NCBI RefSeq assembly: GCF_040947875.1
Contig: NZ_JBFRXN010000002.1
Location: 2,976,001 to 3,040,000 of the forward strand
Direction of reading: 5' to 3'
Length of the DNA: 64,000 bases
DNA from: Pseudomonas sp. MYb118
Lineage (GTDB): Bacteria > Pseudomonadota > Gammaproteobacteria > Pseudomonadales > Pseudomonadaceae
Part shown: positions 1 through 64,000 of the stretch, in pieces
Layout: each line of letters begins with the position of its first letter
Position numbering within the stretch: the stretch's first letter is position 1
The notes under the pieces: model-generated
The model's input: the letters and a program-made list of their open reading frames with translations, nothing else
The model's database searches: none
What the model was told of the DNA's origin: nothing
Translations under genes and position numbers: made by a program

Positions 1-131
1 ACTGCGCCGGTGGGTTTGGCGCGGTGATGATGGTGACGGCGACGTTCGGCATGGTCGCGGCGACCAAGGCTGTGGATAAGATCGTGGCAGGCGTGCGCCG
101 GCCGGCGGATCGCATCAAGCCTGCGGTTTAA
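1..131 (+). CDS. tcdA: tRNA threonylcarbamoyladenosine dehydratase, C-terminal end (partial)
   Basis: Only the last ~42 codons are present, reading from base 3 to a TAA stop at 129-131. The residues GFGAVMMVTATFGMVAATKAVDKI and a short basic tail match the hydrophobic C-terminal end of TcdA (CsdL/YgdL), the ATP-dependent enzyme that cyclises t6A to ct6A at position 37 of ANN-decoding tRNAs. The identification is from remembered family resemblance over a short stretch. It is strengthened by context: csdE and csdA, whose products form the sulfur relay linked to TcdA, lie immediately downstream in convergent orientation. Confidence 0.75.
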   Translation, partial: CAGGFGAVMMVTATFGMVAATKAVDKIVAGVRRPADRIKPAV

Positions 132-139
132 TCGGCTCT

Positions 140-211
140 TCGCGGGCAAGCCCGCTCCCACAGGGTTTGTGGGCGCTGCGAATCCCTTTGGGAGCGGGCT
201 TGCCCGCGATG
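140..211. repeat. Paired REP element (GCGGGC subtype)
   Basis: Two inverted copies of a CGCGGGCAAGCCCGCTCCCA-type unit are separated by about 30 bases between the convergent ends of tcdA and csdE. The core is GCGGGC(A/T)AGCCCGC, unlike the GCGAGC cores of the other eight pairs in the window. It can fold into a long hairpin and may also act as a bidirectional terminator. Confidence 0.85.
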
Positions 212-229
212 GGTTGCGAAGCAACCCTT

Positions 230-634
230 TTATTGAGCCAACTCATTCATCCGCTGCAACACCGCATTCAAGCCATTGCTGCGTGAAGGCGACAGCTGCC
301 GGCTCAAGCCCAACTGGTTGAACCAGTCAGGCAAATCCACCTGCCGCAGTTCCTCAGCCGACAAACCGTTGACCCGCGCCAGCAACAACGCCACCAGACC
401 ACGGATCAACCGTGCGTCGCTGCTCGCGGCGAACTGCCAGTGACCGTCCTGCAACGAACCCACCAACCACACCAGGCTCTCACAGCCGTGCACGCGGTTA
501 GCGTCGACCTTGTCTGTCTCGCTCAACGTCGGCAGGCGTTCGCCCCACTGCATCAGCAGGCGTGCCCGTTGTTCCCAGCCCGCGGCGTTCTGGAAGGTGT
601 CCAGGGCCGAGACGGCGTCCGCCGGCAAGCTCAT
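230..634 (-). CDS. csdE: Cysteine desulfuration protein CsdE (SufE family)
   Basis: A 134-residue SufE-fold protein that accepts persulfide sulfur from the cysteine desulfurase CsdA and passes it on. The acceptor cysteine is C51 in the motif HGCESLVWL, and the C-terminal half carries the family pattern GLVALLLARVNGLSAEEL and LSPSRSNGLNAVL. The ATG overlaps the csdA stop codon by four bases, so the pair is translationally coupled. Facing tcdA fits the known CSD system rather than the SUF operon, because no sufBCD genes are nearby. Confidence 0.92.
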   Translation of the reverse strand: MSLPADAVSALDTFQNAAGWEQRARLLMQWGERLPTLSETDKVDANRVHGCESLVWLVGSLQDGHWQFAASSDARLIRGLVALLLARVNGLSAEELRQVDLPDWFNQLGLSRQLSPSRSNGLNAVLQRMNELAQ

Positions 635-1836
635 CGCAGCAACTCCAAGGCCTGATCCAGCGCCTCGAAGAAACGCTCGAGGTCCTCGGAGTCGTTGTAC
701 AGCGCCAGGGACACCCGGATCGCCCCGGCCAGTTCAAAGCTTTTGAGCAGCGGCATGGCGCAGTGATGACCGGCGCGCACGGCGATGCCCTGTTCGGTCA
801 GCAGATGCGCCAGGTCGGCGTTATGCACACCCTCGACGACAAAACTCGCCAGGGCCAGTTGCGGCTTGCCCAGCAGGCGAACGCCGTCACGTGCTTGCAG
901 GCCCTTGAGCAGACGGGCATGCAGCGCCGCCTCGTGGGCACTGACCGCTTGCGCGTCGAGACCGGCCAGGTAATCCAGGGTCGCCCCCAGGCCGATCACA
1001 CTCGAAACCGGCGGGGTGCCCGCTTCGAAACCCAACGGCGCAGGGCGGAAGCGCGCGTGCTGGTAGTCGGCGTCCAGCACCATCTCGCCGCCGAACTGCC
1101 AGTGGCGCAAGTGTTTGAGCGCGTCATGGCCAGCGAACAGCACGCCCAGGCCATCGGGGCCATAGAGCTTGTGGCTGGAAAACACGTAGAAGTCGCAACC
1201 CATGGCCTGCACGTCATTCCGACCATGGACCACGCCCTGGGCGCCATCGACCACGGTCAGTGCGCCATGTGCCTTGGCCAGCGCCAGCAGCGCGGACAAG
1301 GGTTGCCAGGCACCGAGCACGTTGGACAACTGGCTGACCGCCAGCAAGCGGGTTTGCGGACCGATCAGCGTGGCAGCGACTTCCAGGTCGATCACGCCGT
1401 CGGCGTCCAGCGGCAGGATCACCAGCCTGGCGCCGCGGCGTTGGGCCAGTTGCTGCCAGGGCAGCAGGTTGGCGTGGTGCTCCAGGGCACTGACGACAAT
1501 TTCATCGCCCGGATTGAACAGGTGCTCCAGGCCGTAGGCGAGGAGGTTCAGCGCAGACGTCGCGCCGTGGGTGAAAATGATCTGCCCGGCATCACCGGCG
1601 TTGAGCCAGTGGGCCACCTTGCTGCGACTGTCCTCGAACGCTTGGGTCGCGTGCGCGCCGGGCAGGTGCTGGGCACGGTGCACATTGGCCGCGCCATTGG
1701 CGTAGTAATGCGCCAGGGCATCGAGCAAAGCTTGCGGTTTTTGCGTGGTGGCGGCGTTGTCCAGGTAGGTCTGGGCTTGCCGTTGCAGAGCGGCGATGGC
1801 CGGGAAGTCGGCGCGCCAGGGGGAGAGAATCATCAT
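631..1836 (-). CDS. csdA: Cysteine desulfurase CsdA (SufS-like, PLP-dependent)
   Basis: A class V aminotransferase-fold enzyme of about 401 residues that converts cysteine to alanine and holds the sulfur as a persulfide. Visible motifs are YLDNAATTQKP near the N-terminus, the PLP-binding lysine in FSSHKLYGPDG, and the persulfide cysteine in AVRAGHHCAMP close to the C-terminus. The start is one of two adjacent ATGs (1836 or 1833). The frame stays open upstream to 2028, but that stretch is a REP element read as protein, so the longer start is rejected. It is coupled to csdE. Confidence 0.93.
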   Translation of the reverse strand: MMILSPWRADFPAIAALQRQAQTYLDNAATTQKPQALLDALAHYYANGAANVHRAQHLPGAHATQAFEDSRSKVAHWLNAGDAGQIIFTHGATSALNLLAYGLEHLFNPGDEIVVSALEHHANLLPWQQLAQRRGARLVILPLDADGVIDLEVAATLIGPQTRLLAVSQLSNVLGAWQPLSALLALAKAHGALTVVDGAQGVVHGRNDVQAMGCDFYVFSSHKLYGPDGLGVLFAGHDALKHLRHWQFGGEMVLDADYQHARFRPAPLGFEAGTPPVSSVIGLGATLDYLAGLDAQAVSAHEAALHARLLKGLQARDGVRLLGKPQLALASFVVEGVHNADLAHLLTEQGIAVRAGHHCAMPLLKSFELAGAIRVSLALYNDSEDLERFFEALDQALELLR

Positions 1837-1880
1837 GTTGTCAGGCCCTGATAAACATGGGCGGGTGTACGCCAAATCCC

Positions 1881-1945
1881 TGTGGGAGCGAGCCTGCTCG
1901 CGATGGCAATCCTGAGGACGCCATCGCGAGCAGGCTCGCTCCCAC
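1881..1945. repeat. Paired REP element (GAGCCTGCTCGCG subtype)
   Basis: Inverted copies starting TGTGGGAGCGAGCCTGCTCG and ending in its complement are separated by only ~12 bases, giving a near-perfect 65-base hairpin. It lies between the dapD stop and the csdA start, in the csdA 5' region. Confidence 0.92.
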
Positions 1946-1970
1946 ATTGGGTCATGCGGCGCCTGGACGC

Positions 1971-3005
1971 TTAGTTGTGAGCGTGCAGCGCTTCGTTCAG
2001 TTCGATCGCCGATTTGTGGGTCTTGCACTCCACGGCGCCGGTTTCCGAATTGCGGCGGAACAGCAGGTCGGTCTGACCGGCCAGCTCACGGGCCTTGACC
2101 ACTTTGACCAGTTGATTCTTCTCGTCCAGCAGCGCCACTTTGGTGCCAGCGGTGACGTACAGGCCCGATTCAACGGTGTTGCGGTCGCCCAGCGGGATGC
2201 CGATACCGGCGTTGGCGCCAATCAGGCAGCCTTCGCCGACCTTGATCACGATGTTGCCACCGCCCGACAGGGTGCCCATGGTCGAGCAGCCGCCGCCCAG
2301 GTCCGAACCCTTGCCGACGAACACGCCGGCCGAAACACGGCCTTCGATCATGCCCGGGCCTTCGGTGCCGGCGTTGAAGTTGATGAAGCCTTCGTGCATC
2401 ACGGTGGTGCCTTCACCGACGTAGGCGCCCAGGCGCAGGCGGGCCGCGTCAGCGATACGCACGCCAGCCGGTACCACGTAGTCGGTCATTTTCGGGAACT
2501 TGTCCACCGAGAACACTTCCAGCAGCTCGCCGCGCAGGCGGGCTTCGAGTTGATGCTCGGCCAGTTCGGCCAGGTCAATGGCGCCCTGGCTGGTCCAGGC
2601 CACGTTCGGCAGCAGCGGGAACACGCCGGCCAGGCTCAGGCCGTGCGGCTTGACCAGGCGGTGGGACAGCAGGTGCAGCTTGAGGTAGGCCTCAGGCGTG
2701 GAGGTCAGCGCAGCGTCCTCGGCGAGGATGGTGGCGACCAGCGGCTTGTGGCTTTCGGCCAGGCGGGTCAGCAGGGCTGCCTGTGCCGCGTCCACGGCCT
2801 TGACGGCTTCAGCCAGTTGCGAGGCCTGGGCGTTGGTGAAAGCGATGGCCTGATTGCCGCCGGTGTAACCCAGTACCGGGGCGATCGCCGCGATCAGGTC
2901 AGCCGAAGGGTTGAGCAGTGGCTGCGCGTAAAACACTTCCAGCCAGGCGCCTTGACGGTTTTGGGTGCCGACACCGAAGGCCAGGCTGAATGCAGAAGTG
3001 GACAT
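1971..3005 (-). CDS. dapD: 2,3,4,5-tetrahydropyridine-2,6-dicarboxylate N-succinyltransferase
   Basis: This 344-residue protein is the long Pseudomonas-type DapD. It succinylates tetrahydrodipicolinate with succinyl-CoA in the lysine/meso-diaminopimelate pathway. The C-terminal half shows left-handed beta-helix hexapeptide character (VPAGVRIADAARLRLGAYVGEGTTVM, GKGSDLGGGCSTMGTLSGG). The ATG at 3005 follows an AGAGGT ribosome site. The upstream open frame (to 3077) is rejected because it would overlap the next gene. dapC, the next enzyme of the succinylase branch, is 3 kb away. Confidence 0.95.
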   Translation of the reverse strand: MSTSAFSLAFGVGTQNRQGAWLEVFYAQPLLNPSADLIAAIAPVLGYTGGNQAIAFTNAQASQLAEAVKAVDAAQAALLTRLAESHKPLVATILAEDAALTSTPEAYLKLHLLSHRLVKPHGLSLAGVFPLLPNVAWTSQGAIDLAELAEHQLEARLRGELLEVFSVDKFPKMTDYVVPAGVRIADAARLRLGAYVGEGTTVMHEGFINFNAGTEGPGMIEGRVSAGVFVGKGSDLGGGCSTMGTLSGGGNIVIKVGEGCLIGANAGIGIPLGDRNTVESGLYVTAGTKVALLDEKNQLVKVVKARELAGQTDLLFRRNSETGAVECKTHKSAIELNEALHAHN

Positions 3006-3036
3006 GTAAATACCTCTAATAAATGAACGGGCGGGC

Positions 3037-3399
3037 TTACTTGAGCGCTGCCGCGTAGATATCTGGCTTGAAGCCAATCAGGGTTCGGTCACCGAGATCG
3101 AGCACCGGGCGCTTGATCATCGAGGGTTGAGCGAGCATCAGTTCGATGGCTTTCGACTGGTCGAGATCGGCTTTGCGTTCGTCGTCGAGCTTGCGAAAGG
3201 TCGTGCCTGCACGGTTCAACACCAATTCCCAGCCGTGCTCATTGCACCACTGGGTCAGGTGTTCACGGTCGATTCCGGCCGTTTTGTAATCATGGAAGTC
3301 ATAGCTGACAGCGTGCTCATCAAGCCAGGTGCGCGCCTTCTTCATGGTGTCGCAGGCCTTGATGCCGAAAAGGTGCAACGTTTTACTTGAAACGGTCAA
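3037..3399 (-). CDS. ArsC/Spx-family reductase (YffB-like), TTG start
   Basis: A thioredoxin-fold protein of about 120 residues with the family motif KACDTMKKARTWLDEH (C16), FHDYKTAGI, LVLNRAGTTFRKL and the C-terminal MIKRPVLDLGDRTLIGFKPD. This is the YffB branch of the ArsC/Spx family, whose substrate is unknown; arsenate reduction is not implied. No ATG fits the domain start. The best start is TTG at 3399, preceded by an AAAGGGGG ribosome site. Any earlier start would translate the REP element upstream. It sits 31 bases upstream of dapD and is probably co-transcribed with it. Confidence 0.85.
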   Translation of the reverse strand: MTVSSKTLHLFGIKACDTMKKARTWLDEHAVSYDFHDYKTAGIDREHLTQWCNEHGWELVLNRAGTTFRKLDDERKADLDQSKAIELMLAQPSMIKRPVLDLGDRTLIGFKPDIYAAALK

Positions 3400-3489
3400 G
3401 GAATTGCCCCCTTTACAGGTGCTGGAGAAAAAAGGTGAAGGATTATGCCATGACCGGACGGTCCAGGGTCGATTCGCCTTGCGAATGGC

Positions 3490-3581
3490 CTGTAGGAGCG
3501 AGCTTGCTCGCGATGGCGGTGCATCAGTCAGCACATCGGTATCTGACCCACCGCCATCGCGAGCAAGCTCGCTCCTACAGG
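3490..3581. repeat. Paired REP element (GAGCTTGCTCGCG subtype)
   Basis: Inverted copies of CTGTAGGAGCGAGCTTGCTC frame a ~40-base spacer. The pair lies in the divergent region between the ArsC-like gene and the antiporter gene. The rest of the 3400-3692 gap shows no gene. Confidence 0.92.
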
Positions 3582-3692
3582 GGATTTGTGGTTGTTCGGG
3601 TGGCAGCTGCGACATTGGTGTAAAGGTCAGACGTTAGTCTAAGCGGCTAATATGGCACTTCAACGCTGTCGACAGTCCTGGAACCCCGTTTT

Positions 3693-5324
3693 ATGCAAAC
3701 CGCCTACACCGTCCTGATCCTGTTGATGCTGGTCAGCGTTTCGCGCCTGGTCGGACGAGTGATTCCGCTGCCCCTGCCGCTGGTGCAGATCGCCGCCGGC
3801 GCCTTGCTGGCCTGGCCGACCCTCGGGCTGCACGTGGCGCTCGATCCCGAATTGTTCCTGTTCCTGTTCCTGCCGCCGCTGCTGTTCTCCGACGGCTGGC
3901 GCATGCCCAAGCGCGAACTCTGGCGCCTGCGCGGGCCGATCCTGACCCTGGCGGTGGGCCTGGTGCTGTTTACCGTGGTGGGCGCCGGTTACTTCATTCA
4001 CTGGCTGCTGCCGACCATTCCGTTGCCGGTGGCGTTTGCGCTGGCGGCGGTGTTGTCGCCCACCGATGCCGTGGCCGTCTCGGCCATCGCCCAGAACCGC
4101 CTGCCGACCCCGCTGATGCACATGTTGCAGGGCGAGGCGCTGATGAACGATGCCTCGGGCCTGGTGACCTTCAAGTTCGCCCTGGCGGCGGCACTGACCG
4201 GGGTATTCTCGCTGGCCGATGCCAGTCTCACCTTCGTGCTGGTGGCCGTCGGCGGCCTCGCGGTCGGCGTGGCATTGAGCTGGCTGGTAGGGCGCTTGCG
4301 CTCGTGGATGATCGCCCGTGGCTGGGATGACCCGGCGACTCACGTGGTGTTCATGCTGCTGTTGCCCTTTGCTGCATATGTGCTGGCCGAGCGCCTGGGC
4401 GCGTCGGGCATTCTGTCTGCGGTGGCGGCCGGGATGATGCAGAGCTGGCTCGACCTACTGCCGCGCCAGACCAGCACGCGCCTGCTCAACCGCAGCGTCT
4501 GGTCGCTGCTGGAGTTCGCGTTCAACGGCTTGATCTTCCTGCTGCTAGGCCTGCAATTGCCCGACATCATCAAGGCCGTGGTCAGCCATGAAACGTCGTT
4601 GTGGCCGACCCTGCTCTATCGCTGTTTCGACGTGGTGGCGATTTTTCTGGTGCTGGTGGTGCTGCGCTTTGTCTGGGTGCAGAGCATCTGGCGCTTGTCG
4701 GGGTGGCTGCGCCGCTGGCGGGGCAAGGGCGAAATGGTCCACGTGCCCACCGCGCGTTCCTGCTGGCTGCTGACAGTGGGCGGTGTGCGCGGTGCGGTGA
4801 CGCTGGCGGGCGTGATGTCCGTACCGATGCTGATGGCGGGCGCTGCATTCCCGGAGCGTGATCTGCTGATCTTCATCGCCGCCGGCGTCATCCTGCTCTC
4901 GTTGATCGCCGCCTGTATCGCCTTGCCATTGCTGCTGCGTGGTATCCAGAAGAGCCCGGACGACCAGCGCCGCAACGAAGTGCGCGATGCCTGGCGCAAG
5001 ACCGCCGAGGCGGCCATCCACGCGCTCGAAGCCGAGGAAGCCAAACCCCAGGACGCCGCCGAGGCGGCGCTGTCTGTCGAGCTGAAGGCGCGGATCATGT
5101 CCGAGTACCGGCATCAGTTGGAGGTGTTCAACGACTCTGCCGAAGCCCAGGCCCTGGCGTTCCAGATGGACCTGCTGGAACGGCGCCTGCGCTTGAAGGC
5201 GCTGCGGGCGCAACGCCTGGAATTGTACAAACTCAGCCGACATCACCAGATTGGCGACGATGTATTGCGTGAGGTGCTGGGGGAGCTGGACCTGAGCGAG
5301 GCCAATCTGGGCCAGGTCAAATAA
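3693..5324 (+). CDS. Na+/H+ antiporter, CPA1 (NhaP/YjcE-like) family
   Basis: A 543-residue inner-membrane protein with about twelve hydrophobic segments in the first ~410 residues. It carries the CPA1 signatures FLPPLLFSDGWRM, LSPTDAVAVSAI and GEALMNDASG, the last containing the ion-binding Asn-Asp pair. Residues ~415-543 form a charged cytoplasmic tail rich in Ala, Glu, Leu and Arg (LEAEEAKPQDAAEAALSVELK, then LLERRLRLKALRAQRLEL), probably helical and regulatory. It is expected to exchange cytoplasmic Na+ (or K+) for protons; the ion cannot be read from the sequence. It is transcribed alone, with REP pairs on both sides. Confidence 0.88.
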   Translation: MQTAYTVLILLMLVSVSRLVGRVIPLPLPLVQIAAGALLAWPTLGLHVALDPELFLFLFLPPLLFSDGWRMPKRELWRLRGPILTLAVGLVLFTVVGAGYFIHWLLPTIPLPVAFALAAVLSPTDAVAVSAIAQNRLPTPLMHMLQGEALMNDASGLVTFKFALAAALTGVFSLADASLTFVLVAVGGLAVGVALSWLVGRLRSWMIARGWDDPATHVVFMLLLPFAAYVLAERLGASGILSAVAAGMMQSWLDLLPRQTSTRLLNRSVWSLLEFAFNGLIFLLLGLQLPDIIKAVVSHETSLWPTLLYRCFDVVAIFLVLVVLRFVWVQSIWRLSGWLRRWRGKGEMVHVPTARSCWLLTVGGVRGAVTLAGVMSVPMLMAGAAFPERDLLIFIAAGVILLSLIAACIALPLLLRGIQKSPDDQRRNEVRDAWRKTAEAAIHALEAEEAKPQDAAEAALSVELKARIMSEYRHQLEVFNDSAEAQALAFQMDLLERRLRLKALRAQRLELYKLSRHHQIGDDVLREVLGELDLSEANLGQVK

Positions 5325-5333
5325 CCGGTTTCC

Positions 5334-5425
5334 CTGTAGGAGCGAGCTTGCTCGCGATGCGGTGTGTCAGACGACATGTGCATCGACTGATTCGCCGCCA
5401 TCGCGAGCAAGCTCGCTCCTACAGG
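5334..5425. repeat. Paired REP element (GAGCTTGCTCGCG subtype)
   Basis: Inverted copies of CTGTAGGAGCGAGCTTGCTC surround ~40 bases, between the convergent antiporter and dapC genes. It may serve as their shared terminator, because no other hairpin is present. Confidence 0.92.
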
Positions 5426-5435
5426 GGGCGGTGGG

Positions 5436-6635
5436 TTATTTGCGGCGTTGGATGAAATCGCGGATGCGCTCGGCGGCCTCGACGCATTCGGCCAATGGTG
5501 CAACCAGCGCCATGCGCACGCGGCCGGCCCCCGGGTTGACGCCATCGACATCGCGCGACAGGTAGGAACCCGGCACCACGGTGACGTGTTCCTGTTCGAA
5601 CAAGTCGCGGCAGAACGCGGCGTCATCACCGGCCACATTCGGCCACAGGTAGAAGCTGCCATCCGGGCGCTGTACGTCCAGCACCGGGCTGAGGATTTCC
5701 AGCACGGCGTCGAACTTCTCGCGGTACAGCGCGCGGTTGGCGCGCACGTGCACTTCGTCGTTCCAGGCGGCCACGCTGGCCAGTTGGGTCTGAACCGGCA
5801 TCGCGCAGCCGTGGTAGGTGCGATACAGCAAAAAGCCCTTGAGGATGTCGGCATCGCCGGCGACGAAGCCCGAACGCAGGCCCGGCAGGTTGGAGCGCTT
5901 GGACAGGCTGTGGAACACCACGCAGCGTTTGAAGTCGTTGCGACCCAGTTCCGCGCAGGCGCTGAGCAGGCCCGGTGGCGGGGTTTGCTCGTCGAAGTAC
6001 AGCTCGCTGTAGCACTCGTCTGCGGCGATCACGAAGTCATGCTCGTCGGCCAAGGCGATCAGCTTCTTCAGGGTTTCCACCGGGATCAGGGCGCCGGTCG
6101 GGTTGCCTGGCGAGCACAGGAACAGGATCTGGCAGCGTTTCCAGATGTCCGCAGGCACCGCGTCGAAATCCGGGTTGAAGCCGTTTTCGTCCAGGCATGG
6201 CAGGTAGTGCGGCTTGGCACCGGCGAGGAACGCGGCACCTTCATAGATCTGGTAGAACGGGTTCGGGCTGACCACCAGGGCATCGTCACCGCGGTTGACC
6301 ACGGTCTGGGTGAAGGCGAACAGCGCCTCGCGGGTACCGTTGACCGGCAGCACGTGGCGGGCTGGGTCGATCCAGCCGGCCGGCACGTTGAAGCGACACT
6401 CGCACCAGGCGGCGATGGCTTCACGCAGTTCCGGGATGCCGAGGGTGGTCGGGTACACCGCCATTTTTTCCAGGTTGCTGGCCAGGGCTTCGGCGACGAA
6501 GCTCGGCGAACGGTGTTTCGGCTCGCCGATGGACAGGGCGATCGGGCGCTTGTCCGGGTTGGGCGTGACGCTGCCGAGCAGGGCACGGAGCTTCTCGAAC
6601 GGGTAGGGCTGCAGCTGGGACAAGGCGTTGTTCAT
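5436..6635 (-). CDS. dapC: Succinyldiaminopimelate transaminase
   Basis: A 399-residue class I PLP aminotransferase that makes N-succinyl-LL-2,6-diaminopimelate from N-succinyl-2-amino-6-ketopimelate, using glutamate. Seen are SIGEPKHRSP near the N-terminus, the CSPGNPTGALI loop, DECYSELYFDE and the PLP lysine in SLSKRSNLPGLRSGF. The DapC assignment over a generic aminotransferase rests on the dapD-dapC-glnD-map neighbourhood, which is standard in Pseudomonas. Confidence 0.9.
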   Translation of the reverse strand: MNNALSQLQPYPFEKLRALLGSVTPNPDKRPIALSIGEPKHRSPSFVAEALASNLEKMAVYPTTLGIPELREAIAAWCECRFNVPAGWIDPARHVLPVNGTREALFAFTQTVVNRGDDALVVSPNPFYQIYEGAAFLAGAKPHYLPCLDENGFNPDFDAVPADIWKRCQILFLCSPGNPTGALIPVETLKKLIALADEHDFVIAADECYSELYFDEQTPPPGLLSACAELGRNDFKRCVVFHSLSKRSNLPGLRSGFVAGDADILKGFLLYRTYHGCAMPVQTQLASVAAWNDEVHVRANRALYREKFDAVLEILSPVLDVQRPDGSFYLWPNVAGDDAAFCRDLFEQEHVTVVPGSYLSRDVDGVNPGAGRVRMALVAPLAECVEAAERIRDFIQRRK

Positions 6636-6674
6636 CGGTAGATCTCGTTCTATGGCATGGCCCCCTCCCTGTAC

Positions 6675-6776
6675 GTGTAGGAGCGAGCTTGCTCGCGATG
6701 GTCGCCAACGATGACGCTGGGTGTCAGGCAGCCAGCGTCGTCTGAACGACCATCGCGAGCAAGCTCGCTCCTACAC
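6675..6776. repeat. Paired REP element (GAGCTTGCTCGCG subtype)
   Basis: Inverted copies of GTGTAGGAGCGAGCTTGCTC fill most of the gap between glnD and dapC. The spacer itself contains a further short inverted repeat (ACGCTGG ... CCAGCGT). Confidence 0.92.
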
Positions 6777-6805
6777 CCACAGGGTGGGGCGTGGCGGTCT
6801 TAAAG

Positions 6806-9508
6806 TCAGATGCTGATACGCGAAAGCTTGATATCCGGTTCCTGGTTGACGCTCAGTTGCTCGACGATTGCATCCTGCAAGCGGCTGCACAGCAGCGGAT
6901 CGGACAACGGCTGGTTGTTGGCGTCGGTGATGAAGAACACGTCTTCCACCCGTTCGCCCAGGGTGGCGATCTTGGCGTTCTGCAGCGACAGGTCGAACTC
7001 GAGGAAGATCGTGCCGATGCGGGCCAGCAGGCCGGGGCGATCCGGGGCGCTGAGTTCCAGCACGGTCACCGGTCGCTGGGCGTCGTTGTGGATCGTCACC
7101 TGGGGCGCAAAGGCGAAATGCTTGAGCTGGCGCGGTACGCGGCGTTGGATGATCGTCGGGTAGTCGTCGGGGTTGTGCAGGGCTTCGGTCAGGCCGTCGC
7201 GGATCTGCTTGACCCGCGCCGGGTTGTCGCCGATCGAGTCGCCGTCGGTGTCGAGCACGATGTAGGTGTCGAGGGTGAACTGGCTGGTCGAGGTGATGAC
7301 CCGGGCGTCGTGAATGTTCAGGTTCAACTGGTCCATCGCGGCCACGGTCACGGCGAAGAAGTCGTGCTGGTCCGGGGCATAGATGAAGATCTGCGTACCA
7401 CCTTCGAACTCGCGCTGGGTGGTTTCCTTGATCAACACCAGCGGGCCGCCGTCGGCCGGCTGTTGCAGGATCGCATCGGTGTGCCAGGCGACGTCGCCGG
7501 CGGTGTGGCGCAGGAAGTAGTCGTCACCCAGTTGTGCCCACAGCTGCTCGACATCGTCCGGGTCGGTACCGCCGCGCACCAGGATATCCAGGGCGGCGCT
7601 CTGGGTCTGGCGGATCTGCTCTTCGCGGTCCACCGGGTTCTCCAGGCCGCGACGCAGTGCGCGCTTGGTCTCGGTGTAGAGCTGGCGCAGCAGGCTGGCG
7701 CGCCAGGAGTTCCACAGCGTCGGGTTGGTCGCGTTGATGTCGGCGACCGTCAGCACGTACAGGTAGTCGAGGTGGGTTTCGTCGCCGACGATCTGCGCGA
7801 AATCGTGGATCACCTGCGGGTCCGACAGGTCCTTGCGCTGGGCGGTGGTCGACATCACCAGGTGGTTCTGCACCAGCCAGACGATCAGGCGGCTGTCCCA
7901 CACCGGCAACTGATGGCGCTGGCAGAACGCTTCGGCATCCACCGCGCCGATCTCCGAGTGATCGCCATGGCGGCCCTTGCCGATGTCGTGGTACAGGCCG
8001 GCCAGGTAGATCAGCTCCGGCTTGGGCAGCTTGCCCATGAGCTTGCTGGCCAGCGGGAATTTCTCCGACACCTGGGTGTACTGCAACTTACGCAGGTGCT
8101 TGATCAGGTTCAGGGTGTGCGCATCGACCGTATAGATGTGGAACAGGTCGTGTTGCATCTGCCCGACAATGAAGCCGAACTCCGGCAGGTAGCGCCCGAG
8201 AATGCCGTAACGGTTCATCCGCCGCAGGTTGCGGTGGATGCCGATCTTGCATTTGAACAGCTCGATGAACAGGCTGGTGTTGCGGATATCGTTGCGGAAA
8301 TCGTCGTCGATCAGGTGGCGGTTTTCCCGCAGCAGACGGATGGTGTCGGCGCGCACGCCCTTGATTTCCGGCTGCTGGGCCATCAGCACGAAGATTTCCA
8401 GCATGGCGAACGGCGTACGGCGGAACACGTTGTCGTTGCGCGCCTCGATGTAGCCATCGTGCAGCTGGAAGCGTGAATTGATCGGTTGCGGTGGCGCCTC
8501 ATCTTCCGGCGCGAGGATCACTTCCTCGAAATGCTGGATGATCAGGTCGCTGAGCTGGGCGATGCTCATCACCACCCGGTAATACTGCTGCATGAAGTTT
8601 TCGACCGCCTGCTTGGCGTCGTCGCCTTCGAAGCCCAGCAGCTTGGCGATGGTGCGCTGGTGATCGAACAGCAGGCGGTCTTCGGCACGCCCGGCGAGCA
8701 TGTGCAGGGCGTAACGCACTTTCCAGAGGAATTCCTGGGACGAGGCCAGCAGGGCGTTTTCGCTTTCCACCAGGAAGCCTTCGCCGGCCAGGGCCCGCAG
8801 GTTCAGGGTGCCGTACTCGCGGCGGGCCACCCACAGAATGGTCTGGATGTCCCGCAGCCCGCCAGGCGAGCCTTTGACGTTGGGTTCCAGGTTGTATTCG
8901 GTGTCGAAGTACTTGTGGTGCCGGGCCTTCTGTTCGGCGTGCTTGGCCAGGAAGAATTCCTTGCTCGGCCACATGTGTTCGGTGCTGGTGACGTCCAGCA
9001 TGCGCTGGCGCAAGCGCTCGGGGCCAGCGATGGTGCGGCTTTCCATCAGGTTGGTGATCACCGTCAGGTCGGCGCGGGCTTCCACGGCGCATTCGTCGAC
9101 GGAGCGAACGCTCTGGCCGACTTCCAGGCCGATGTCCCACAACAAGGTCAGAAAACGCTCGATGGAATCGCGGAAAACTTCGTGGTCGGCGCTGTCCAGC
9201 AGGATCAGCAAGTCGATGTCGGAGTAGGGGTGCAGCTCACCGCGACCGTAGCCGCCCACCGCCACCAGCGCGATGTCGGCGTCTTCGCTCCAGTCGAACT
9301 GCTCCCAGGCCTTTTGCAGGATGTTGTCGACGAACCAGGCGCGGTCCTCGATCAGCCGGCGGATCTCCCGGCCTGCGCGAAAGCGCCCGTCGAGCACTTC
9401 GCGAGCCTGGCGGATCGCCTTCTTGAATGCCGCGATCGGGCTGGACTTCAGGGCCAGTTCCGCCTGGAACTGGCCACGGTCGAAGAGTTCTGGGTCCACC
9501 TGCGGCAT
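6806..9508 (-). CDS. glnD: Bifunctional uridylyltransferase/uridylyl-removing enzyme GlnD
   Basis: This 900-residue protein is the nitrogen sensor that uridylylates and de-uridylylates PII (GlnB/GlnK) in response to glutamine. The nucleotidyltransferase motif [20 protein letters not shown] is near residue 90. It is followed by the HD hydrolase domain ([18 protein letters not shown], ~residue 495) and two C-terminal ACT domains ([20 protein letters not shown] and [20 protein letters not shown]). The length is usual for pseudomonads. The gene is downstream of map on the same strand. Confidence 0.97.
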
Positions 9509-9567
9509 CGGTTGGCTTTCCTTTCTATAAAAGCTGTCTGTTCAGGCCCGGAGCAATGTGGTCGCGA

Positions 9568-10350
9568 TCAGGCCGAAACGCGGGGGATGGTGTCATCGCC
9601 GCGCAGGGTGAAAATCTCGTAGCCGGTCTCGGTCACCAGCAGGGTGTGTTCCCACTGGGCGGAGAGCTTGCGGTCCTTGGTGATCGCGGTCCAGCCGTCG
9701 CCCAGCACCTTGGTGTCGGCCTTGCCCTGGTTGATCATCGGCTCGATGGTGAAGGTCATGCCGGCTTGCAGTTCCATGCCGGTACCGGCGCGGCCGTAGT
9801 GCAGGATCTGCGGCTCTTCGTGGAACACCTTGCCAATGCCGTGGCCGCAGAACTCGCGAACCACCGAGAAGCCGTTCTTTTCCGCGTGCTTCTGGATGAT
9901 TTCACCGATGTCGCCCAGGCGGCAGCCGGGTTTGACGATCTCGATGGCCTTGTACATGCATTCCTGGGTCACTTTCGACAGGCGTTCGGCCCACACGGGC
10001 ACGGTGCCGACGTGGAACATGCGGCTAGTGTCGCCGTGGTAGCCGTCCTTGATGACGGTGACGTCGATATTCAGCGTGTCGCCATCCTTCAACGGTTTCT
10101 CGTTGGGGATGCCGTGGCAGACCACGTGGTTGATCGAGGTGCAGATCGACTTCGGGTAGCCCTTGTAGTTGAGTGGGGCAGGGATGGCCTGTTGCACGTT
10201 GACGATGTAGTCGTGGCAGATGCGGTCCAGCTCTTCGGTAGTCACGCCCGGCTTGACGTGTTCGGCGATCATTTCCAGCACATCGGCGGCCAGTTTGCCG
10301 GCGACACGCATTTTGGCGATGTCCTCGGGCGTTTTGAGGGTGACGGTCAT
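9568..10350 (-). CDS. map: Methionine aminopeptidase type I
   Basis: A 260-residue metalloenzyme that removes the initiator methionine from nascent proteins. The metal ligands fall in recognisable contexts: NIDVTVIKDGYHGDTSRMF (two Asp), GHGIGKVFHEEPQ (His), MTFTIEPM (Glu) and AQWEHTLLVT (Glu). It is divergent from rpsB, as in many proteobacteria, and co-directional with glnD. Confidence 0.96.
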   Translation of the reverse strand: MTVTLKTPEDIAKMRVAGKLAADVLEMIAEHVKPGVTTEELDRICHDYIVNVQQAIPAPLNYKGYPKSICTSINHVVCHGIPNEKPLKDGDTLNIDVTVIKDGYHGDTSRMFHVGTVPVWAERLSKVTQECMYKAIEIVKPGCRLGDIGEIIQKHAEKNGFSVVREFCGHGIGKVFHEEPQILHYGRAGTGMELQAGMTFTIEPMINQGKADTKVLGDGWTAITKDRKLSAQWEHTLLVTETGYEIFTLRGDDTIPRVSA

Positions 10351-10574
10351 ACAGGCTCTCTCTGCGCTCGATGGCGCTTGCTAACACGGAATGGGCTGTG
10401 TGCGATCGGGGTCGCGGCCCTGAAAAAGGCGATTCTAACAGACGATCGGCTCAAACCTGAGCCTCTGTGCATCGCTTCTCTTTATAGATAGGCGCATTCT
10501 TGAGCGATTCCAAGGGCCTGCGAGAGGCTGTGTGTCAGGAATCGAGAATCCGGGTTCCGTTTTTGCGAGCCTTG

Positions 10575-10585
10575 TGATATAAAAT
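10575..10585 (+). promoter_or_regulatory. Extended -10 promoter element for rpsB
   Basis: TGATATAAAAT gives an extended -10 (TGN followed by TATAAA) about 145 bases upstream of rpsB. No good -35 is visible at the usual spacing, consistent with an extended -10 promoter. Assignment is by sequence pattern only. Confidence 0.55.
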
Positions 10586-10589
10586 GCGC

Positions 10590-10722
10590 CGCTTTCCGGG
10601 GATACCCCGAAAGGCTTAAATCCACACACGTGTCGACACGATGACCTGGGTGCCTTCAGCTGATGCTGCTGGTTGGTCATTGGGATACGTGGAGGCCAAA
10701 CCCGACTTATTAAGGAACTATC
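10590..10722 (+). promoter_or_regulatory. rpsB mRNA leader (candidate S2 autoregulatory RNA)
   Basis: The untranslated leader begins with a GC-rich hairpin (CTTTCCGGGG pairing with CCCCGAAAG through one bulge, ~10592-10613) and ends in an AAGGA ribosome site before the ATG. In gammaproteobacteria the rpsB-tsf leader is a conserved target of feedback repression by protein S2. Here only the position and the hairpin are seen, so function is inferred. Confidence 0.45.
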
Positions 10723-11460
10723 ATGTCCCAAGTCAACATGCGCGATATGCTGAAGGCCGGTGTGCACTTCGGTCACCAGACCCGTTACTGGAACCCGAAA
10801 ATGGGTAAATACATTTTCGGCGCGCGTAACAAGATTCACATCATCAACCTTGAAAAAACCCTGCCAATGTTCAACGACGCTCTGACGTTCGTAGAGCGCC
10901 TGGCCCAGGGCAAAAACAAGATTCTGTTCGTCGGTACCAAGCGTTCCGCTGGCAAGATCGTTGCTGAAGAAGCAGCACGTTGCGGTTCGCCGTACGTCGA
11001 TCACCGCTGGTTGGGCGGCATGCTGACCAACTTCAAGACCATTCGTGCTTCCATCAAGCGTCTGCGTGACCTTGAAGTACAAGCCGAAGACGGTACTTTC
11101 GCCAAGCTGACCAAGAAAGAAGCGCTGATGCGCACTCGCGATCTTGAGAAGCTGGATCGTTCCCTGGGTGGTATCAAGGACATGGGCGGTCTGCCAGACG
11201 CTCTGTTCGTGATCGACGTTGATCACGAGCGCATCGCGATCACCGAAGCCAACAAGCTGGGCATCCCGGTCATCGGCGTAGTCGATACCAACAGCAGCCC
11301 GGAAGGCGTTGACTACATCATCCCAGGTAACGATGACGCCATCCGCGCTATCCAGCTGTACATGGGTTCGATGGCTGACGCTGTTATCCGTGGTCGCAAC
11401 AACGTTGCTGGCGGCACCGAGGTTTTCGTTGAAGAAGCTCCGGCAGCTGCAGCTGAGTAA
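10723..11460 (+). CDS. rpsB: 30S ribosomal protein S2
   Basis: The 245-residue S2 protein starts [27 protein letters not shown] and contains [17 protein letters not shown] and [19 protein letters not shown]. It joins the small subunit late in assembly and recruits S1. Codon use is strongly biased, as expected for a highly expressed gene. The tail is short and Ala/Glu-rich. It is followed by an intrinsic terminator and then tsf. Confidence 0.98.
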
Positions 11461-11488
11461 TTGACGCCCTGGCGTTGACTCAGTAAGC

Positions 11489-11513
11489 AAAAAGGGGGCT
11501 TGGCCCCCTTTTT
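11489..11513 (+). terminator. Terminator/attenuator between rpsB and tsf
   Basis: AAAAAGGGGG, a CTTGG loop region and CCCCCTTTTT form a strong hairpin with a T-tract. It is inside the rpsB-tsf pair and probably sets a lower tsf level by partial termination, unless tsf has its own promoter in 11514-11640. Confidence 0.85.
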
Positions 11514-11649
11514 GCCACCTCGAAAACCATTTGTCGGCGCCCACTGCCTTATTTGTAACGTGCGGCAGCTAACAAGGATGGTTCGGGAAGAATTGAACGC
11601 CCGTTCGATCGGGTGGAATGGTTGAAAACCTATCCAAGAGGAATTTGAA

Positions 11650-12513
11650 ATGGCAGAGATTACTGCAGCGTTGGTCAAAGAACTGCGCGAGCGTACTGGC
11701 GAAGGCATGATGGACTGCAAGAAAGCCTTGACCAAGGCTGGCGGCGACATCGAGAAAGCCATTGATGACATGCGTGCTTCGGGCGCGATCAAGGCTGCTA
11801 AAAAGGCTGGCAACGTTGCCGCTGAAGGCGCAATCGCCATCAAGGCCGACGACAAGTCCGCAGTACTGCTGGAAGTGAACTCGCAGACCGACTTCCTGGC
11901 CCTGCAAGACGACTTCAAAAACTTCGTCGCTGCCAGCGTAGACAAGGCTTTCGCAGAAAAACTGACCGACGCAGCTCCGCTGATCGCCGCTCAGGAATCG
12001 GCTCGTGAAGCCCTGGTGGCCAAAGTTGGCGAAAACGTCAACATCCGTCGCCTGATCCGCGTTGAAGGTGACGTGGTCGGTACTTACCTGCACGGTAACA
12101 AAATCGGTGTTGCAGTTGTCCTGAAGGGCGGCGACGTCCAACTGGCCAAAGAAATCGCCATGCACGTAGCGGCGAGCAACCCTGAGTTCCTGCTGCCATC
12201 GCAGGTTTCGCCAGAAGCCATCGAGCGCGAGAAGGCTGTCTTCCTGCAACTGAACGAAGACAAGATGAAAGGCAAACCAGCTGAAATCGTCGAGAAGATG
12301 ATCGCTGGTCGTATCACCAAGTTCCTGGCCGAAGCCAGCCTGGTTGAGCAAGCTTTCGTCATGAACCCGGAAGTGACCGTTGGTGCCCTGGCCAAGAAAG
12401 CCGGCGCTGAAATCGTTTCCTTCACCTACTTCAAAGTAGGCGAAGGCATCGAGAAGCCAGTCGACAACTTCGCTGAAGAAGTTGCTGCACAACTGGCTGC
12501 TGCCAAGCAGTAA
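11650..12513 (+). CDS. tsf: Translation elongation factor Ts
   Basis: This 287-residue protein is the nucleotide exchange factor for EF-Tu. The N-terminal UBA-like domain (ITAALVKELRERTGEGMMDCKKAL), the core VLLEVNSQTDFLA and the C-terminal coiled-coil region are all present. A GAGG ribosome site precedes the ATG. It is transcribed after rpsB, and its own terminator follows the stop. Confidence 0.98.
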   Translation: MAEITAALVKELRERTGEGMMDCKKALTKAGGDIEKAIDDMRASGAIKAAKKAGNVAAEGAIAIKADDKSAVLLEVNSQTDFLALQDDFKNFVAASVDKAFAEKLTDAAPLIAAQESAREALVAKVGENVNIRRLIRVEGDVVGTYLHGNKIGVAVVLKGGDVQLAKEIAMHVAASNPEFLLPSQVSPEAIEREKAVFLQLNEDKMKGKPAEIVEKMIAGRITKFLAEASLVEQAFVMNPEVTVGALAKKAGAEIVSFTYFKVGEGIEKPVDNFAEEVAAQLAAAKQ

Positions 12514-12537
12514 GACGGTTTTTTAACTGTCGCCCAG

Positions 12538-12572
12538 AAGAGGCTGCCCGCTCACGCGCGCAGCCTCTTTTC
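12538..12572 (+). terminator. Intrinsic terminator after tsf
   Basis: A ten-base stem AAGAGGCTGC pairs with GCAGCCTCTT around a 12-base loop and runs into TTTT. It ends the rpsB-tsf unit. Confidence 0.8.
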
Positions 12573-12610
12573 AGATGGGGACCAGATTTTTATTGGTTTC
12601 CCTTTGGAAC

Positions 12611-12651
12611 TGGCTTACAAAGCCATGTTCCGATGGCGCTGAAGCAGCGCC
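12611..12651 (+). promoter_or_regulatory. Two adjacent hairpins in the pyrH leader
   Basis: GGCTT/AAGCC (~12612-12624) is followed by GGCGCTG-AAG-CAGCGCC (12635-12651), a perfect seven-base stem with a three-base loop. No T-tract follows, so they are not typical terminators. They lie 72 bases before the pyrH start, and their role is unknown. Confidence 0.4.
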
Positions 12652-12722
12652 AGACAAGAGTGAACAGCCAGCTGTAAACAGCTCGCAAAGAATTTTTAAA
12701 TACGCCGCAGGAGAGATTCGCA

Positions 12723-13466
12723 ATGGCTCAGCAGGGCAGTGGTTATCAGGCTCGCTATAAACGCATTCTACTCAAGCTCAGCGGCGAGGCCCTGATGGGC
12801 TCGGAAGAGTTCGGTATCGACCCGAAAGTTCTGGATCGCATGGCGCTGGAAGTCGGCCAACTGGTCGGTATCGGTGTCCAGGTCGGTCTGGTGATCGGTG
12901 GCGGCAACCTGTTCCGTGGCGCGGCGCTGAGCGCAGCCGGCATGGATCGGGTCACAGGCGACCACATGGGCATGCTGGCCACTGTGATGAACGCCCTGGC
13001 GATGCGCGATGCGCTGGAACGTGCCAATATCTCGGCCATCGTGATGTCGGCCATTTCCATGGTCGGTGTGACCGATCACTACGACCGTCGCAAAGCCATG
13101 CGTCACCTCAATGCCAAGGAAGTCGTGATCTTCGCGGCTGGCACCGGCAATCCGTTCTTCACCACGGATTCGGCAGCCTGCCTGCGTGCGATCGAAATCG
13201 ACGCCGATGTCGTGCTCAAGGCGACCAAGGTCGATGGCGTCTACACTGCCGATCCATTCAAGGACCCGCATGCCGAGAAGTTCGATCATCTGACCTACGA
13301 TGAAGTACTGGATCGCAAGCTGGGTGTGATGGATCTGACGGCTATTTGCCTGTGCCGCGACCACAAAATGCCGTTGCGCGTATTTAACATGAACAAGCCC
13401 GGCGCCCTGCTGAACATCGTGCATGGCGGCGCTGAAGGCACCCTGATCGAGGAAGTCCAGCAATGA
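12723..13466 (+). CDS. pyrH: Uridylate kinase (UMP kinase)
   Basis: A 247-residue hexameric amino-acid-kinase-fold enzyme that phosphorylates UMP to UDP for pyrimidine nucleotides. Seen are [13 protein letters not shown] at the N-terminus, [29 protein letters not shown] and [23 protein letters not shown] ribosome site precedes the ATG. The stop overlaps the frr start by four bases. Confidence 0.97.
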
Positions 13467-14020
13467 TCAACGAAATCAAGAAAGACGCTCAAGAGCGCAT
13501 GCAGAAATCCGTCGAGTCCCTGGCGCACAACTTCGGTCGCATTCGTACCGGCCAGGCGCACCCGAGCATCCTGGAAGGCGTGATGGTGCCTTACTACGGC
13601 GCTGACACCCCGATCAAGCAAGTGGCCAACATCACCGTCAAGGACGCCCGTACCCTGCAAGTCGTGGCCTTCGAGCGCAACATGCTCGGTGCCGTCGACA
13701 AGGCCATCGGTAGCGCCGGCCTGAACCTCAACCCGACCAACCTGGGTGAGTTGCTGCTGATCTCCATGCCGGCCCTGACCGAGGAAACCCGCAAGGGCTT
13801 CACCAAGCAGGCCCGTGATGTGGCTGAAGACGCCCGTGTTGCCGTGCGCAACATTCGTCGCGACGCCAACAGCTCGCTGAAAGACCTGGTCAAGGAAAAG
13901 GAAATCAGCGAAGACGAAGAGCGTCGTGCGGCTGGCGAGATTGACGATCTGACCAAAAAGTTCGTGGCCACCATCGACGCCAACCTGGCGCAGAAAGAAA
14001 AAGACCTGATGGCCGTCTAA
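13463..14020 (+). CDS. frr: Ribosome recycling factor
   Basis: A 185-residue factor that, with EF-G, splits post-termination ribosomes. The family pattern is complete: [48 protein letters not shown] and [29 protein letters not shown]. It is translationally coupled to pyrH by an ATGA overlap. Confidence 0.97.
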
Positions 14021-14033
14021 GGGTCGCTTTTTC

Positions 14034-14789
14034 ATGGAAAAGAACAAGCAGGTTGCGCCGCCCACGGTGCCGCGCCATGTCGCGATCATCATGGATGGTA
14101 ATAATCGCTGGGCGAAAAAACGCTTTATGCCGGGTGTTGCCGGGCATAAGGCGGGAGTGGATGCAGTTCGTGCCGTCATCGAGGTGTGTGCCGAGGCCAA
14201 GGTCGAGGTATTGACCCTGTTCGCGTTTTCCAGCGAGAACTGGCAGCGCCCGGCCGATGAAGTCAGCGCCTTGATGGATCTGTTCTTCAAGGCGTTGCGT
14301 CGTGAGGCCAAGCGCCTGAACGAAAACAACATCAGCCTGCGCATCATTGGCGACCGCTCGCGTTTCCATCCCGAGTTGCAGGCTGCCATGCGCGAAGCCG
14401 AGGCCATGACCGCCGGCGCCAATCGCTTTGTCCTGCAGATCGCCGCCAACTACGGCGGTCAATGGGATATCGCGCAGGCGGCGCAGCGGCTGGCGCGGGA
14501 AGTCCAGGCCGGTCATCTGCGCCCGGACGACATCACCCCCGAGCTGTTGCAAACCTGCCTGGCGACCGGTGACCTGCCGTTGCCTGACCTGTGCATCCGC
14601 ACGGGGGGCGAGCACCGCATCAGCAACTTCCTGCTATGGCAACTGGCCTACGCCGAGTTGTACTTCTCCGACCTGTTCTGGCCGGACTTCAAACACGACG
14701 CCATGCGCAACGCGCTGGCCGATTTCGCTTCTCGCCAGCGTCGCTTCGGTAAAACGAGCGAGCAGGTCGAGGCTGGGGCCCGGGTTTAA
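14034..14789 (+). CDS. uppS: Di-trans,poly-cis-undecaprenyl diphosphate synthase
   Basis: This 251-residue cis-prenyltransferase adds isopentenyl units to farnesyl diphosphate to make the C55 lipid carrier for peptidoglycan and O-antigen. Conserved regions are IIMDGNNRWAKKR (catalytic Asp), LTLFAFSSENWQRP and LCIRTGGEHRISNFLLWQLAYAELYF. The last base of its stop is shared with the cdsA start. Confidence 0.96.
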   Translation: MEKNKQVAPPTVPRHVAIIMDGNNRWAKKRFMPGVAGHKAGVDAVRAVIEVCAEAKVEVLTLFAFSSENWQRPADEVSALMDLFFKALRREAKRLNENNISLRIIGDRSRFHPELQAAMREAEAMTAGANRFVLQIAANYGGQWDIAQAAQRLAREVQAGHLRPDDITPELLQTCLATGDLPLPDLCIRTGGEHRISNFLLWQLAYAELYFSDLFWPDFKHDAMRNALADFASRQRRFGKTSEQVEAGARV

Positions 14790-15595
14790 TGCTTAAACAA
14801 CGAATCATCACCGCGCTGATCCTGTTGCCGATTGCCTTGTGTGGTTTTTTCCTGCTCCAGGGCTCCGGCTTTGCGCTGTTCATCGGTCTGGTCGTGACGC
14901 TCGGTGCCTGGGAATGGGCGCGTCTGGCCGGCTTCACCGCTCAACCGATGCGCGTCGCCTATGCCGCAGTGGTCGCGGTGATGTTGTTTTTCATGTACAT
15001 CCTGCCGGGGCTGGCACCCTGGGTATTGGGCGCGTCCGTGCTGTGGTGGGGTGTTGCGACTTACCTGGTGCTGACTTATCCGCGTTCGAGCGAGCACTGG
15101 TCCAGCGCCGCCACCAAGCTGGTGATCGGTTTGCTGATCCTGCTGCCGGCCTGGCAAGGTCTGATCCAGATCAAGCAGGAGCCTCTGGGCAACTGGCTGA
15201 TCATGGCGGTGATGGTGCTGGTCTGGGGGGCCGATATCGGCGCCTATTTTTCCGGGCGGGCATTCGGCAAGCGCAAGCTCGCGCCGCAGGTCAGTCCCGG
15301 CAAGAGCTGGGAAGGCGTGTACGGTGGCCTGGCGCTGAGCCTGGTGATTACCGCCATCGTTGGTCTGGTGCGTGACTGGAGCTTTGGCCAGATGCTGATC
15401 GGCCTGATCGGCGCGGCCGTCATTGTCTTCATTTCGGTAGTGGGTGACCTGACCGAAAGCATGTTCAAGCGCCAGTCCGGGATCAAGGACAGCAGTAACC
15501 TGCTGCCTGGCCACGGTGGCGTACTCGATCGTATCGACAGCCTGACCGCTGCGATTCCCGTCTTTGCCGTACTGTTGTGGATGGCTGCCCCATGA
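14789..15595 (+). CDS. cdsA: Phosphatidate cytidylyltransferase (CDP-diglyceride synthase)
   Basis: This 268-residue inner-membrane enzyme makes CDP-diacylglycerol from phosphatidate and CTP. Several membrane segments precede the family signature [36 protein letters not shown] near the C-terminus. It is packed between uppS (one-base overlap) and dxr (ATGA overlap). Confidence 0.95.
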
Positions 15596-16782
15596 ATCGC
15601 CCTCAGCAAATTACCGTTCTGGGCGCGACCGGCTCGATCGGCCTGAGCACGCTCGACGTCATTGCCCGGCATCCCGAGCGTTATCAGGTCTTCGCCTTGA
15701 GCGGTTTTGCACGCCTGAACGAACTGCAGGCGCTGTGCATTCGGCATGCGCCACGGTTCGCCGTGGTGCCGGAACAAAGCGCTGCCCAGGCGCTGCAGGA
15801 GAATCTGCGCGCCGCCGGCCTCTCCACGCGAGTACTGGTCGGAGAGGCGGGGCTGTGCCAGGTCGCGGCCGATCCCGAGGTGGATACCGTCATGGCCGCC
15901 ATCGTGGGAGCGGCGGGCTTGCGTCCGACCCTGGCGGCGGTCGAGGCGGGCAAGAAAATTCTGCTGGCCAACAAGGAAGCGTTGGTCATGTCCGGTGCGC
16001 TGTTCATGCACGCCGTACGCAAAAGTGGTTCAGTGCTGCTGCCGATCGACAGTGAGCACAATGCGATTTTCCAATGCATGCCGCAGGACTTTTCCCGCGG
16101 GTTGGGCAAGGTCGGTGTACGTCGGATTTTGCTGACAGCCTCTGGTGGACCTTTCCGGCAGACACCGCTGGCGCAATTGTCCGATGTTTCCCCTGATCAG
16201 GCCTGTGCACATCCGACCTGGTCCATGGGGCGCAAGATTTCCGTGGATTCGGCAAGCATGATGAACAAGGGGCTCGAGCTGATCGAGGCCTGCTGGCTGT
16301 TCGATGCCAAGCCTTCCCAGGTCGAAGTGGTCATTCATCCGCAGAGCGTGATTCATTCGCTGGTGGATTATGTCGATGGCTCGGTACTGGCGCAGTTGGG
16401 CAACCCCGACATGCGCACTCCGATCGCCAACGCCCTGGCCTGGCCTGAGCGCATCGACTCCGGGGTCGCGCCACTGGATCTGTTCGCCGTGGCACGCCTG
16501 GACTTCGAGGCGCCCGACGAGGACCGCTTCCCTTGCCTGCGACTGGCGCGTCTGGCCGCCGAGGCTGGAAACAGCGCGCCCGCCATGCTGAACGCGGCCA
16601 ACGAAGTGGCCGTGGCGGCGTTTCTCGACGGGCGGGTTCGTTATCTGGAAATCGCGAGTATCATCGAGGAAGTGTTGAATCTTGAGCCTGTGGTGGCGGT
16701 CGATGATCTGGAGGCGGTGTTCACGGCCGATGCGAAGGCGCGGGAGCTGGCCGGCCTCTGGTTGAGTCGTCACGGGCGGTGA
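15592..16782 (+). CDS. dxr: 1-deoxy-D-xylulose 5-phosphate reductoisomerase
   Basis: A 396-residue NADPH enzyme, the committed step of the MEP isoprenoid pathway. It shows the dinucleotide motif [15 protein letters not shown], the metal-site region [20 protein letters not shown] and [24 protein letters not shown]. The start at 15592 gives an ATGA overlap with the cdsA stop. Two other MEP genes, ispD and ispF, lie elsewhere in the window. Confidence 0.96.
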
Positions 16783-16835
16783 GTGTCGCCGTGCAGGGTT
16801 TGCGGCGACGCTGGATAGGATTGCGGAGAAAATAG

Positions 16836-18188
16836 ATGAGCGCACTCTATATGATTGTCGGCACCCTGGTAGCGCTGGGTGTGCTGGTTACCTTCCACGA
16901 GTTCGGCCATTTCTGGGTCGCGCGTCGCTGTGGGGTCAAGGTGCTGCGCTTCTCCGTGGGCTTCGGCATGCCGTTGCTGCGCTGGCATGACAAGCAAGGC
17001 ACCGAATTCGTCGTTGCGGCGATTCCCCTGGGTGGCTACGTCAAGATGCTCGACGAGCGCGAAGGCGAAGTGCCCGCCGATCAGCTCGATCAATCGTTCA
17101 ATCGCAAATCCGTGCGTCAGCGCATTGCCATCGTTTCGGCCGGTCCGATCGCCAACTTCTTGCTGGCGCTGGTGTTTTTCTGGGTCCTGGCGATGCTGGG
17201 CAGCGAGCAGGTGCGCCCGGTCATCGGTGCCGTCGAGTCCGGCAGCATCGCCGCCAAGGCCGGCTTGAGCCCTGGCCAGGAAATCATCGCCATCGACGGC
17301 GAGCCGACCTCGGGCTGGGGGGCGGTGAACCTGCAACTGGTCCGTCGTCTCGGCGAAAGCGGTACTTTGCAGCTGTTGGTCCGTGATCAGGGTTCCACGG
17401 CGGATTCGCCCCGTGAGCTGACGCTGGACAACTGGCTCAAGGGCGCCGACGAGCCGGATCCGATCCGCTCGCTGGGTATTCGTCCATGGCGTCCGGCGCT
17501 GCCGCCGGTGCTGGCTGAAATTGATCCGAAAGGCCCGGCCCAGGCGGCCGGGCTGAAAACCGGCGACCGTTTGCTGGCGCTCGATGGCAAGGCCGTCGAT
17601 GACTGGCAACAGGTGGTCGATACTGTTCGTACGCGTCCGGATACCAAAATCCTGCTGCACGTCGAGCGCGATGGTGCTCAAATCGACGTCCCGGTGACTC
17701 TGGCCGCCCGTGGCGACAGCAAGGCACCGAGTGGTTACATGGGGGCCGGGGTGAAAGCCGTCGACTGGCCGCCGGAAATGATCCGCGAAGTCAGCTATGG
17801 GCCATTGGCTGCGATTGGCGAGGGGGCTCGACGCACCTGGACCATGAGCATCCTGACGCTCGATTCGCTGAAGAAAATGTTGTTCGGCGAGCTCTCGGTA
17901 AAAAACTTGAGTGGACCGATAACCATTGCTAAAGTGGCGGGCGCTTCTGCCCAGTCGGGCGTCGCTGATTTCCTGAATTTCCTTGCTTATCTGAGTATTA
18001 GCCTGGGAGTTCTGAATTTGTTGCCTATTCCTGTACTGGATGGGGGGCATTTGTTGTTTTATCTGATCGAGTGGGCGCGTGGTCGTCCCTTGTCGGATCG
18101 GGTGCAGGGTTGGGGGATACAGATCGGCATCAGTTTGGTGGTCGGGGTGATGTTGCTTGCCTTGGTCAACGATTTGGGTCGTCTGTAA
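16836..18188 (+). CDS. rseP: Site-2 intramembrane protease RseP
   Basis: A 450-residue inner-membrane zinc metalloprotease. It has the HEFGH catalytic motif at residues 21-25 in the first membrane helix, two periplasmic PDZ domains (one containing VIGAVESGSIAAKAGLSPGQEIIAI, the other EIDPKGPAQAAGLKTGDRLLAL) and the third ligand motif LPIPVLDGGHLLFY near the C-terminus. It cleaves anti-sigma factors such as MucA/RseA to release AlgU/RpoE after DegS-type cleavage. It sits directly before bamA, an operon typical of envelope biogenesis. Confidence 0.96.
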   Translation: MSALYMIVGTLVALGVLVTFHEFGHFWVARRCGVKVLRFSVGFGMPLLRWHDKQGTEFVVAAIPLGGYVKMLDEREGEVPADQLDQSFNRKSVRQRIAIVSAGPIANFLLALVFFWVLAMLGSEQVRPVIGAVESGSIAAKAGLSPGQEIIAIDGEPTSGWGAVNLQLVRRLGESGTLQLLVRDQGSTADSPRELTLDNWLKGADEPDPIRSLGIRPWRPALPPVLAEIDPKGPAQAAGLKTGDRLLALDGKAVDDWQQVVDTVRTRPDTKILLHVERDGAQIDVPVTLAARGDSKAPSGYMGAGVKAVDWPPEMIREVSYGPLAAIGEGARRTWTMSILTLDSLKKMLFGELSVKNLSGPITIAKVAGASAQSGVADFLNFLAYLSISLGVLNLLPIPVLDGGHLLFYLIEWARGRPLSDRVQGWGIQIGISLVVGVMLLALVNDLGRL

Positions 18189-18262
18189 CACTTCGCTGAA
18201 TTGCGAATCTGCCGCATTTTGCGGCAGTTTGTTTATTGCCAGTTGGAATAAGAAAGGACTTC

Positions 18263-20638
18263 ATGAAACGTCTGCTGCTAACTGCGGTTTTCTCCGTATT
18301 GATGATCGCCGAAGTTCACGCCGAGTCCTTCACCATCTCTGATATTCGCGTCAATGGCCTCCAGCGGGTCTCCGCGGGTAGCGTCTTTGGTGCATTGCCG
18401 TTGAACGTCGGTGAACAGGCTGATGATCGTCGCCTGGTGGAATCCACTCGTGCGCTGTTCAAAACCGGGTTCTTTCAAGATATCCAACTGGGCCGCGATG
18501 GCAACGTCCTGGTTATCACGGTAGTCGAACGCCCGTCGGTCGCCAGTATCGAGATCGAAGGCAACAAGGCGATCTCCACTGAAGACCTGATGAAAGGCCT
18601 CAAGCAATCCGGTCTGGCCGAAGGTGAAATCTTCCAGCGAGCGACTCTTGAAGGCGTGCGTAACGAGCTGCAGCGTCAATATGTCGCCCAGGGTCGCTAC
18701 TCGGCTACCGTCGACACCGAAGTGGTGCCGCAACCGCGTAACCGTGTAGGCCTCAAGGTCAACATCAACGAAGGCACCGTCGCTGCCATCCAGCACATCA
18801 ACGTGGTGGGCAACACGGTCTTCCCTGATGAAGATCTGATCGACCTGTTCGAACTCAAGACCACCAACTGGCTGTCGTTCTTCAAGAACGATGACAAGTA
18901 CGCCCGTGAAAAACTCTCCGGTGACCTGGAGCGCCTGCGTTCCTACTACCTGGACCGTGGCTATATCAACATGGATATCGCTTCGACCCAGGTGTCCATC
19001 ACCCCGGACAAGAAGCACGTCTACATCACCGTCAACGTCACCGAAGGCGAGAAGTACACCGTTCGTGACGTCAAGCTGAGCGGCGACCTGAAAGTGCCTG
19101 AAGACCAGGTCAAGTCGTTGCTGCTGGTGCAGAAAGGCCAGGTGTTCTCGCGCAAGCTGATGACCACCACCTCCGAACTGATCACCCGCCGCCTGGGTAA
19201 CGAAGGCTACACCTTCGCCAACGTCAACGGCGTGCCACAGCCTCACGATGACGATCACACCGTCGACATCACTTTTGCCGTTGATCCGGGCAAGCGTGCC
19301 TACGTCAACCGCATCAACTTCCGTGGCAACACCAAGTCCGAAGACGAAGTGCTGCGTCGTGAAATGCGCCAGATGGAAGGCGGCTGGGCTTCGACCTACC
19401 TGATCGACCAGTCCAAGACCCGTCTGGAGCGCCTGGGCTTCTTCAAGGAAGTCAACGTCGAAACCCCGGCCGTGCCAGGTGTCGATGACCAGGTCGACGT
19501 CAACTACAGCGTTGAAGAACAGGCTTCCGGTTCGATCACCGCCAGCGTCGGTTTCGCCCAGAGTGCCGGTCTGATCCTCGGTGGTTCGATCACCCAGAAC
19601 AACTTCCTGGGTACCGGTAACAAGGTCAGCGTCGGCTTGACCCGCAGTGAATACCAGAGCCGCTACAACTTCGGTTATGTCGACCCCTACTGGACTGCCG
19701 ACGGCGTGAGCCTGGGTTACAACGCGTTCTACCGCACCACTGACTACAAAGACCTCGACGTCGACGTTGCCAGCTATGCCGTGGACAGCCTGGGTGCGGG
19801 CGTGAGCGTCGGTTATCCGATCAGCGAAACGTCGCGTCTGACCTTCGGACTGACCGCGCAGCAGGACAAGATCAAGACCGGCCTGTACACCGTTGACGAG
19901 ATCTTCGACTTCGTTAACAAGGAAGGCGACAACTACCTGAACTTCAAGGCGTCGGCCGGCTGGTCCGAGTCGACCCTGAACAAAGGCGTGCTGGCGACCC
20001 GTGGTCACTCCCAAAGCCTCGTGCTGGAAACCACCACCCCTGGTAGCGACCTGTCGTTCTTCAAGCTCGATTACCGTGGCCAGCTGTTCCAGCCGCTGAG
20101 CGACAACTACACCATGCGCCTGCACACCGAACTGGGTTATGGCGACGGCTACGGTTCGACCGATGGCTTGCCATTCTATGAAAACTACTATGCTGGTGGT
20201 TTCAACTCGGTTCGTGGCTTCAAGGACAGCACCCTGGGTCCTCGCAGTACGCCGAGCCGTGGTACCAACCCTGGCACGGCGCTTGACCCGGACCAGGATC
20301 CACTGCCATTCGGTGGCAACGTCTTGATCCAGGGTGGTGTCGAGGTGCTGTTCCCTCTGCCATTCGTCAAGGATCAGCGTTCCCTGCGTACCTCGGTATT
20401 CTGGGATGTGGGTAACGTGTTCGACTCGCAGTGCAAGGACACCACCAATGCAAACGGTTCGTCGTCCAATACCAAGTGTAACGACATCAGTTTGAGCAAC
20501 ATGGCCAGTTCTGTCGGTGTCGGTGTGACCTGGGTCACCGCGCTGGGGCCTCTGAGTTTCGCGTTGGCCATGCCGATCAAGAAACCGGATGAAGCAGAAA
20601 CTCAAGTGTTCCAATTCTCCCTCGGCCAGACGTTCTAA
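18263..20638 (+). CDS. bamA: Outer membrane protein assembly factor BamA
   Basis: A 791-residue Omp85-family protein. It has a signal peptide (MKRLLLTAVFSVLMIAEVHA), five POTRA domains over roughly residues 22-420, and a C-terminal 16-strand barrel ending in the phenylalanine-terminated strand QVFQFSLGQTF. VRGF, the barrel motif of the family, is present in FNSVRGFKD. It inserts beta-barrel proteins in the outer membrane. The ATG at 18263 follows AGAAAGGA. Confidence 0.97.
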   Translation: MKRLLLTAVFSVLMIAEVHAESFTISDIRVNGLQRVSAGSVFGALPLNVGEQADDRRLVESTRALFKTGFFQDIQLGRDGNVLVITVVERPSVASIEIEGNKAISTEDLMKGLKQSGLAEGEIFQRATLEGVRNELQRQYVAQGRYSATVDTEVVPQPRNRVGLKVNINEGTVAAIQHINVVGNTVFPDEDLIDLFELKTTNWLSFFKNDDKYAREKLSGDLERLRSYYLDRGYINMDIASTQVSITPDKKHVYITVNVTEGEKYTVRDVKLSGDLKVPEDQVKSLLLVQKGQVFSRKLMTTTSELITRRLGNEGYTFANVNGVPQPHDDDHTVDITFAVDPGKRAYVNRINFRGNTKSEDEVLRREMRQMEGGWASTYLIDQSKTRLERLGFFKEVNVETPAVPGVDDQVDVNYSVEEQASGSITASVGFAQSAGLILGGSITQNNFLGTGNKVSVGLTRSEYQSRYNFGYVDPYWTADGVSLGYNAFYRTTDYKDLDVDVASYAVDSLGAGVSVGYPISETSRLTFGLTAQQDKIKTGLYTVDEIFDFVNKEGDNYLNFKASAGWSESTLNKGVLATRGHSQSLVLETTTPGSDLSFFKLDYRGQLFQPLSDNYTMRLHTELGYGDGYGSTDGLPFYENYYAGGFNSVRGFKDSTLGPRSTPSRGTNPGTALDPDQDPLPFGGNVLIQGGVEVLFPLPFVKDQRSLRTSVFWDVGNVFDSQCKDTTNANGSSSNTKCNDISLSNMASSVGVGVTWVTALGPLSFALAMPIKKPDEAETQVFQFSLGQTF

Positions 20639-20683
20639 GCGTCTGACCCAAGATAACGACAATGGATTTTGTAGGAGTACATC

Positions 20684-21187
20684 GTGCGTAAGTTGACTCA
20701 ACTGGTTCTCCTGGCTTCCGTACTGGTAGCAGGTCCGGCATTCGCCGACATGAAAATCGCCGTTCTGAACTACCAGATGGCGCTGCTGGAATCCGACGCG
20801 GCCAAGAAATACGCCGTGGATGCCGAGAAGAAGTTCGGTCCGCAACTGACCAAGCTCAAGACCCTGGAAAGCAGTGCCAAGGGCATCCAGGACCGTCTGA
20901 TGGCTGGCGGCGACAAAATGCAGCAGGGCGAGCGTGAGCGCCTCGAGCTCGAGTTCAAGCAAAAGGCCCGTGACTTCCAGTTCCAGTCCAAGGAACTGAA
21001 CGAAGCCAAAGCCGTTGCTGACCGCGACATGCTCAAGCAGCTCAAGCCGAAACTGGACAGCGCCGTGGAAGAAGTCATCAAGAAAGGTGCTTATGACCTG
21101 GTCTTCGAGCGTGGCGCAGTGATTGATGTCAAACCTCAGTACGACATCACTCGCCAGGTTATCGAGCGCATGAATCAGCTGAAGTAA
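20684..21187 (+). CDS. skp: Periplasmic chaperone Skp (OmpH family)
   Basis: A 167-residue protein starting at GTG (20684) behind a TAGGAG ribosome site, with signal peptide [21 protein letters not shown]. The mature part is a long charged helix region ([27 protein letters not shown]...) typical of the Skp tentacles, ending [18 protein letters not shown]. It holds unfolded outer-membrane proteins for delivery to BamA, encoded just upstream. Confidence 0.93.
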
Positions 21188-21189
21188 TC

Positions 21190-22245
21190 ATGACAGCGAC
21201 CCTAAAGCTCGGCCAATTGGCCGAGTTCCTCGGCGCCACCCTGCGTGGCGACGCAGAGAAGCAAATTACTGGGCTAGCCACTTTGCAAGAGGCTGGCCCA
21301 GATCAGTTGAGCTTTCTGGCAAATCCCCAATACCGCAAGTACCTGGCAGACAGCCGGGCCGCAGCCCTGTTGCTGAAGGCCGCTGACGCCGAAGGTTTTG
21401 CCGGTGATGCGTTGATCGTGCCCGACCCTTACCTGGCCTACGCGCGTATTTCCCACCTGTTCGATCCCAAGCCCAAAGCGGCCGCCGGCGTTCACCCGAC
21501 GGCAGTGGTGGCGCAGGACGCGGTGGTCGATCCGACGGCGAGCATCGGTGCCTTTGCCGTCATCGAAAGCGCGGCACGTATCGGCGCCGGCGCGACCATT
21601 GGCGCGCACTGCTTCATTGGTGCTCGCAGCGAAGTGGGCGAGGGCGGCTGGCTGGCTCCGAAAGTCACCCTGTATCACGACGTGCGCATCGGCAAACGCG
21701 TGGTGATCCAGTCTGGTGCGGTGCTGGGTGGCGAAGGCTTCGGTTTCGCCAACGAGAAAGGCGTCTGGCAGAAAATCGCCCAGATTGGTGGCGTTCTGGT
21801 GGGTGACGATGTGGAGATCGGCGTCAACACCGCCATCGACCGCGGCGCCCTGGCGGACACCATCATCGGTAACGGCGTGAAGCTCGACAACCAGATCCAG
21901 ATCGCCCACAACGTGCAGGTCGGTGATCACACCGCCATGGCCGCGTGCGTGGGGATTTCGGGCAGCACCAAAATCGGCAAGCACTGCATGCTTGCCGGTG
22001 GCGTTGGCCTGGTGGGGCACATTGAAATCTGCGACAAGGTTTTCATCACCGGGATGACCATGGTGACCCACTCGATTACCGAGCCGGGTTCCTATTCTTC
22101 CGGTACGGCCATGCAACCGGCTGCCGAGTGGCGCAAAAGCGCGGCACGTATCCGCCAGCTCGACGACATCGCGCGACGGCTCAAACAACTGGAAAAGCGA
22201 GTCGGGGAAGTGACCCCTGACGGCAATGCTTCATCAGATGGCTGA
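21190..22245 (+). CDS. lpxD: UDP-3-O-(3-hydroxyacyl)glucosamine N-acyltransferase
   Basis: This 351-residue left-handed beta-helix acyltransferase adds the N-linked hydroxyacyl chain in lipid A synthesis. The N-terminal uridine-binding domain is followed by hexapeptide repeats ([30 protein letters not shown] and later), with the probable catalytic His in [15 protein letters not shown]. It starts two bases after skp. Confidence 0.96.
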
Positions 22246-22353
22246 TACCATTTCCACATCAAGTGCGTACGGCCGCTAGACTGCCTCCTTGATTTGCTAG
22301 AGGAATGCGCGTCAATCGCGCGTTCCCAATCTTTACATAGGCTTCCCCCCGAT

Positions 22354-22794
22354 ATGATGGACATCAACGAGATTCGCGAATACCTGCCTCACCGTTACCC
22401 GTTCCTGCTGGTGGACCGGGTCGTGGATCTGGATGTGGAAGAGAAGCGCATTCGCGCCTACAAGAATGTCAGCATCAACGAGCCGTTCTTCAACGGTCAC
22501 TTCCCTGCGCATCCGATCATGCCGGGTGTGCTGATCATCGAGGCGATGGCGCAGGCTGCCGGCATCCTGGGTTTCAAGATGCTCGACGTGAAACCGGCCG
22601 ATGGCACGCTTTACTATTTCGTGGGCTCGGACAAGCTGCGCTTCCGTCAACCGGTGTTGCCGGGCGATCAACTGATCCTCGAAGCCAAGTTCATCAGCTG
22701 CAAACGCCAGATCTGGAAATTCGAGTGCCAGGCTTCGGTCGATGGCAAGCCGGTCTGCTCCGCTGAAATCATCTGCGCGGAACGCAAGCTATGA
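22354..22794 (+). CDS. fabZ: 3-hydroxyacyl-[acyl-carrier-protein] dehydratase
   Basis: A 146-residue hot-dog-fold enzyme ([23 protein letters not shown]) with the active-site stretch [26 protein letters not shown] (His and Glu). It dehydrates beta-hydroxyacyl-ACP in fatty acid elongation and so competes with LpxD/LpxA for hydroxyacyl-ACP. The tandem ATGs at 22354 and 22357 are equally good. The frame remains open upstream, but no ribosome site or homology supports the longer start. It overlaps lpxA by four bases. Confidence 0.95.
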
Positions 22795-23567
22795 GTTTGA
22801 TTGACCCTCGTGCAATCATCGATCCGACGGCCGTTCTGGCCGACGGCGTCGAGGTTGGCCCTTGGTCGATCATCGGCGCAGGTGTGGAAATCGGCGAGGG
22901 GACAGTCATCGGGCCGCACGTGATTCTCAAGGGCCCGACCCGAATCGGTAAGCACAACCGCATCTATCAGTTTTCCTCGGTGGGCGAAGACACGCCCGAC
23001 CTGAAGTACAAGGGCGAAGAAACCCGCCTGGTGATCGGTGACCACAACGTCATCCGTGAAGGTGTGACCATTCACCGTGGCACCATTCAGGACCGTTCGG
23101 AAACGACCCTCGGTGATCACAACCTGATCATGGCCTATGCCCACATCGGTCACGACAGCGTCATCGGCAATCACTGCATCCTGGTCAACAACACCGCGCT
23201 GGCCGGTCACGTGCATGTCGAAGACTGGGCGATCCTGTCCGGTTTCACCCTGGTCCATCAGTATTGCCACATCGGTGCCCACAGCTTCTCCGGCATGGGC
23301 ACGGCCATCGGCAAGGACGTTCCCGCGTACGTCACCGTGTTCGGCAACCCGGCCGAAGCCCGCAGCATGAACTTCGAAGGCATGCGCCGTCGTGGTTTCA
23401 GCGAAGAGGCCATTCACGCCCTGCGTCGCGCCTACAAGGTGGTGTATCGCCAGGGGCTGACCGTGGAACAGGCGCTGGCCGAACTGGCCGAACCTGCGAC
23501 ACAGTTTCCGGAAGTCGCGGTGTTCCGTGACTCGATCCAGTCCTCGACCCGCGGCATCACGCGTTAA
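22791..23567 (+). CDS. lpxA: UDP-N-acetylglucosamine acyltransferase
   Basis: This 258-residue beta-helix trimer enzyme performs the first step of lipid A synthesis. The sequence begins [38 protein letters not shown]. It includes the [37 protein letters not shown] region that holds the catalytic His, and ends in the helical domain characteristic of LpxA. It is translationally coupled to fabZ. Confidence 0.97.
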
Positions 23568-23569
23568 CC

Positions 23570-24700
23570 ATGGCTAATCTGCGTATTGCGCTGGTGGCGG
23601 GTGAGGCTTCCGGTGACATTCTGGGCGCCGGCCTGATGCGGGCGCTCAAGGCCCAGCACCCAGCGGTCGAGTTCATCGGTGTCGGCGGTCCGCTGATGCA
23701 GGCCGAAGGCCTGACTTCGTATTTCCCGATGGAGCGCCTGTCGGTCATGGGCCTGGTCGAAGTGCTCGGCCGGCTGCGTGAATTGCTCAAGCGTCGCAAG
23801 CAACTGATCGCCGACCTGATCGCGGCCAAGCCGGACGTGTTCATCGGCATTGATGCGCCGGACTTCAACCTCACTATCGAACTCAAGCTGCGTCAGGCCG
23901 GGATCAAGACCGTGCACTACGTCAGCCCGTCGGTGTGGGCATGGCGGCAGAAGCGCGTGCTGAAGATTCGCGAAGGCTGCGACCTGATGCTGACGCTGTT
24001 TCCGTTCGAAGCCAGATTCTATGAAGAGAAGGGCGTACCGGTGCGGTTCGTCGGGCACTCCCTGGCCGATGCGATCCCGCTGCAAGCCGATCGAGCCGCG
24101 GCACGGGCCGAGCTCGGTTTGCCCGAAGGTCCGCTGGTTGCCTTGATGCCCGGCAGTCGCGGCGGCGAAGTGGGCCGCCTGGGGGCGCTGTTCCTCGATA
24201 CGGCCCAGCGCCTGCGCGCCATGCGTCCGGGTGTCCGGTTCGTGATGCCGTGCGCCAGCCCGGAGCGCCGCCAGCAGCTGGAAGAGCTGTTGGCCGGCCG
24301 TGACCTGCCGCTGACCCTGCTCGACGGCAAGTCCCATCTGGCGCTGGCCGCGTGCGACGCGGTGCTGATCGCGTCCGGTACCGCGACCCTCGAAGCGTTG
24401 CTGTACAAGCGGCCCATGGTGGTCGCCTATCGCCTGGCCCCGCTGACGTTCTGGATTCTCAAGCGTATGGTCAAGAGCCCTTACGTGTCGTTGCCGAACC
24501 TGCTGGCCCAGCGCCTGCTGGTGCCCGAGTTGCTGCAGGACGACGCGACGGTCGAGGCGCTGGCCCAGACGCTGTCGCCGTTGATCGAAGGTGGCGAAGA
24601 GCAGACCCGTGGCTTCGACGAAATTCACCGGACCCTGCGTCTGGATGCCTCCAACCAGGCTGCGGACGCAGTGCTGAAGCTGATCGGCCAGGGACAATGA
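23570..24700 (+). CDS. lpxB: Lipid-A-disaccharide synthase
   Basis: This 376-residue GT19 glycosyltransferase joins UDP-2,3-diacylglucosamine and lipid X. Motifs seen are [48 protein letters not shown] and [21 protein letters not shown]. It starts two bases after lpxA, and its stop overlaps the rnhB start. Confidence 0.97.
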
Positions 24701-25338
24701 CCAAGATAAATACACAAATGGGCCTGGATTTCACCCTGGTCGCCGAAGTCGAAGACCTGGTGGCCGGTGTGGATGAAGTCGGTCGTGGCCCGTTGTGTGG
24801 TGCCGTGGTCACGGCAGCGGTGATTCTTGACCCGAACCGCCCGATCCTTGGGTTGAACGACTCGAAGAAGCTCACCGAAGCCCGCCGTGAAAAGCTCTAC
24901 GATGAAATCTGCGAAAAAGCCCTGAGCTGGTGCATCGCCCGAGCCGAAGTCGAGGAAATCGACGAGCTGAACATTCTCCACGCCACCATGCTGGCCATGC
25001 AGCGCGCGGTCGAAGGCCTGCACATCCAGCCGAAACTGGCGATGATCGACGGCAATCGCTGCCCGAAACTGTCCATGCGCGCCGAAGCGGTGGTGCAGGG
25101 CGACGCCAAGGTACCGGCCATCGCGGCGGCGTCGATCCTGGCCAAGGTCAGCCGCGACCGCGAGATGGCGGCGTTCGAGCTGATTTATCCGGGTTACGGT
25201 ATCGGTGGCCACAAAGGCTACCCGACCGCCGTTCATCTGGAAGCGCTGTCACGCCTGGGGCCGACCCCCATTCACCGTCGCTCGTTCGCCCCTGTACGGC
25301 TGGCTTACGAGGCACGCGAAAGCCTCATCGAGAGTTAG
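24697..25338 (+). CDS. rnhB: Ribonuclease HII
   Basis: A 213-residue RNase H-fold enzyme that nicks at ribonucleotides in DNA and degrades RNA:DNA hybrids. The catalytic residues are in [15 protein letters not shown] (Asp-Glu), MIDGNRCP (Asp) and [12 protein letters not shown] (Asp). The ATG at 24697 overlaps the lpxB stop (ATGA). A second ATG at 24718 (MGLDFTL) is also possible. Confidence 0.95.
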
Positions 25339-25414
25339 TCGCAAGGCTGATGTTTTTGCCAAGGCCCGGTACAATCCGGGCCTTGTTGTCTTCACGTTTC
25401 TAGACAGGATCACT

Positions 25415-28936
<3,522 letters not shown>

Positions 28937-29073
28937 CGGGCAGTGCCATCACTTTGCCCTGATCCAAACCGATTTTTAATCTCGACCTGAACGCGCCTCT
29001 CCCTTAAGGTAGGGCGCGAATAGACAACCGGCCGGCCCAAGCTCTCTTGGTGGTCGACCCAAGACGGACGCCT

Positions 29074-30021
29074 ATGAACCCGAATTTTCTAGATTTCGAA
29101 CAGCCGATCGCCGACCTGCAAGCCAAGATCGAAGAGTTGCGCTTGGTCGGTAACGACAATTCGCTGAATATCGGCGATGAGATCTCCCGCCTGCAGGACA
29201 AGAGCAAGACCTTGACCGAAGACATCTTCGGCAAGCTGACCAGCTGGCAGATCGCGCGTCTGGCGCGTCACCCCAAGCGCCCATACACCCTGGACTACAT
29301 CGAGCACATCTTCACCGAGTTCGACGAACTGCACGGCGACCGTCACTTCTCTGACGACGCCGCCATCGTTGGCGGTGTAGCGCGTCTGGATGACCAGCCG
29401 GTGATGATCATCGGTCACCAGAAAGGCCGCGAAGTGCGCGAGAAGGTTCGCCGCAACTTCGGCATGCCGCGTCCTGAAGGCTACCGCAAGGCCTGCCGCC
29501 TGATGGAAATGGCCGAACGTTTCAAAATGCCGATCCTGACCTTCATCGACACGCCGGGCGCCTACCCGGGGATCGACGCCGAAGAGCGCAACCAGAGCGA
29601 AGCGATTGCCTGGAACCTGCGTGTGATGGCCCGCCTGAAAACCCCAATCATCGCCACCGTGATCGGTGAGGGTGGTTCCGGTGGTGCACTGGCCATTGGC
29701 GTGTGCGATCAGCTGAACATGCTGCAGTACTCGACCTACGCGGTGATTTCGCCGGAAGGTTGCGCGTCGATCCTGTGGAAAACCGCCGAAAAAGCGCCGG
29801 ATGCCGCCGAAGCCATGGGCATCACTGCCGAGCGCCTCAAAGGCCTGGGCATCGTCGACAAGGTCATCGGCGAGCCATTGGGTGGCGCTCACCGCGACCC
29901 GGCCGCTGCCGCTGCCTCGATCCGCGCTGAACTGAGCTCGCAACTGGCGATGCTCAAGAAGTTCGATAACGAAGCGCTGCTGGCCCGTCGTTACGAGCGC
30001 CTGATGAGCTACGGCCTGTAA
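29074..30021 (+). CDS. accA: Acetyl-CoA carboxylase carboxyltransferase subunit alpha
   Basis: This 315-residue subunit pairs with AccD to transfer the carboxyl group from biotin to acetyl-CoA. Conserved stretches are [42 protein letters not shown] and [20 protein letters not shown]. The ATG at 29074 follows a GACGG sequence. The frame is open a further 27 bases upstream without support. Confidence 0.97.
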
Positions 30022-30043
30022 TCAGGCTTCGCTTCATCCCCTC

Positions 30044-30135
30044 CTGTGGGAGCGAGCCTGCTCGCGATTGCGGTATAACAGCCAACACATTTGTTGAATG
30101 TTAAGCAGCCATCGCGAGCAGGCTCGCTCCCACAG
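30044..30135. repeat. Paired REP element (GAGCCTGCTCGCG subtype)
   Basis: Inverted CTGTGGGAGCGAGCCTGCTC copies lie around ~40 bases between accA and tilS. The 3' arm ends about 20 bases before the tilS start, so it lies in the tilS 5' region. Confidence 0.92.
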
Positions 30136-30158
30136 TTGTTTTGTGCGAGATGATGAAT

Positions 30159-31487
30159 ATGAGCCAGCCCATGCCTGATTTAGCTGCCCGGCTTCTGCAG
30201 AATCTCGCTCCGTGGCGCAATGCCGCAACCTGGCGCATCGCTTTCTCCGGTGGTCTCGATTCCACCGTCCTGCTGCACCTGCTGGCCTCGCTAGCTCGAT
30301 CCCATCCTTTGCCGTCCCTTGCGGCCATCCACGTCCATCACGGGCTGCAATCCGCCGCCGATGCCTGGCCGCAGCACTGCCAGTCGGTGTGCGACGCCCT
30401 GGGTGTGCCGCTTCAGGTCGTGCGCGTGCAGGTGCTGCCTGGTGCCAGTCTCGAACGGGCCGCGCGTGATGCGCGTTATGCTGCGTTCGTGGGCACCACC
30501 GGGGCCAACGACGTGCTGCTGACCGGCCAGCACCGGGACGATCAGGCGGAAACCCTGTTGTTTCGACTGCTGCGTGGGGCAGGGGTCAGGGGGCTGTCCG
30601 GGATGCCGTATCAGCGTCCGTTGGGGCAGGGCTGTTTGCTGCGCCCGCTGCTCGATGTCACGCGGGCGGAGCTGGAAGCCTATGCGCTCGCGCATCAACT
30701 GCAATGGATCGAAGACCCCTCCAACCAGGATCGGCAGTTCTCCCGTAACTTCCTGCGCCATCAGGTGCTGCCCGTCATGGCCGCGCGTTGGCCACAGGCG
30801 GTGGCGAACATGGCCCGCAGCGCTGCGCACCTTGCTGAAGCCCAGGGCTTGCTGGATGAGCTGGCGCAGATGGACTTGGCGCCGGCCTGTACGGGCGGCG
30901 ACTTCGATTGGCTCGGTCTGCCGTCACTGCAATTGTCAGCGCTTTTGTCGTTGTCCGAAGCTCGCCAGCGCAACGCCGTCAGTCATTGGCTCGCGCCCCT
31001 GACACGCTTGCCGGACAGCGACCATTGGTCGGGTTGGCAGGACCTGCGTGATGCCACCGGCGATGCCCGGCCGCTCTGGCGCCTGGCCGACGGCGAGTTG
31101 CATCGGGCCGGCGGGCGCATCTGGTGGCTGTCGGGGGCCTGGCTGCGATTGCCACCCGCGGCCAGCCGTTGGGACGAACCCGGCAAACCCCTGGTGCTGG
31201 CGGACAACGGTGTGGTGACCCTCTCGGGGCGGTTGCCCGCCGGGTCGCTGCATGTCCGCTATCGTCAAGGCGGCGAGGTCATGCAACTGCCGGGTCGCGG
31301 CCACCGCGATCTGAAGCGTTTGCTCAACGAACGCGGCGTGCCGGGTTTTGTCCGTGGCAGATTGCCGCTGCTGTATCGCGATGAGCAACTGCTGGCGGTG
31401 GCCAACCTGGCGGATTTGAACGGTGACGTGCAGGAGGGCTGGCGTTTGCATTGGCAGCCACCTTGCGAAGATCAAGGTTTGAGCTGA
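30159..31487 (+). CDS. tilS: tRNA(Ile)-lysidine synthase
   Basis: A 442-residue N-type ATP pyrophosphatase that puts lysidine at C34 of tRNA-Ile(CAU). The PP-loop IAFSGGLDSTVLLHLLASL is followed by the LTGQHRDDQAETLLFRLLRGAGVRGLSGM core, then the TilS substrate-binding and C-terminal domains (HVRYRQGGEVMQLPGRGHRDLKRLLNERGVPGFVRGRLPLLY). Three in-frame ATGs lie at 30150, 30153 and 30159; the last has GAGA at a suitable distance. Confidence 0.94.
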   Translation: MSQPMPDLAARLLQNLAPWRNAATWRIAFSGGLDSTVLLHLLASLARSHPLPSLAAIHVHHGLQSAADAWPQHCQSVCDALGVPLQVVRVQVLPGASLERAARDARYAAFVGTTGANDVLLTGQHRDDQAETLLFRLLRGAGVRGLSGMPYQRPLGQGCLLRPLLDVTRAELEAYALAHQLQWIEDPSNQDRQFSRNFLRHQVLPVMAARWPQAVANMARSAAHLAEAQGLLDELAQMDLAPACTGGDFDWLGLPSLQLSALLSLSEARQRNAVSHWLAPLTRLPDSDHWSGWQDLRDATGDARPLWRLADGELHRAGGRIWWLSGAWLRLPPAASRWDEPGKPLVLADNGVVTLSGRLPAGSLHVRYRQGGEVMQLPGRGHRDLKRLLNERGVPGFVRGRLPLLYRDEQLLAVANLADLNGDVQEGWRLHWQPPCEDQGLS

Positions 31488-31507
31488 AAGGGGCTTTCCG
31501 GTAGACT
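31479..31507 (+). promoter_or_regulatory. Candidate sigma-70 promoter for pyrG
   Basis: TTGAGC, a 17-base spacer and TAGACT overlap the tilS stop codon. A start here would give a pyrG leader of about 250 bases, consistent with the 274-base gap, in which no other gene is seen. Confidence 0.5.
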
Positions 31508-31740
31508 ACGCTCCCTTCTTGATACAACTTCTGTGGATTCGCCTGAATTGCAGGAGTTGCCGATTACCAAGCAGTCTTTGCTGGGCGATTCCAAAAAATG
31601 TGTAGCGAGCAACGAACCGGAGTTTCATCTCACGGTCTGTCCCAACGCGGCGGTTTTTTTGAAAGGTGCACTGTGATTAATGCAGGTGATCGGGGGCTTC
31701 GGCCTTCCTTCGCTTTCCCCGGCGGCTCGGACCGCTTTAA

Positions 31741-35691
<3,951 letters not shown>

Positions 35692-35762
35692 TGTAAAGAA
35701 ACAACGGATTATGTCGAAAAACTCGCTGCAATGAGGTTTTTGGCACTAATCTGATGCCTGAA

Positions 35763-35794
35763 AGCACAAGCCTGGTTCATCCAGGCTTCGTGCT
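35763..35794 (+). terminator. Hairpin terminator after eno
   Basis: AGCAC-AAGCCTGG pairs with CCAGGCTT-(bulge)-GTGCT around TTCAT. The downstream T-run is weak. It lies 72 bases after the eno stop and before ftsB. Confidence 0.55.
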
Positions 35795-35849
35795 ATCAGA
35801 CGATTTGTTTTGATATGGCTGTCTTTTTTCACTGGATACCCGGATTTCG

Positions 35850-36128
35850 ATGCGCAGTCCCAATTGGTTGTTCCTCGTCCTGCTACTGCTTCTGGCTGGC
35901 CTGCAATACCGCCTGTGGGTCGGTAATGGCAGCCTGGCGCAAGTGGCCGAGCTGACTCAGCAGATCGCGGATCAACACGCCGAGAACGAAGGGTTGCTGG
36001 AGCGCAATCGGGTGATGGACGCCGAAGTCAGTGAACTGAAAAAGGGCATGGAGACCGTCGAAGAGCGGGCTCGCCATGAGCTGGGCATGGTCAAGGACGG
36101 TGAAACCCTTTACCAGCTGGCGCAATGA
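35850..36128 (+). CDS. ftsB: Cell division protein FtsB
   Basis: A 92-residue bitopic membrane protein with a short cytoplasmic end, one membrane helix (NWLFLVLLLLLAGLQYRLWVG) and a periplasmic coiled coil (LTQQIADQHAENEGLLERNRVMDAEVSELKKG). The end, ERARHELGMVKDGETLYQL, is typical of FtsB. It forms the FtsQLB divisome complex. It overlaps ispD by four bases. Confidence 0.93.
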   Translation: MRSPNWLFLVLLLLLAGLQYRLWVGNGSLAQVAELTQQIADQHAENEGLLERNRVMDAEVSELKKGMETVEERARHELGMVKDGETLYQLAQ

Positions 36129-36832
36129 ACACCGAACTACCGGCCTTCTGGGCCGTGATTCCCGCCGCGGGCGTCGGTGCCCGTATGGCCGCGGACCGTC
36201 CCAAGCAATATCTGCAACTGGGCGGGCGCACAATTCTCGAACACAGCCTTGGCTGTTTCCTCGATCACCCGGCCCTCAAGGGGTTGGTGGTCAGTCTTGC
36301 CGTTGACGATCCCTACTGGCCCAACCTGGCGTGCGCCGGCGATTCACGCATTCAGCGGGTGGACGGTGGCGCCGAGCGTTCCGGCTCGGTGCTCAATGCC
36401 TTGCTGCACCTGCATGCCCAGGGTGCTGGCGATGACGATTGGGTGCTGGTACACGACGCCGCACGGCCCAACCTGAGTCGGGAAGATCTGGACAAGCTGC
36501 TGGTCGAACTGGCGGACGACCCGGTCGGCGGCCTGCTGGCGGTGCCGGCCCGCGATACCCTCAAGCGTGTCGACAAGCACGGGCGTGTGGTTGAAACCGT
36601 GGATCGCAGCGTGATCTGGCAGGCGTATACACCGCAGATGTTCCGCCTCGGCGCGCTGCATCGGGCCCTGGCCGATAGCCTGGTGGCCGATGCTCTGGTC
36701 ACCGATGAGGCATCGGCGATGGAATGGGCGGGGCAGGCACCGCGGCTGATCGAAGGGCGGTCCGATAACCTCAAGGTTACCCGGCCTGAAGACCTGGAGT
36801 GGTTGCGGCAGCGGTGGGCTAATCGGTTTTGA
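36125..36832 (+). CDS. ispD: 2-C-methyl-D-erythritol 4-phosphate cytidylyltransferase
   Basis: A 235-residue MEP-pathway enzyme that makes CDP-methylerythritol. The N-terminal AVIPAAGVGARMAADRPKQYLQLGGRTILEHS binds CTP, and VLVHDAARPNLS, VVETVDRSVIWQAYTPQMF and NLKVTRPEDLEW complete the family pattern. It is coupled to ftsB, the usual gammaproteobacterial pair. Confidence 0.96.
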   Translation: MNTELPAFWAVIPAAGVGARMAADRPKQYLQLGGRTILEHSLGCFLDHPALKGLVVSLAVDDPYWPNLACAGDSRIQRVDGGAERSGSVLNALLHLHAQGAGDDDWVLVHDAARPNLSREDLDKLLVELADDPVGGLLAVPARDTLKRVDKHGRVVETVDRSVIWQAYTPQMFRLGALHRALADSLVADALVTDEASAMEWAGQAPRLIEGRSDNLKVTRPEDLEWLRQRWANRF

Positions 36833-36851
36833 TTGCTGGGGTGTCTGGGCT

Positions 36852-36954
36852 GCCGCCATCGCGAGCAAGCTCGCTCTCACAGAGTTTCCAGTTGAATTCA
36901 AACTCACCAACAACACCGGACACTGTGGGAGCGAGCCTGCTCGCGATGGCGGCA
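36852..36954. repeat. Paired REP element, inverted orientation and mixed subtype
   Basis: The left unit is CGCCATCGCGAGCAAGCTCG (AAGCT subtype) and the right unit is CTGTGGGAGCGAGCCTGCTC (CCTGC subtype). The two units point the opposite way to all other pairs in the window, so their CATCGCGAG ends face outward. It lies between convergent ispD and the LysR gene. Confidence 0.9.
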
Positions 36955-36985
36955 GACCTAACAACCCAAATCTTCTGACTACCGT

Positions 36986-37882
36986 CTAACCCCGATACTC
37001 AGGCCGCTGCGCCAACCCTTCCTTCAAGTAATCCACCAACTTGCGCACCTTCGGCGACAGATGCCGCTGCTGTGGATAAAGCGCCCATACCGCCGTATTC
37101 GGCGGCTGATGCGCCTCGAGCAGTGAAATCAACGCACCACTCTTGAGGTGCTCAAGCACGTAATAGTCCGGCAACTGACACAACCCCACCCCCTGTAACG
37201 CCGCATCCAGCACCGCCTGGCCACTGTTGCAGCGCCAGTTTCCCTGTACGCGCTGGGAAAATTCCCGCCCGTTCTGCTCCAGTTGCCAGAGGTCCGAGCT
37301 GCCGATCAGGCAGTTGTGGCGACTCAGTTCCGACAGGCTGTGGGGGCGGCCGTACCGTTCCAGGTAGGACGGTGACGCGCACAAGTACATGCGTCGCGGC
37401 GCCAGTCGCGTGGCCACCAGGCGCGAGTCCTGCAATCGACCCAGGCGGATCGCCAGGTCCAGCCCCTCATGCACGAGGTCGAGCTGGCGATTGGTCAGCT
37501 CGATGTCGATGCGCAGTTGCGGATACAGGCCCATGAACCGCGTCACCAGCGGCACGATGAAACGCTCGCCATAGGCCACGGCGCAGGTCATGCGCAACAT
37601 GCCCTTGGGCTCGCTGGCGAGATCGCCGACCGCGCGCAGCGCTTCTTCGCGACCATCCTGCAAACGCTGGCAATGCTGCAGGAAGGTCTGCCCGGCCTCG
37701 GTCAGCGTGACGCGGCGGGTGCTGCGATACAGCAAGCGTGTTTGCAGGCGCTCTTCTAGGCGCGCGATCTGGCGACTGATGTGCGAGGAGGACACCCCAA
37801 GTCGTTCGGCGGCAGCGGTGAACTGGCTGCATTCGGCGACGGCGACGAACTCGTCGATGCCTTCCCAGCGATTTTCCGACAT
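36986..37882 (-). CDS. LysR-family transcriptional regulator
   Basis: A 298-residue regulator with an N-terminal winged helix-turn-helix (IDEFVAVAECSQFTAAAERLGVSSSHISRQIARLEERLQTRLLYRSTRRVTLTEAG) and a periplasmic-binding-like effector domain. An ATG at 37882 follows a possible TTG at 37885. It is divergent from the formaldehyde-detoxification pair frmA-fghA across a 107-base gap and is the obvious candidate to control them. The effector is not identifiable from sequence. Confidence 0.9.
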   Translation of the reverse strand: MSENRWEGIDEFVAVAECSQFTAAAERLGVSSSHISRQIARLEERLQTRLLYRSTRRVTLTEAGQTFLQHCQRLQDGREEALRAVGDLASEPKGMLRMTCAVAYGERFIVPLVTRFMGLYPQLRIDIELTNRQLDLVHEGLDLAIRLGRLQDSRLVATRLAPRRMYLCASPSYLERYGRPHSLSELSRHNCLIGSSDLWQLEQNGREFSQRVQGNWRCNSGQAVLDAALQGVGLCQLPDYYVLEHLKSGALISLLEAHQPPNTAVWALYPQQRHLSPKVRKLVDYLKEGLAQRPEYRG

Positions 37883-37908
37883 CAATGATTATCCCTGTGC
37901 AGCAATAA

Positions 37909-39102
<1,194 letters not shown>

Positions 39103-39110
39103 GGTGGGTC

Positions 39111-39956
39111 ATGAGCCTGGAAAACATTTCCTGCCAGAAAAGCTTCGGCGGCTGGCACAAGCGTTATCGCCATCGCTCTGAAACCCTCGGCTGCGACATG
39201 GTGTTTGCCGTGTACCTGCCTCCGCAAGCGGAGCAGGGCGGCAAGTTGCCGGTGCTGTACTGGCTGTCCGGCCTGACCTGCACCGACGAAAACTTCATGC
39301 AGAAGGCCGGCGCCATGCGCATGGCCGCCGAGCTGGGGTTGATCATCGTCGCGCCGGACACCAGCCCCCGTGGCGCCGATGTGCCGGGTGATCCGGATGG
39401 CGCCTGGGACTTCGGTCTCGGTGCCGGGTTCTATCTGAATGCCACGCAGGAACCCTGGGCGCGGCACTATCGGATGCATGACTACGTCGTGCAGGAACTG
39501 CCGGCGTTGGTCGAAGCGCATTTCCCGGCTTCGGACAAGCGCGGCATCAGCGGTCACTCCATGGGCGGTCACGGTGCGCTGGTGTGTGCGCTGCGCAACC
39601 CGGGGCGTTACCTGTCGGTGTCGGCGTTCTCGCCGATCAACAATCCGATGGACTGCCCGTGGGGGCAGAAGGCCTTTTCCCGCTACCTGGGTGAAGACCG
39701 TTCGAAATGGCGCGAATGGGATGCCTGTGCGTTGATCGCCGAGGCCGATGAGAAGCTGCCGCTGCTGGTCGACCAGGGCGATCGTGACGATTTCCTCGCC
39801 AACCAGCTCAAGCCCGACGCCCTGCAACAGGCGGCGAAGCAGGCCGGTCACCCGCTGACATTGCGTCTGCAACCGGGCTACGACCACAGCTATTTCTTCA
39901 TCGCGAGTTTCATTGACGATCACTTGCAGCATCACGCGCATGCTCTAGGTGGTTAA
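39111..39956 (+). CDS. fghA: S-formylglutathione hydrolase
   Basis: This 281-residue esterase of the alpha/beta-hydrolase fold releases formate and glutathione from S-formylglutathione. It shows the oxyanion region [18 protein letters not shown], the nucleophile in [17 protein letters not shown] and the catalytic His in [13 protein letters not shown]. The ATG at 39111 follows GAGGTG. With frmA it makes a complete glutathione-dependent formaldehyde pathway. Confidence 0.96.
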
Positions 39957-39969
39957 TGCAGGTAGAATC

Positions 39970-39999
39970 ACGCCCTGACAAAAATCGGGGCGTTTTTTT
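39970..39999 (+). terminator. Intrinsic terminator whose T-tract abuts the ispF start codon
   Basis: CGCCCTGA pairs with TCGGGGCG (one G-T wobble) around CAAAAA, followed by seven T residues that run directly into the ispF ATG. It probably terminates the frmA-fghA message. A TAGAAT that could be an ispF -10 lies at 39963-39968, upstream of the hairpin. Confidence 0.8.
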
Positions 40000-40473
40000 A
40001 TGCGTATTGGCCACGGCTATGATGTGCACCGTTTCGCTGAAGGCGATTTCATTACACTGGGTGGTGTGCGCATTGCACACGGCTTCGGTCTGCTCGCTCA
40101 CTCCGACGGTGACGTCCTGCTGCACGCCCTGAGCGATGCCCTGCTTGGCGCCGCTGCGTTGGGCGATATCGGCAAGCATTTCCCCGACACAGACCCTACA
40201 TTCAAAGGCGCCGACAGCCGTGTGCTGTTGCGTCACGTTGTCGCGTTGATCCATGCCAAGGGCTGGAAGGTCGGCAACGTCGATAACACCATTGTTGCCC
40301 AGGCGCCGAAAATGGCGCCGCATATCGAGTCGATGCGCGCGCTGATCGCCGCGGATCTTCAAGTTGAACTGGATCAAGTGAACGTGAAAGCCACCACCAC
40401 TGAAAAGCTCGGTTTTGTCGGTCGTGAAGAAGGCATCGCCGTGCACTCCGTTGCCCTGTTGCTGCGCGCATGA
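40000..40473 (+). CDS. ispF: 2-C-methyl-D-erythritol 2,4-cyclodiphosphate synthase
   Basis: A 157-residue MEP-pathway trimer. The metal site is at the N-terminus ([12 protein letters not shown]), followed by [21 protein letters not shown] and [23 protein letters not shown]. The start codon has no Shine-Dalgarno sequence: it is preceded by seven T residues of a terminator. The gene overlaps truD by four bases and opens the ispF-truD-surE-pcm group. Confidence 0.95.
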
Positions 40474-41515
40474 ACGAACTGCAATTGCTCGGCCCTCGGG
40501 CCTACGGTGACGCCCTCGGTACAGCGGTACTCAAAGCCGTCGCCGAAGACTTCCAGGTCGATGAAGTCCTGAATATTCCCTTGAGTGGTGATGGCGAACA
40601 CCTGTGGATCTGGGTGGAAAAACGCGGCCTGAATACCGAAGAGGCGGCGCGGCGGATCGCCAAGGCCGCGGGCGTGCCATTGCGCACCGTCAGTTATGCC
40701 GGACTCAAGGATCGCCAGGCGCTGACGCGCCAGTGGTTCAGCGTGCAACTGCCGGGCAAGGCAGACCCTGACCTCTCGGCGGCGGAAAACGATACGCTGA
40801 AGATCCTCACCACCCGCCGGCACAAACGCAAGCTGCAACGCGGTGCTCACTCGGCCAACGGTTTCACCTTGCGCCTGACGCAGCTGGCCGGCGACAAGGC
40901 CGCCATCGAAGAGCGCCTGCAATTGATCGCCAGGCAAGGCATCCCCAATTATTTCGGCGCCCAGCGTTTTGGTTTCGACGGCGGCAACGTGGTCGACGCC
41001 CGTGGCTGGGCGGCGCGCAAGGCCCTGCCGGAGCAGCGCAATGTACGTTCGCGCCTGCTTTCCGCCGGCCGCAGTTTTCTGTTCAACCAGGTGCTGGCGG
41101 CGCGTGTCGCGGATGGAACCTGGCAGCAGGCACAGGTGGGCGATCTGCTGGCGTTCACCGACAGCCGCAGTTTTTTCCCGGCCGGTGAGGCCGAGTGCAA
41201 CGACCCGCGCCTGGCGATTCTCGACCTGCACCCGACCGGCCCGCAGTGGGGCGAAGGTGACTCGCCGGCGGCGGGCGCTGTCCATGAACTGGAACAGGCC
41301 ATCGCTGCGCGCGAAGCGGATCTGCGCGATTGGTTGATTAACGCCGGTATGAGCCACGAACGTCGCATCCTGCGGCTGCCCATTGGTGGGTTGACGTGGC
41401 ATTATCCCGAGCCTGACATTCTGCAACTGGAATTCGTCCTGCCGGCCGGATGCTTCGCCACCGTATTGGTGCGTGAACTCGTCGATCTGGTGCCGACAGG
41501 GCAGACGGACAGCCC

Positions 41516-41528
<13 letters not shown>
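40470..41528 (+). CDS. truD: tRNA pseudouridine(13) synthase TruD
   Basis: This 352-residue pseudouridine synthase modifies U13 of tRNA-Glu. Signature regions are [31 protein letters not shown], the catalytic Asp in [17 protein letters not shown] and [18 protein letters not shown]. It overlaps ispF by four bases and surE by 13 bases. Confidence 0.95.
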
Positions 41529-42939
<1,411 letters not shown>

Positions 42940-43150
42940 GCATTTGTTCAGACGTGCTGAATTCCCTTCGACGGCCTTTGTCTTATGCCAGCGTCGATCG
43001 GTTAAACGGGATTCAACGGCAGGCAGCAAACGTGTGCGCGAGGCCATCTCGCTTCATTAAAGGTAAAGCCTGCACGGCCCGTTATACTTGCGATACTTCA
43101 TGCCGGAGCACGGCAATCCAACTTTTCAGCCACCAAAAAGGGAGCGGCGG

Positions 43151-44017
43151 GTGAGTCTCACAGTCATTGCGCAGCGCATGGGTACAACGAGCTTTCAGCG
43201 CCTGGCGACTGGCCTTGTCTTGAGCACCTTGCTGGTGGGTTGTTCCAGCAACAAATCGAGCGACGTGCGCGTCGTCGATCGCAACAATGCCGTGGCCCAG
43301 CGTCCGGCAGTGACCACCGGCCAGTATGTGGTCCGTCCGAAAGACACCCTGTTCTCCATCGCATTTCGCTACGGCTGGGATTACAAGGCTCTGGCGGCGC
43401 GCAACAACATTCCCGCGCCGTACACCATCCATCCAGGTCAGACGATTCGCTTTGACGGGCGCACCGGATCAACGCCAGCAGCGCCGGCACCGGTCGCCAC
43501 TGCGCCCGATTCGGCGCCATCGTCGTCCAGTAAAACTACGGTAATTCGGCGCCAGCCAAATGGCTCGACCACCACCACGACGGTCGTTGCACCGTCCGTC
43601 GCCAACAAGCCAGCCCCTGCGCCGACCCCCGCTCCGGGCCCGGCCCCGACGGGCTGGGGGTGGCCTTCTAATGGCATTTTGATTGGAAAATTCTCTTCAA
43701 ACGGTAGTTTGAATAAAGGAATTGATATCGCCGGAGATTTGGGACAGCCTGTTTTAGCTGCGTCTGATGGGACGGTGGTATACGCCGGGAGTGGCTTAAG
43801 GGGCTACGGCGAATTAGTCATCATCAAACACAGCGATACCTACGTCAGTGCCTACGGTCATAACCGCAGGCTGTTGGTTCGGGAGGGGCAGCAGGTCAAA
43901 GTCGGACAGACAATTGCCGAAATGGGGTCAACGGGGACAGACCGGGTGAAGCTGCATTTTGAGATTCGCCGACAAGGTAAACCTGTAGATCCGCTGCAGT
44001 TCCTGCCCCGTCGTTGA
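43151..44017 (+). CDS. nlpD: NlpD-like murein hydrolase activator (lipoprotein)
   Basis: A lipoprotein of about 288 residues starting at GTG behind GGGAGCGG, with lipobox LSTLLVGC. A LysM domain (YVVRPKDTLFSIAFRYGWDYKALAARNNIPAPYTIHPGQTI) is followed by a Pro/Ala/Thr-rich linker and an M23 LytM domain. That domain (GKFSSNGSLNKGIDIAGDLGQPVLAASDGTVVYAGSGLRGYGELVIIKHSDTYVSAYGHN) lacks the full set of zinc ligands and so is an amidase activator rather than a hydrolase. From ~43670 the DNA becomes AT-richer and holds a PsrA-like operator for rpoS. Confidence 0.93.
   Translation: MSLTVIAQRMGTTSFQRLATGLVLSTLLVGCSSNKSSDVRVVDRNNAVAQRPAVTTGQYVVRPKDTLFSIAFRYGWDYKALAARNNIPAPYTIHPGQTIRFDGRTGSTPAAPAPVATAPDSAPSSSSKTTVIRRQPNGSTTTTTVVAPSVANKPAPAPTPAPGPAPTGWGWPSNGILIGKFSSNGSLNKGIDIAGDLGQPVLAASDGTVVYAGSGLRGYGELVIIKHSDTYVSAYGHNRRLLVREGQQVKVGQTIAEMGSTGTDRVKLHFEIRRQGKPVDPLQFLPRR
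43696..43713. promoter_or_regulatory. PsrA-type operator within nlpD (rpoS promoter region)
   Basis: TTCAAACGGTAGTTTGAA is an 18-base perfect-arm palindrome (seven-base arms, four-base spacer) about 410 bases upstream of rpoS. It matches the CAAAC-N(2-4)-GTTTG consensus reported for the TetR-family activator PsrA at Pseudomonas rpoS promoters. It lies in a local AT-rich stretch of the nlpD coding sequence. Confidence 0.75.
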
Positions 44018-44122
44018 TTTGTTTCCAGCCTGTTCCATCACGTAGAGGGAACAGGCTCCAGCGTTGCCAAGGATAAAGGCGCCGCTCGAGCTTGAGGTCG
44101 AACTCACCAAAGGACTATAACA

Positions 44123-45130
44123 ATGGCTCTCAGTAAAGAAGTGCCGGAGTTTGACATCGACGATGAGGTTCTCCTGATGGAGACCGGCATCGGTATGGAT
44201 TCGATGTCGAATGATGAAGGGGCGGCTCCACCTTCCGTTCGTGCCAAATCCAAACACTCCGCGTCGTTGAAGCAACACAAGTACATTGACTACACGCGGG
44301 CACTCGATGCCACGCAGCTGTATCTCAATGAAATCGGTTTTTCCCCGCTCCTGTCCCCCGAAGAAGAAGTTCACTTTGCGCGATTGTCGCAAAGTGGTGA
44401 TCCGGCCGGGCGCAAACGCATGATTGAAAGCAACTTGCGGCTGGTGGTGAAAATCGCCCGTCGCTACGTCAATCGTGGCTTGTCGCTGCTGGACCTGATC
44501 GAAGAGGGCAACCTCGGACTGATCCGGGCGGTGGAGAAGTTCGACCCCGAACGTGGCTTCCGTTTTTCGACCTACGCAACCTGGTGGATCCGTCAGACCA
44601 TCGAGCGCGCGATCATGAATCAGACCCGGACCATCCGGTTGCCGATCCATGTGGTCAAGGAACTCAACGTTTACTTGAGGGCCGCGCGGGAACTGACGCA
44701 AAAACTCGATCACGAACCCTCACCCGAAGAAATCGCCAACCTGCTGGAAAAACCGGTGGGAGAGGTCAAGCGCATGCTCGGCTTGAATGAGCGGGTTTCT
44801 TCGGTCGACGTCTCGCTGGGTCCTGATTCGGATAAAACCCTGCTGGACACCCTCACCGACGATCGCCCGACCGATCCGTGCGAACTGTTGCAGGATGACG
44901 ACCTGTCGCAGAGCATTGATCAGTGGCTCTCGGAGTTGACCGACAAGCAACGCGAGGTGGTGATACGCCGCTTCGGCCTGCGTGGTCATGAGAGCAGTAC
45001 GCTGGAAGACGTAGGCCTGGAAATCGGCTTGACCCGCGAGCGGGTCCGGCAGATTCAGGTTGAAGGCTTGAAGCGTCTTCGGGAGATCCTGGAGAAGAAT
45101 GGCCTGTCGAGCGAGTCGCTGTTCCAGTAA
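44123..45130 (+). CDS. rpoS: RNA polymerase sigma factor RpoS
   Basis: A 335-residue stationary-phase sigma factor. Region 1.2 ([26 protein letters not shown]), region 2 with the -10 recognition helix ([30 protein letters not shown]), region 3 and region 4 with the helix-turn-helix ([31 protein letters not shown]) are complete. It governs stress and stationary-phase genes. It is preceded by nlpD, with its main promoter presumably inside that gene. Confidence 0.98.
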
Positions 45131-45155
45131 GCGAGTCGCTTGAGCTGTCAGCCAG

Positions 45156-45184
45156 AAAAGCCCCGACCTGATCGGGGCTTTTTT
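45156..45184 (+). terminator. Intrinsic terminator after rpoS
   Basis: AAAAGCCCCGA pairs with TCGGGGCTTTT around a five-base loop and ends in six T residues, 26 bases after the rpoS stop. Confidence 0.92.
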
Positions 45185-45211
45185 ATGCCTGCTGCCCAGA
45201 CCCCTGACCCC

Positions 45212-45314
45212 CTGTAGGAGCGAGCTTGCTCGCGATGGACGTCAACGATAACGCTGGGTGCCTGACACCCCGCGGTGCCCGATCCACCATCGCGAGCAAG
45301 CTCGCTCCTACAGG
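45212..45314. repeat. Paired REP element (GAGCTTGCTCGCG subtype)
   Basis: Inverted CTGTAGGAGCGAGCTTGCTC copies flank ~50 bases, between the rpoS terminator and the rsmZ control region. It ends only ~20 bases before the GacA site. Confidence 0.92.
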
Positions 45315-45334
45315 TCAACTTTTCAGCGTCGCCT

Positions 45335-45352
45335 TGTACGCCTTTGCTTACT
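45335..45352 (+). promoter_or_regulatory. GacA upstream activating sequence for rsmZ
   Basis: TGTACGCCTTTGCTTACT matches TGTAAG-N6-CTTACA with one mismatch in the left half-site and one at the last base. It lies ~185 bases upstream of the predicted rsmZ start, the distance expected for rsmZ promoters of fluorescent pseudomonads. A second GTAAG at 45358 adds a further half-site. Confidence 0.8.
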
Positions 45353-45511
45353 CTCTCGTAAGTGTTCGTTATTTTTACACCTTGGCGGATGCCCATCCGG
45401 GTCGTGGTCCAATTCTATCTGATTGAATACACAGACTATTTGCAAAAAACGCTCGCCTTCAGCCTCCCTGGCTAACGGTCCGGGCCGATTTGCGCCCATC
45501 GGGGAAGTCTC

Positions 45512-45517
45512 TAGTAT
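45512..45517 (+). promoter_or_regulatory. -10 element of rsmZ
   Basis: TAGTAT lies seven bases before the predicted 5' end of RsmZ. No -35 consensus is present, as expected for a promoter that depends on GacA. Confidence 0.6.
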
Positions 45518-45524
45518 CGGGGCT

Positions 45525-45654
45525 GTGTCAACGGACAGACACGCCCTTCAAGGACGAGGGGAATGGACATTGCGGGATGCAATTCATCAGGACGATGAAA
45601 AGGAACACAGGGAATAGGGAAAAAATGTGGGCGGGTCAAACCGCCCCTTTTTTT
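45525..45654 (+). ncRNA. rsmZ: RsmZ regulatory small RNA
   Basis: A ~130-nt RNA between rpoS and fdxA, the conserved rsmZ position. It carries about nine GGA motifs, many exposed in predicted loops (for example around 45533, 45552, 45565, 45575, 45590, 45601, 45610 and 45617). These sequester the translational repressors RsmA/RsmE. The 3' end is a strong terminator (GGGCGG-GTCAAA-CCGCCC followed by eight T). It is controlled by GacS/GacA through the site at 45335 and links to secondary metabolism and biocontrol traits. Confidence 0.93.
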
Positions 45655-45709
45655 TGTCCGCAGAAAAACAAAAAGGCCCGCAAGGGGCCTTTTCGGGAAC
45701 GCGCGGTAA

Positions 45710-46033
45710 TCAGCGTTCGAGATCCTTGATCTTGCCTTTGACGCCATCCCACTCTTCGGCATCGGGCAACGACTCTTTCTTCTCGGTGATGTTCGGCCAG
45801 ATTTCGGCCAACTCAACGTTCAACTGAATGAATTCCTGCATGTCTTCCGGGACTTCATCTTCGGAGAAGATGGCCACGGCTGGGCATTCTGGCTCGCACA
45901 GGGCGCAGTCGATGCACTCATCCGGGTGAATCACCAGGAAGTTCGGGCCTTCGTAAAAGCAGTCCACCGGACACACTTCTACGCAGTCGGTGTACTTGCA
46001 CTTGATGCAGTTGTCGGTGACGACGAAGGTCAT
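45710..46033 (-). CDS. fdxA: Seven-iron ferredoxin FdxA
   Basis: A 107-residue ferredoxin with [18 protein letters not shown] and [12 protein letters not shown], the cysteine patterns for a 3Fe-4S and a 4Fe-4S cluster. The C-terminal extension to 107 residues is typical of the Azotobacter FdI-like proteins of Pseudomonas. The start at 46033 follows AGGAGAAAA. It is convergent with rsmZ, whose terminator lies 56 bases away. Confidence 0.95.
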
Positions 46034-46177
46034 TTCTAATTTTCTCCTCAGGCGGCGGCAGCGGATCCCCTTCACGTTGGGGGTCGCCAGGTTCGGGAGC
46101 GATAGTCTGCAGACCAGGCTATTAGCCTGCAGCATCCCGAACCGCGCGAGATTCTAACAGCTTGAAGGCAAAGTGCG

Positions 46178-48757
46178 TTAGATCCGTGTCTTCAGTGTAT
46201 AGAGCATTTCGAGCGCCCGACGGGGTGTCAGGTCATCCAGATCCAGTTTTGCCAGTTCATCGAGCACCGGGTGCGGCAGGCTGGCGAACATATCGCTTTG
46301 CTGTGGCGCAGCCTGTTTACCCTTGGCTGGTTTGGGTGTTTCGTGGGGCAGCGCGGTGGCTTCCAGGCGCCCCAGATGTTCGCGGGCGCGCACGATCACT
46401 TCGCTCGGAACCCCGGCCAGCTGGGCTACGGCCAGGCCATAGCTCTGACTGGCAGGGCCGGGCAGCACGTGGTGCAGGAACACGATGCGCTCGTTGTGCT
46501 CGGTGGCATTGAGGTGCACGTTGGCCACCAGCGGTTGGGCTTCCGGCAGGACCGTCAGCTCGAAATAGTGGGTGGCGAACAGTGTGTAGGCGCGCAGTTG
46601 GGCGAGACGTTCTGCCGCAGCCCAGGCCAGGGACAGACCGTCAAACGTACTGGTGCCGCGACCGACTTCGTCCATCAGCACCAGGCTGCGTTCGGTGGCG
46701 TTGTGCAGGATGTTCGCGGTTTCGCTCATTTCCACCATGAAGGTCGAGCGACCACCGGCCAGGTCGTCGCTGGAACCGATCCGCGTGAAGATGCGGTCGA
46801 CCAGCGACAACTCGCAACTGGCCGCCGGGACGAAGCTGCCAATGTGCGCCAGCAGCACGATCAACGCGGTCTGGCGCATGTAGGTGGATTTACCGCCCAT
46901 GTTCGGACCGGTGATCACCAGCATGCGGGTATTGTCGTCGAGGCTCAGGTCGTTGGCCACGAACGGCGTGGTCAGCACCTGCTCGACCACCGGGTGGCGA
47001 CCCTGGTTGATGCGCATGCACGGCTCGTTGACGAAGCGCGGGCAATTGAGGTCGAGGTTGAGGGCGCGCTCGGCGAGGTTGCTCAGCACGTCCAGCTCGG
47101 CCAGTGCCGCCGCAGTGTCCTGCAGGGGCGGCAATTGCGCGATCAGGTCTTCGAGCAGCGCTTCGTAGAGCATCTTCTCGCGGGCCAGCGCACGGCTCTT
47201 GGCCGACAGCGCCTTGTCTTCGAAAGCCTTGAGTTCCGGGGTGATGAAGCGCTCGGCGCCCTTGAGCGTCTGGCGGCGGATGTAGTCCGCCGGGGCCGAC
47301 TCGGCCTGCTTGCTCGGCAGTTCGATGAAGTAGCCGTGAATGCGGTTGTAGCCGACTTTCAGGTGCGACAGGCCGGTGCGCGCCTTTTCCCGGGCTTCCA
47401 GGTCGATCAGGAATTGCCCGGCGTTCTCGCTCAGCGATTGCAGCTCGTCGAGTTCGCTGTCGTAACCGGTCTTCAGCACGCCGCCGTCACGGATGACCGC
47501 CGGCGGGTTGTCGATGATGGCTTTTTCCAACAGGGCCGCCAGCTCCGGGTAGGTGCTGGTGATTTTCGCCAGTTGGATGATGTGCGGCGTTTCCAGTTCG
47601 GCCATTGCCACCTGCAACTCAGGCAGGGCACCCAGCGCATCGCGCAGGCGGGCGAGGTCGCGAGGACGCGCATTGCGCAAACCGATACGCGCGAGAATCC
47701 GTTCGATGTCGCCGATTTCCTTGAGCTGCGGTTGCAGCCGTTCGAAGCGGTAGCCATCGAGCAGGCAGGTGATCGAGGTCTGACGCGCCAGCAGCACGGT
47801 CAGGTCGCGCAATGGGCGGTTCAGCCAGCGGGTGAGCAGGCGGCTGCCCATGGCGGTCTGGCAACGATCGACCACCGATTGCAGGGTGTTGTCACGCCCG
47901 CCCGCGAGGTTGACGTCCAGTTCCAGGTTGCGCCGGCTGGCGCCGTCGAGCACCACGGTGTCGTCCAGGCGTTCATGGCGCAGGCTGCGCAAATGGGGCA
48001 GGGCGGTACGCTGGGTTTCCTTGGCGTAGGCCAGCAGGCAACCGGCGGCGCCGATGGCCAGGGTCAGGTTCTCGCAGCCAAAACCCTTGAGGTCCTGGGT
48101 GGAAAATTGCTGGCAAAGACTTTTCAGCGCCGAGTCGCGCTCGAAATCCCACGGCGCACGACGACGCACGCCACGACGTTTCTCCGCCGGCAAATCCTTC
48201 GGCCAATCATCCGGAATCAACAGCTCCACCGGGTTGATCCGCTCCAGTTCCGCCAGCAGGTTTTCCCAGCCCTTGATTTCCAGCACCGAGAAGTTGCCGC
48301 TGGTGATGTCCAGCACCGACAGGCCAAACAGGCGCTCGTCGCCCAGTACCGCGGCAATCAGGTTGTCGCGGCGCTCGTCGAGCAGGGCTTCGTCACTGAT
48401 GGTGCCCGGGGTGATGATGCGCACCACCTGGCGTTCGACCGGCCCTTTGCTGGTAGCCGGGTCGCCGACCTGCTCGCAGATCACCACCGACTCACCCAGC
48501 TTGACCAGTTTCGCCAGGTAACCTTCCGCTGCGTGGTAAGGAATCCCACACATCGGAATCGCCTGGCCGGCCGACTGCCCACGGGCGGTCAGGGTGATGT
48601 CCAGCAACTTGGCAGCCTTCTTCGCGTCTTCGTAGAAGATCTCGTAGAAGTCGCCCATGCGGTAGAACATCAACTGGTCGGGGTGCTGGTTCTTCAGGCG
48701 CCAGTACTGCTGCATCATTGGCGTGTGCGAGGACAGATCGGACAGTGCTTTATTCAT
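46178..48757 (-). CDS. mutS: DNA mismatch repair protein MutS
   Basis: An 859-residue mismatch sensor. The N-terminal mismatch-binding motif is F37-Y38-E39 in [13 protein letters not shown]. Connector, lever and clamp domains follow, then the ATPase with Walker [15 protein letters not shown], Walker [17 protein letters not shown] and the composite-site ATHYFEL. The Pro/Gln-rich C-terminal end is for tetramer formation. It marks the chromosomal anchor of the tailocin locus: mutS-(tailocin)-cinA-recA is a known site in P. fluorescens-group genomes. Confidence 0.97.
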
Positions 48758-48893
48758 CGGATATCAGGCGATTCGTTCAAAGGTGTGGGGCAAAGGGTGG
48801 GCATGGGCCCGGCTTTTCCGCGATGGGCGCAAGGTTACCATGGGCGGTCTGCCTGACGCAGGCATGAAAGCCTCGGGAAACATTTCTGCCGCC

Positions 48894-48959
48894 ATGCACG
48901 ATTTATGCAAAACAGCAATTGTCTTCGCATAAAAGATCAAGCACTATGCGCGATATGCA
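48894..48959. promoter_or_regulatory. Repeated ATGCA half-sites at the repressor gene start
   Basis: ATGCA or close variants recur at 48894, 48905, 48927 (reverse), 48946 and 48955, including the inverted pair TTTATGC (48902-48908) and GCATAAA (48927-48933). They resemble the ATGCAT array at the tailocin promoter and would let the repressor control its own gene. This is inferred from the shared motif. Confidence 0.5.
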
Positions 48960-49689
48960 AAAACGCAATGTTTCTACCGTATTAAGAGCACTGCTCGACC
49001 AGCACGGGATCTCCCCCACGGAGCTTCACCGTCGTACCGGCGTGCCTCAATCCACGCTGTCGCGCATTCTCAGCGGCAAGATCGTTGATCCTTCGGACAA
49101 GCACATCTCGAAGATCGCCGAGTATTTCGCCGTGAGTACCGACCAGTTGCGCGGGCGCGCGGATGTCGCCGTAAGCGTGGCAGCCGGGCGCGATGCAGTG
49201 CATTCGGAACTCAAGGACATAAGTCTGTGGGACGACGATACCCCCGTCGATGAAGATGAGGTGTCGGTCCCCTTTCTTCGCGAGGTTGAATTGGCAGCCG
49301 GATCAGGAAGATTCGTCATCGAAGAGAGCGAGCGCGCAAGCCTGCGCTTCGGCAAGCGCAGCCTGCGGCATAACGGCGTGCAGTTCGACCAGGCCAAATG
49401 CGTCACCGTGCGCGGCAACAGCATGTTGCCGGTGCTGCGGGACGGCGCGACTGTGGGCGTCAACGCTGGCAAGAGCGGCATCGGCGATATCGTCGACGGC
49501 GATCTTTATGCCATCAACCACAACGGCCAGTTGCGGGTAAAACAGTTGTATCGCCTGCCGACCGGCATTCGCCTGCGCAGCTTCAATCGTGACGAGCACC
49601 CGGACGAGGACTACAGCTTCCAGGAAATGCAGGAGGAGCAGATCGTTATCCTCGGCCACGTCTTCTGGTGGGGCATGTACGCCCGCTAA
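48946..49689 (+). CDS. Autocleavable XRE/S24 repressor (PrtR/CI-like) of the tailocin
   Basis: A 247-residue protein. The N-terminal XRE helix-turn-helix (STVLRALLDQHGISPTELHRRTGVPQSTLSRILSGKIVDPSDKHISKIAEYF, residues ~10-61) is followed by an S24 LexA-like domain. The self-cleavage Ala118-Gly119 is in ELAAGSG, the nucleophile is Ser159 in RGNSMLPVL, and the general base is Lys199. Activated RecA should trigger cleavage and so induce the tailocin after DNA damage. ATGs at 48946 and 48955 are both possible. No separate PrtN-type activator is seen. Confidence 0.9.
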   Translation: MRDMQKRNVSTVLRALLDQHGISPTELHRRTGVPQSTLSRILSGKIVDPSDKHISKIAEYFAVSTDQLRGRADVAVSVAAGRDAVHSELKDISLWDDDTPVDEDEVSVPFLREVELAAGSGRFVIEESERASLRFGKRSLRHNGVQFDQAKCVTVRGNSMLPVLRDGATVGVNAGKSGIGDIVDGDLYAINHNGQLRVKQLYRLPTGIRLRSFNRDEHPDEDYSFQEMQEEQIVILGHVFWWGMYAR

Positions 49690-49706
49690 CCTCACCCCTG
49701 TCAGAC

Positions 49707-49734
49707 AAAACCCGCCACCCGGCGGGTTTTTTTT
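49707..49734 (+). terminator. Intrinsic terminator after the repressor gene
   Basis: AAAACCCGCC-ACCC-GGCGGGTTTT with eight T residues isolates the repressor transcript from the tailocin operon promoter downstream. Confidence 0.93.
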
Positions 49735-49776
49735 CGCCTGTCGCAAACCATCAGCGCCTTTGCCTGCGGGGCTTTC

Positions 49777-49849
49777 ATGCATTCGCGCAAATCAAATGCA
49801 TAAATAAATGCATTTGTGCATTGACTGTATATGCATCCATGCATATTCT
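49777..49849 (+). promoter_or_regulatory. Tailocin operon promoter with ATGCAT operator array
   Basis: A near-consensus sigma-70 promoter (TTGACT at 49821, 17-base spacer, TATTCT at 49844) is embedded in five perfect ATGCAT palindromes at 49777, 49796, 49808, 49831 and 49839, plus a degenerate GTGCAT at 49816. Two of the palindromes lie in the spacer or touch the -10. A bound repressor would block RNA polymerase. The surrounding AT-rich tract contrasts with the GC-rich genome. Confidence 0.85.
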
Positions 49850-50096
49850 TCGTCTCAAGCCGCTCAACAAAGCAGCTCGAAACCAAGCTCTTTAGTTCCA
49901 CGACACAGGCAGCGATGAACCGGCCTTAACGGTTCAGAGGGTTGGCAACTGGCCCGGGTGTGCAGCGTAAAGCACCGAAAGCAGTTATCCGGCGGGCAGG
50001 GACCGCGGTCGGAAAAACAATTTGAATGGACCCGTACCGCGCCAGTCGCGCCGAAAGGTCAACCAGGAGCAAAGGAAGGCGAAGGATCGCATTACT

Positions 50097-50127
50097 GAAA
50101 ATGCCTGCCGTTCTGCCAGGCATTTTT
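50097..50127 (+). terminator. Terminator-like hairpin in the tailocin leader
   Basis: AAATGCCTG pairs with CAGGCATTT around nine bases and continues into a short T-run, ~250 bases downstream of the tailocin promoter and ~80 bases before the first gene. The leader 49850-50096 has no credible gene, only small stems such as GAACCG/CGGTTC at ~49917-49935. The hairpin may attenuate the operon. Confidence 0.65.
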
Positions 50128-50208
50128 GGAATGCCAACCCTGCGTCAGGTTTGAACTCCGAGCGGCCCTGTGAAAGGAAGGCTCGGGCAAGCATCGAGGA
50201 TCAGGACG

Positions 50209-50409
50209 ATGTTGAAAGATTGCCGATGTGGGCATTGCCAAAGACTTCTCGCCCGGATGGCCGGGCGTGCAGAGCTCCAGATCAAATGTTCCCGCTGCGG
50301 GACGTTGAATCATGTGAGGGCCACGTGCCCCGAGCGATCGCCTGTGAGCGACACAACCGCTGCTTCGGCGGCAACAACCCCTCTCTCTCACTCACAGGTG
50401 AAATCATGA
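50209..50409 (+). CDS. Com-like zinc-finger translational regulator
   Basis: A 66-residue protein resembling phage Mu Com. Four cysteines in C7-x2-C10-x16-C27-x2-C30 (CGHC and CSRC) form a zinc ribbon, then comes a Ser/Thr/Ala-rich tail. GAGGA precedes the ATG by eight bases. In Mu, Com binds RNA ahead of mom, opens a hairpin and switches on mom translation. Here the stop overlaps the next gene's ATG (ATGA), and the tail-coding bases form one arm of a stem over that gene's ribosome site. The RNA-binding role is inferred by homology. Confidence 0.75.
   Translation: MLKDCRCGHCQRLLARMAGRAELQIKCSRCGTLNHVRATCPERSPVSDTTAASAATTPLSHSQVKS
50338..50401 (+). promoter_or_regulatory. Shine-Dalgarno-sequestering RNA hairpin at the com/DUF642 junction
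   Basis: TCGCCTGTGAG (50338-50348) pairs with CTCACAGGTGA (50391-50401) over 11 bases with one G-U wobble. The right arm contains the whole AGGTGA ribosome site of the downstream gene, five bases before its ATG. The loop holds a second hairpin GCTGC-TTCG-GCGGC (50359-50372) with a very stable UUCG tetraloop. The position equals the translation-inhibitor stem-loop of Mu mom. Confidence 0.65.
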
Positions 50410-50969
50410 CTATCTGGAAAAAACTCACGGCGCCATTGCTGGCCGCCACTGTACTGCTGGGCTGCGCGGCCAATGCCTTTGCGGCCAACTTGCTGGTCAA
50501 TGGCAGTTTTGAACAACCAGGCTGCTCCATTGCCGCCGGGTGCGTGCTCGACACGCCGGCAGAGGCCAACTTCATTACCGGCTGGACGACCTTCCTGTCG
50601 GGGGTCGAGTACGTCAGGAGTGCGTCGGACGGCTTGGTGGGGGTCGACCTGGCCAACTATGTCTACGGCAACGGTGGTGGCATTCAGCAGAACTTCGCCA
50701 CCGCCGTTGGCGCCAAGTACCGGGTGACCTTTAGCCTGGGCAACTCGCAATATGCCAATCGGACCGGCGAGGGGGTGGTGCAACTCAAGGTTGCGGGCCA
50801 AACCGCTTCGTTCGATACCCCGAGTGCAAAGGGTGTGGGCGCCACTTGGGCCACCTACACCTACGACTTCACCGCGGTGACCGCGCAAACGACCCTGGCG
50901 TTTTCCAACGAACAGAATCCGTACGCCCACTTCGCTTTCCTCGACAACGTCATTGTCGAGCGTCTGTAA
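50406..50969 (+). CDS. Secreted DUF642-like protein at the head of the tailocin operon
   Basis: A 187-residue exported protein. The N-terminus MTIWKKLTAPLLAATVLLGCAANAFA fits either signal peptidase I (AFA) or a lipobox (LLGC). The mature domain starts ANLLVNGSFEQPG, the hallmark of DUF642/galactose-binding-like beta-sandwich proteins, and ends FAFLDNVIVERL. Many Thr/Gly/Asn beta-strand repeats are seen, with a C-x7-C pair near the start. The family binds polysaccharides in plants and bacteria; here a role in binding cell-surface glycan is only a guess. It is not a structural tail gene of known R-pyocins. Confidence 0.7.
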   Translation: MTIWKKLTAPLLAATVLLGCAANAFAANLLVNGSFEQPGCSIAAGCVLDTPAEANFITGWTTFLSGVEYVRSASDGLVGVDLANYVYGNGGGIQQNFATAVGAKYRVTFSLGNSQYANRTGEGVVQLKVAGQTASFDTPSAKGVGATWATYTYDFTAVTAQTTLAFSNEQNPYAHFAFLDNVIVERL

Positions 50970-51069
50970 CCCCCGTTCAGTGGTTTGCATGGACTGAGGG
51001 CAGTGCCGTTGGCTCGGCGCTGCCTGGCAGTCGATCGCTGAACGCCTCAACACTCCCGGGAGGCGTGAC

Positions 51070-51417
51070 ATGACAAACGAGCAACAAGCGTTGTTGGACT
51101 TGCCGATCTGGCTGGTCATCGTGCTCGCCTTGCTGGGTGGGGTGTCCGGCGAGATGTGGCGCGCCGACAAGGAGGGCGCTCGCGGCTGGTCGTTGCTGCG
51201 GCGCCTGGCCCTGCGCTCCGGCGCCTGCATGATCTGCGGGGTGTCGGCGTTGATGCTGCTGTATGCGGCCGGCCTGTCGATCTGGGTGGCCGGGGCGTTC
51301 GGTTGCCTCACCGCGATGGCCGGTGCCGACGTCGCCATCGGCCTCTACGAGCGCTGGGCGGCCAGGCGCATCGGCGTCTGCGAAATCCCCCCGCCGGACT
51401 CCCGTCCGGATCAGTAA
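51070..51417 (+). CDS. Phage holin
   Basis: A 115-residue protein with three hydrophobic segments (LPIWLVIVLALLGGVSG, ALRSGACMICGVSALMLLYAAG and IWVAGAFGCLTAMAGADVAIGLY) and charged ends, typical of the R-pyocin holin family. A GGGAGGCG ribosome site precedes the ATG. It would permeabilise the inner membrane to free the endolysin encoded at the far end of the cluster. Confidence 0.85.
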   Translation: MTNEQQALLDLPIWLVIVLALLGGVSGEMWRADKEGARGWSLLRRLALRSGACMICGVSALMLLYAAGLSIWVAGAFGCLTAMAGADVAIGLYERWAARRIGVCEIPPPDSRPDQ

Positions 51418-51437
51418 CCCGACACAGGAAGTCACTT

Positions 51438-51962
51438 ATGTCCGTCGACATCGACAAACCGTCGCAGTTGCTGCTGGCCATCGCGCAAACCCTCGGGGCG
51501 GCTGCCTCGGGTTTGAAGGTCGCCAGCCGCCATGACTTCGACGCCACCTTCGACCAGGCCTGGGCCCTGATCGCCTGCGAGCGCAATGCCAGTGCCAGTC
51601 GCGCTCCTGACGGGCGCATCGCCCATGTCCTGACGATCTCGCTGCAGATCATCACCTCGCCGACGCTGGCCGATCCTGGCCTGGCCGCGTGCGACCTGGC
51701 CAGTGTGCTCAAGGGATTGATCACCGATAACCACTGGGGCCTGTCGCGCAGCCAATGCGACCTGCCGGAAAACATCGACGCCTTGCCATCGACCTTTCTC
51801 AACGGTGCGCAGGAATATTCCGCCTGGACCCTGTCCTTCGACCAGACGCTGTACCTCGGTGCGCTGCTGTTGGACGACCCGCTGGGCGTCCCGAAATTCG
51901 CCAGGACCTGGGAAGTCTCGGACATCGACGACCCGGACCAATACACCGAGCTGGAGGGCTGA
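51438..51962 (+). CDS. Conserved tailocin protein of unknown function (174 aa)
   Basis: The sequence is not recognised as a named domain. A gene of this size occupies the same place, between holin and baseplate V, in R-pyocin clusters. It is rich in Asp/Ala/Leu, contains two cysteines (ACERNAS, SRSQCDLPE), and has no signal peptide or membrane segment. It is probably cytoplasmic and structural or assembly-related by position alone. Confidence 0.75.
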   Translation: MSVDIDKPSQLLLAIAQTLGAAASGLKVASRHDFDATFDQAWALIACERNASASRAPDGRIAHVLTISLQIITSPTLADPGLAACDLASVLKGLITDNHWGLSRSQCDLPENIDALPSTFLNGAQEYSAWTLSFDQTLYLGALLLDDPLGVPKFARTWEVSDIDDPDQYTELEG

Positions 51963-51965
51963 AGC

Positions 51966-52577
51966 ATGTTCGACGCGCTTTTACGCCAGCAACTGGGCCC
52001 GTTGATCGAGCGTCTGGCCGAGATGGAGACGGAACTCGAAGACCTCTACCGGCGCACCGACAGCCTGTGTCGGGTTGGCGTGTGCCAGGAGGTCGATGCC
52101 GCCAGCAACACCTGCAAGGTCAGCCACGGTGACCTGCTGACCCCGGCGATCCGTTTCTTCAACCCCAGCGCCGGTGCGCAGAGCGAATCGCGCATTCCCT
52201 CGGTGGGTGAGCAATGCCTGTTGCTCAACCATGGTGGCGGTGATGGCGGTGCGCAATCGGTGGCGTTGTTCGGGCTCAACGGCAGCCAGTTTCCACCGGC
52301 CTCGACCCAGGCTTCGCTGACGCGTCGCCTCTATGTCGACGGCACGGAAAGTGGCTACGACGACGCCCTGCATGCCTTTCACTGGAACAACGGCCCGGCG
52401 GCGTTCAACGGCTCTCGCGAAGCGCTGGCGTTGAATCTCGGCCCGGCGAGCCTGTTGATCACGCCTCAGGTCATCGAACTGCAACTGGGCGCGGTCGGCT
52501 TGCGACTCGATGCTTCCGGTGTGCACCTGAGCGGCCCGGTGGTGGATCACCAGGGTCGCGTCATCAGTACCGCATAG
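51966..52577 (+). CDS. Baseplate assembly protein V (gpV, spike)
   Basis: This 203-residue protein follows the P2 gpV pattern. A helical N-terminus (LLRQQLGPLIERLAEMETELEDLYRRTDSL) is followed by an OB fold (RVGVCQEVDAASNTCKVSHGDLLTPAIRFFNPSAG, VGEQCLLLNHGGG) and a short beta-helix tip (LNLGPASLLITPQVIELQLGAVGLRLDASGVHLSG). It forms the membrane-piercing spike. No HxH iron motif is seen at the tip in this copy. Confidence 0.88.
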   Translation: MFDALLRQQLGPLIERLAEMETELEDLYRRTDSLCRVGVCQEVDAASNTCKVSHGDLLTPAIRFFNPSAGAQSESRIPSVGEQCLLLNHGGGDGGAQSVALFGLNGSQFPPASTQASLTRRLYVDGTESGYDDALHAFHWNNGPAAFNGSREALALNLGPASLLITPQVIELQLGAVGLRLDASGVHLSGPVVDHQGRVISTA

Positions 52578-52587
52578 AGAGTCTCCC

Positions 52588-52920
52588 ATGATCGGAATCG
52601 ACAGAAACACCGGGGCGGCGGTCGACGACTGGCCGCAATTCGTACAGCGCGCCACCCGGGCGCTGACCACACCCCTGGGCACGCGGCAGAAGCGTCCGCT
52701 GTATGGCTCGCTGATCCCCGAGCTGCTGGGTCGCAACCTCGGCGACGACCTGTTGCTGCTCGCCCAGAGCTACGCCGCCCAGGCCTTTTACAACGAACAA
52801 AACGGTATCGCCGACTTCCAGCCGCAGGCCATCGTCGCCAGCCGCCGTTGCGCCGGCCTGGTGTTGCGCTTTGCCGGCACCTGGAACAACCGCATGCAAA
52901 CTTTCGAGGTGGTGACATGA
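52588..52920 (+). CDS. Baseplate wedge protein W (gp25-like)
   Basis: A 110-residue gp25/lysozyme-like fold protein starting MIGIDRNTGAAVDDWPQFVQRATRALTTPLGTRQKRPLYGSLIPELLG, the family pattern for P2 gpW. The stop overlaps the gpJ start by ATGA. Confidence 0.9.
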   Translation: MIGIDRNTGAAVDDWPQFVQRATRALTTPLGTRQKRPLYGSLIPELLGRNLGDDLLLLAQSYAAQAFYNEQNGIADFQPQAIVASRRCAGLVLRFAGTWNNRMQTFEVVT

Positions 52921-53912
52921 GCATGTTGATCCCCGGCCAGAACCAGTTGGCCGAACCGTCGATCGTCACCGTGGAAGCGTTCGAAGAACTGCTCGCCGAG
53001 TTCAAGACGTTTGTCGTCGAGTACGTCGGCAGTCGTTCGCCAGAGACGGCGGTGAAGCTTGCGGCCAGCCTGGACAACGAAAGCGAATTGCTGACCCTGG
53101 CGCTTGAAGCCTTTTGTGTGCGCCTGCAACTGCACGAGCGCAAATATAACGCCCGCATCAAGCAGATGCTGGCCTGGTGGGCGACCGGCAGCAACCTGGA
53201 CGCCCGCCTGGCCGACATGGGCCTGGAACGGCAACTGCTGGACCCTGGCGACCCGCTGGCGTTTCCACCGATTGCGCCGGTGTACGAAAGCGACGATGAC
53301 GCGCGCTTGCGCTATTACCTGGCACCCCATGCACCGGCGGCCGGTTCGCGCATGCAGTATCGCCGCGAGGTGTTCACCCTTGGCGAACGCCCGGCGGTGA
53401 AGGTCGAGGCCCTGGCGTCAGGTGAAGTGACGGTGACTTACAGTTTCGCCCCGGACGGTTTTGCCGCGCAGGTCAAGGACGGCAATGGACGCCGCACGGC
53501 ACCGGGCGAAGTGATGGTCACGGTGCTGGCGCGCGACGGTGATGGCTCGGCCTCCGAGGCCTTGCTCGATGGTGTGCGCGAGCACTTTGCCCGGCCCGAT
53601 GTGCGGCCGGAGACCGACCGCGTCACGGTGCAGGGCGCGCACATCCATAACTACCGGATCCGCGTGGTGGCGAAGATCAACGCCGGTCCCGATTCGGGGC
53701 TGACCAAGACCGCTGCGCAACGGCAATTGCAGGCGTATGCGCAGAGCTGTCATCGCCTGGAAGGGCGGGTCGATCCGAGCTGGATCGACTACACGCTGCA
53801 CAACGCCGGCGCGGTCCAACTGGATATTCTCGAACCGCTGGAGCCGATCGTCACCACGGCGTTCGAAGCGCCGTACTGCACCGCGGTCGAGGTCGAGGTG
53901 CTGACGTTATGA
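52917..53912 (+). CDS. Baseplate assembly protein J
   Basis: This 331-residue protein resembles P2 gpJ, a main part of the baseplate wedge. Seen are SIVTVEAFEELLAEFKTFV near the start, ARLADMGLERQLLDP, VMVTVLARDGDGSASEALLDGVREHF and EVEVLTL at the end. It is coupled to gpW before it and to gpI after it, each by four bases. Confidence 0.92.
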   Translation: MSMLIPGQNQLAEPSIVTVEAFEELLAEFKTFVVEYVGSRSPETAVKLAASLDNESELLTLALEAFCVRLQLHERKYNARIKQMLAWWATGSNLDARLADMGLERQLLDPGDPLAFPPIAPVYESDDDARLRYYLAPHAPAAGSRMQYRREVFTLGERPAVKVEALASGEVTVTYSFAPDGFAAQVKDGNGRRTAPGEVMVTVLARDGDGSASEALLDGVREHFARPDVRPETDRVTVQGAHIHNYRIRVVAKINAGPDSGLTKTAAQRQLQAYAQSCHRLEGRVDPSWIDYTLHNAGAVQLDILEPLEPIVTTAFEAPYCTAVEVEVLTL

Positions 53913-54544
53913 GCGACGACCCAACCCGCTCGACGCTGCTGCCGGCCAACAGTTCGCCGCTGGAACAAGCCCTGGATATCGGCTTTGGCGCATTGCTTGA
54001 ACGCATCGCACCGCCGTTTCCCGAGTTGATGAACCCGGCCACGACGCCACTGGCGTTCCTGCCGTATCTGGGGGCGGATCGCGGTGTCAGCGAATGGAGT
54101 TCCGCGGCGGATGAAGCAGAAAAACGCCTGACCGTCGAACTGGCCTGGCCGACGGCGCGCCAGGCCGGCACCCGCCAGGCCCTGGAAAACGCCGCGAAGG
54201 GCCTGCGCCTGCGGCCCGAAGTGCGGGCGTGGTACGAGCAGGTGCCAGTGGGCCAGCCGTACAGTTTTTCTGTGCGGGCGTTCACCGAGCAACCCTACAG
54301 CGCCGAAATCGACGCCCGTCTCGACCAACGCCTGGCGCAGGCCAAGAGCGAGCGCGACCTGTTGTCGGTGTCGGTGGGCCTGAGCGCCTTCGGCAGCCAC
54401 GTCATCGGTGCGGCGACGGTGTGCGGCGAGCTGACCAGCATTTATCCCATCGTTATCGAAGGGCTCGAGGTGTCGGGGCAGGCCTTCGCGGCCGGCGCGC
54501 TCTACACCGTCGAAACCTCCATCATTTATCCACAGGGGTCCTGA
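53909..54544 (+). CDS. Tail protein I
   Basis: This 211-residue protein resembles P2 gpI, which links baseplate and fibre. It starts LLPANSSPLEQALDIGFGALLERIAPPFPELMNP and contains LPYLGADRGVSEWSSAADEAEKR, the typical start of the family. The fibre gene follows with no gap. Confidence 0.9.
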   Translation: MSDDPTRSTLLPANSSPLEQALDIGFGALLERIAPPFPELMNPATTPLAFLPYLGADRGVSEWSSAADEAEKRLTVELAWPTARQAGTRQALENAAKGLRLRPEVRAWYEQVPVGQPYSFSVRAFTEQPYSAEIDARLDQRLAQAKSERDLLSVSVGLSAFGSHVIGAATVCGELTSIYPIVIEGLEVSGQAFAAGALYTVETSIIYPQGS

Positions 54545-56335
54545 ATGGCCGACTATTACACCCTGCTCACCAACGCAGGAATTGCCTACGAAACCGCCTG
54601 CAAGGCGGCGGGCGTGCCGATCAAGCTGTCGCAGATTTCGGTCGGCGACGGTGGTGGCAGCGTCTACAACCCGGCCGCCACTGCCACCGCGCTCAAGCGC
54701 GAAGTCTGGCGCGGCCCGATCAACGCCCTGTTCCAGGACGAAAAGAACCCCAGCTGGCTGCTCGCCGAAGTGACCATCCCGCCGGAAGACGGTGGCTGGT
54801 ACGTGCGTGAAGCCGGGCTGTGGACCGACACCGGCATCCTCTATGCCATCGTCAAATACCCGGAATCGTTCAAGCCGGTGCTGGCGACCTCGGGCTCGGG
54901 CAAGGAGTTCTACATCCGCTCGATTTTCGAGACCAGCAATGCGGCGAACGTCACCCTGCTGATCGACGACACCGTGGTCAAGGCGACCCGGGCGTGGGTG
55001 ATGAGCTACCTCGCCGAGGAACTGGCCAAGCTCGACGGCAAGCAATCGGTGCGCGTGGCGACCACGGACAACATCGTGCTCAGCGGCGCACAGCAGGTCG
55101 ATGGCGTGGCGGTGGTGGCCGGGCAGCGGGTGTTGGTCAGGGCGCAGACGACAGCCAGGGACAATGGCCTTTATGTCGCGGCCAACGGCGCATGGTTGCG
55201 GGCAGCGGACGCCAACACCAACGCCAAGGTGACCGCCAACCTGACGGTGATGGTCGAGGAGGGCGCGATCAACGGCGACTCGCTATGGCACCTGGTGACC
55301 AACGGGCCGATTGAGCTGGGCACGACGGCGCTGGTGTTTGAAATGCTCGCGGGGCGCACCGGGATTCAGGCGGGGACGTACAAGAGCCTGACGGTGGACA
55401 AGTATGGCCGCGCCACGGCCGGCTCCAACCCGGACACCCTGGCGGGTTTTGGCATCAAGGACTCTTACACCAAAGCTGAAATCGAGGCGTTGATTGCGCA
55501 GGCGTCGGCATTGCCAGTTGGCAGCATCGTCGGATTACCGGTGAACAAGATCCCGCCCGGTTTTCTTGAAATCGACGGGAGTGTGCAGAGCGTTGCCACC
55601 TACCCGGATCTCGCGGCTCTTCTGGGCGCGGCGTTCAACCAGGGCAACGAAGGTGCAGGTTACTTCCGTCTACCTGATTCGCGAGGCGAGTTTCTGCGGG
55701 GTTGGGATCATGGGCGAGGGGTGGATATTGGGCGCATTCTTGGTACTAGACAAACCGATCAACTCCAAGGCCACCGACATTCAAGAAATCTCACTGGCGA
55801 ACGTGAGCGAGCCTACAAAGATGGCACAGGGTACGCGGACAATGCTGTCGGTTCGCTAGGTTCAGCCGTAGTTAGCGCAAGTTCTGGCGATCCCATCCCC
55901 GACGGATCTAATGGTGCCGTACGTGTAGGCACTGAAACCCGCCCACGCAACCTGGCCGTGATGTGGTGCATCAAGGCGTGGAATGCTCCGATTAACCAGG
56001 GAAACATCGACGTTGCAGCACTTGAGACCCAAGTGCTGGCGTTTAACAACAAAATCTCTCAACTTTTCAAAAACCCTAGCGACGTCAAGGCGTCACGAGC
56101 GATCAACGTCACTTACACCAACAGTTCAGCGCTGCCTATTCTTGTCAACGTGGCTTTTGTCGGTACTGCTCCTAACCAGACCGCAATTATAGTTCTCGAT
56201 GGTGTCAGCATCTATGGCTCTTCCTTTCCGAGCGCAGGGCTCAGTCTGGCGGTGTCTGCAATTGTTCCTCCTGGATCGACCTATAAGGTTCCGGCTGGCA
56301 ATTACACCATTACCAATTGGGTGGAGATATGGTGA
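54545..56335 (+). CDS. Tail fibre protein
   Basis: A 596-residue fibre. Residues 1-~155 are the baseplate-attaching N-terminal domain (MADYYTLLTNAGIAYETACKAAGVPIKLSQISVGDG). Residues ~160-290 are a repeat-like shaft, and ~322-470 form a phage tail-collar domain (VGSIVGLPVNKIPPGFLEIDGS, GYFRLPDSRGEFLRGWDHGRG, ETRPRNLAVMWCIKAW). The last ~120 residues have no recognised domain and probably bind the receptor. From about 55,700 the DNA is clearly less GC-rich than the rest of the cluster, a sign of an exchanged tip. Confidence 0.92.
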   Translation: MADYYTLLTNAGIAYETACKAAGVPIKLSQISVGDGGGSVYNPAATATALKREVWRGPINALFQDEKNPSWLLAEVTIPPEDGGWYVREAGLWTDTGILYAIVKYPESFKPVLATSGSGKEFYIRSIFETSNAANVTLLIDDTVVKATRAWVMSYLAEELAKLDGKQSVRVATTDNIVLSGAQQVDGVAVVAGQRVLVRAQTTARDNGLYVAANGAWLRAADANTNAKVTANLTVMVEEGAINGDSLWHLVTNGPIELGTTALVFEMLAGRTGIQAGTYKSLTVDKYGRATAGSNPDTLAGFGIKDSYTKAEIEALIAQASALPVGSIVGLPVNKIPPGFLEIDGSVQSVATYPDLAALLGAAFNQGNEGAGYFRLPDSRGEFLRGWDHGRGVDIGRILGTRQTDQLQGHRHSRNLTGERERAYKDGTGYADNAVGSLGSAVVSASSGDPIPDGSNGAVRVGTETRPRNLAVMWCIKAWNAPINQGNIDVAALETQVLAFNNKISQLFKNPSDVKASRAINVTYTNSSALPILVNVAFVGTAPNQTAIIVLDGVSIYGSSFPSAGLSLAVSAIVPPGSTYKVPAGNYTITNWVEIW

Positions 56336-56835
56336 TGTATTACTTCATTGATGACGCTGGAAGTGTCTATGCTTTTGTTTGCGAAACGGATGCACCTGAA
56401 GGTCTTTCGCCGATAAGCGAGTCTGATGCATTGGCACTCGCTGGCGGTCCATCCTCCAAACCTGACTACCCTGCCTTGATTGCAGCAGAGCGTTATAAGC
56501 GCGAGGGGGCAGGTGTTCCAGTCAATGACTTTTTGATAGATACCTCCCGTGACAGTCAAGCTTTGCTTGCGGGCGCTGCGGTCTCGGCGATCATGGACCC
56601 GTCTTACAGATGTAACTGGAAAACCAGTAACGGTTTCGTCGAGTTGACGTCGATCGAGCTTTTGAGCATTTCGACCGCTGTACGCAATCACGTTCAAGCG
56701 TGTTTTGACCGAGAGTTAGCTTTGCTACGTGTCGTTGAAGCAGGAGAGTACAGCGATCACATGTTGTTGGAAGGCTGGCCCGAGGTAACGTCCGGCCTCG
56801 TTACGAGTCCCGGTCATAAGCCATATCCCCAATAA
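56335..56835 (+). CDS. Tail fibre assembly chaperone (DUF4376-like)
   Basis: A 166-residue protein; ATG 56335 is eight bases after GGAG and shares its A with the fibre stop (TGATG). The C-terminal part (ALIAAERYKREGAGVPVNDFLIDTSRDSQALLAGAAVSAIMDPSYRCNWKTSNGFVELTSIELLSISTAVRNHVQACFDRELALL) resembles the DUF4376 fibre-assembly domain. The DNA is low in GC like the fibre tip, so the two have probably been moved as one unit. Confidence 0.85.
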   Translation: MYYFIDDAGSVYAFVCETDAPEGLSPISESDALALAGGPSSKPDYPALIAAERYKREGAGVPVNDFLIDTSRDSQALLAGAAVSAIMDPSYRCNWKTSNGFVELTSIELLSISTAVRNHVQACFDRELALLRVVEAGEYSDHMLLEGWPEVTSGLVTSPGHKPYPQ

Positions 56836-56863
56836 ACGCCCCGCTCCGACGGGGCGTTTTCTT
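56834..56863 (+). terminator. Intrinsic terminator directly after the chaperone
   Basis: AAACGCCCCG-CTCCGA-CGGGGCGTTT with four T residues overlaps the TAA stop of the chaperone. Confidence 0.9.
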
Positions 56864-56894
56864 TCCCGAAATCCAACCCGTACACAACCCCAAC

Positions 56895-56918
56895 AGCCCC
56901 TTGCCCAAGGGGCTTTTT
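56895..56918 (+). terminator. Second intrinsic terminator between chaperone and the sheath group
   Basis: AGCCCCTTG-CCC-AAGGGGCTTTTT lies only 32 bases after the first terminator and 20 bases before the next start codon. No sigma-70 promoter is visible between it and the next gene. Confidence 0.9.
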
Positions 56919-56937
56919 CATTCATGGAGAAACACCC

Positions 56938-57147
56938 ATGGCAGAACGCCAAACCTACACCGTACTGCGTCCATTCCCCACCGGGGGTGGTCACTGGTCG
57001 AGCATCGGCCAGCAACTGAGCCTGCTGGGCGTCGAGGCCAGCGCGTTGCTGGGCGCCGGTCGCCTGGAGCATGCAAAAACCGAAGCCGCCGAATCGGCTT
57101 CTCCATCCACCGCGGCGAAAAAAGCCGCTGCCAAGAAGGCTGAATAA
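56938..57147 (+). CDS. Small tailocin protein of unknown function (69 aa)
   Basis: MAERQTYTVLRPFPTGGGHWSSIGQQLSLLGVEASALLGAGRLEHA is followed by an Ala/Lys tail (STAAKKAAAKKAE) that resembles histone-like repeats and is very basic. A GGAG ribosome site precedes the ATG. Small genes of this kind lie before the sheath gene in P2-like clusters. No function is known to me. Confidence 0.75.
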   Translation: MAERQTYTVLRPFPTGGGHWSSIGQQLSLLGVEASALLGAGRLEHAKTEAAESASPSTAAKKAAAKKAE

Positions 57148-57149
57148 CC

Positions 57150-58316
57150 ATGGCTGAGGTTTTGAACTTCGAGCACAACGGCATTACCGTCAATGCCACC
57201 GAATCCCCCGAGGCCATGGGTGGCCTGGGTGACAACGTCATCGGTCTGATCGGCACCGCGCCGAAGGCCGACCTGCTGATTCCGCGCAATGCGCCGTTTC
57301 GCATCAACAGCTTCACCCCCCAGGCGCTGCTCGACCCGACGGGCGCCGAGGAAGGCACGCTGTTTCACGCGGTGTTCCAGATCCTGAAAGTGGTCAAGGT
57401 GCCGGTCTACGTGGTCATCGTCGAAGAGGGCGAGACCGCCGCGGACACGCTGAACAATGTCATCGGCGGCATCGACCCGCTGACCGGGCGCAAGCTCGGC
57501 CTGGCCGCACTGGGCGGCGTGGCCGAAGACCTGACCATCATCGGCGCGCCGGGCTTCACCGCGACCAAGGCCGTGGCCGGTGAGTTTGCCGCGTTCGGCA
57601 AGCGCATCAAGGCCCGTGTGGTGCTCGACGGCAAGGATGTCGCGGTGGCCGACCAAGTGACCTACAGCCAGGAACTGGGCGGCGCAGAGCTGGGTTTCGA
57701 CCGCTGCCTGCTGGTGCACAACATGCCGTCGGTGTACTCCAAGGCGGCGAAGAAAAACGTCTTCCTGTCGCCGTCCAGCCTGGCCATCGCCGCGCTGGCC
57801 AAGGTCAAGCAATGGGAAAGCCCGGGCAACCAGGTGACCTTCGCCGAGGACGTGTCGCGCGTCGTCGAATACAACATCCTCGACACCTCCACCGAGGGCG
57901 ACCTGCTCAACCGCTACGGCATCAGCTACTACGCCCGCACCATCCTCGGCGGCTTCTCGCTGCTGGGTAACCGTTCGGTCACCGGCAAGTTCATCAGCTA
58001 CGTCGGCCTGGAAGACGCAATCAGCCGCAAGCTGGTCAAGGCCGGCCAGAAAGCCATGGCCAAGAACCTGACCAAGTCGTTCATGGACCAGGAGGTCAAG
58101 CGCATCAACGACTGGCTGCAAACCCTGGTAGCCGACGAAACCATCCCCGGCGGCAGCGTGTACCTGCACCCGGAACTCAACAGCGTCGAGAAGTACAAGA
58201 ACGGCACCTGGTACGTGGTCATCGACTACGGCCGCTACGCGCCGAACGAACACATGATCTATCAACTCAACGCCCGTGACGAAATCATCGAGCAGTTCCT
58301 GGAGGACGTTCTCTAA
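57150..58316 (+). CDS. Tail sheath protein (gpFI)
   Basis: This 388-residue contractile sheath subunit has the pattern NVIGLIGTAPKADLLIPRNAPFRI, SPSSLAIAALAKVKQWESPGNQVTFAEDVSR and SFMDQEVKRINDWLQTLVADETIPGGSVYLHPELN, as in P2 FI and R-pyocin sheath. It starts two bases after the small gene and shares one base with the tube start. Confidence 0.95.
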   Translation: MAEVLNFEHNGITVNATESPEAMGGLGDNVIGLIGTAPKADLLIPRNAPFRINSFTPQALLDPTGAEEGTLFHAVFQILKVVKVPVYVVIVEEGETAADTLNNVIGGIDPLTGRKLGLAALGGVAEDLTIIGAPGFTATKAVAGEFAAFGKRIKARVVLDGKDVAVADQVTYSQELGGAELGFDRCLLVHNMPSVYSKAAKKNVFLSPSSLAIAALAKVKQWESPGNQVTFAEDVSRVVEYNILDTSTEGDLLNRYGISYYARTILGGFSLLGNRSVTGKFISYVGLEDAISRKLVKAGQKAMAKNLTKSFMDQEVKRINDWLQTLVADETIPGGSVYLHPELNSVEKYKNGTWYVVIDYGRYAPNEHMIYQLNARDEIIEQFLEDVL

Positions 58317-58822
58317 TGTTTACCAACCGCGTAAGACAGGCCATCGCGGCCACCCTGCAAGGCCTGCCGTTGTCGGCGACGGTGGAAGAGTTCACCCCGC
58401 CCAAGATCGAGTTCGAGATGGAGGCTCAGGTGGGTGGGCGCTTCATCGGCGAAGAAATGGCCAAGAGCGGCAAGGCGCTCACGGCGACCTTGAAACTGCA
58501 AGGCATGGGCCCGGAAATCATGCTCGCCCTGGGCGTCAGTCTGGGCGACGACATTTTGCTCAATGTCCGTGAGGCCGGGCAGGACCAGGACGGCAATACC
58601 TGGTTCACCTACCACACGGTGGGCGGCAAGCTGAAATCCCTGGCGGAAACGTTGATGAAGATGAACGAAAAACCGACCACCACCCTGGAGCTGTCCTGCC
58701 GCACCTACACGCGCCAGGAGAACGGCATCCCGGTGATCGACATCGACGTGCGCACCCAGAAGTTCGTACTCAACGGCGTCGACATCCTCGGTGATGCGCG
58801 GCGGGCGGTGTTGTTGCCTTAA
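58316..58822 (+). CDS. Tail tube protein (gpFII)
   Basis: A 168-residue tube subunit with PLSATVEEFTPPKIEFEMEAQVGGRFIGEEMAKSGKALTATLKLQG and ENGIPVIDIDVRTQKFVLNGVDI, the FII family pattern. It overlaps the sheath stop by one base. Confidence 0.95.
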   Translation: MFTNRVRQAIAATLQGLPLSATVEEFTPPKIEFEMEAQVGGRFIGEEMAKSGKALTATLKLQGMGPEIMLALGVSLGDDILLNVREAGQDQDGNTWFTYHTVGGKLKSLAETLMKMNEKPTTTLELSCRTYTRQENGIPVIDIDVRTQKFVLNGVDILGDARRAVLLP

Positions 58823-58846
58823 TCCTCAGCACAAACACGGACCAAC

Positions 58847-58937
58847 CTGTGGGAGCGAGCCTGCTCGCGATGGCGCAGTGTCAGACGCCTTCAATGGTGG
58901 CTGATCGACCGCTATCGCGAGCAGGCTCGCTCCCACA
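58847..58937. repeat. Paired REP element inside the tailocin operon (GAGCCTGCTCGCG subtype)
   Basis: Inverted CTGTGGGAGCGAGCCTGCTC copies flank ~40 bases between the tube gene and gene E. It fills most of the 177-base gap. Confidence 0.92.
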
Positions 58938-58999
58938 AGGGATCTTCCTACTAAGGATCCCCCATAAGGTTCGGTTCTTCTTCACTCAGGAATTCCCCC

Positions 59000-59569
59000 A
59001 TGACATGGACACCCCCAACCCACACCCTGCTGGCGCCAATCACCGCCGACGACGGCACGCAGATCGAACAGATCCCCCTCAAACCGCTGTTCTACGCCGC
59101 ACAAAAAGAAGCCCTGGCCCGCGCCGGCGATGATGAAGACGAGCAGTTCTTCGAACTGGCATTGCTGGCCACCGGGCTGTCGGTCAAGGAGCTCGACCAG
59201 CTCAAGCGCCCGGACTACGTGAGCATTGCCCACTACGTACACGAAATGTCGACCTTGCCCGCTTCGCACTTCCTTGAAGTCGATGGCGAACTCGACCCCG
59301 ATGAAGTGAGCCTGTTGCAACCGCTCGCCGTGGCCGGTCGCACCCTGACCACGCTGACCCTGGAAATGCCGGTGCTGCGTGCCACCAAGGCAATGAAAAA
59401 ACTCAAGACCGCCAAGGAACGTGCGGAATTCATCACCGCCCATTGCACCGGCCTGATGCTGCCGGACCTGGCCAACCTGAGCGTGCCGGACTGGACGCAA
59501 TTACAGGGGCGTATCGACGATTTTTTAAACCAACCGGCGGCCTTCTTTCGCAGCGTGACATCGAAGTGA
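59000..59569 (+). CDS. Tail assembly chaperone, short form (gpE-like)
   Basis: A 189-residue protein (LLAPITADDGTQIEQIPLKPLFYAAQKEALARAGDDEDEQFFELALLATGLSVKELDQLKRPDYV) of the phage tail assembly chaperone family. It lies between tube and tape measure, the conserved place for E/E'. AGGAA precedes the ATG. A slippery site at 59521-59530 lets some ribosomes change to the -1 frame. Confidence 0.88.
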   Translation: MTWTPPTHTLLAPITADDGTQIEQIPLKPLFYAAQKEALARAGDDEDEQFFELALLATGLSVKELDQLKRPDYVSIAHYVHEMSTLPASHFLEVDGELDPDEVSLLQPLAVAGRTLTTLTLEMPVLRATKAMKKLKTAKERAEFITAHCTGLMLPDLANLSVPDWTQLQGRIDDFLNQPAAFFRSVTSK

Positions 59570-59691
59570 TCCTCGATGTGGTGCCGCTCATTTATCCGGT
59601 GAGTGAGGCACAGATTCTGGAGTGGGACGCCGACAAGGCATTGCGCCGCTATGAGATTGCGCTGAGCCGCCTGGGTGTGAAAGAGGAGTAG
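59527..59691 (+). CDS. E' extension made by -1 programmed frameshift (E+E' protein)
   Basis: In the -1 frame after T-TTT-TTA (59521-59527) or the overlapping T-TTA-AAC (59524-59530), the reading continues KPTGGLLSQRDIEVILDVVPLIYPVSEAQILEWDADKALRRYEIALSRLGVKEE. It ends at TAG 59689-59691, five bases before the tape-measure ATG. The joined product would be ~230 residues. The mechanism matches P2 E/E' and lambda G/GT. The E' part is protein-like and has no start codon of its own. Confidence 0.85.
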   Translation, partial: KPTGGLLSQRDIEVILDVVPLIYPVSEAQILEWDADKALRRYEIALSRLGVKEE

Positions 59692-59696
59692 GGAGG

Positions 59697-61295
59697 ATGG
59701 CAGACAGCAAGTATTCGATGAGCGAGGCGACGCTCGACAGTTTTGGTTTTTCGACGTTTAACGTCGCTTCAGTGCCTTATGGCCTGAGCGGTTTTTCCGG
59801 CGCCATGGCCCAGCTCGGCGCGGCGTTGAACGAGGCCAGCCTGGACATTCGCCTGTTGACGGTGGAGCAGGGCAAGCTCGGCGAAGTGATCTCATCGCTG
59901 ACCGCCGCGTTGTTCGCTCCGCGCTCGCAACTGAGGACGTTTTCCCAGGCACCTGGGGCGCGTGATGAGTCGCCGTTCAGGCTCAATGTCGAGGTGCAAC
60001 CGCGGCCTTCGCTCGAGTCGCCGCGTCTGATGGCGCATCAGGCGGATAATCACACCTGTCAGTGTGAGTTGAAATCGCCTTTGCAGGTGTTGGTTGAGCA
60101 ACAGATTTTACAGGCCTCAGCGCAACCAATTGCCCCACCCACCGATTCGTCGCCCGCTTCTGTAAACCCGAACGAGGCGAGCCTGGCACGGCTGAAGAGC
60201 GCGGTGACCCCGGATTTTTCCAGCGCGATCGACAAGGTGAGTTCGTTCGCGGAAGAACACCCCAAGCTGGCAGTGGTTGGCGGCTTGCTTTATTCCGCGG
60301 GGGCCAGGCTGGTCGAAAAGGTGATCGACGAGGCGTACTCCAAAGCCGCTGAGCGCATCCTGGGCGGGAGTACCGGCAAGGAGCAGCCTGCCGAGAATGC
60401 TGAGGAAGGCAAAGGTAAATACAAGGGCACAAGCAAAGGCAAAAAGAAAAAGGGAGCTCGTTCCAAATCTCCCTCGAGTCCTGACGACTGCGCACCCTGT
60501 GTGGGGAGTCATCCCGAGAAGTGCACGGGAGCCCTCCAGCCGGATTGCTGCGACTGTTGCAGCCTCACGCCGAGCCACAAGACGGATCAGGTCAAGTACA
60601 AGTTGTTGGAAGGGCACGACAGGATACCGCTCGCTCCCTTGCCAGAACCGCGGCTGAAACTTACTTCAGCAACGGCAGATACTCAGGCGGTGACCAGCAC
60701 ACTTGGTCTGAATCAGGCGCAGAACCTGGTCGCTCCTGACAACCCGGCGAAGACCGGCTCTCTGCTTGGCAAGGCAGCAAAAGCTGTATCCATTGTGGAT
60801 AAGACAGTGGCGCCCCTGAGGATGGTCGGCGCCGCAATCGACATTACCCAAGGCATCGCCAACGGTGACACCAAGGCCGTGGTTTCTTCTGCCGGTAGCC
60901 TGGTCGGCTCCACCGCCGGGGCCGCAGCAGGCGCGGCCATCGGCACGATGATTTTCCCCGGAGTCGGCACCGCCATCGGTGGCCTGGTCGGAGGGCTGGC
61001 AGGTTCCGAAGTGGGCGCCATGCTCGGCGAAAAACTGTTTGGCCTGGTCGACCGCCTGCGCACACCCGACCAAGTCAGCAAAGACCTGACGACGGCGGCT
61101 GCACCGCCCGGCGCGCCCATCAACTTCGCCCCGTCGATCCAGGTCACCTGCCCCAACGCCGACAACGCCGAGCAGATCCGCAACGTGGTCGCACAGCAGT
61201 TGCAGGCGCAATTTCACGGGGAGTTCGTGCCCTTGATGAATCACAACGCCCTCGCCACACGACGCGACGCGGCCCTGACAGATGGAGGTGTGTAA
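59697..61295 (+). CDS. Tail tape measure protein
   Basis: This 532-residue protein's identity comes mainly from position between E' and U. The N-terminus is helical (YGLSGFSGAMAQLGAALNEASLDIRLLTVEQGKLGEVISSL). Residues ~235-300 are unusual: a Lys/Gly-rich stretch (EEGKGKYKGTSKGKKKKGARSK) and then nine cysteines (DDCAPCVGSHPEKCTGALQPDCCDCCS, counting those just outside). A glycine-zipper hydrophobic region follows at ~400-460 (SLVGSTAGAAAGAAIGTMIFPGVGTAIGGLVGGLAGSEVGAML). P2 gpT is longer, so a shorter tail is possible. Confidence 0.8.
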   Translation: MADSKYSMSEATLDSFGFSTFNVASVPYGLSGFSGAMAQLGAALNEASLDIRLLTVEQGKLGEVISSLTAALFAPRSQLRTFSQAPGARDESPFRLNVEVQPRPSLESPRLMAHQADNHTCQCELKSPLQVLVEQQILQASAQPIAPPTDSSPASVNPNEASLARLKSAVTPDFSSAIDKVSSFAEEHPKLAVVGGLLYSAGARLVEKVIDEAYSKAAERILGGSTGKEQPAENAEEGKGKYKGTSKGKKKKGARSKSPSSPDDCAPCVGSHPEKCTGALQPDCCDCCSLTPSHKTDQVKYKLLEGHDRIPLAPLPEPRLKLTSATADTQAVTSTLGLNQAQNLVAPDNPAKTGSLLGKAAKAVSIVDKTVAPLRMVGAAIDITQGIANGDTKAVVSSAGSLVGSTAGAAAGAAIGTMIFPGVGTAIGGLVGGLAGSEVGAMLGEKLFGLVDRLRTPDQVSKDLTTAAAPPGAPINFAPSIQVTCPNADNAEQIRNVVAQQLQAQFHGEFVPLMNHNALATRRDAALTDGGV

Positions 61296-61678
61296 TGCGT
61301 CAGCAAATGGCACTGGGCAGTTTTATCTTTGGCCTGTCACGCAACTTTGCCTACAGCGGCATCGTGCGCGTGTCGGATGGTGGCTGGGCCGACATCAATG
61401 TGGTGATGGGCAAGCCGAAATCCATGCAGGCGGGGCAAAAGGCACAGACGCTGAAGATCAGCGGCAAGTCGATGTACGCAGTGGCCATGGAGCGGCTCGA
61501 TGAGCTGCGGGTGCTCCAGGCGTTGCGCGTGCCGCTGCCGATGGTCGATGGCATCGGTACGCACTGGGGGCTGTGGCGCATCAACGCGGTGACGGAAACC
61601 CAAAGCGCCGTCATCGACGATGGCACGGCACTGGTGATTGATTGGTCGGTGGATTTGTCGGAGTTCATCCATGCGTAG
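61295..61678 (+). CDS. Tail protein U
   Basis: This 127-residue protein matches P2 gpU: LGSFIFGLSRNFAYSGIVRVSDGGWADINVVMGKPKSMQAGQKAQTLKISGKSMYAVAMERLDELR. It ends the tail tube. It overlaps the tape measure by one base and gene X by eight bases. Confidence 0.92.
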   Translation: MRQQMALGSFIFGLSRNFAYSGIVRVSDGGWADINVVMGKPKSMQAGQKAQTLKISGKSMYAVAMERLDELRVLQALRVPLPMVDGIGTHWGLWRINAVTETQSAVIDDGTALVIDWSVDLSEFIHA

Positions 61679-61883
61679 AGTACGAAGTGTGGCCGGTGAC
61701 TCGGTGAATCTGTTGCTTTACCGGGAAACCGGGCGTTGCGATGACGCGCTCGAAGAGGCGTTGTGGCGCCTCAACCCGAAGCTGCAGGAACAGCGCGCGG
61801 TGTTGCCGGCGGGTATCTGGGTGGTGTTGCCGGAACTGCAAGCGCGCTTGCCTGCGAGTGCGCCGGTTTCGGCCTGGGATTAA
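61671..61883 (+). CDS. Tail protein X (LysM-like)
   Basis: This 70-residue protein has the short gpX pattern VAGDSVNLLLYRETGRCDDALEEALWRLNPKLQEQRAVLPAGIWVVLPEL. The ATG at 61671 lies inside the end of gene U. Confidence 0.9.
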   Translation: MRRVRSVAGDSVNLLLYRETGRCDDALEEALWRLNPKLQEQRAVLPAGIWVVLPELQARLPASAPVSAWD

Positions 61884-61892
61884 GGAGGGCTC

Positions 61893-62921
61893 ATGGCACA
61901 GGGTTTTACGCCTGCGGTAGAAATCTATGGGGCCAACGCGGCCCTGATCAACCAGCGGCTGATCAGTTGGAGTCACATCGACGCCGCTGGCATCGAGTCC
62001 GACCAACTGACGCTGGTGCTCAATCTGGAAGGGCTCGAAGGCCTTCCCAGCCTCGAAGGCAAAATCGGCCTGCGTGTCGGCTACCTGGAATCGGGGCTGA
62101 TCGACAAAGGCCAGTTCGTGGTCACACGGCGCACGCCGACGCTGTTTCCCCTGCGCCTGACCCTGGTGGCCACGGCGGCGCCGTTCAGTGCGGCGGACCA
62201 GACCGGGTTCAAGCAGCGCCGCTCGGTCAGTCATGGTCCGACCACCCTCGGTGCGCTGTTTCGCGAGCTGACCTCGCGGCACGGTTTTTCGCCGCGGGTG
62301 GCCTCGGACCTGGCGCTGATCAAAATTGCCCATGTCGATCAATCCAACGAAACCGACATGGGTTTCCTGACCCGCCTGGCGCGCATTCACGACGCTGTCG
62401 CCAAGCCGTTCAACGAGCTGTATGTGCTGGCGCGCAAGGGCCAGGCCAAATCACTGTCGGGCAAGGTGCTGCCCAACATTCAATTGTCGGTGACGACCAA
62501 CAATCGTCCGGGCGATCACGCCTTCACCTCGGCCACGCTGGATGAAACCAGCCGGGCCAAGTATCAGGGCTGCAAGGTGCGTTGGTGGGACGCGGCGGCC
62601 GGCAGGATGAGGGTCGAGGAGAGCGGCATGGCGCCGTTCAAGACCGTCCGCCAGAACTATCACAGCGCTGACGAGGCGCGGGCGGCGGGTGAAGGCGAGG
62701 TGCGCCGGATGATGCGTGAAGCCTTGAAGGTGGCGATCGAATGCCCCGGCCATCCAGGGTTGGCAGCCGAAGGCGTGGTGTTGCTCGACAGCACCTGGCC
62801 GGACTTCATGCGCGGACGCTGGTCGATCGACAAGGTCACCGCCAGCGGTAGTCGAGAACAAAGCTACCGCTGCACGATTGCCGCGACTTGCCTGGATGCC
62901 CGCTCGGAGCCAGCAGGATGA
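61893..62921 (+). CDS. Late control protein D (baseplate hub, gpD)
   Basis: This 342-residue protein is like P2 gpD/T4 gp27-type hubs: AQGFTPAVEIYGANAALINQRLISWSHIDAAGIESDQLTLVLNLEG and HGFSPRVASDLALIKIAHVDQSNETDMGFLTRLARIHDAVAKPFNELYVLARKGQAKS. The stop overlaps the endolysin start. Confidence 0.92.
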   Translation: MAQGFTPAVEIYGANAALINQRLISWSHIDAAGIESDQLTLVLNLEGLEGLPSLEGKIGLRVGYLESGLIDKGQFVVTRRTPTLFPLRLTLVATAAPFSAADQTGFKQRRSVSHGPTTLGALFRELTSRHGFSPRVASDLALIKIAHVDQSNETDMGFLTRLARIHDAVAKPFNELYVLARKGQAKSLSGKVLPNIQLSVTTNNRPGDHAFTSATLDETSRAKYQGCKVRWWDAAAGRMRVEESGMAPFKTVRQNYHSADEARAAGEGEVRRMMREALKVAIECPGHPGLAAEGVVLLDSTWPDFMRGRWSIDKVTASGSREQSYRCTIAATCLDARSEPAG

Positions 62922-63481
62922 ACATCACACAAACCCAACTGCAAACGATCATGCCCGACGCCCGCGCTCAAGCGGGCGTTTTTGTCTCTGCGCTCAATGC
63001 CGCCATGGCTCGCCACGACATCAGCACGCCCAGGCGCATGGCCGCCTTCATCGCGCAGATCGGCCATGAGTCCGGGCAACTGCATTACCTGCGCGAGCTG
63101 GGCAGCGAGCAGTACTTGAGCAAGTACGACACCGGCCCCTTGGCCCTGCGCCTGGGCAATACCGCCGCCGCGGATGGCGACGGGCAGAAGTACCGGGGTC
63201 GTGGCCTGATCCAGATCACCGGCCGGCGCAACTACCAACAATGCAGCGTGGCCCTGTTCGGCGATGAGCGTCTGCTGGCGCGTCCCGAGCTGCTCGAACA
63301 GGCGCAATGGGCCGCCGAGTCCGCCGCCTGGTATTGGGCAAAAAACGGCCTCAATGAGCTGGCCGATCGCGATCTGTTCAACAGCATCACCCGTCGTATC
63401 AACGGCGGCCTGAACGGGCTGCAGAACCGCCTGCAATTGTGGGCGCGGGCGAGGGCGGTGTTATGCCAGCCTTCGGCCTGA
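62918..63481 (+). CDS. Endolysin, GH19 chitinase-like family
   Basis: A 187-residue glycoside hydrolase family 19 endolysin. The catalytic Glu is probably in FIAQIGHESGQLHYLREL, with KYRGRGLIQITGRRNYQQC and NSITRRINGGLNGLQNRLQLW, the family signatures. It hydrolyses peptidoglycan once the holin has opened the inner membrane. No signal peptide is present, in line with holin-dependent export. Confidence 0.93.
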   Translation: MNITQTQLQTIMPDARAQAGVFVSALNAAMARHDISTPRRMAAFIAQIGHESGQLHYLRELGSEQYLSKYDTGPLALRLGNTAAADGDGQKYRGRGLIQITGRRNYQQCSVALFGDERLLARPELLEQAQWAAESAAWYWAKNGLNELADRDLFNSITRRINGGLNGLQNRLQLWARARAVLCQPSA

Positions 63482-63996
63482 TGCCGCTGGCCTGGCGGGT
63501 GCTTGGCATTGCGCTGGTGGTGGCGGTGCTTGCGGCTGGACCGGCGGCGCTGGCCTGGCGTTATCAGGACGCGCACTACGCCCGGCAACTGGCAGAACAG
63601 GCCCGGCTGCACGGCGAAACGCTGAACCAACTGACCCAGGCTGCGGCCGCCCGCCAACAGGCCGAGCAGGATAAACGCCAGGCACTGGAGCAGCGCCTGG
63701 CGAGCAGCGAACAAACCCATTACCGAGCGCTGAGCGATGTCCAACGTGATCAGGATCGCCTGCGCGATCGCCTTGCCACTGCTGATGTGCGCCTGTCAGT
63801 CCTCCTCGAGGCCGCTGACGCCGCCTCAGGCTGTGCCATGCCTGCCGCCGCCGGCTCCGGCGGCGTGGTTCATGGCCCCGTACGCGCCCGACTTGACCCG
63901 GCGCATGCTCAACGAATTATCGCCATCACCGATGCCGGCGACCGCGCCCTGATCGCGTTGCAGGCGTGCCAGGCGTATGTCCGGGCCCTGCACTAA
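63463..63996 (+). CDS. Rz-like inner-membrane spanin
   Basis: A 177-residue protein with an N-terminal membrane anchor (LAWRVLGIALVVAVLAAGPAALAW) and a long periplasmic coiled coil (ARQLAEQARLHGETLNQLTQAAAARQQAEQDKRQALEQRLASSEQ). This is the i-spanin layout. It joins with the lipoprotein encoded inside it to fuse the membranes in lysis. ATGs at 63463 and 63481 both work; the second overlaps the endolysin stop. Confidence 0.88.
   Translation: MPAFGLMPLAWRVLGIALVVAVLAAGPAALAWRYQDAHYARQLAEQARLHGETLNQLTQAAAARQQAEQDKRQALEQRLASSEQTHYRALSDVQRDQDRLRDRLATADVRLSVLLEAADAASGCAMPAAAGSGGVVHGPVRARLDPAHAQRIIAITDAGDRALIALQACQAYVRALH
63737..63952 (+). CDS. Rz1-like outer-membrane spanin lipoprotein, nested in Rz
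   Basis: A 71-residue lipoprotein read in another frame wholly within Rz. The signal MSNVIRIACAIALPLLMCAC (lipobox at MCAC) is followed by a proline-rich part (SSSRPLTPPQAVPCLPPPAPAAW). Nested Rz/Rz1 genes are the standard spanin arrangement, so this overlapping frame is real and not a shadow. Confidence 0.85.
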   Translation: MSNVIRIACAIALPLLMCACQSSSRPLTPPQAVPCLPPPAPAAWFMAPYAPDLTRRMLNELSPSPMPATAP

Positions 63997-64000
63997 CATC

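Follow-up and report, generated by a model that had tools for sequence, protein, structure and literature searches.

The junction between com and a DUF642 gene in a Pseudomonas tailocin-type cluster is most probably an RNA switch operated by a protein of the phage Mu Com type, with Com acting in trans on a small regulon. We give this reading a probability of about 0.7. The junction lies in a 64,000-nucleotide stretch of DNA from Pseudomonas sp. MYb118, the whole of which is termed the window. In the proposed mechanism, the ribosome site of the DUF642 gene would pair with an arm shared by a Com-type hairpin, resulting in low default translation. Com protein would bind the hairpins HP1/HP2, whereby the arm would be withdrawn and the ribosome site freed, i.e., Com would activate. 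The same RNA element appears to be placed ahead of many cargo genes in Pseudomonas tailocins and prophages, where Com would act on it in trans and thereby govern a small regulon. The computed support consists of family membership, hairpins, covariation, sequestration of the Shine-Dalgarno sequence (SD) and com-less copies of the element.

The features of the window are given with their evidence in brackets:

48919..49689, + strand, S24/HTH phage-type repressor upstream of com (PF00717 64.9 bits, PF01381 44.1 bits)
50209..50409, + strand, com, encoding a 66-aa four-cysteine zinc-ribbon protein (PF10122, Zn_ribbon_Com, 63.5 bits, cut-off 22.9; phrog_6417 'translational regulator' 65.1 bits)
50318..50330, + strand, HP1, first Com-type hairpin in the com mRNA, GGGC-CACGU-GCCC (sequence; HP1 class in 76/87 com tails)
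50338..50351, + strand, HP2, second Com-type hairpin, UCGC-CUGUGA-GCGA, CC(N)3GAG, C-G closed (Com-target motif, PMC6483171)
50338..50348, + strand, anti-SD arm of the inhibitory stem, within HP2 (fold, arm pairing)
50359..50372, + strand, HP3, UUCG-capped hairpin inside the stem loop (inspection; covaries in relatives as helix 4)
50391..50401, + strand, SD arm of the inhibitory stem (fold, arm pairing)
50396..50401, + strand, Shine-Dalgarno AGGUGA of the DUF642 gene (sequence)
50406..50409, + strand, ATGA overlap of the com stop and the DUF642 start (sequence)
50406..50969, + strand, DUF642 protein, 187 aa, with an N-terminal signal peptide by inspection (PF04862 54.3 bits, cut-off 27)
51070..51417, + strand, holin (PF16085 182.3 bits)
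51966..63996, + strand, contractile-tail type genes (baseplate V, baseplate J, Tail_P2_I, tail fibre, tube FII, gpD-like), GH19 lysozyme and Rz-like protein (Pfam)

Judged from gene matches, the cluster appears to be of the tailocin type, with contractile-tail genes, a repressor and lysis genes. The R-type tailocin parts found were repressor, holin, baseplate, fibre, tube and GH19; the gpD and Rz matches score under the Pfam cut-off. There was no Pfam match for 52588-52920 or 57150-58316, the latter being a sheath candidate by position alone. The initial annotation described a four-cysteine Com-like gene overlapping a DUF642-like gene by ATGA, and the PF10122 and PF04862 matches and the coordinates confirm this. 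The window Com belongs to PF10122, has the four cysteines and would as such bind zinc and its cognate RNA. The gene downstream of it is not mom (PF25680), since DUF642 was its sole Pfam match; a com-mom pair is present at another locus (L224). With the NCBIfam model choice-of-anchor C (TIGR04362) the DUF642 protein scored 85.7 bits, below the cut-off of 120.

The gene order repressor-(com)-DUF642-holin is recurrent. Among the 39 com matches of the DUF642 class, assigned by text pattern within the redundant set of 237, 36 were in loci with a holin homologue, and 31 of those 36 loci had a repressor homologue as well. In the loci listed, the repressor homologue near DUF642 was about 89-97% identical to that of the window. 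All named relatives were from Pseudomonas.

The predicted model of the DUF642 protein is a jelly-roll (mean pLDDT 66.5, pTM 0.63), and the fold matches of this low-pLDDT model suggest that it may share its fold with the carbohydrate-binding modules CBM61, CBM4 and CBM36. No sequence relative was found among solved structures. The product is a secreted, probably sugar-binding protein; as first proposed, it may act at surfaces or on glycans and may be held back until late in induction.

The inhibitory stem has 11 bp, one of them G-U, and encloses the entire SD of the DUF642 gene, with the UUCG-capped hairpin in its loop. This structure, noticed at the outset, was borne out both by the sequence and by RNAfold. 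The predicted probability of being unpaired was 0.05-0.06 for the SD and 0.71-0.73 for the start codon, which is outside the stem and mostly open. The minimum-energy fold included the stem in segments of 101, 121 and 371 nt, and in a 131-nt segment both stem arms were paired elsewhere; for HP3, RNAfold shifts the register, which leaves a loop of 3 nt. The window fold energy was unexceptional, as equally stable shuffles numbered 11/200 for the 101-nt segment, 38/200 for the 131-nt segment and 13/100 for the 371-nt segment. Folding energy was consequently dropped as evidence, and the case for the stem rests on comparison. Rfam gave no family at gathering score at the com/DUF642 junction (E-value mode).

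HP2 and the inhibitory stem are mutually exclusive because the anti-SD arm sits within HP2. The RNA may alternate between two folds, a reading which is our own and differs from Mu. Two features of a Mu-type Com switch were found in the window, i.e., a Com-target hairpin (HP2) near the target start and a predicted structure over the SD; a third would be a need for Com in target translation. The idea of a Mu-type switch over DUF642 is supported with respect to Com family, hairpin logic, SD sequestration and cognate-arm pairing; what departs from Mu is an arm that lies inside a Com-type hairpin and acts on the SD. The HP1 loop reads CACGU in the window, the commonest form being CACGA. This replacement of GA by GU occurs at 50318-50330 and in L134, and GA is implicated in Com binding by footprinting.

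We collected 237 com matches and retained 87 tails of less than 90% identity, the other 150 being 90% redundant or short-tailed; com matches of G193, G196 and G396 were left out of the set, and 80 of 272 viral loci were kept. The criterion for HP1 was at least 4 bp, C-G closure and a loop of 5-6 nt with free letters. HP1 was found in 76, HP2 in 66 and both in 56 of the 87 non-redundant tails, counts which are inflated by kinship among loci, for hairpins HP1-HP3 that were defined after inspecting sequences; for the same reason p values overstate independence. Dinucleotide shuffles of the tails gave HP1 in 12.6%, HP2 in 11.8% and both in 1.2%, and synonymous resampling gave 28.9, 19.9, and 5.8%, respectively. 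In a motif-anchored test the three outer pairs were all formed in 59.7% of sites, compared to 19.5% (maximum 26.7%) when the 3' halves were permuted. Compensatory stem types included AGG/CCU, GGG/CCC, AGA/UCU, UCG/CGA, ACG/CGU, AUG/CAU, and CCG/CGG.

For alignment A1, filters on spacing and length left 45 of the 87 tails, and all of these except L145 were aligned, giving 44 loci. In these 44 loci 92.6% of cells were paired, with a covariation of 0.249 compared to 0.115 for shuffled and at most 0.101 for slid alignments. RNAalifold recovered HP1, HP2, and HP3 from A1 but missed the SD stem, because the 3' arm is misaligned by one base in many rows, and an arm-permutation test was used for this stem instead. 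The arm-to-SD duplex energy was -12.02 kcal/mol for cognate and -11.05 kcal/mol for non-cognate pairs (0/5000 permutations), and that of the window, at -21.2 kcal/mol, was the strongest of the 44. The initial annotation had set store by compensating changes in the stem arms of orthologous loci; the stems do covary, and cognate pairs beat permuted ones. An Rfam scan of 15 related com-bearing loci identified Proteo-phage-1 RNA (RF03044) elsewhere in two of them (L010 2729-2809 and L078 5099-5175) and nothing further.

We assessed occlusion of the ribosome site at 74 loci. The 54 loci bearing HP2 had a mean SD unpaired probability of 0.14 compared to 0.36 after shuffling upstream (p 1.8e-8), whereas the values were 0.26 and 0.37 for the 20 loci without HP2. 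For 51 Com targets the value was 0.131, against 0.384 for the starts of 94 other ORFs at these loci (p 1.2e-10); the control ORFs, which may recur between related loci, were called mechanically (150 aa or more, an ATG and an SD match) and are not annotated genes. Imposing HP2 alone had a weaker effect than expected, raising the value just to 0.27, with more than 0.6 in 4/54. Imposing HP1 and HP2 together at 31 loci raised it from 0.08 to 0.37, which is about background, with more than 0.5 in 4/31; in the window it reached 0.20. Plausibly, Com binding would thus lift a specific block without making an unusually open site. Little pairing between SD and HP2 was predicted for GH19, methylase and most GH5-type targets, which represent a second architecture. 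At methylase loci such as L019, L168, L173-L175, L188, and L191 an out-of-frame 262-aa ORF had been picked, and a nearby C5 methylase is the likelier target (compare L205); a few such mispicks remain in the occlusion and hairpin-imposing counts (74/54, 31, and 51 loci), but none in A1.

A covariance model built from the 44 aligned loci was run on 398 genomes of the genus with strict filters, scoring ten candidates per genome. In the window's own genome one element was found, at the com/DUF642 junction, and the regulon claim therefore rests on relatives. Element matches were found in 98 of the 398 genomes; all 98 were among the 119 that carry com, and none among the other 279. Thirty elements, in 18 genomes, were selected as lying away from PF10122 matches, and none of them has an intact com upstream. 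Remnants of com were found at some, i.e., a broken com of 38.6 bits in L279 and weak ones in L262 (two), L268, L274, and L277. In 15 of the 30, the com frame runs into a stop or disappears within the element. HP2 is nevertheless present in 27, HP1 in 24 and both in 22, in part by selection as the model scores these hairpins, and the SD arm is kept. The genes behind these elements are of the same classes as com-linked targets (B-lectin type, 110-aa proteins, the 213-aa secreted family, GH19, GH5, colicin-M type, and DUF642). Their distance to a com-target pair is about 1 kb in some cases, but 2.56 Mb in G061, 0.72 Mb in G199, and 0.85 Mb in G292, or the pair is on another contig. In L264 an element precedes DUF642 with no com in front, and com follows some 2.2 kb further downstream, ahead of an ORF of 82 aa.

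Since translation of com is unable to open com-less elements, trans action is indicated. The restriction of elements to com-carrying genomes together with the com-less elements suggests, at the level of genome sequence, that Com acts in trans on a regulon. In its wider form, which we also hold to be likely but with slightly less assurance, Com would be a translational activator of phage origin that acts in trans on a dispersed Pseudomonas regulon. A portable RNA cassette, roughly 100 nt long and with Com-binding hairpins that overlap the anti-SD arm, would stand ahead of genes for bacteriocins, lysozymes, DNA methylases and secreted cargo, DUF642 among them, in some cases far from any com.

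Translational coupling could by itself account for a stem of this kind, if ribosomes translating com melt it and reinitiate at the target with no role for Com protein. It fits with the anti-SD arm being in the com coding sequence and with the com stop overlapping or directly adjoining the start or SD of the target (ATGA in the window; in many relatives, a UAG within the SD). A published test also speaks against a need for Com protein: a premature stop in a plasmid com left levan formation from lscB unchanged in P. syringae PG4180.M6 (data not shown), and the authors stated that Com is not involved for lscB (PMC3899960; the available text does not give the stop position). The same text places com ahead of lscB as well as lscC and lists the element at a glycosyl hydrolase gene of PG4180.M6; in our reading, trans supply from other com copies may have masked an effect. 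Coupling alone is unlikely, as elements without an intact com upstream, half of them frame-broken, keep HP2 (27 of 30) and the SD arm, and the Com-target loop motif is retained. Still less probable is that the hairpins let Com control its own translation or com mRNA stability, with the effect on the target being secondary or repressive. HP1 and HP2 do lie within the com coding sequence, also where the target SD is unpaired with HP2 (GH19, methylases), but com-less elements stand directly before cargo genes with no com there to regulate, target SDs are occluded, and Mu Com is an activator in the accessible text of PMC6483171. Conserved Com tail residues (S-P-x-S-D, shared by many tails among the matches listed) plus chance pairing, with no RNA switch, would suit the unexceptional window fold energy but is highly improbable, given that synonymous resampling yields both hairpins in 5.8% of cases compared to the 56/87 observed, that stem types are compensatory, and that hairpins persist where the com frame is lost.

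A trans-acting switch may also be lost by its targets. Seven of 15 DUF642 relatives have com and the element, and eight have no com match. Seven of these eight had no covariance-model match at E 1; the remaining one, L036, was marginal (E 0.67) and has an apparent relict SD arm. The SD unpaired probability was 0.03-0.44 in the seven relatives with com, two of which have open SDs (L033 0.32, L046 0.44), and 0.11-0.42 in seven com-less relatives with an SD match, which is a weak contrast. DUF642 can therefore, as these loci suggest, be independent of the switch.

Of the 398 genus genomes 119 have a PF10122 match, compared to 5 of 369 drawn from the class at E 0.001 (the window's own included, three of the five over the cut-off). 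The search for com beside genes other than mom that had been proposed yielded many cargo classes (bacteriocins, lysozyme, methylases, DUF642). The ATGA overlap holds for the window but not as a general rule, as the com-target spacing is often about 3 to 15 nt among the matches listed. Small proteins some 100-120 aa long, with N-terminal sequences such as MNAVKVGKHF or MEPVKVGAKF (L003, L013, L023, L066, and others), are among the commonest Com targets, accounting by text pattern for 36 of the 237 redundant matches; two were scanned and had no Pfam match. A secreted 213-aa family with the motif SWNLARD is also Com-linked (L086, L132, L150, L183, L210); 10 of its 13 matches were in loci with repressor and holin homologues, and the one protein scanned had no Pfam match. 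A 320-aa target recurs in L007, L010, L128, and L199, that of L007 matching DUF6242 and, weakly, a beta-propeller. Tandem com-cargo cassettes were observed in L140 (G362), L190 (G385), and L262 (G096), where some later copies keep the RNA element with com truncated or missing. In other members of the class, L285 (G621) and L286 (G658) have com with the same hairpin plan, ahead of genes that are adenine-methylase-like by inspection.

The pairing of com and DUF642 is one of many com-cargo pairs, and the linkage is already reported in the available text of PMC6240691 and PMC3899960. The RNA element of Com outside Mu and the com-less targets appear to be new, neither having been found in the open-access literature searched. 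In what is available of PMC6240691, a 2018 review, the role of com before Pseudomonas bacteriocins and other tailocin cargo is called unexplored; the element with its two-state prediction makes the question testable, and com-less copies and natural losses add direct handles. If the reading is true, a phage mechanism confined to one operon would widen into a general layer of post-transcriptional control over bacteriocin and cargo deployment.

Several known systems resemble the window. Pseudomonas phage DVM-2008 (host Q8r1-96; EU982300) has the order prtR - Com - Orf4 - hol. The likeness is one of gene order alone, with Orf4 being 214 aa by coordinates, and the part of the annotation at hand gives no regulation for Orf4. 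In P. syringae, com forms part of an element of 500 bp that stands ahead of genes for levansucrase and glycosyl hydrolase (PMC3899960); the region upstream is reported to be indispensable, with expression raised by the gene's first 48 nt (PMC3973379). As far as these texts are available, this system shares with the window com and a conserved sequence that extends into the beginning of unrelated genes downstream. Unlike our reading, the lscB/C element is described as a promoter element, and the word hairpin occurs 0 times in the accessible text of PMC3899960. According to the available part of PMC6240691, some 90% of the L-type bacteriocin genes known from species other than P. aeruginosa have a PF10122 gene in front, and other tailocin cargo may have one too. 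The window, with a PF10122 gene directly ahead of cargo as for llpA, is a further instance; that part describes no RNA element and does not name DUF642.

The closest likeness is to com-mom of Mu, for which we rely on the accessible text of PMC6483171. There the Com target is a hairpin whose loop, closed by C-G, carries CC(N)2-3GAG, and the mom site, AUGC-CUGCGA-GCAU, is beside an inhibitory stem containing the GUG start. Shared with the window are a zinc protein of the Com family, a CC(N)3GAG hexaloop on a 4-bp C-G-closed stem in the com 3' region, an inhibitory stem on the downstream start signals, and overlapping genes. In contrast to Mu, the target in the window is DUF642 and not mom, the inhibitory arm lies within a Com-type hairpin and pairs with the SD, most relatives have two tandem Com-type hairpins, and relatives have com-less copies of the element at other genes.
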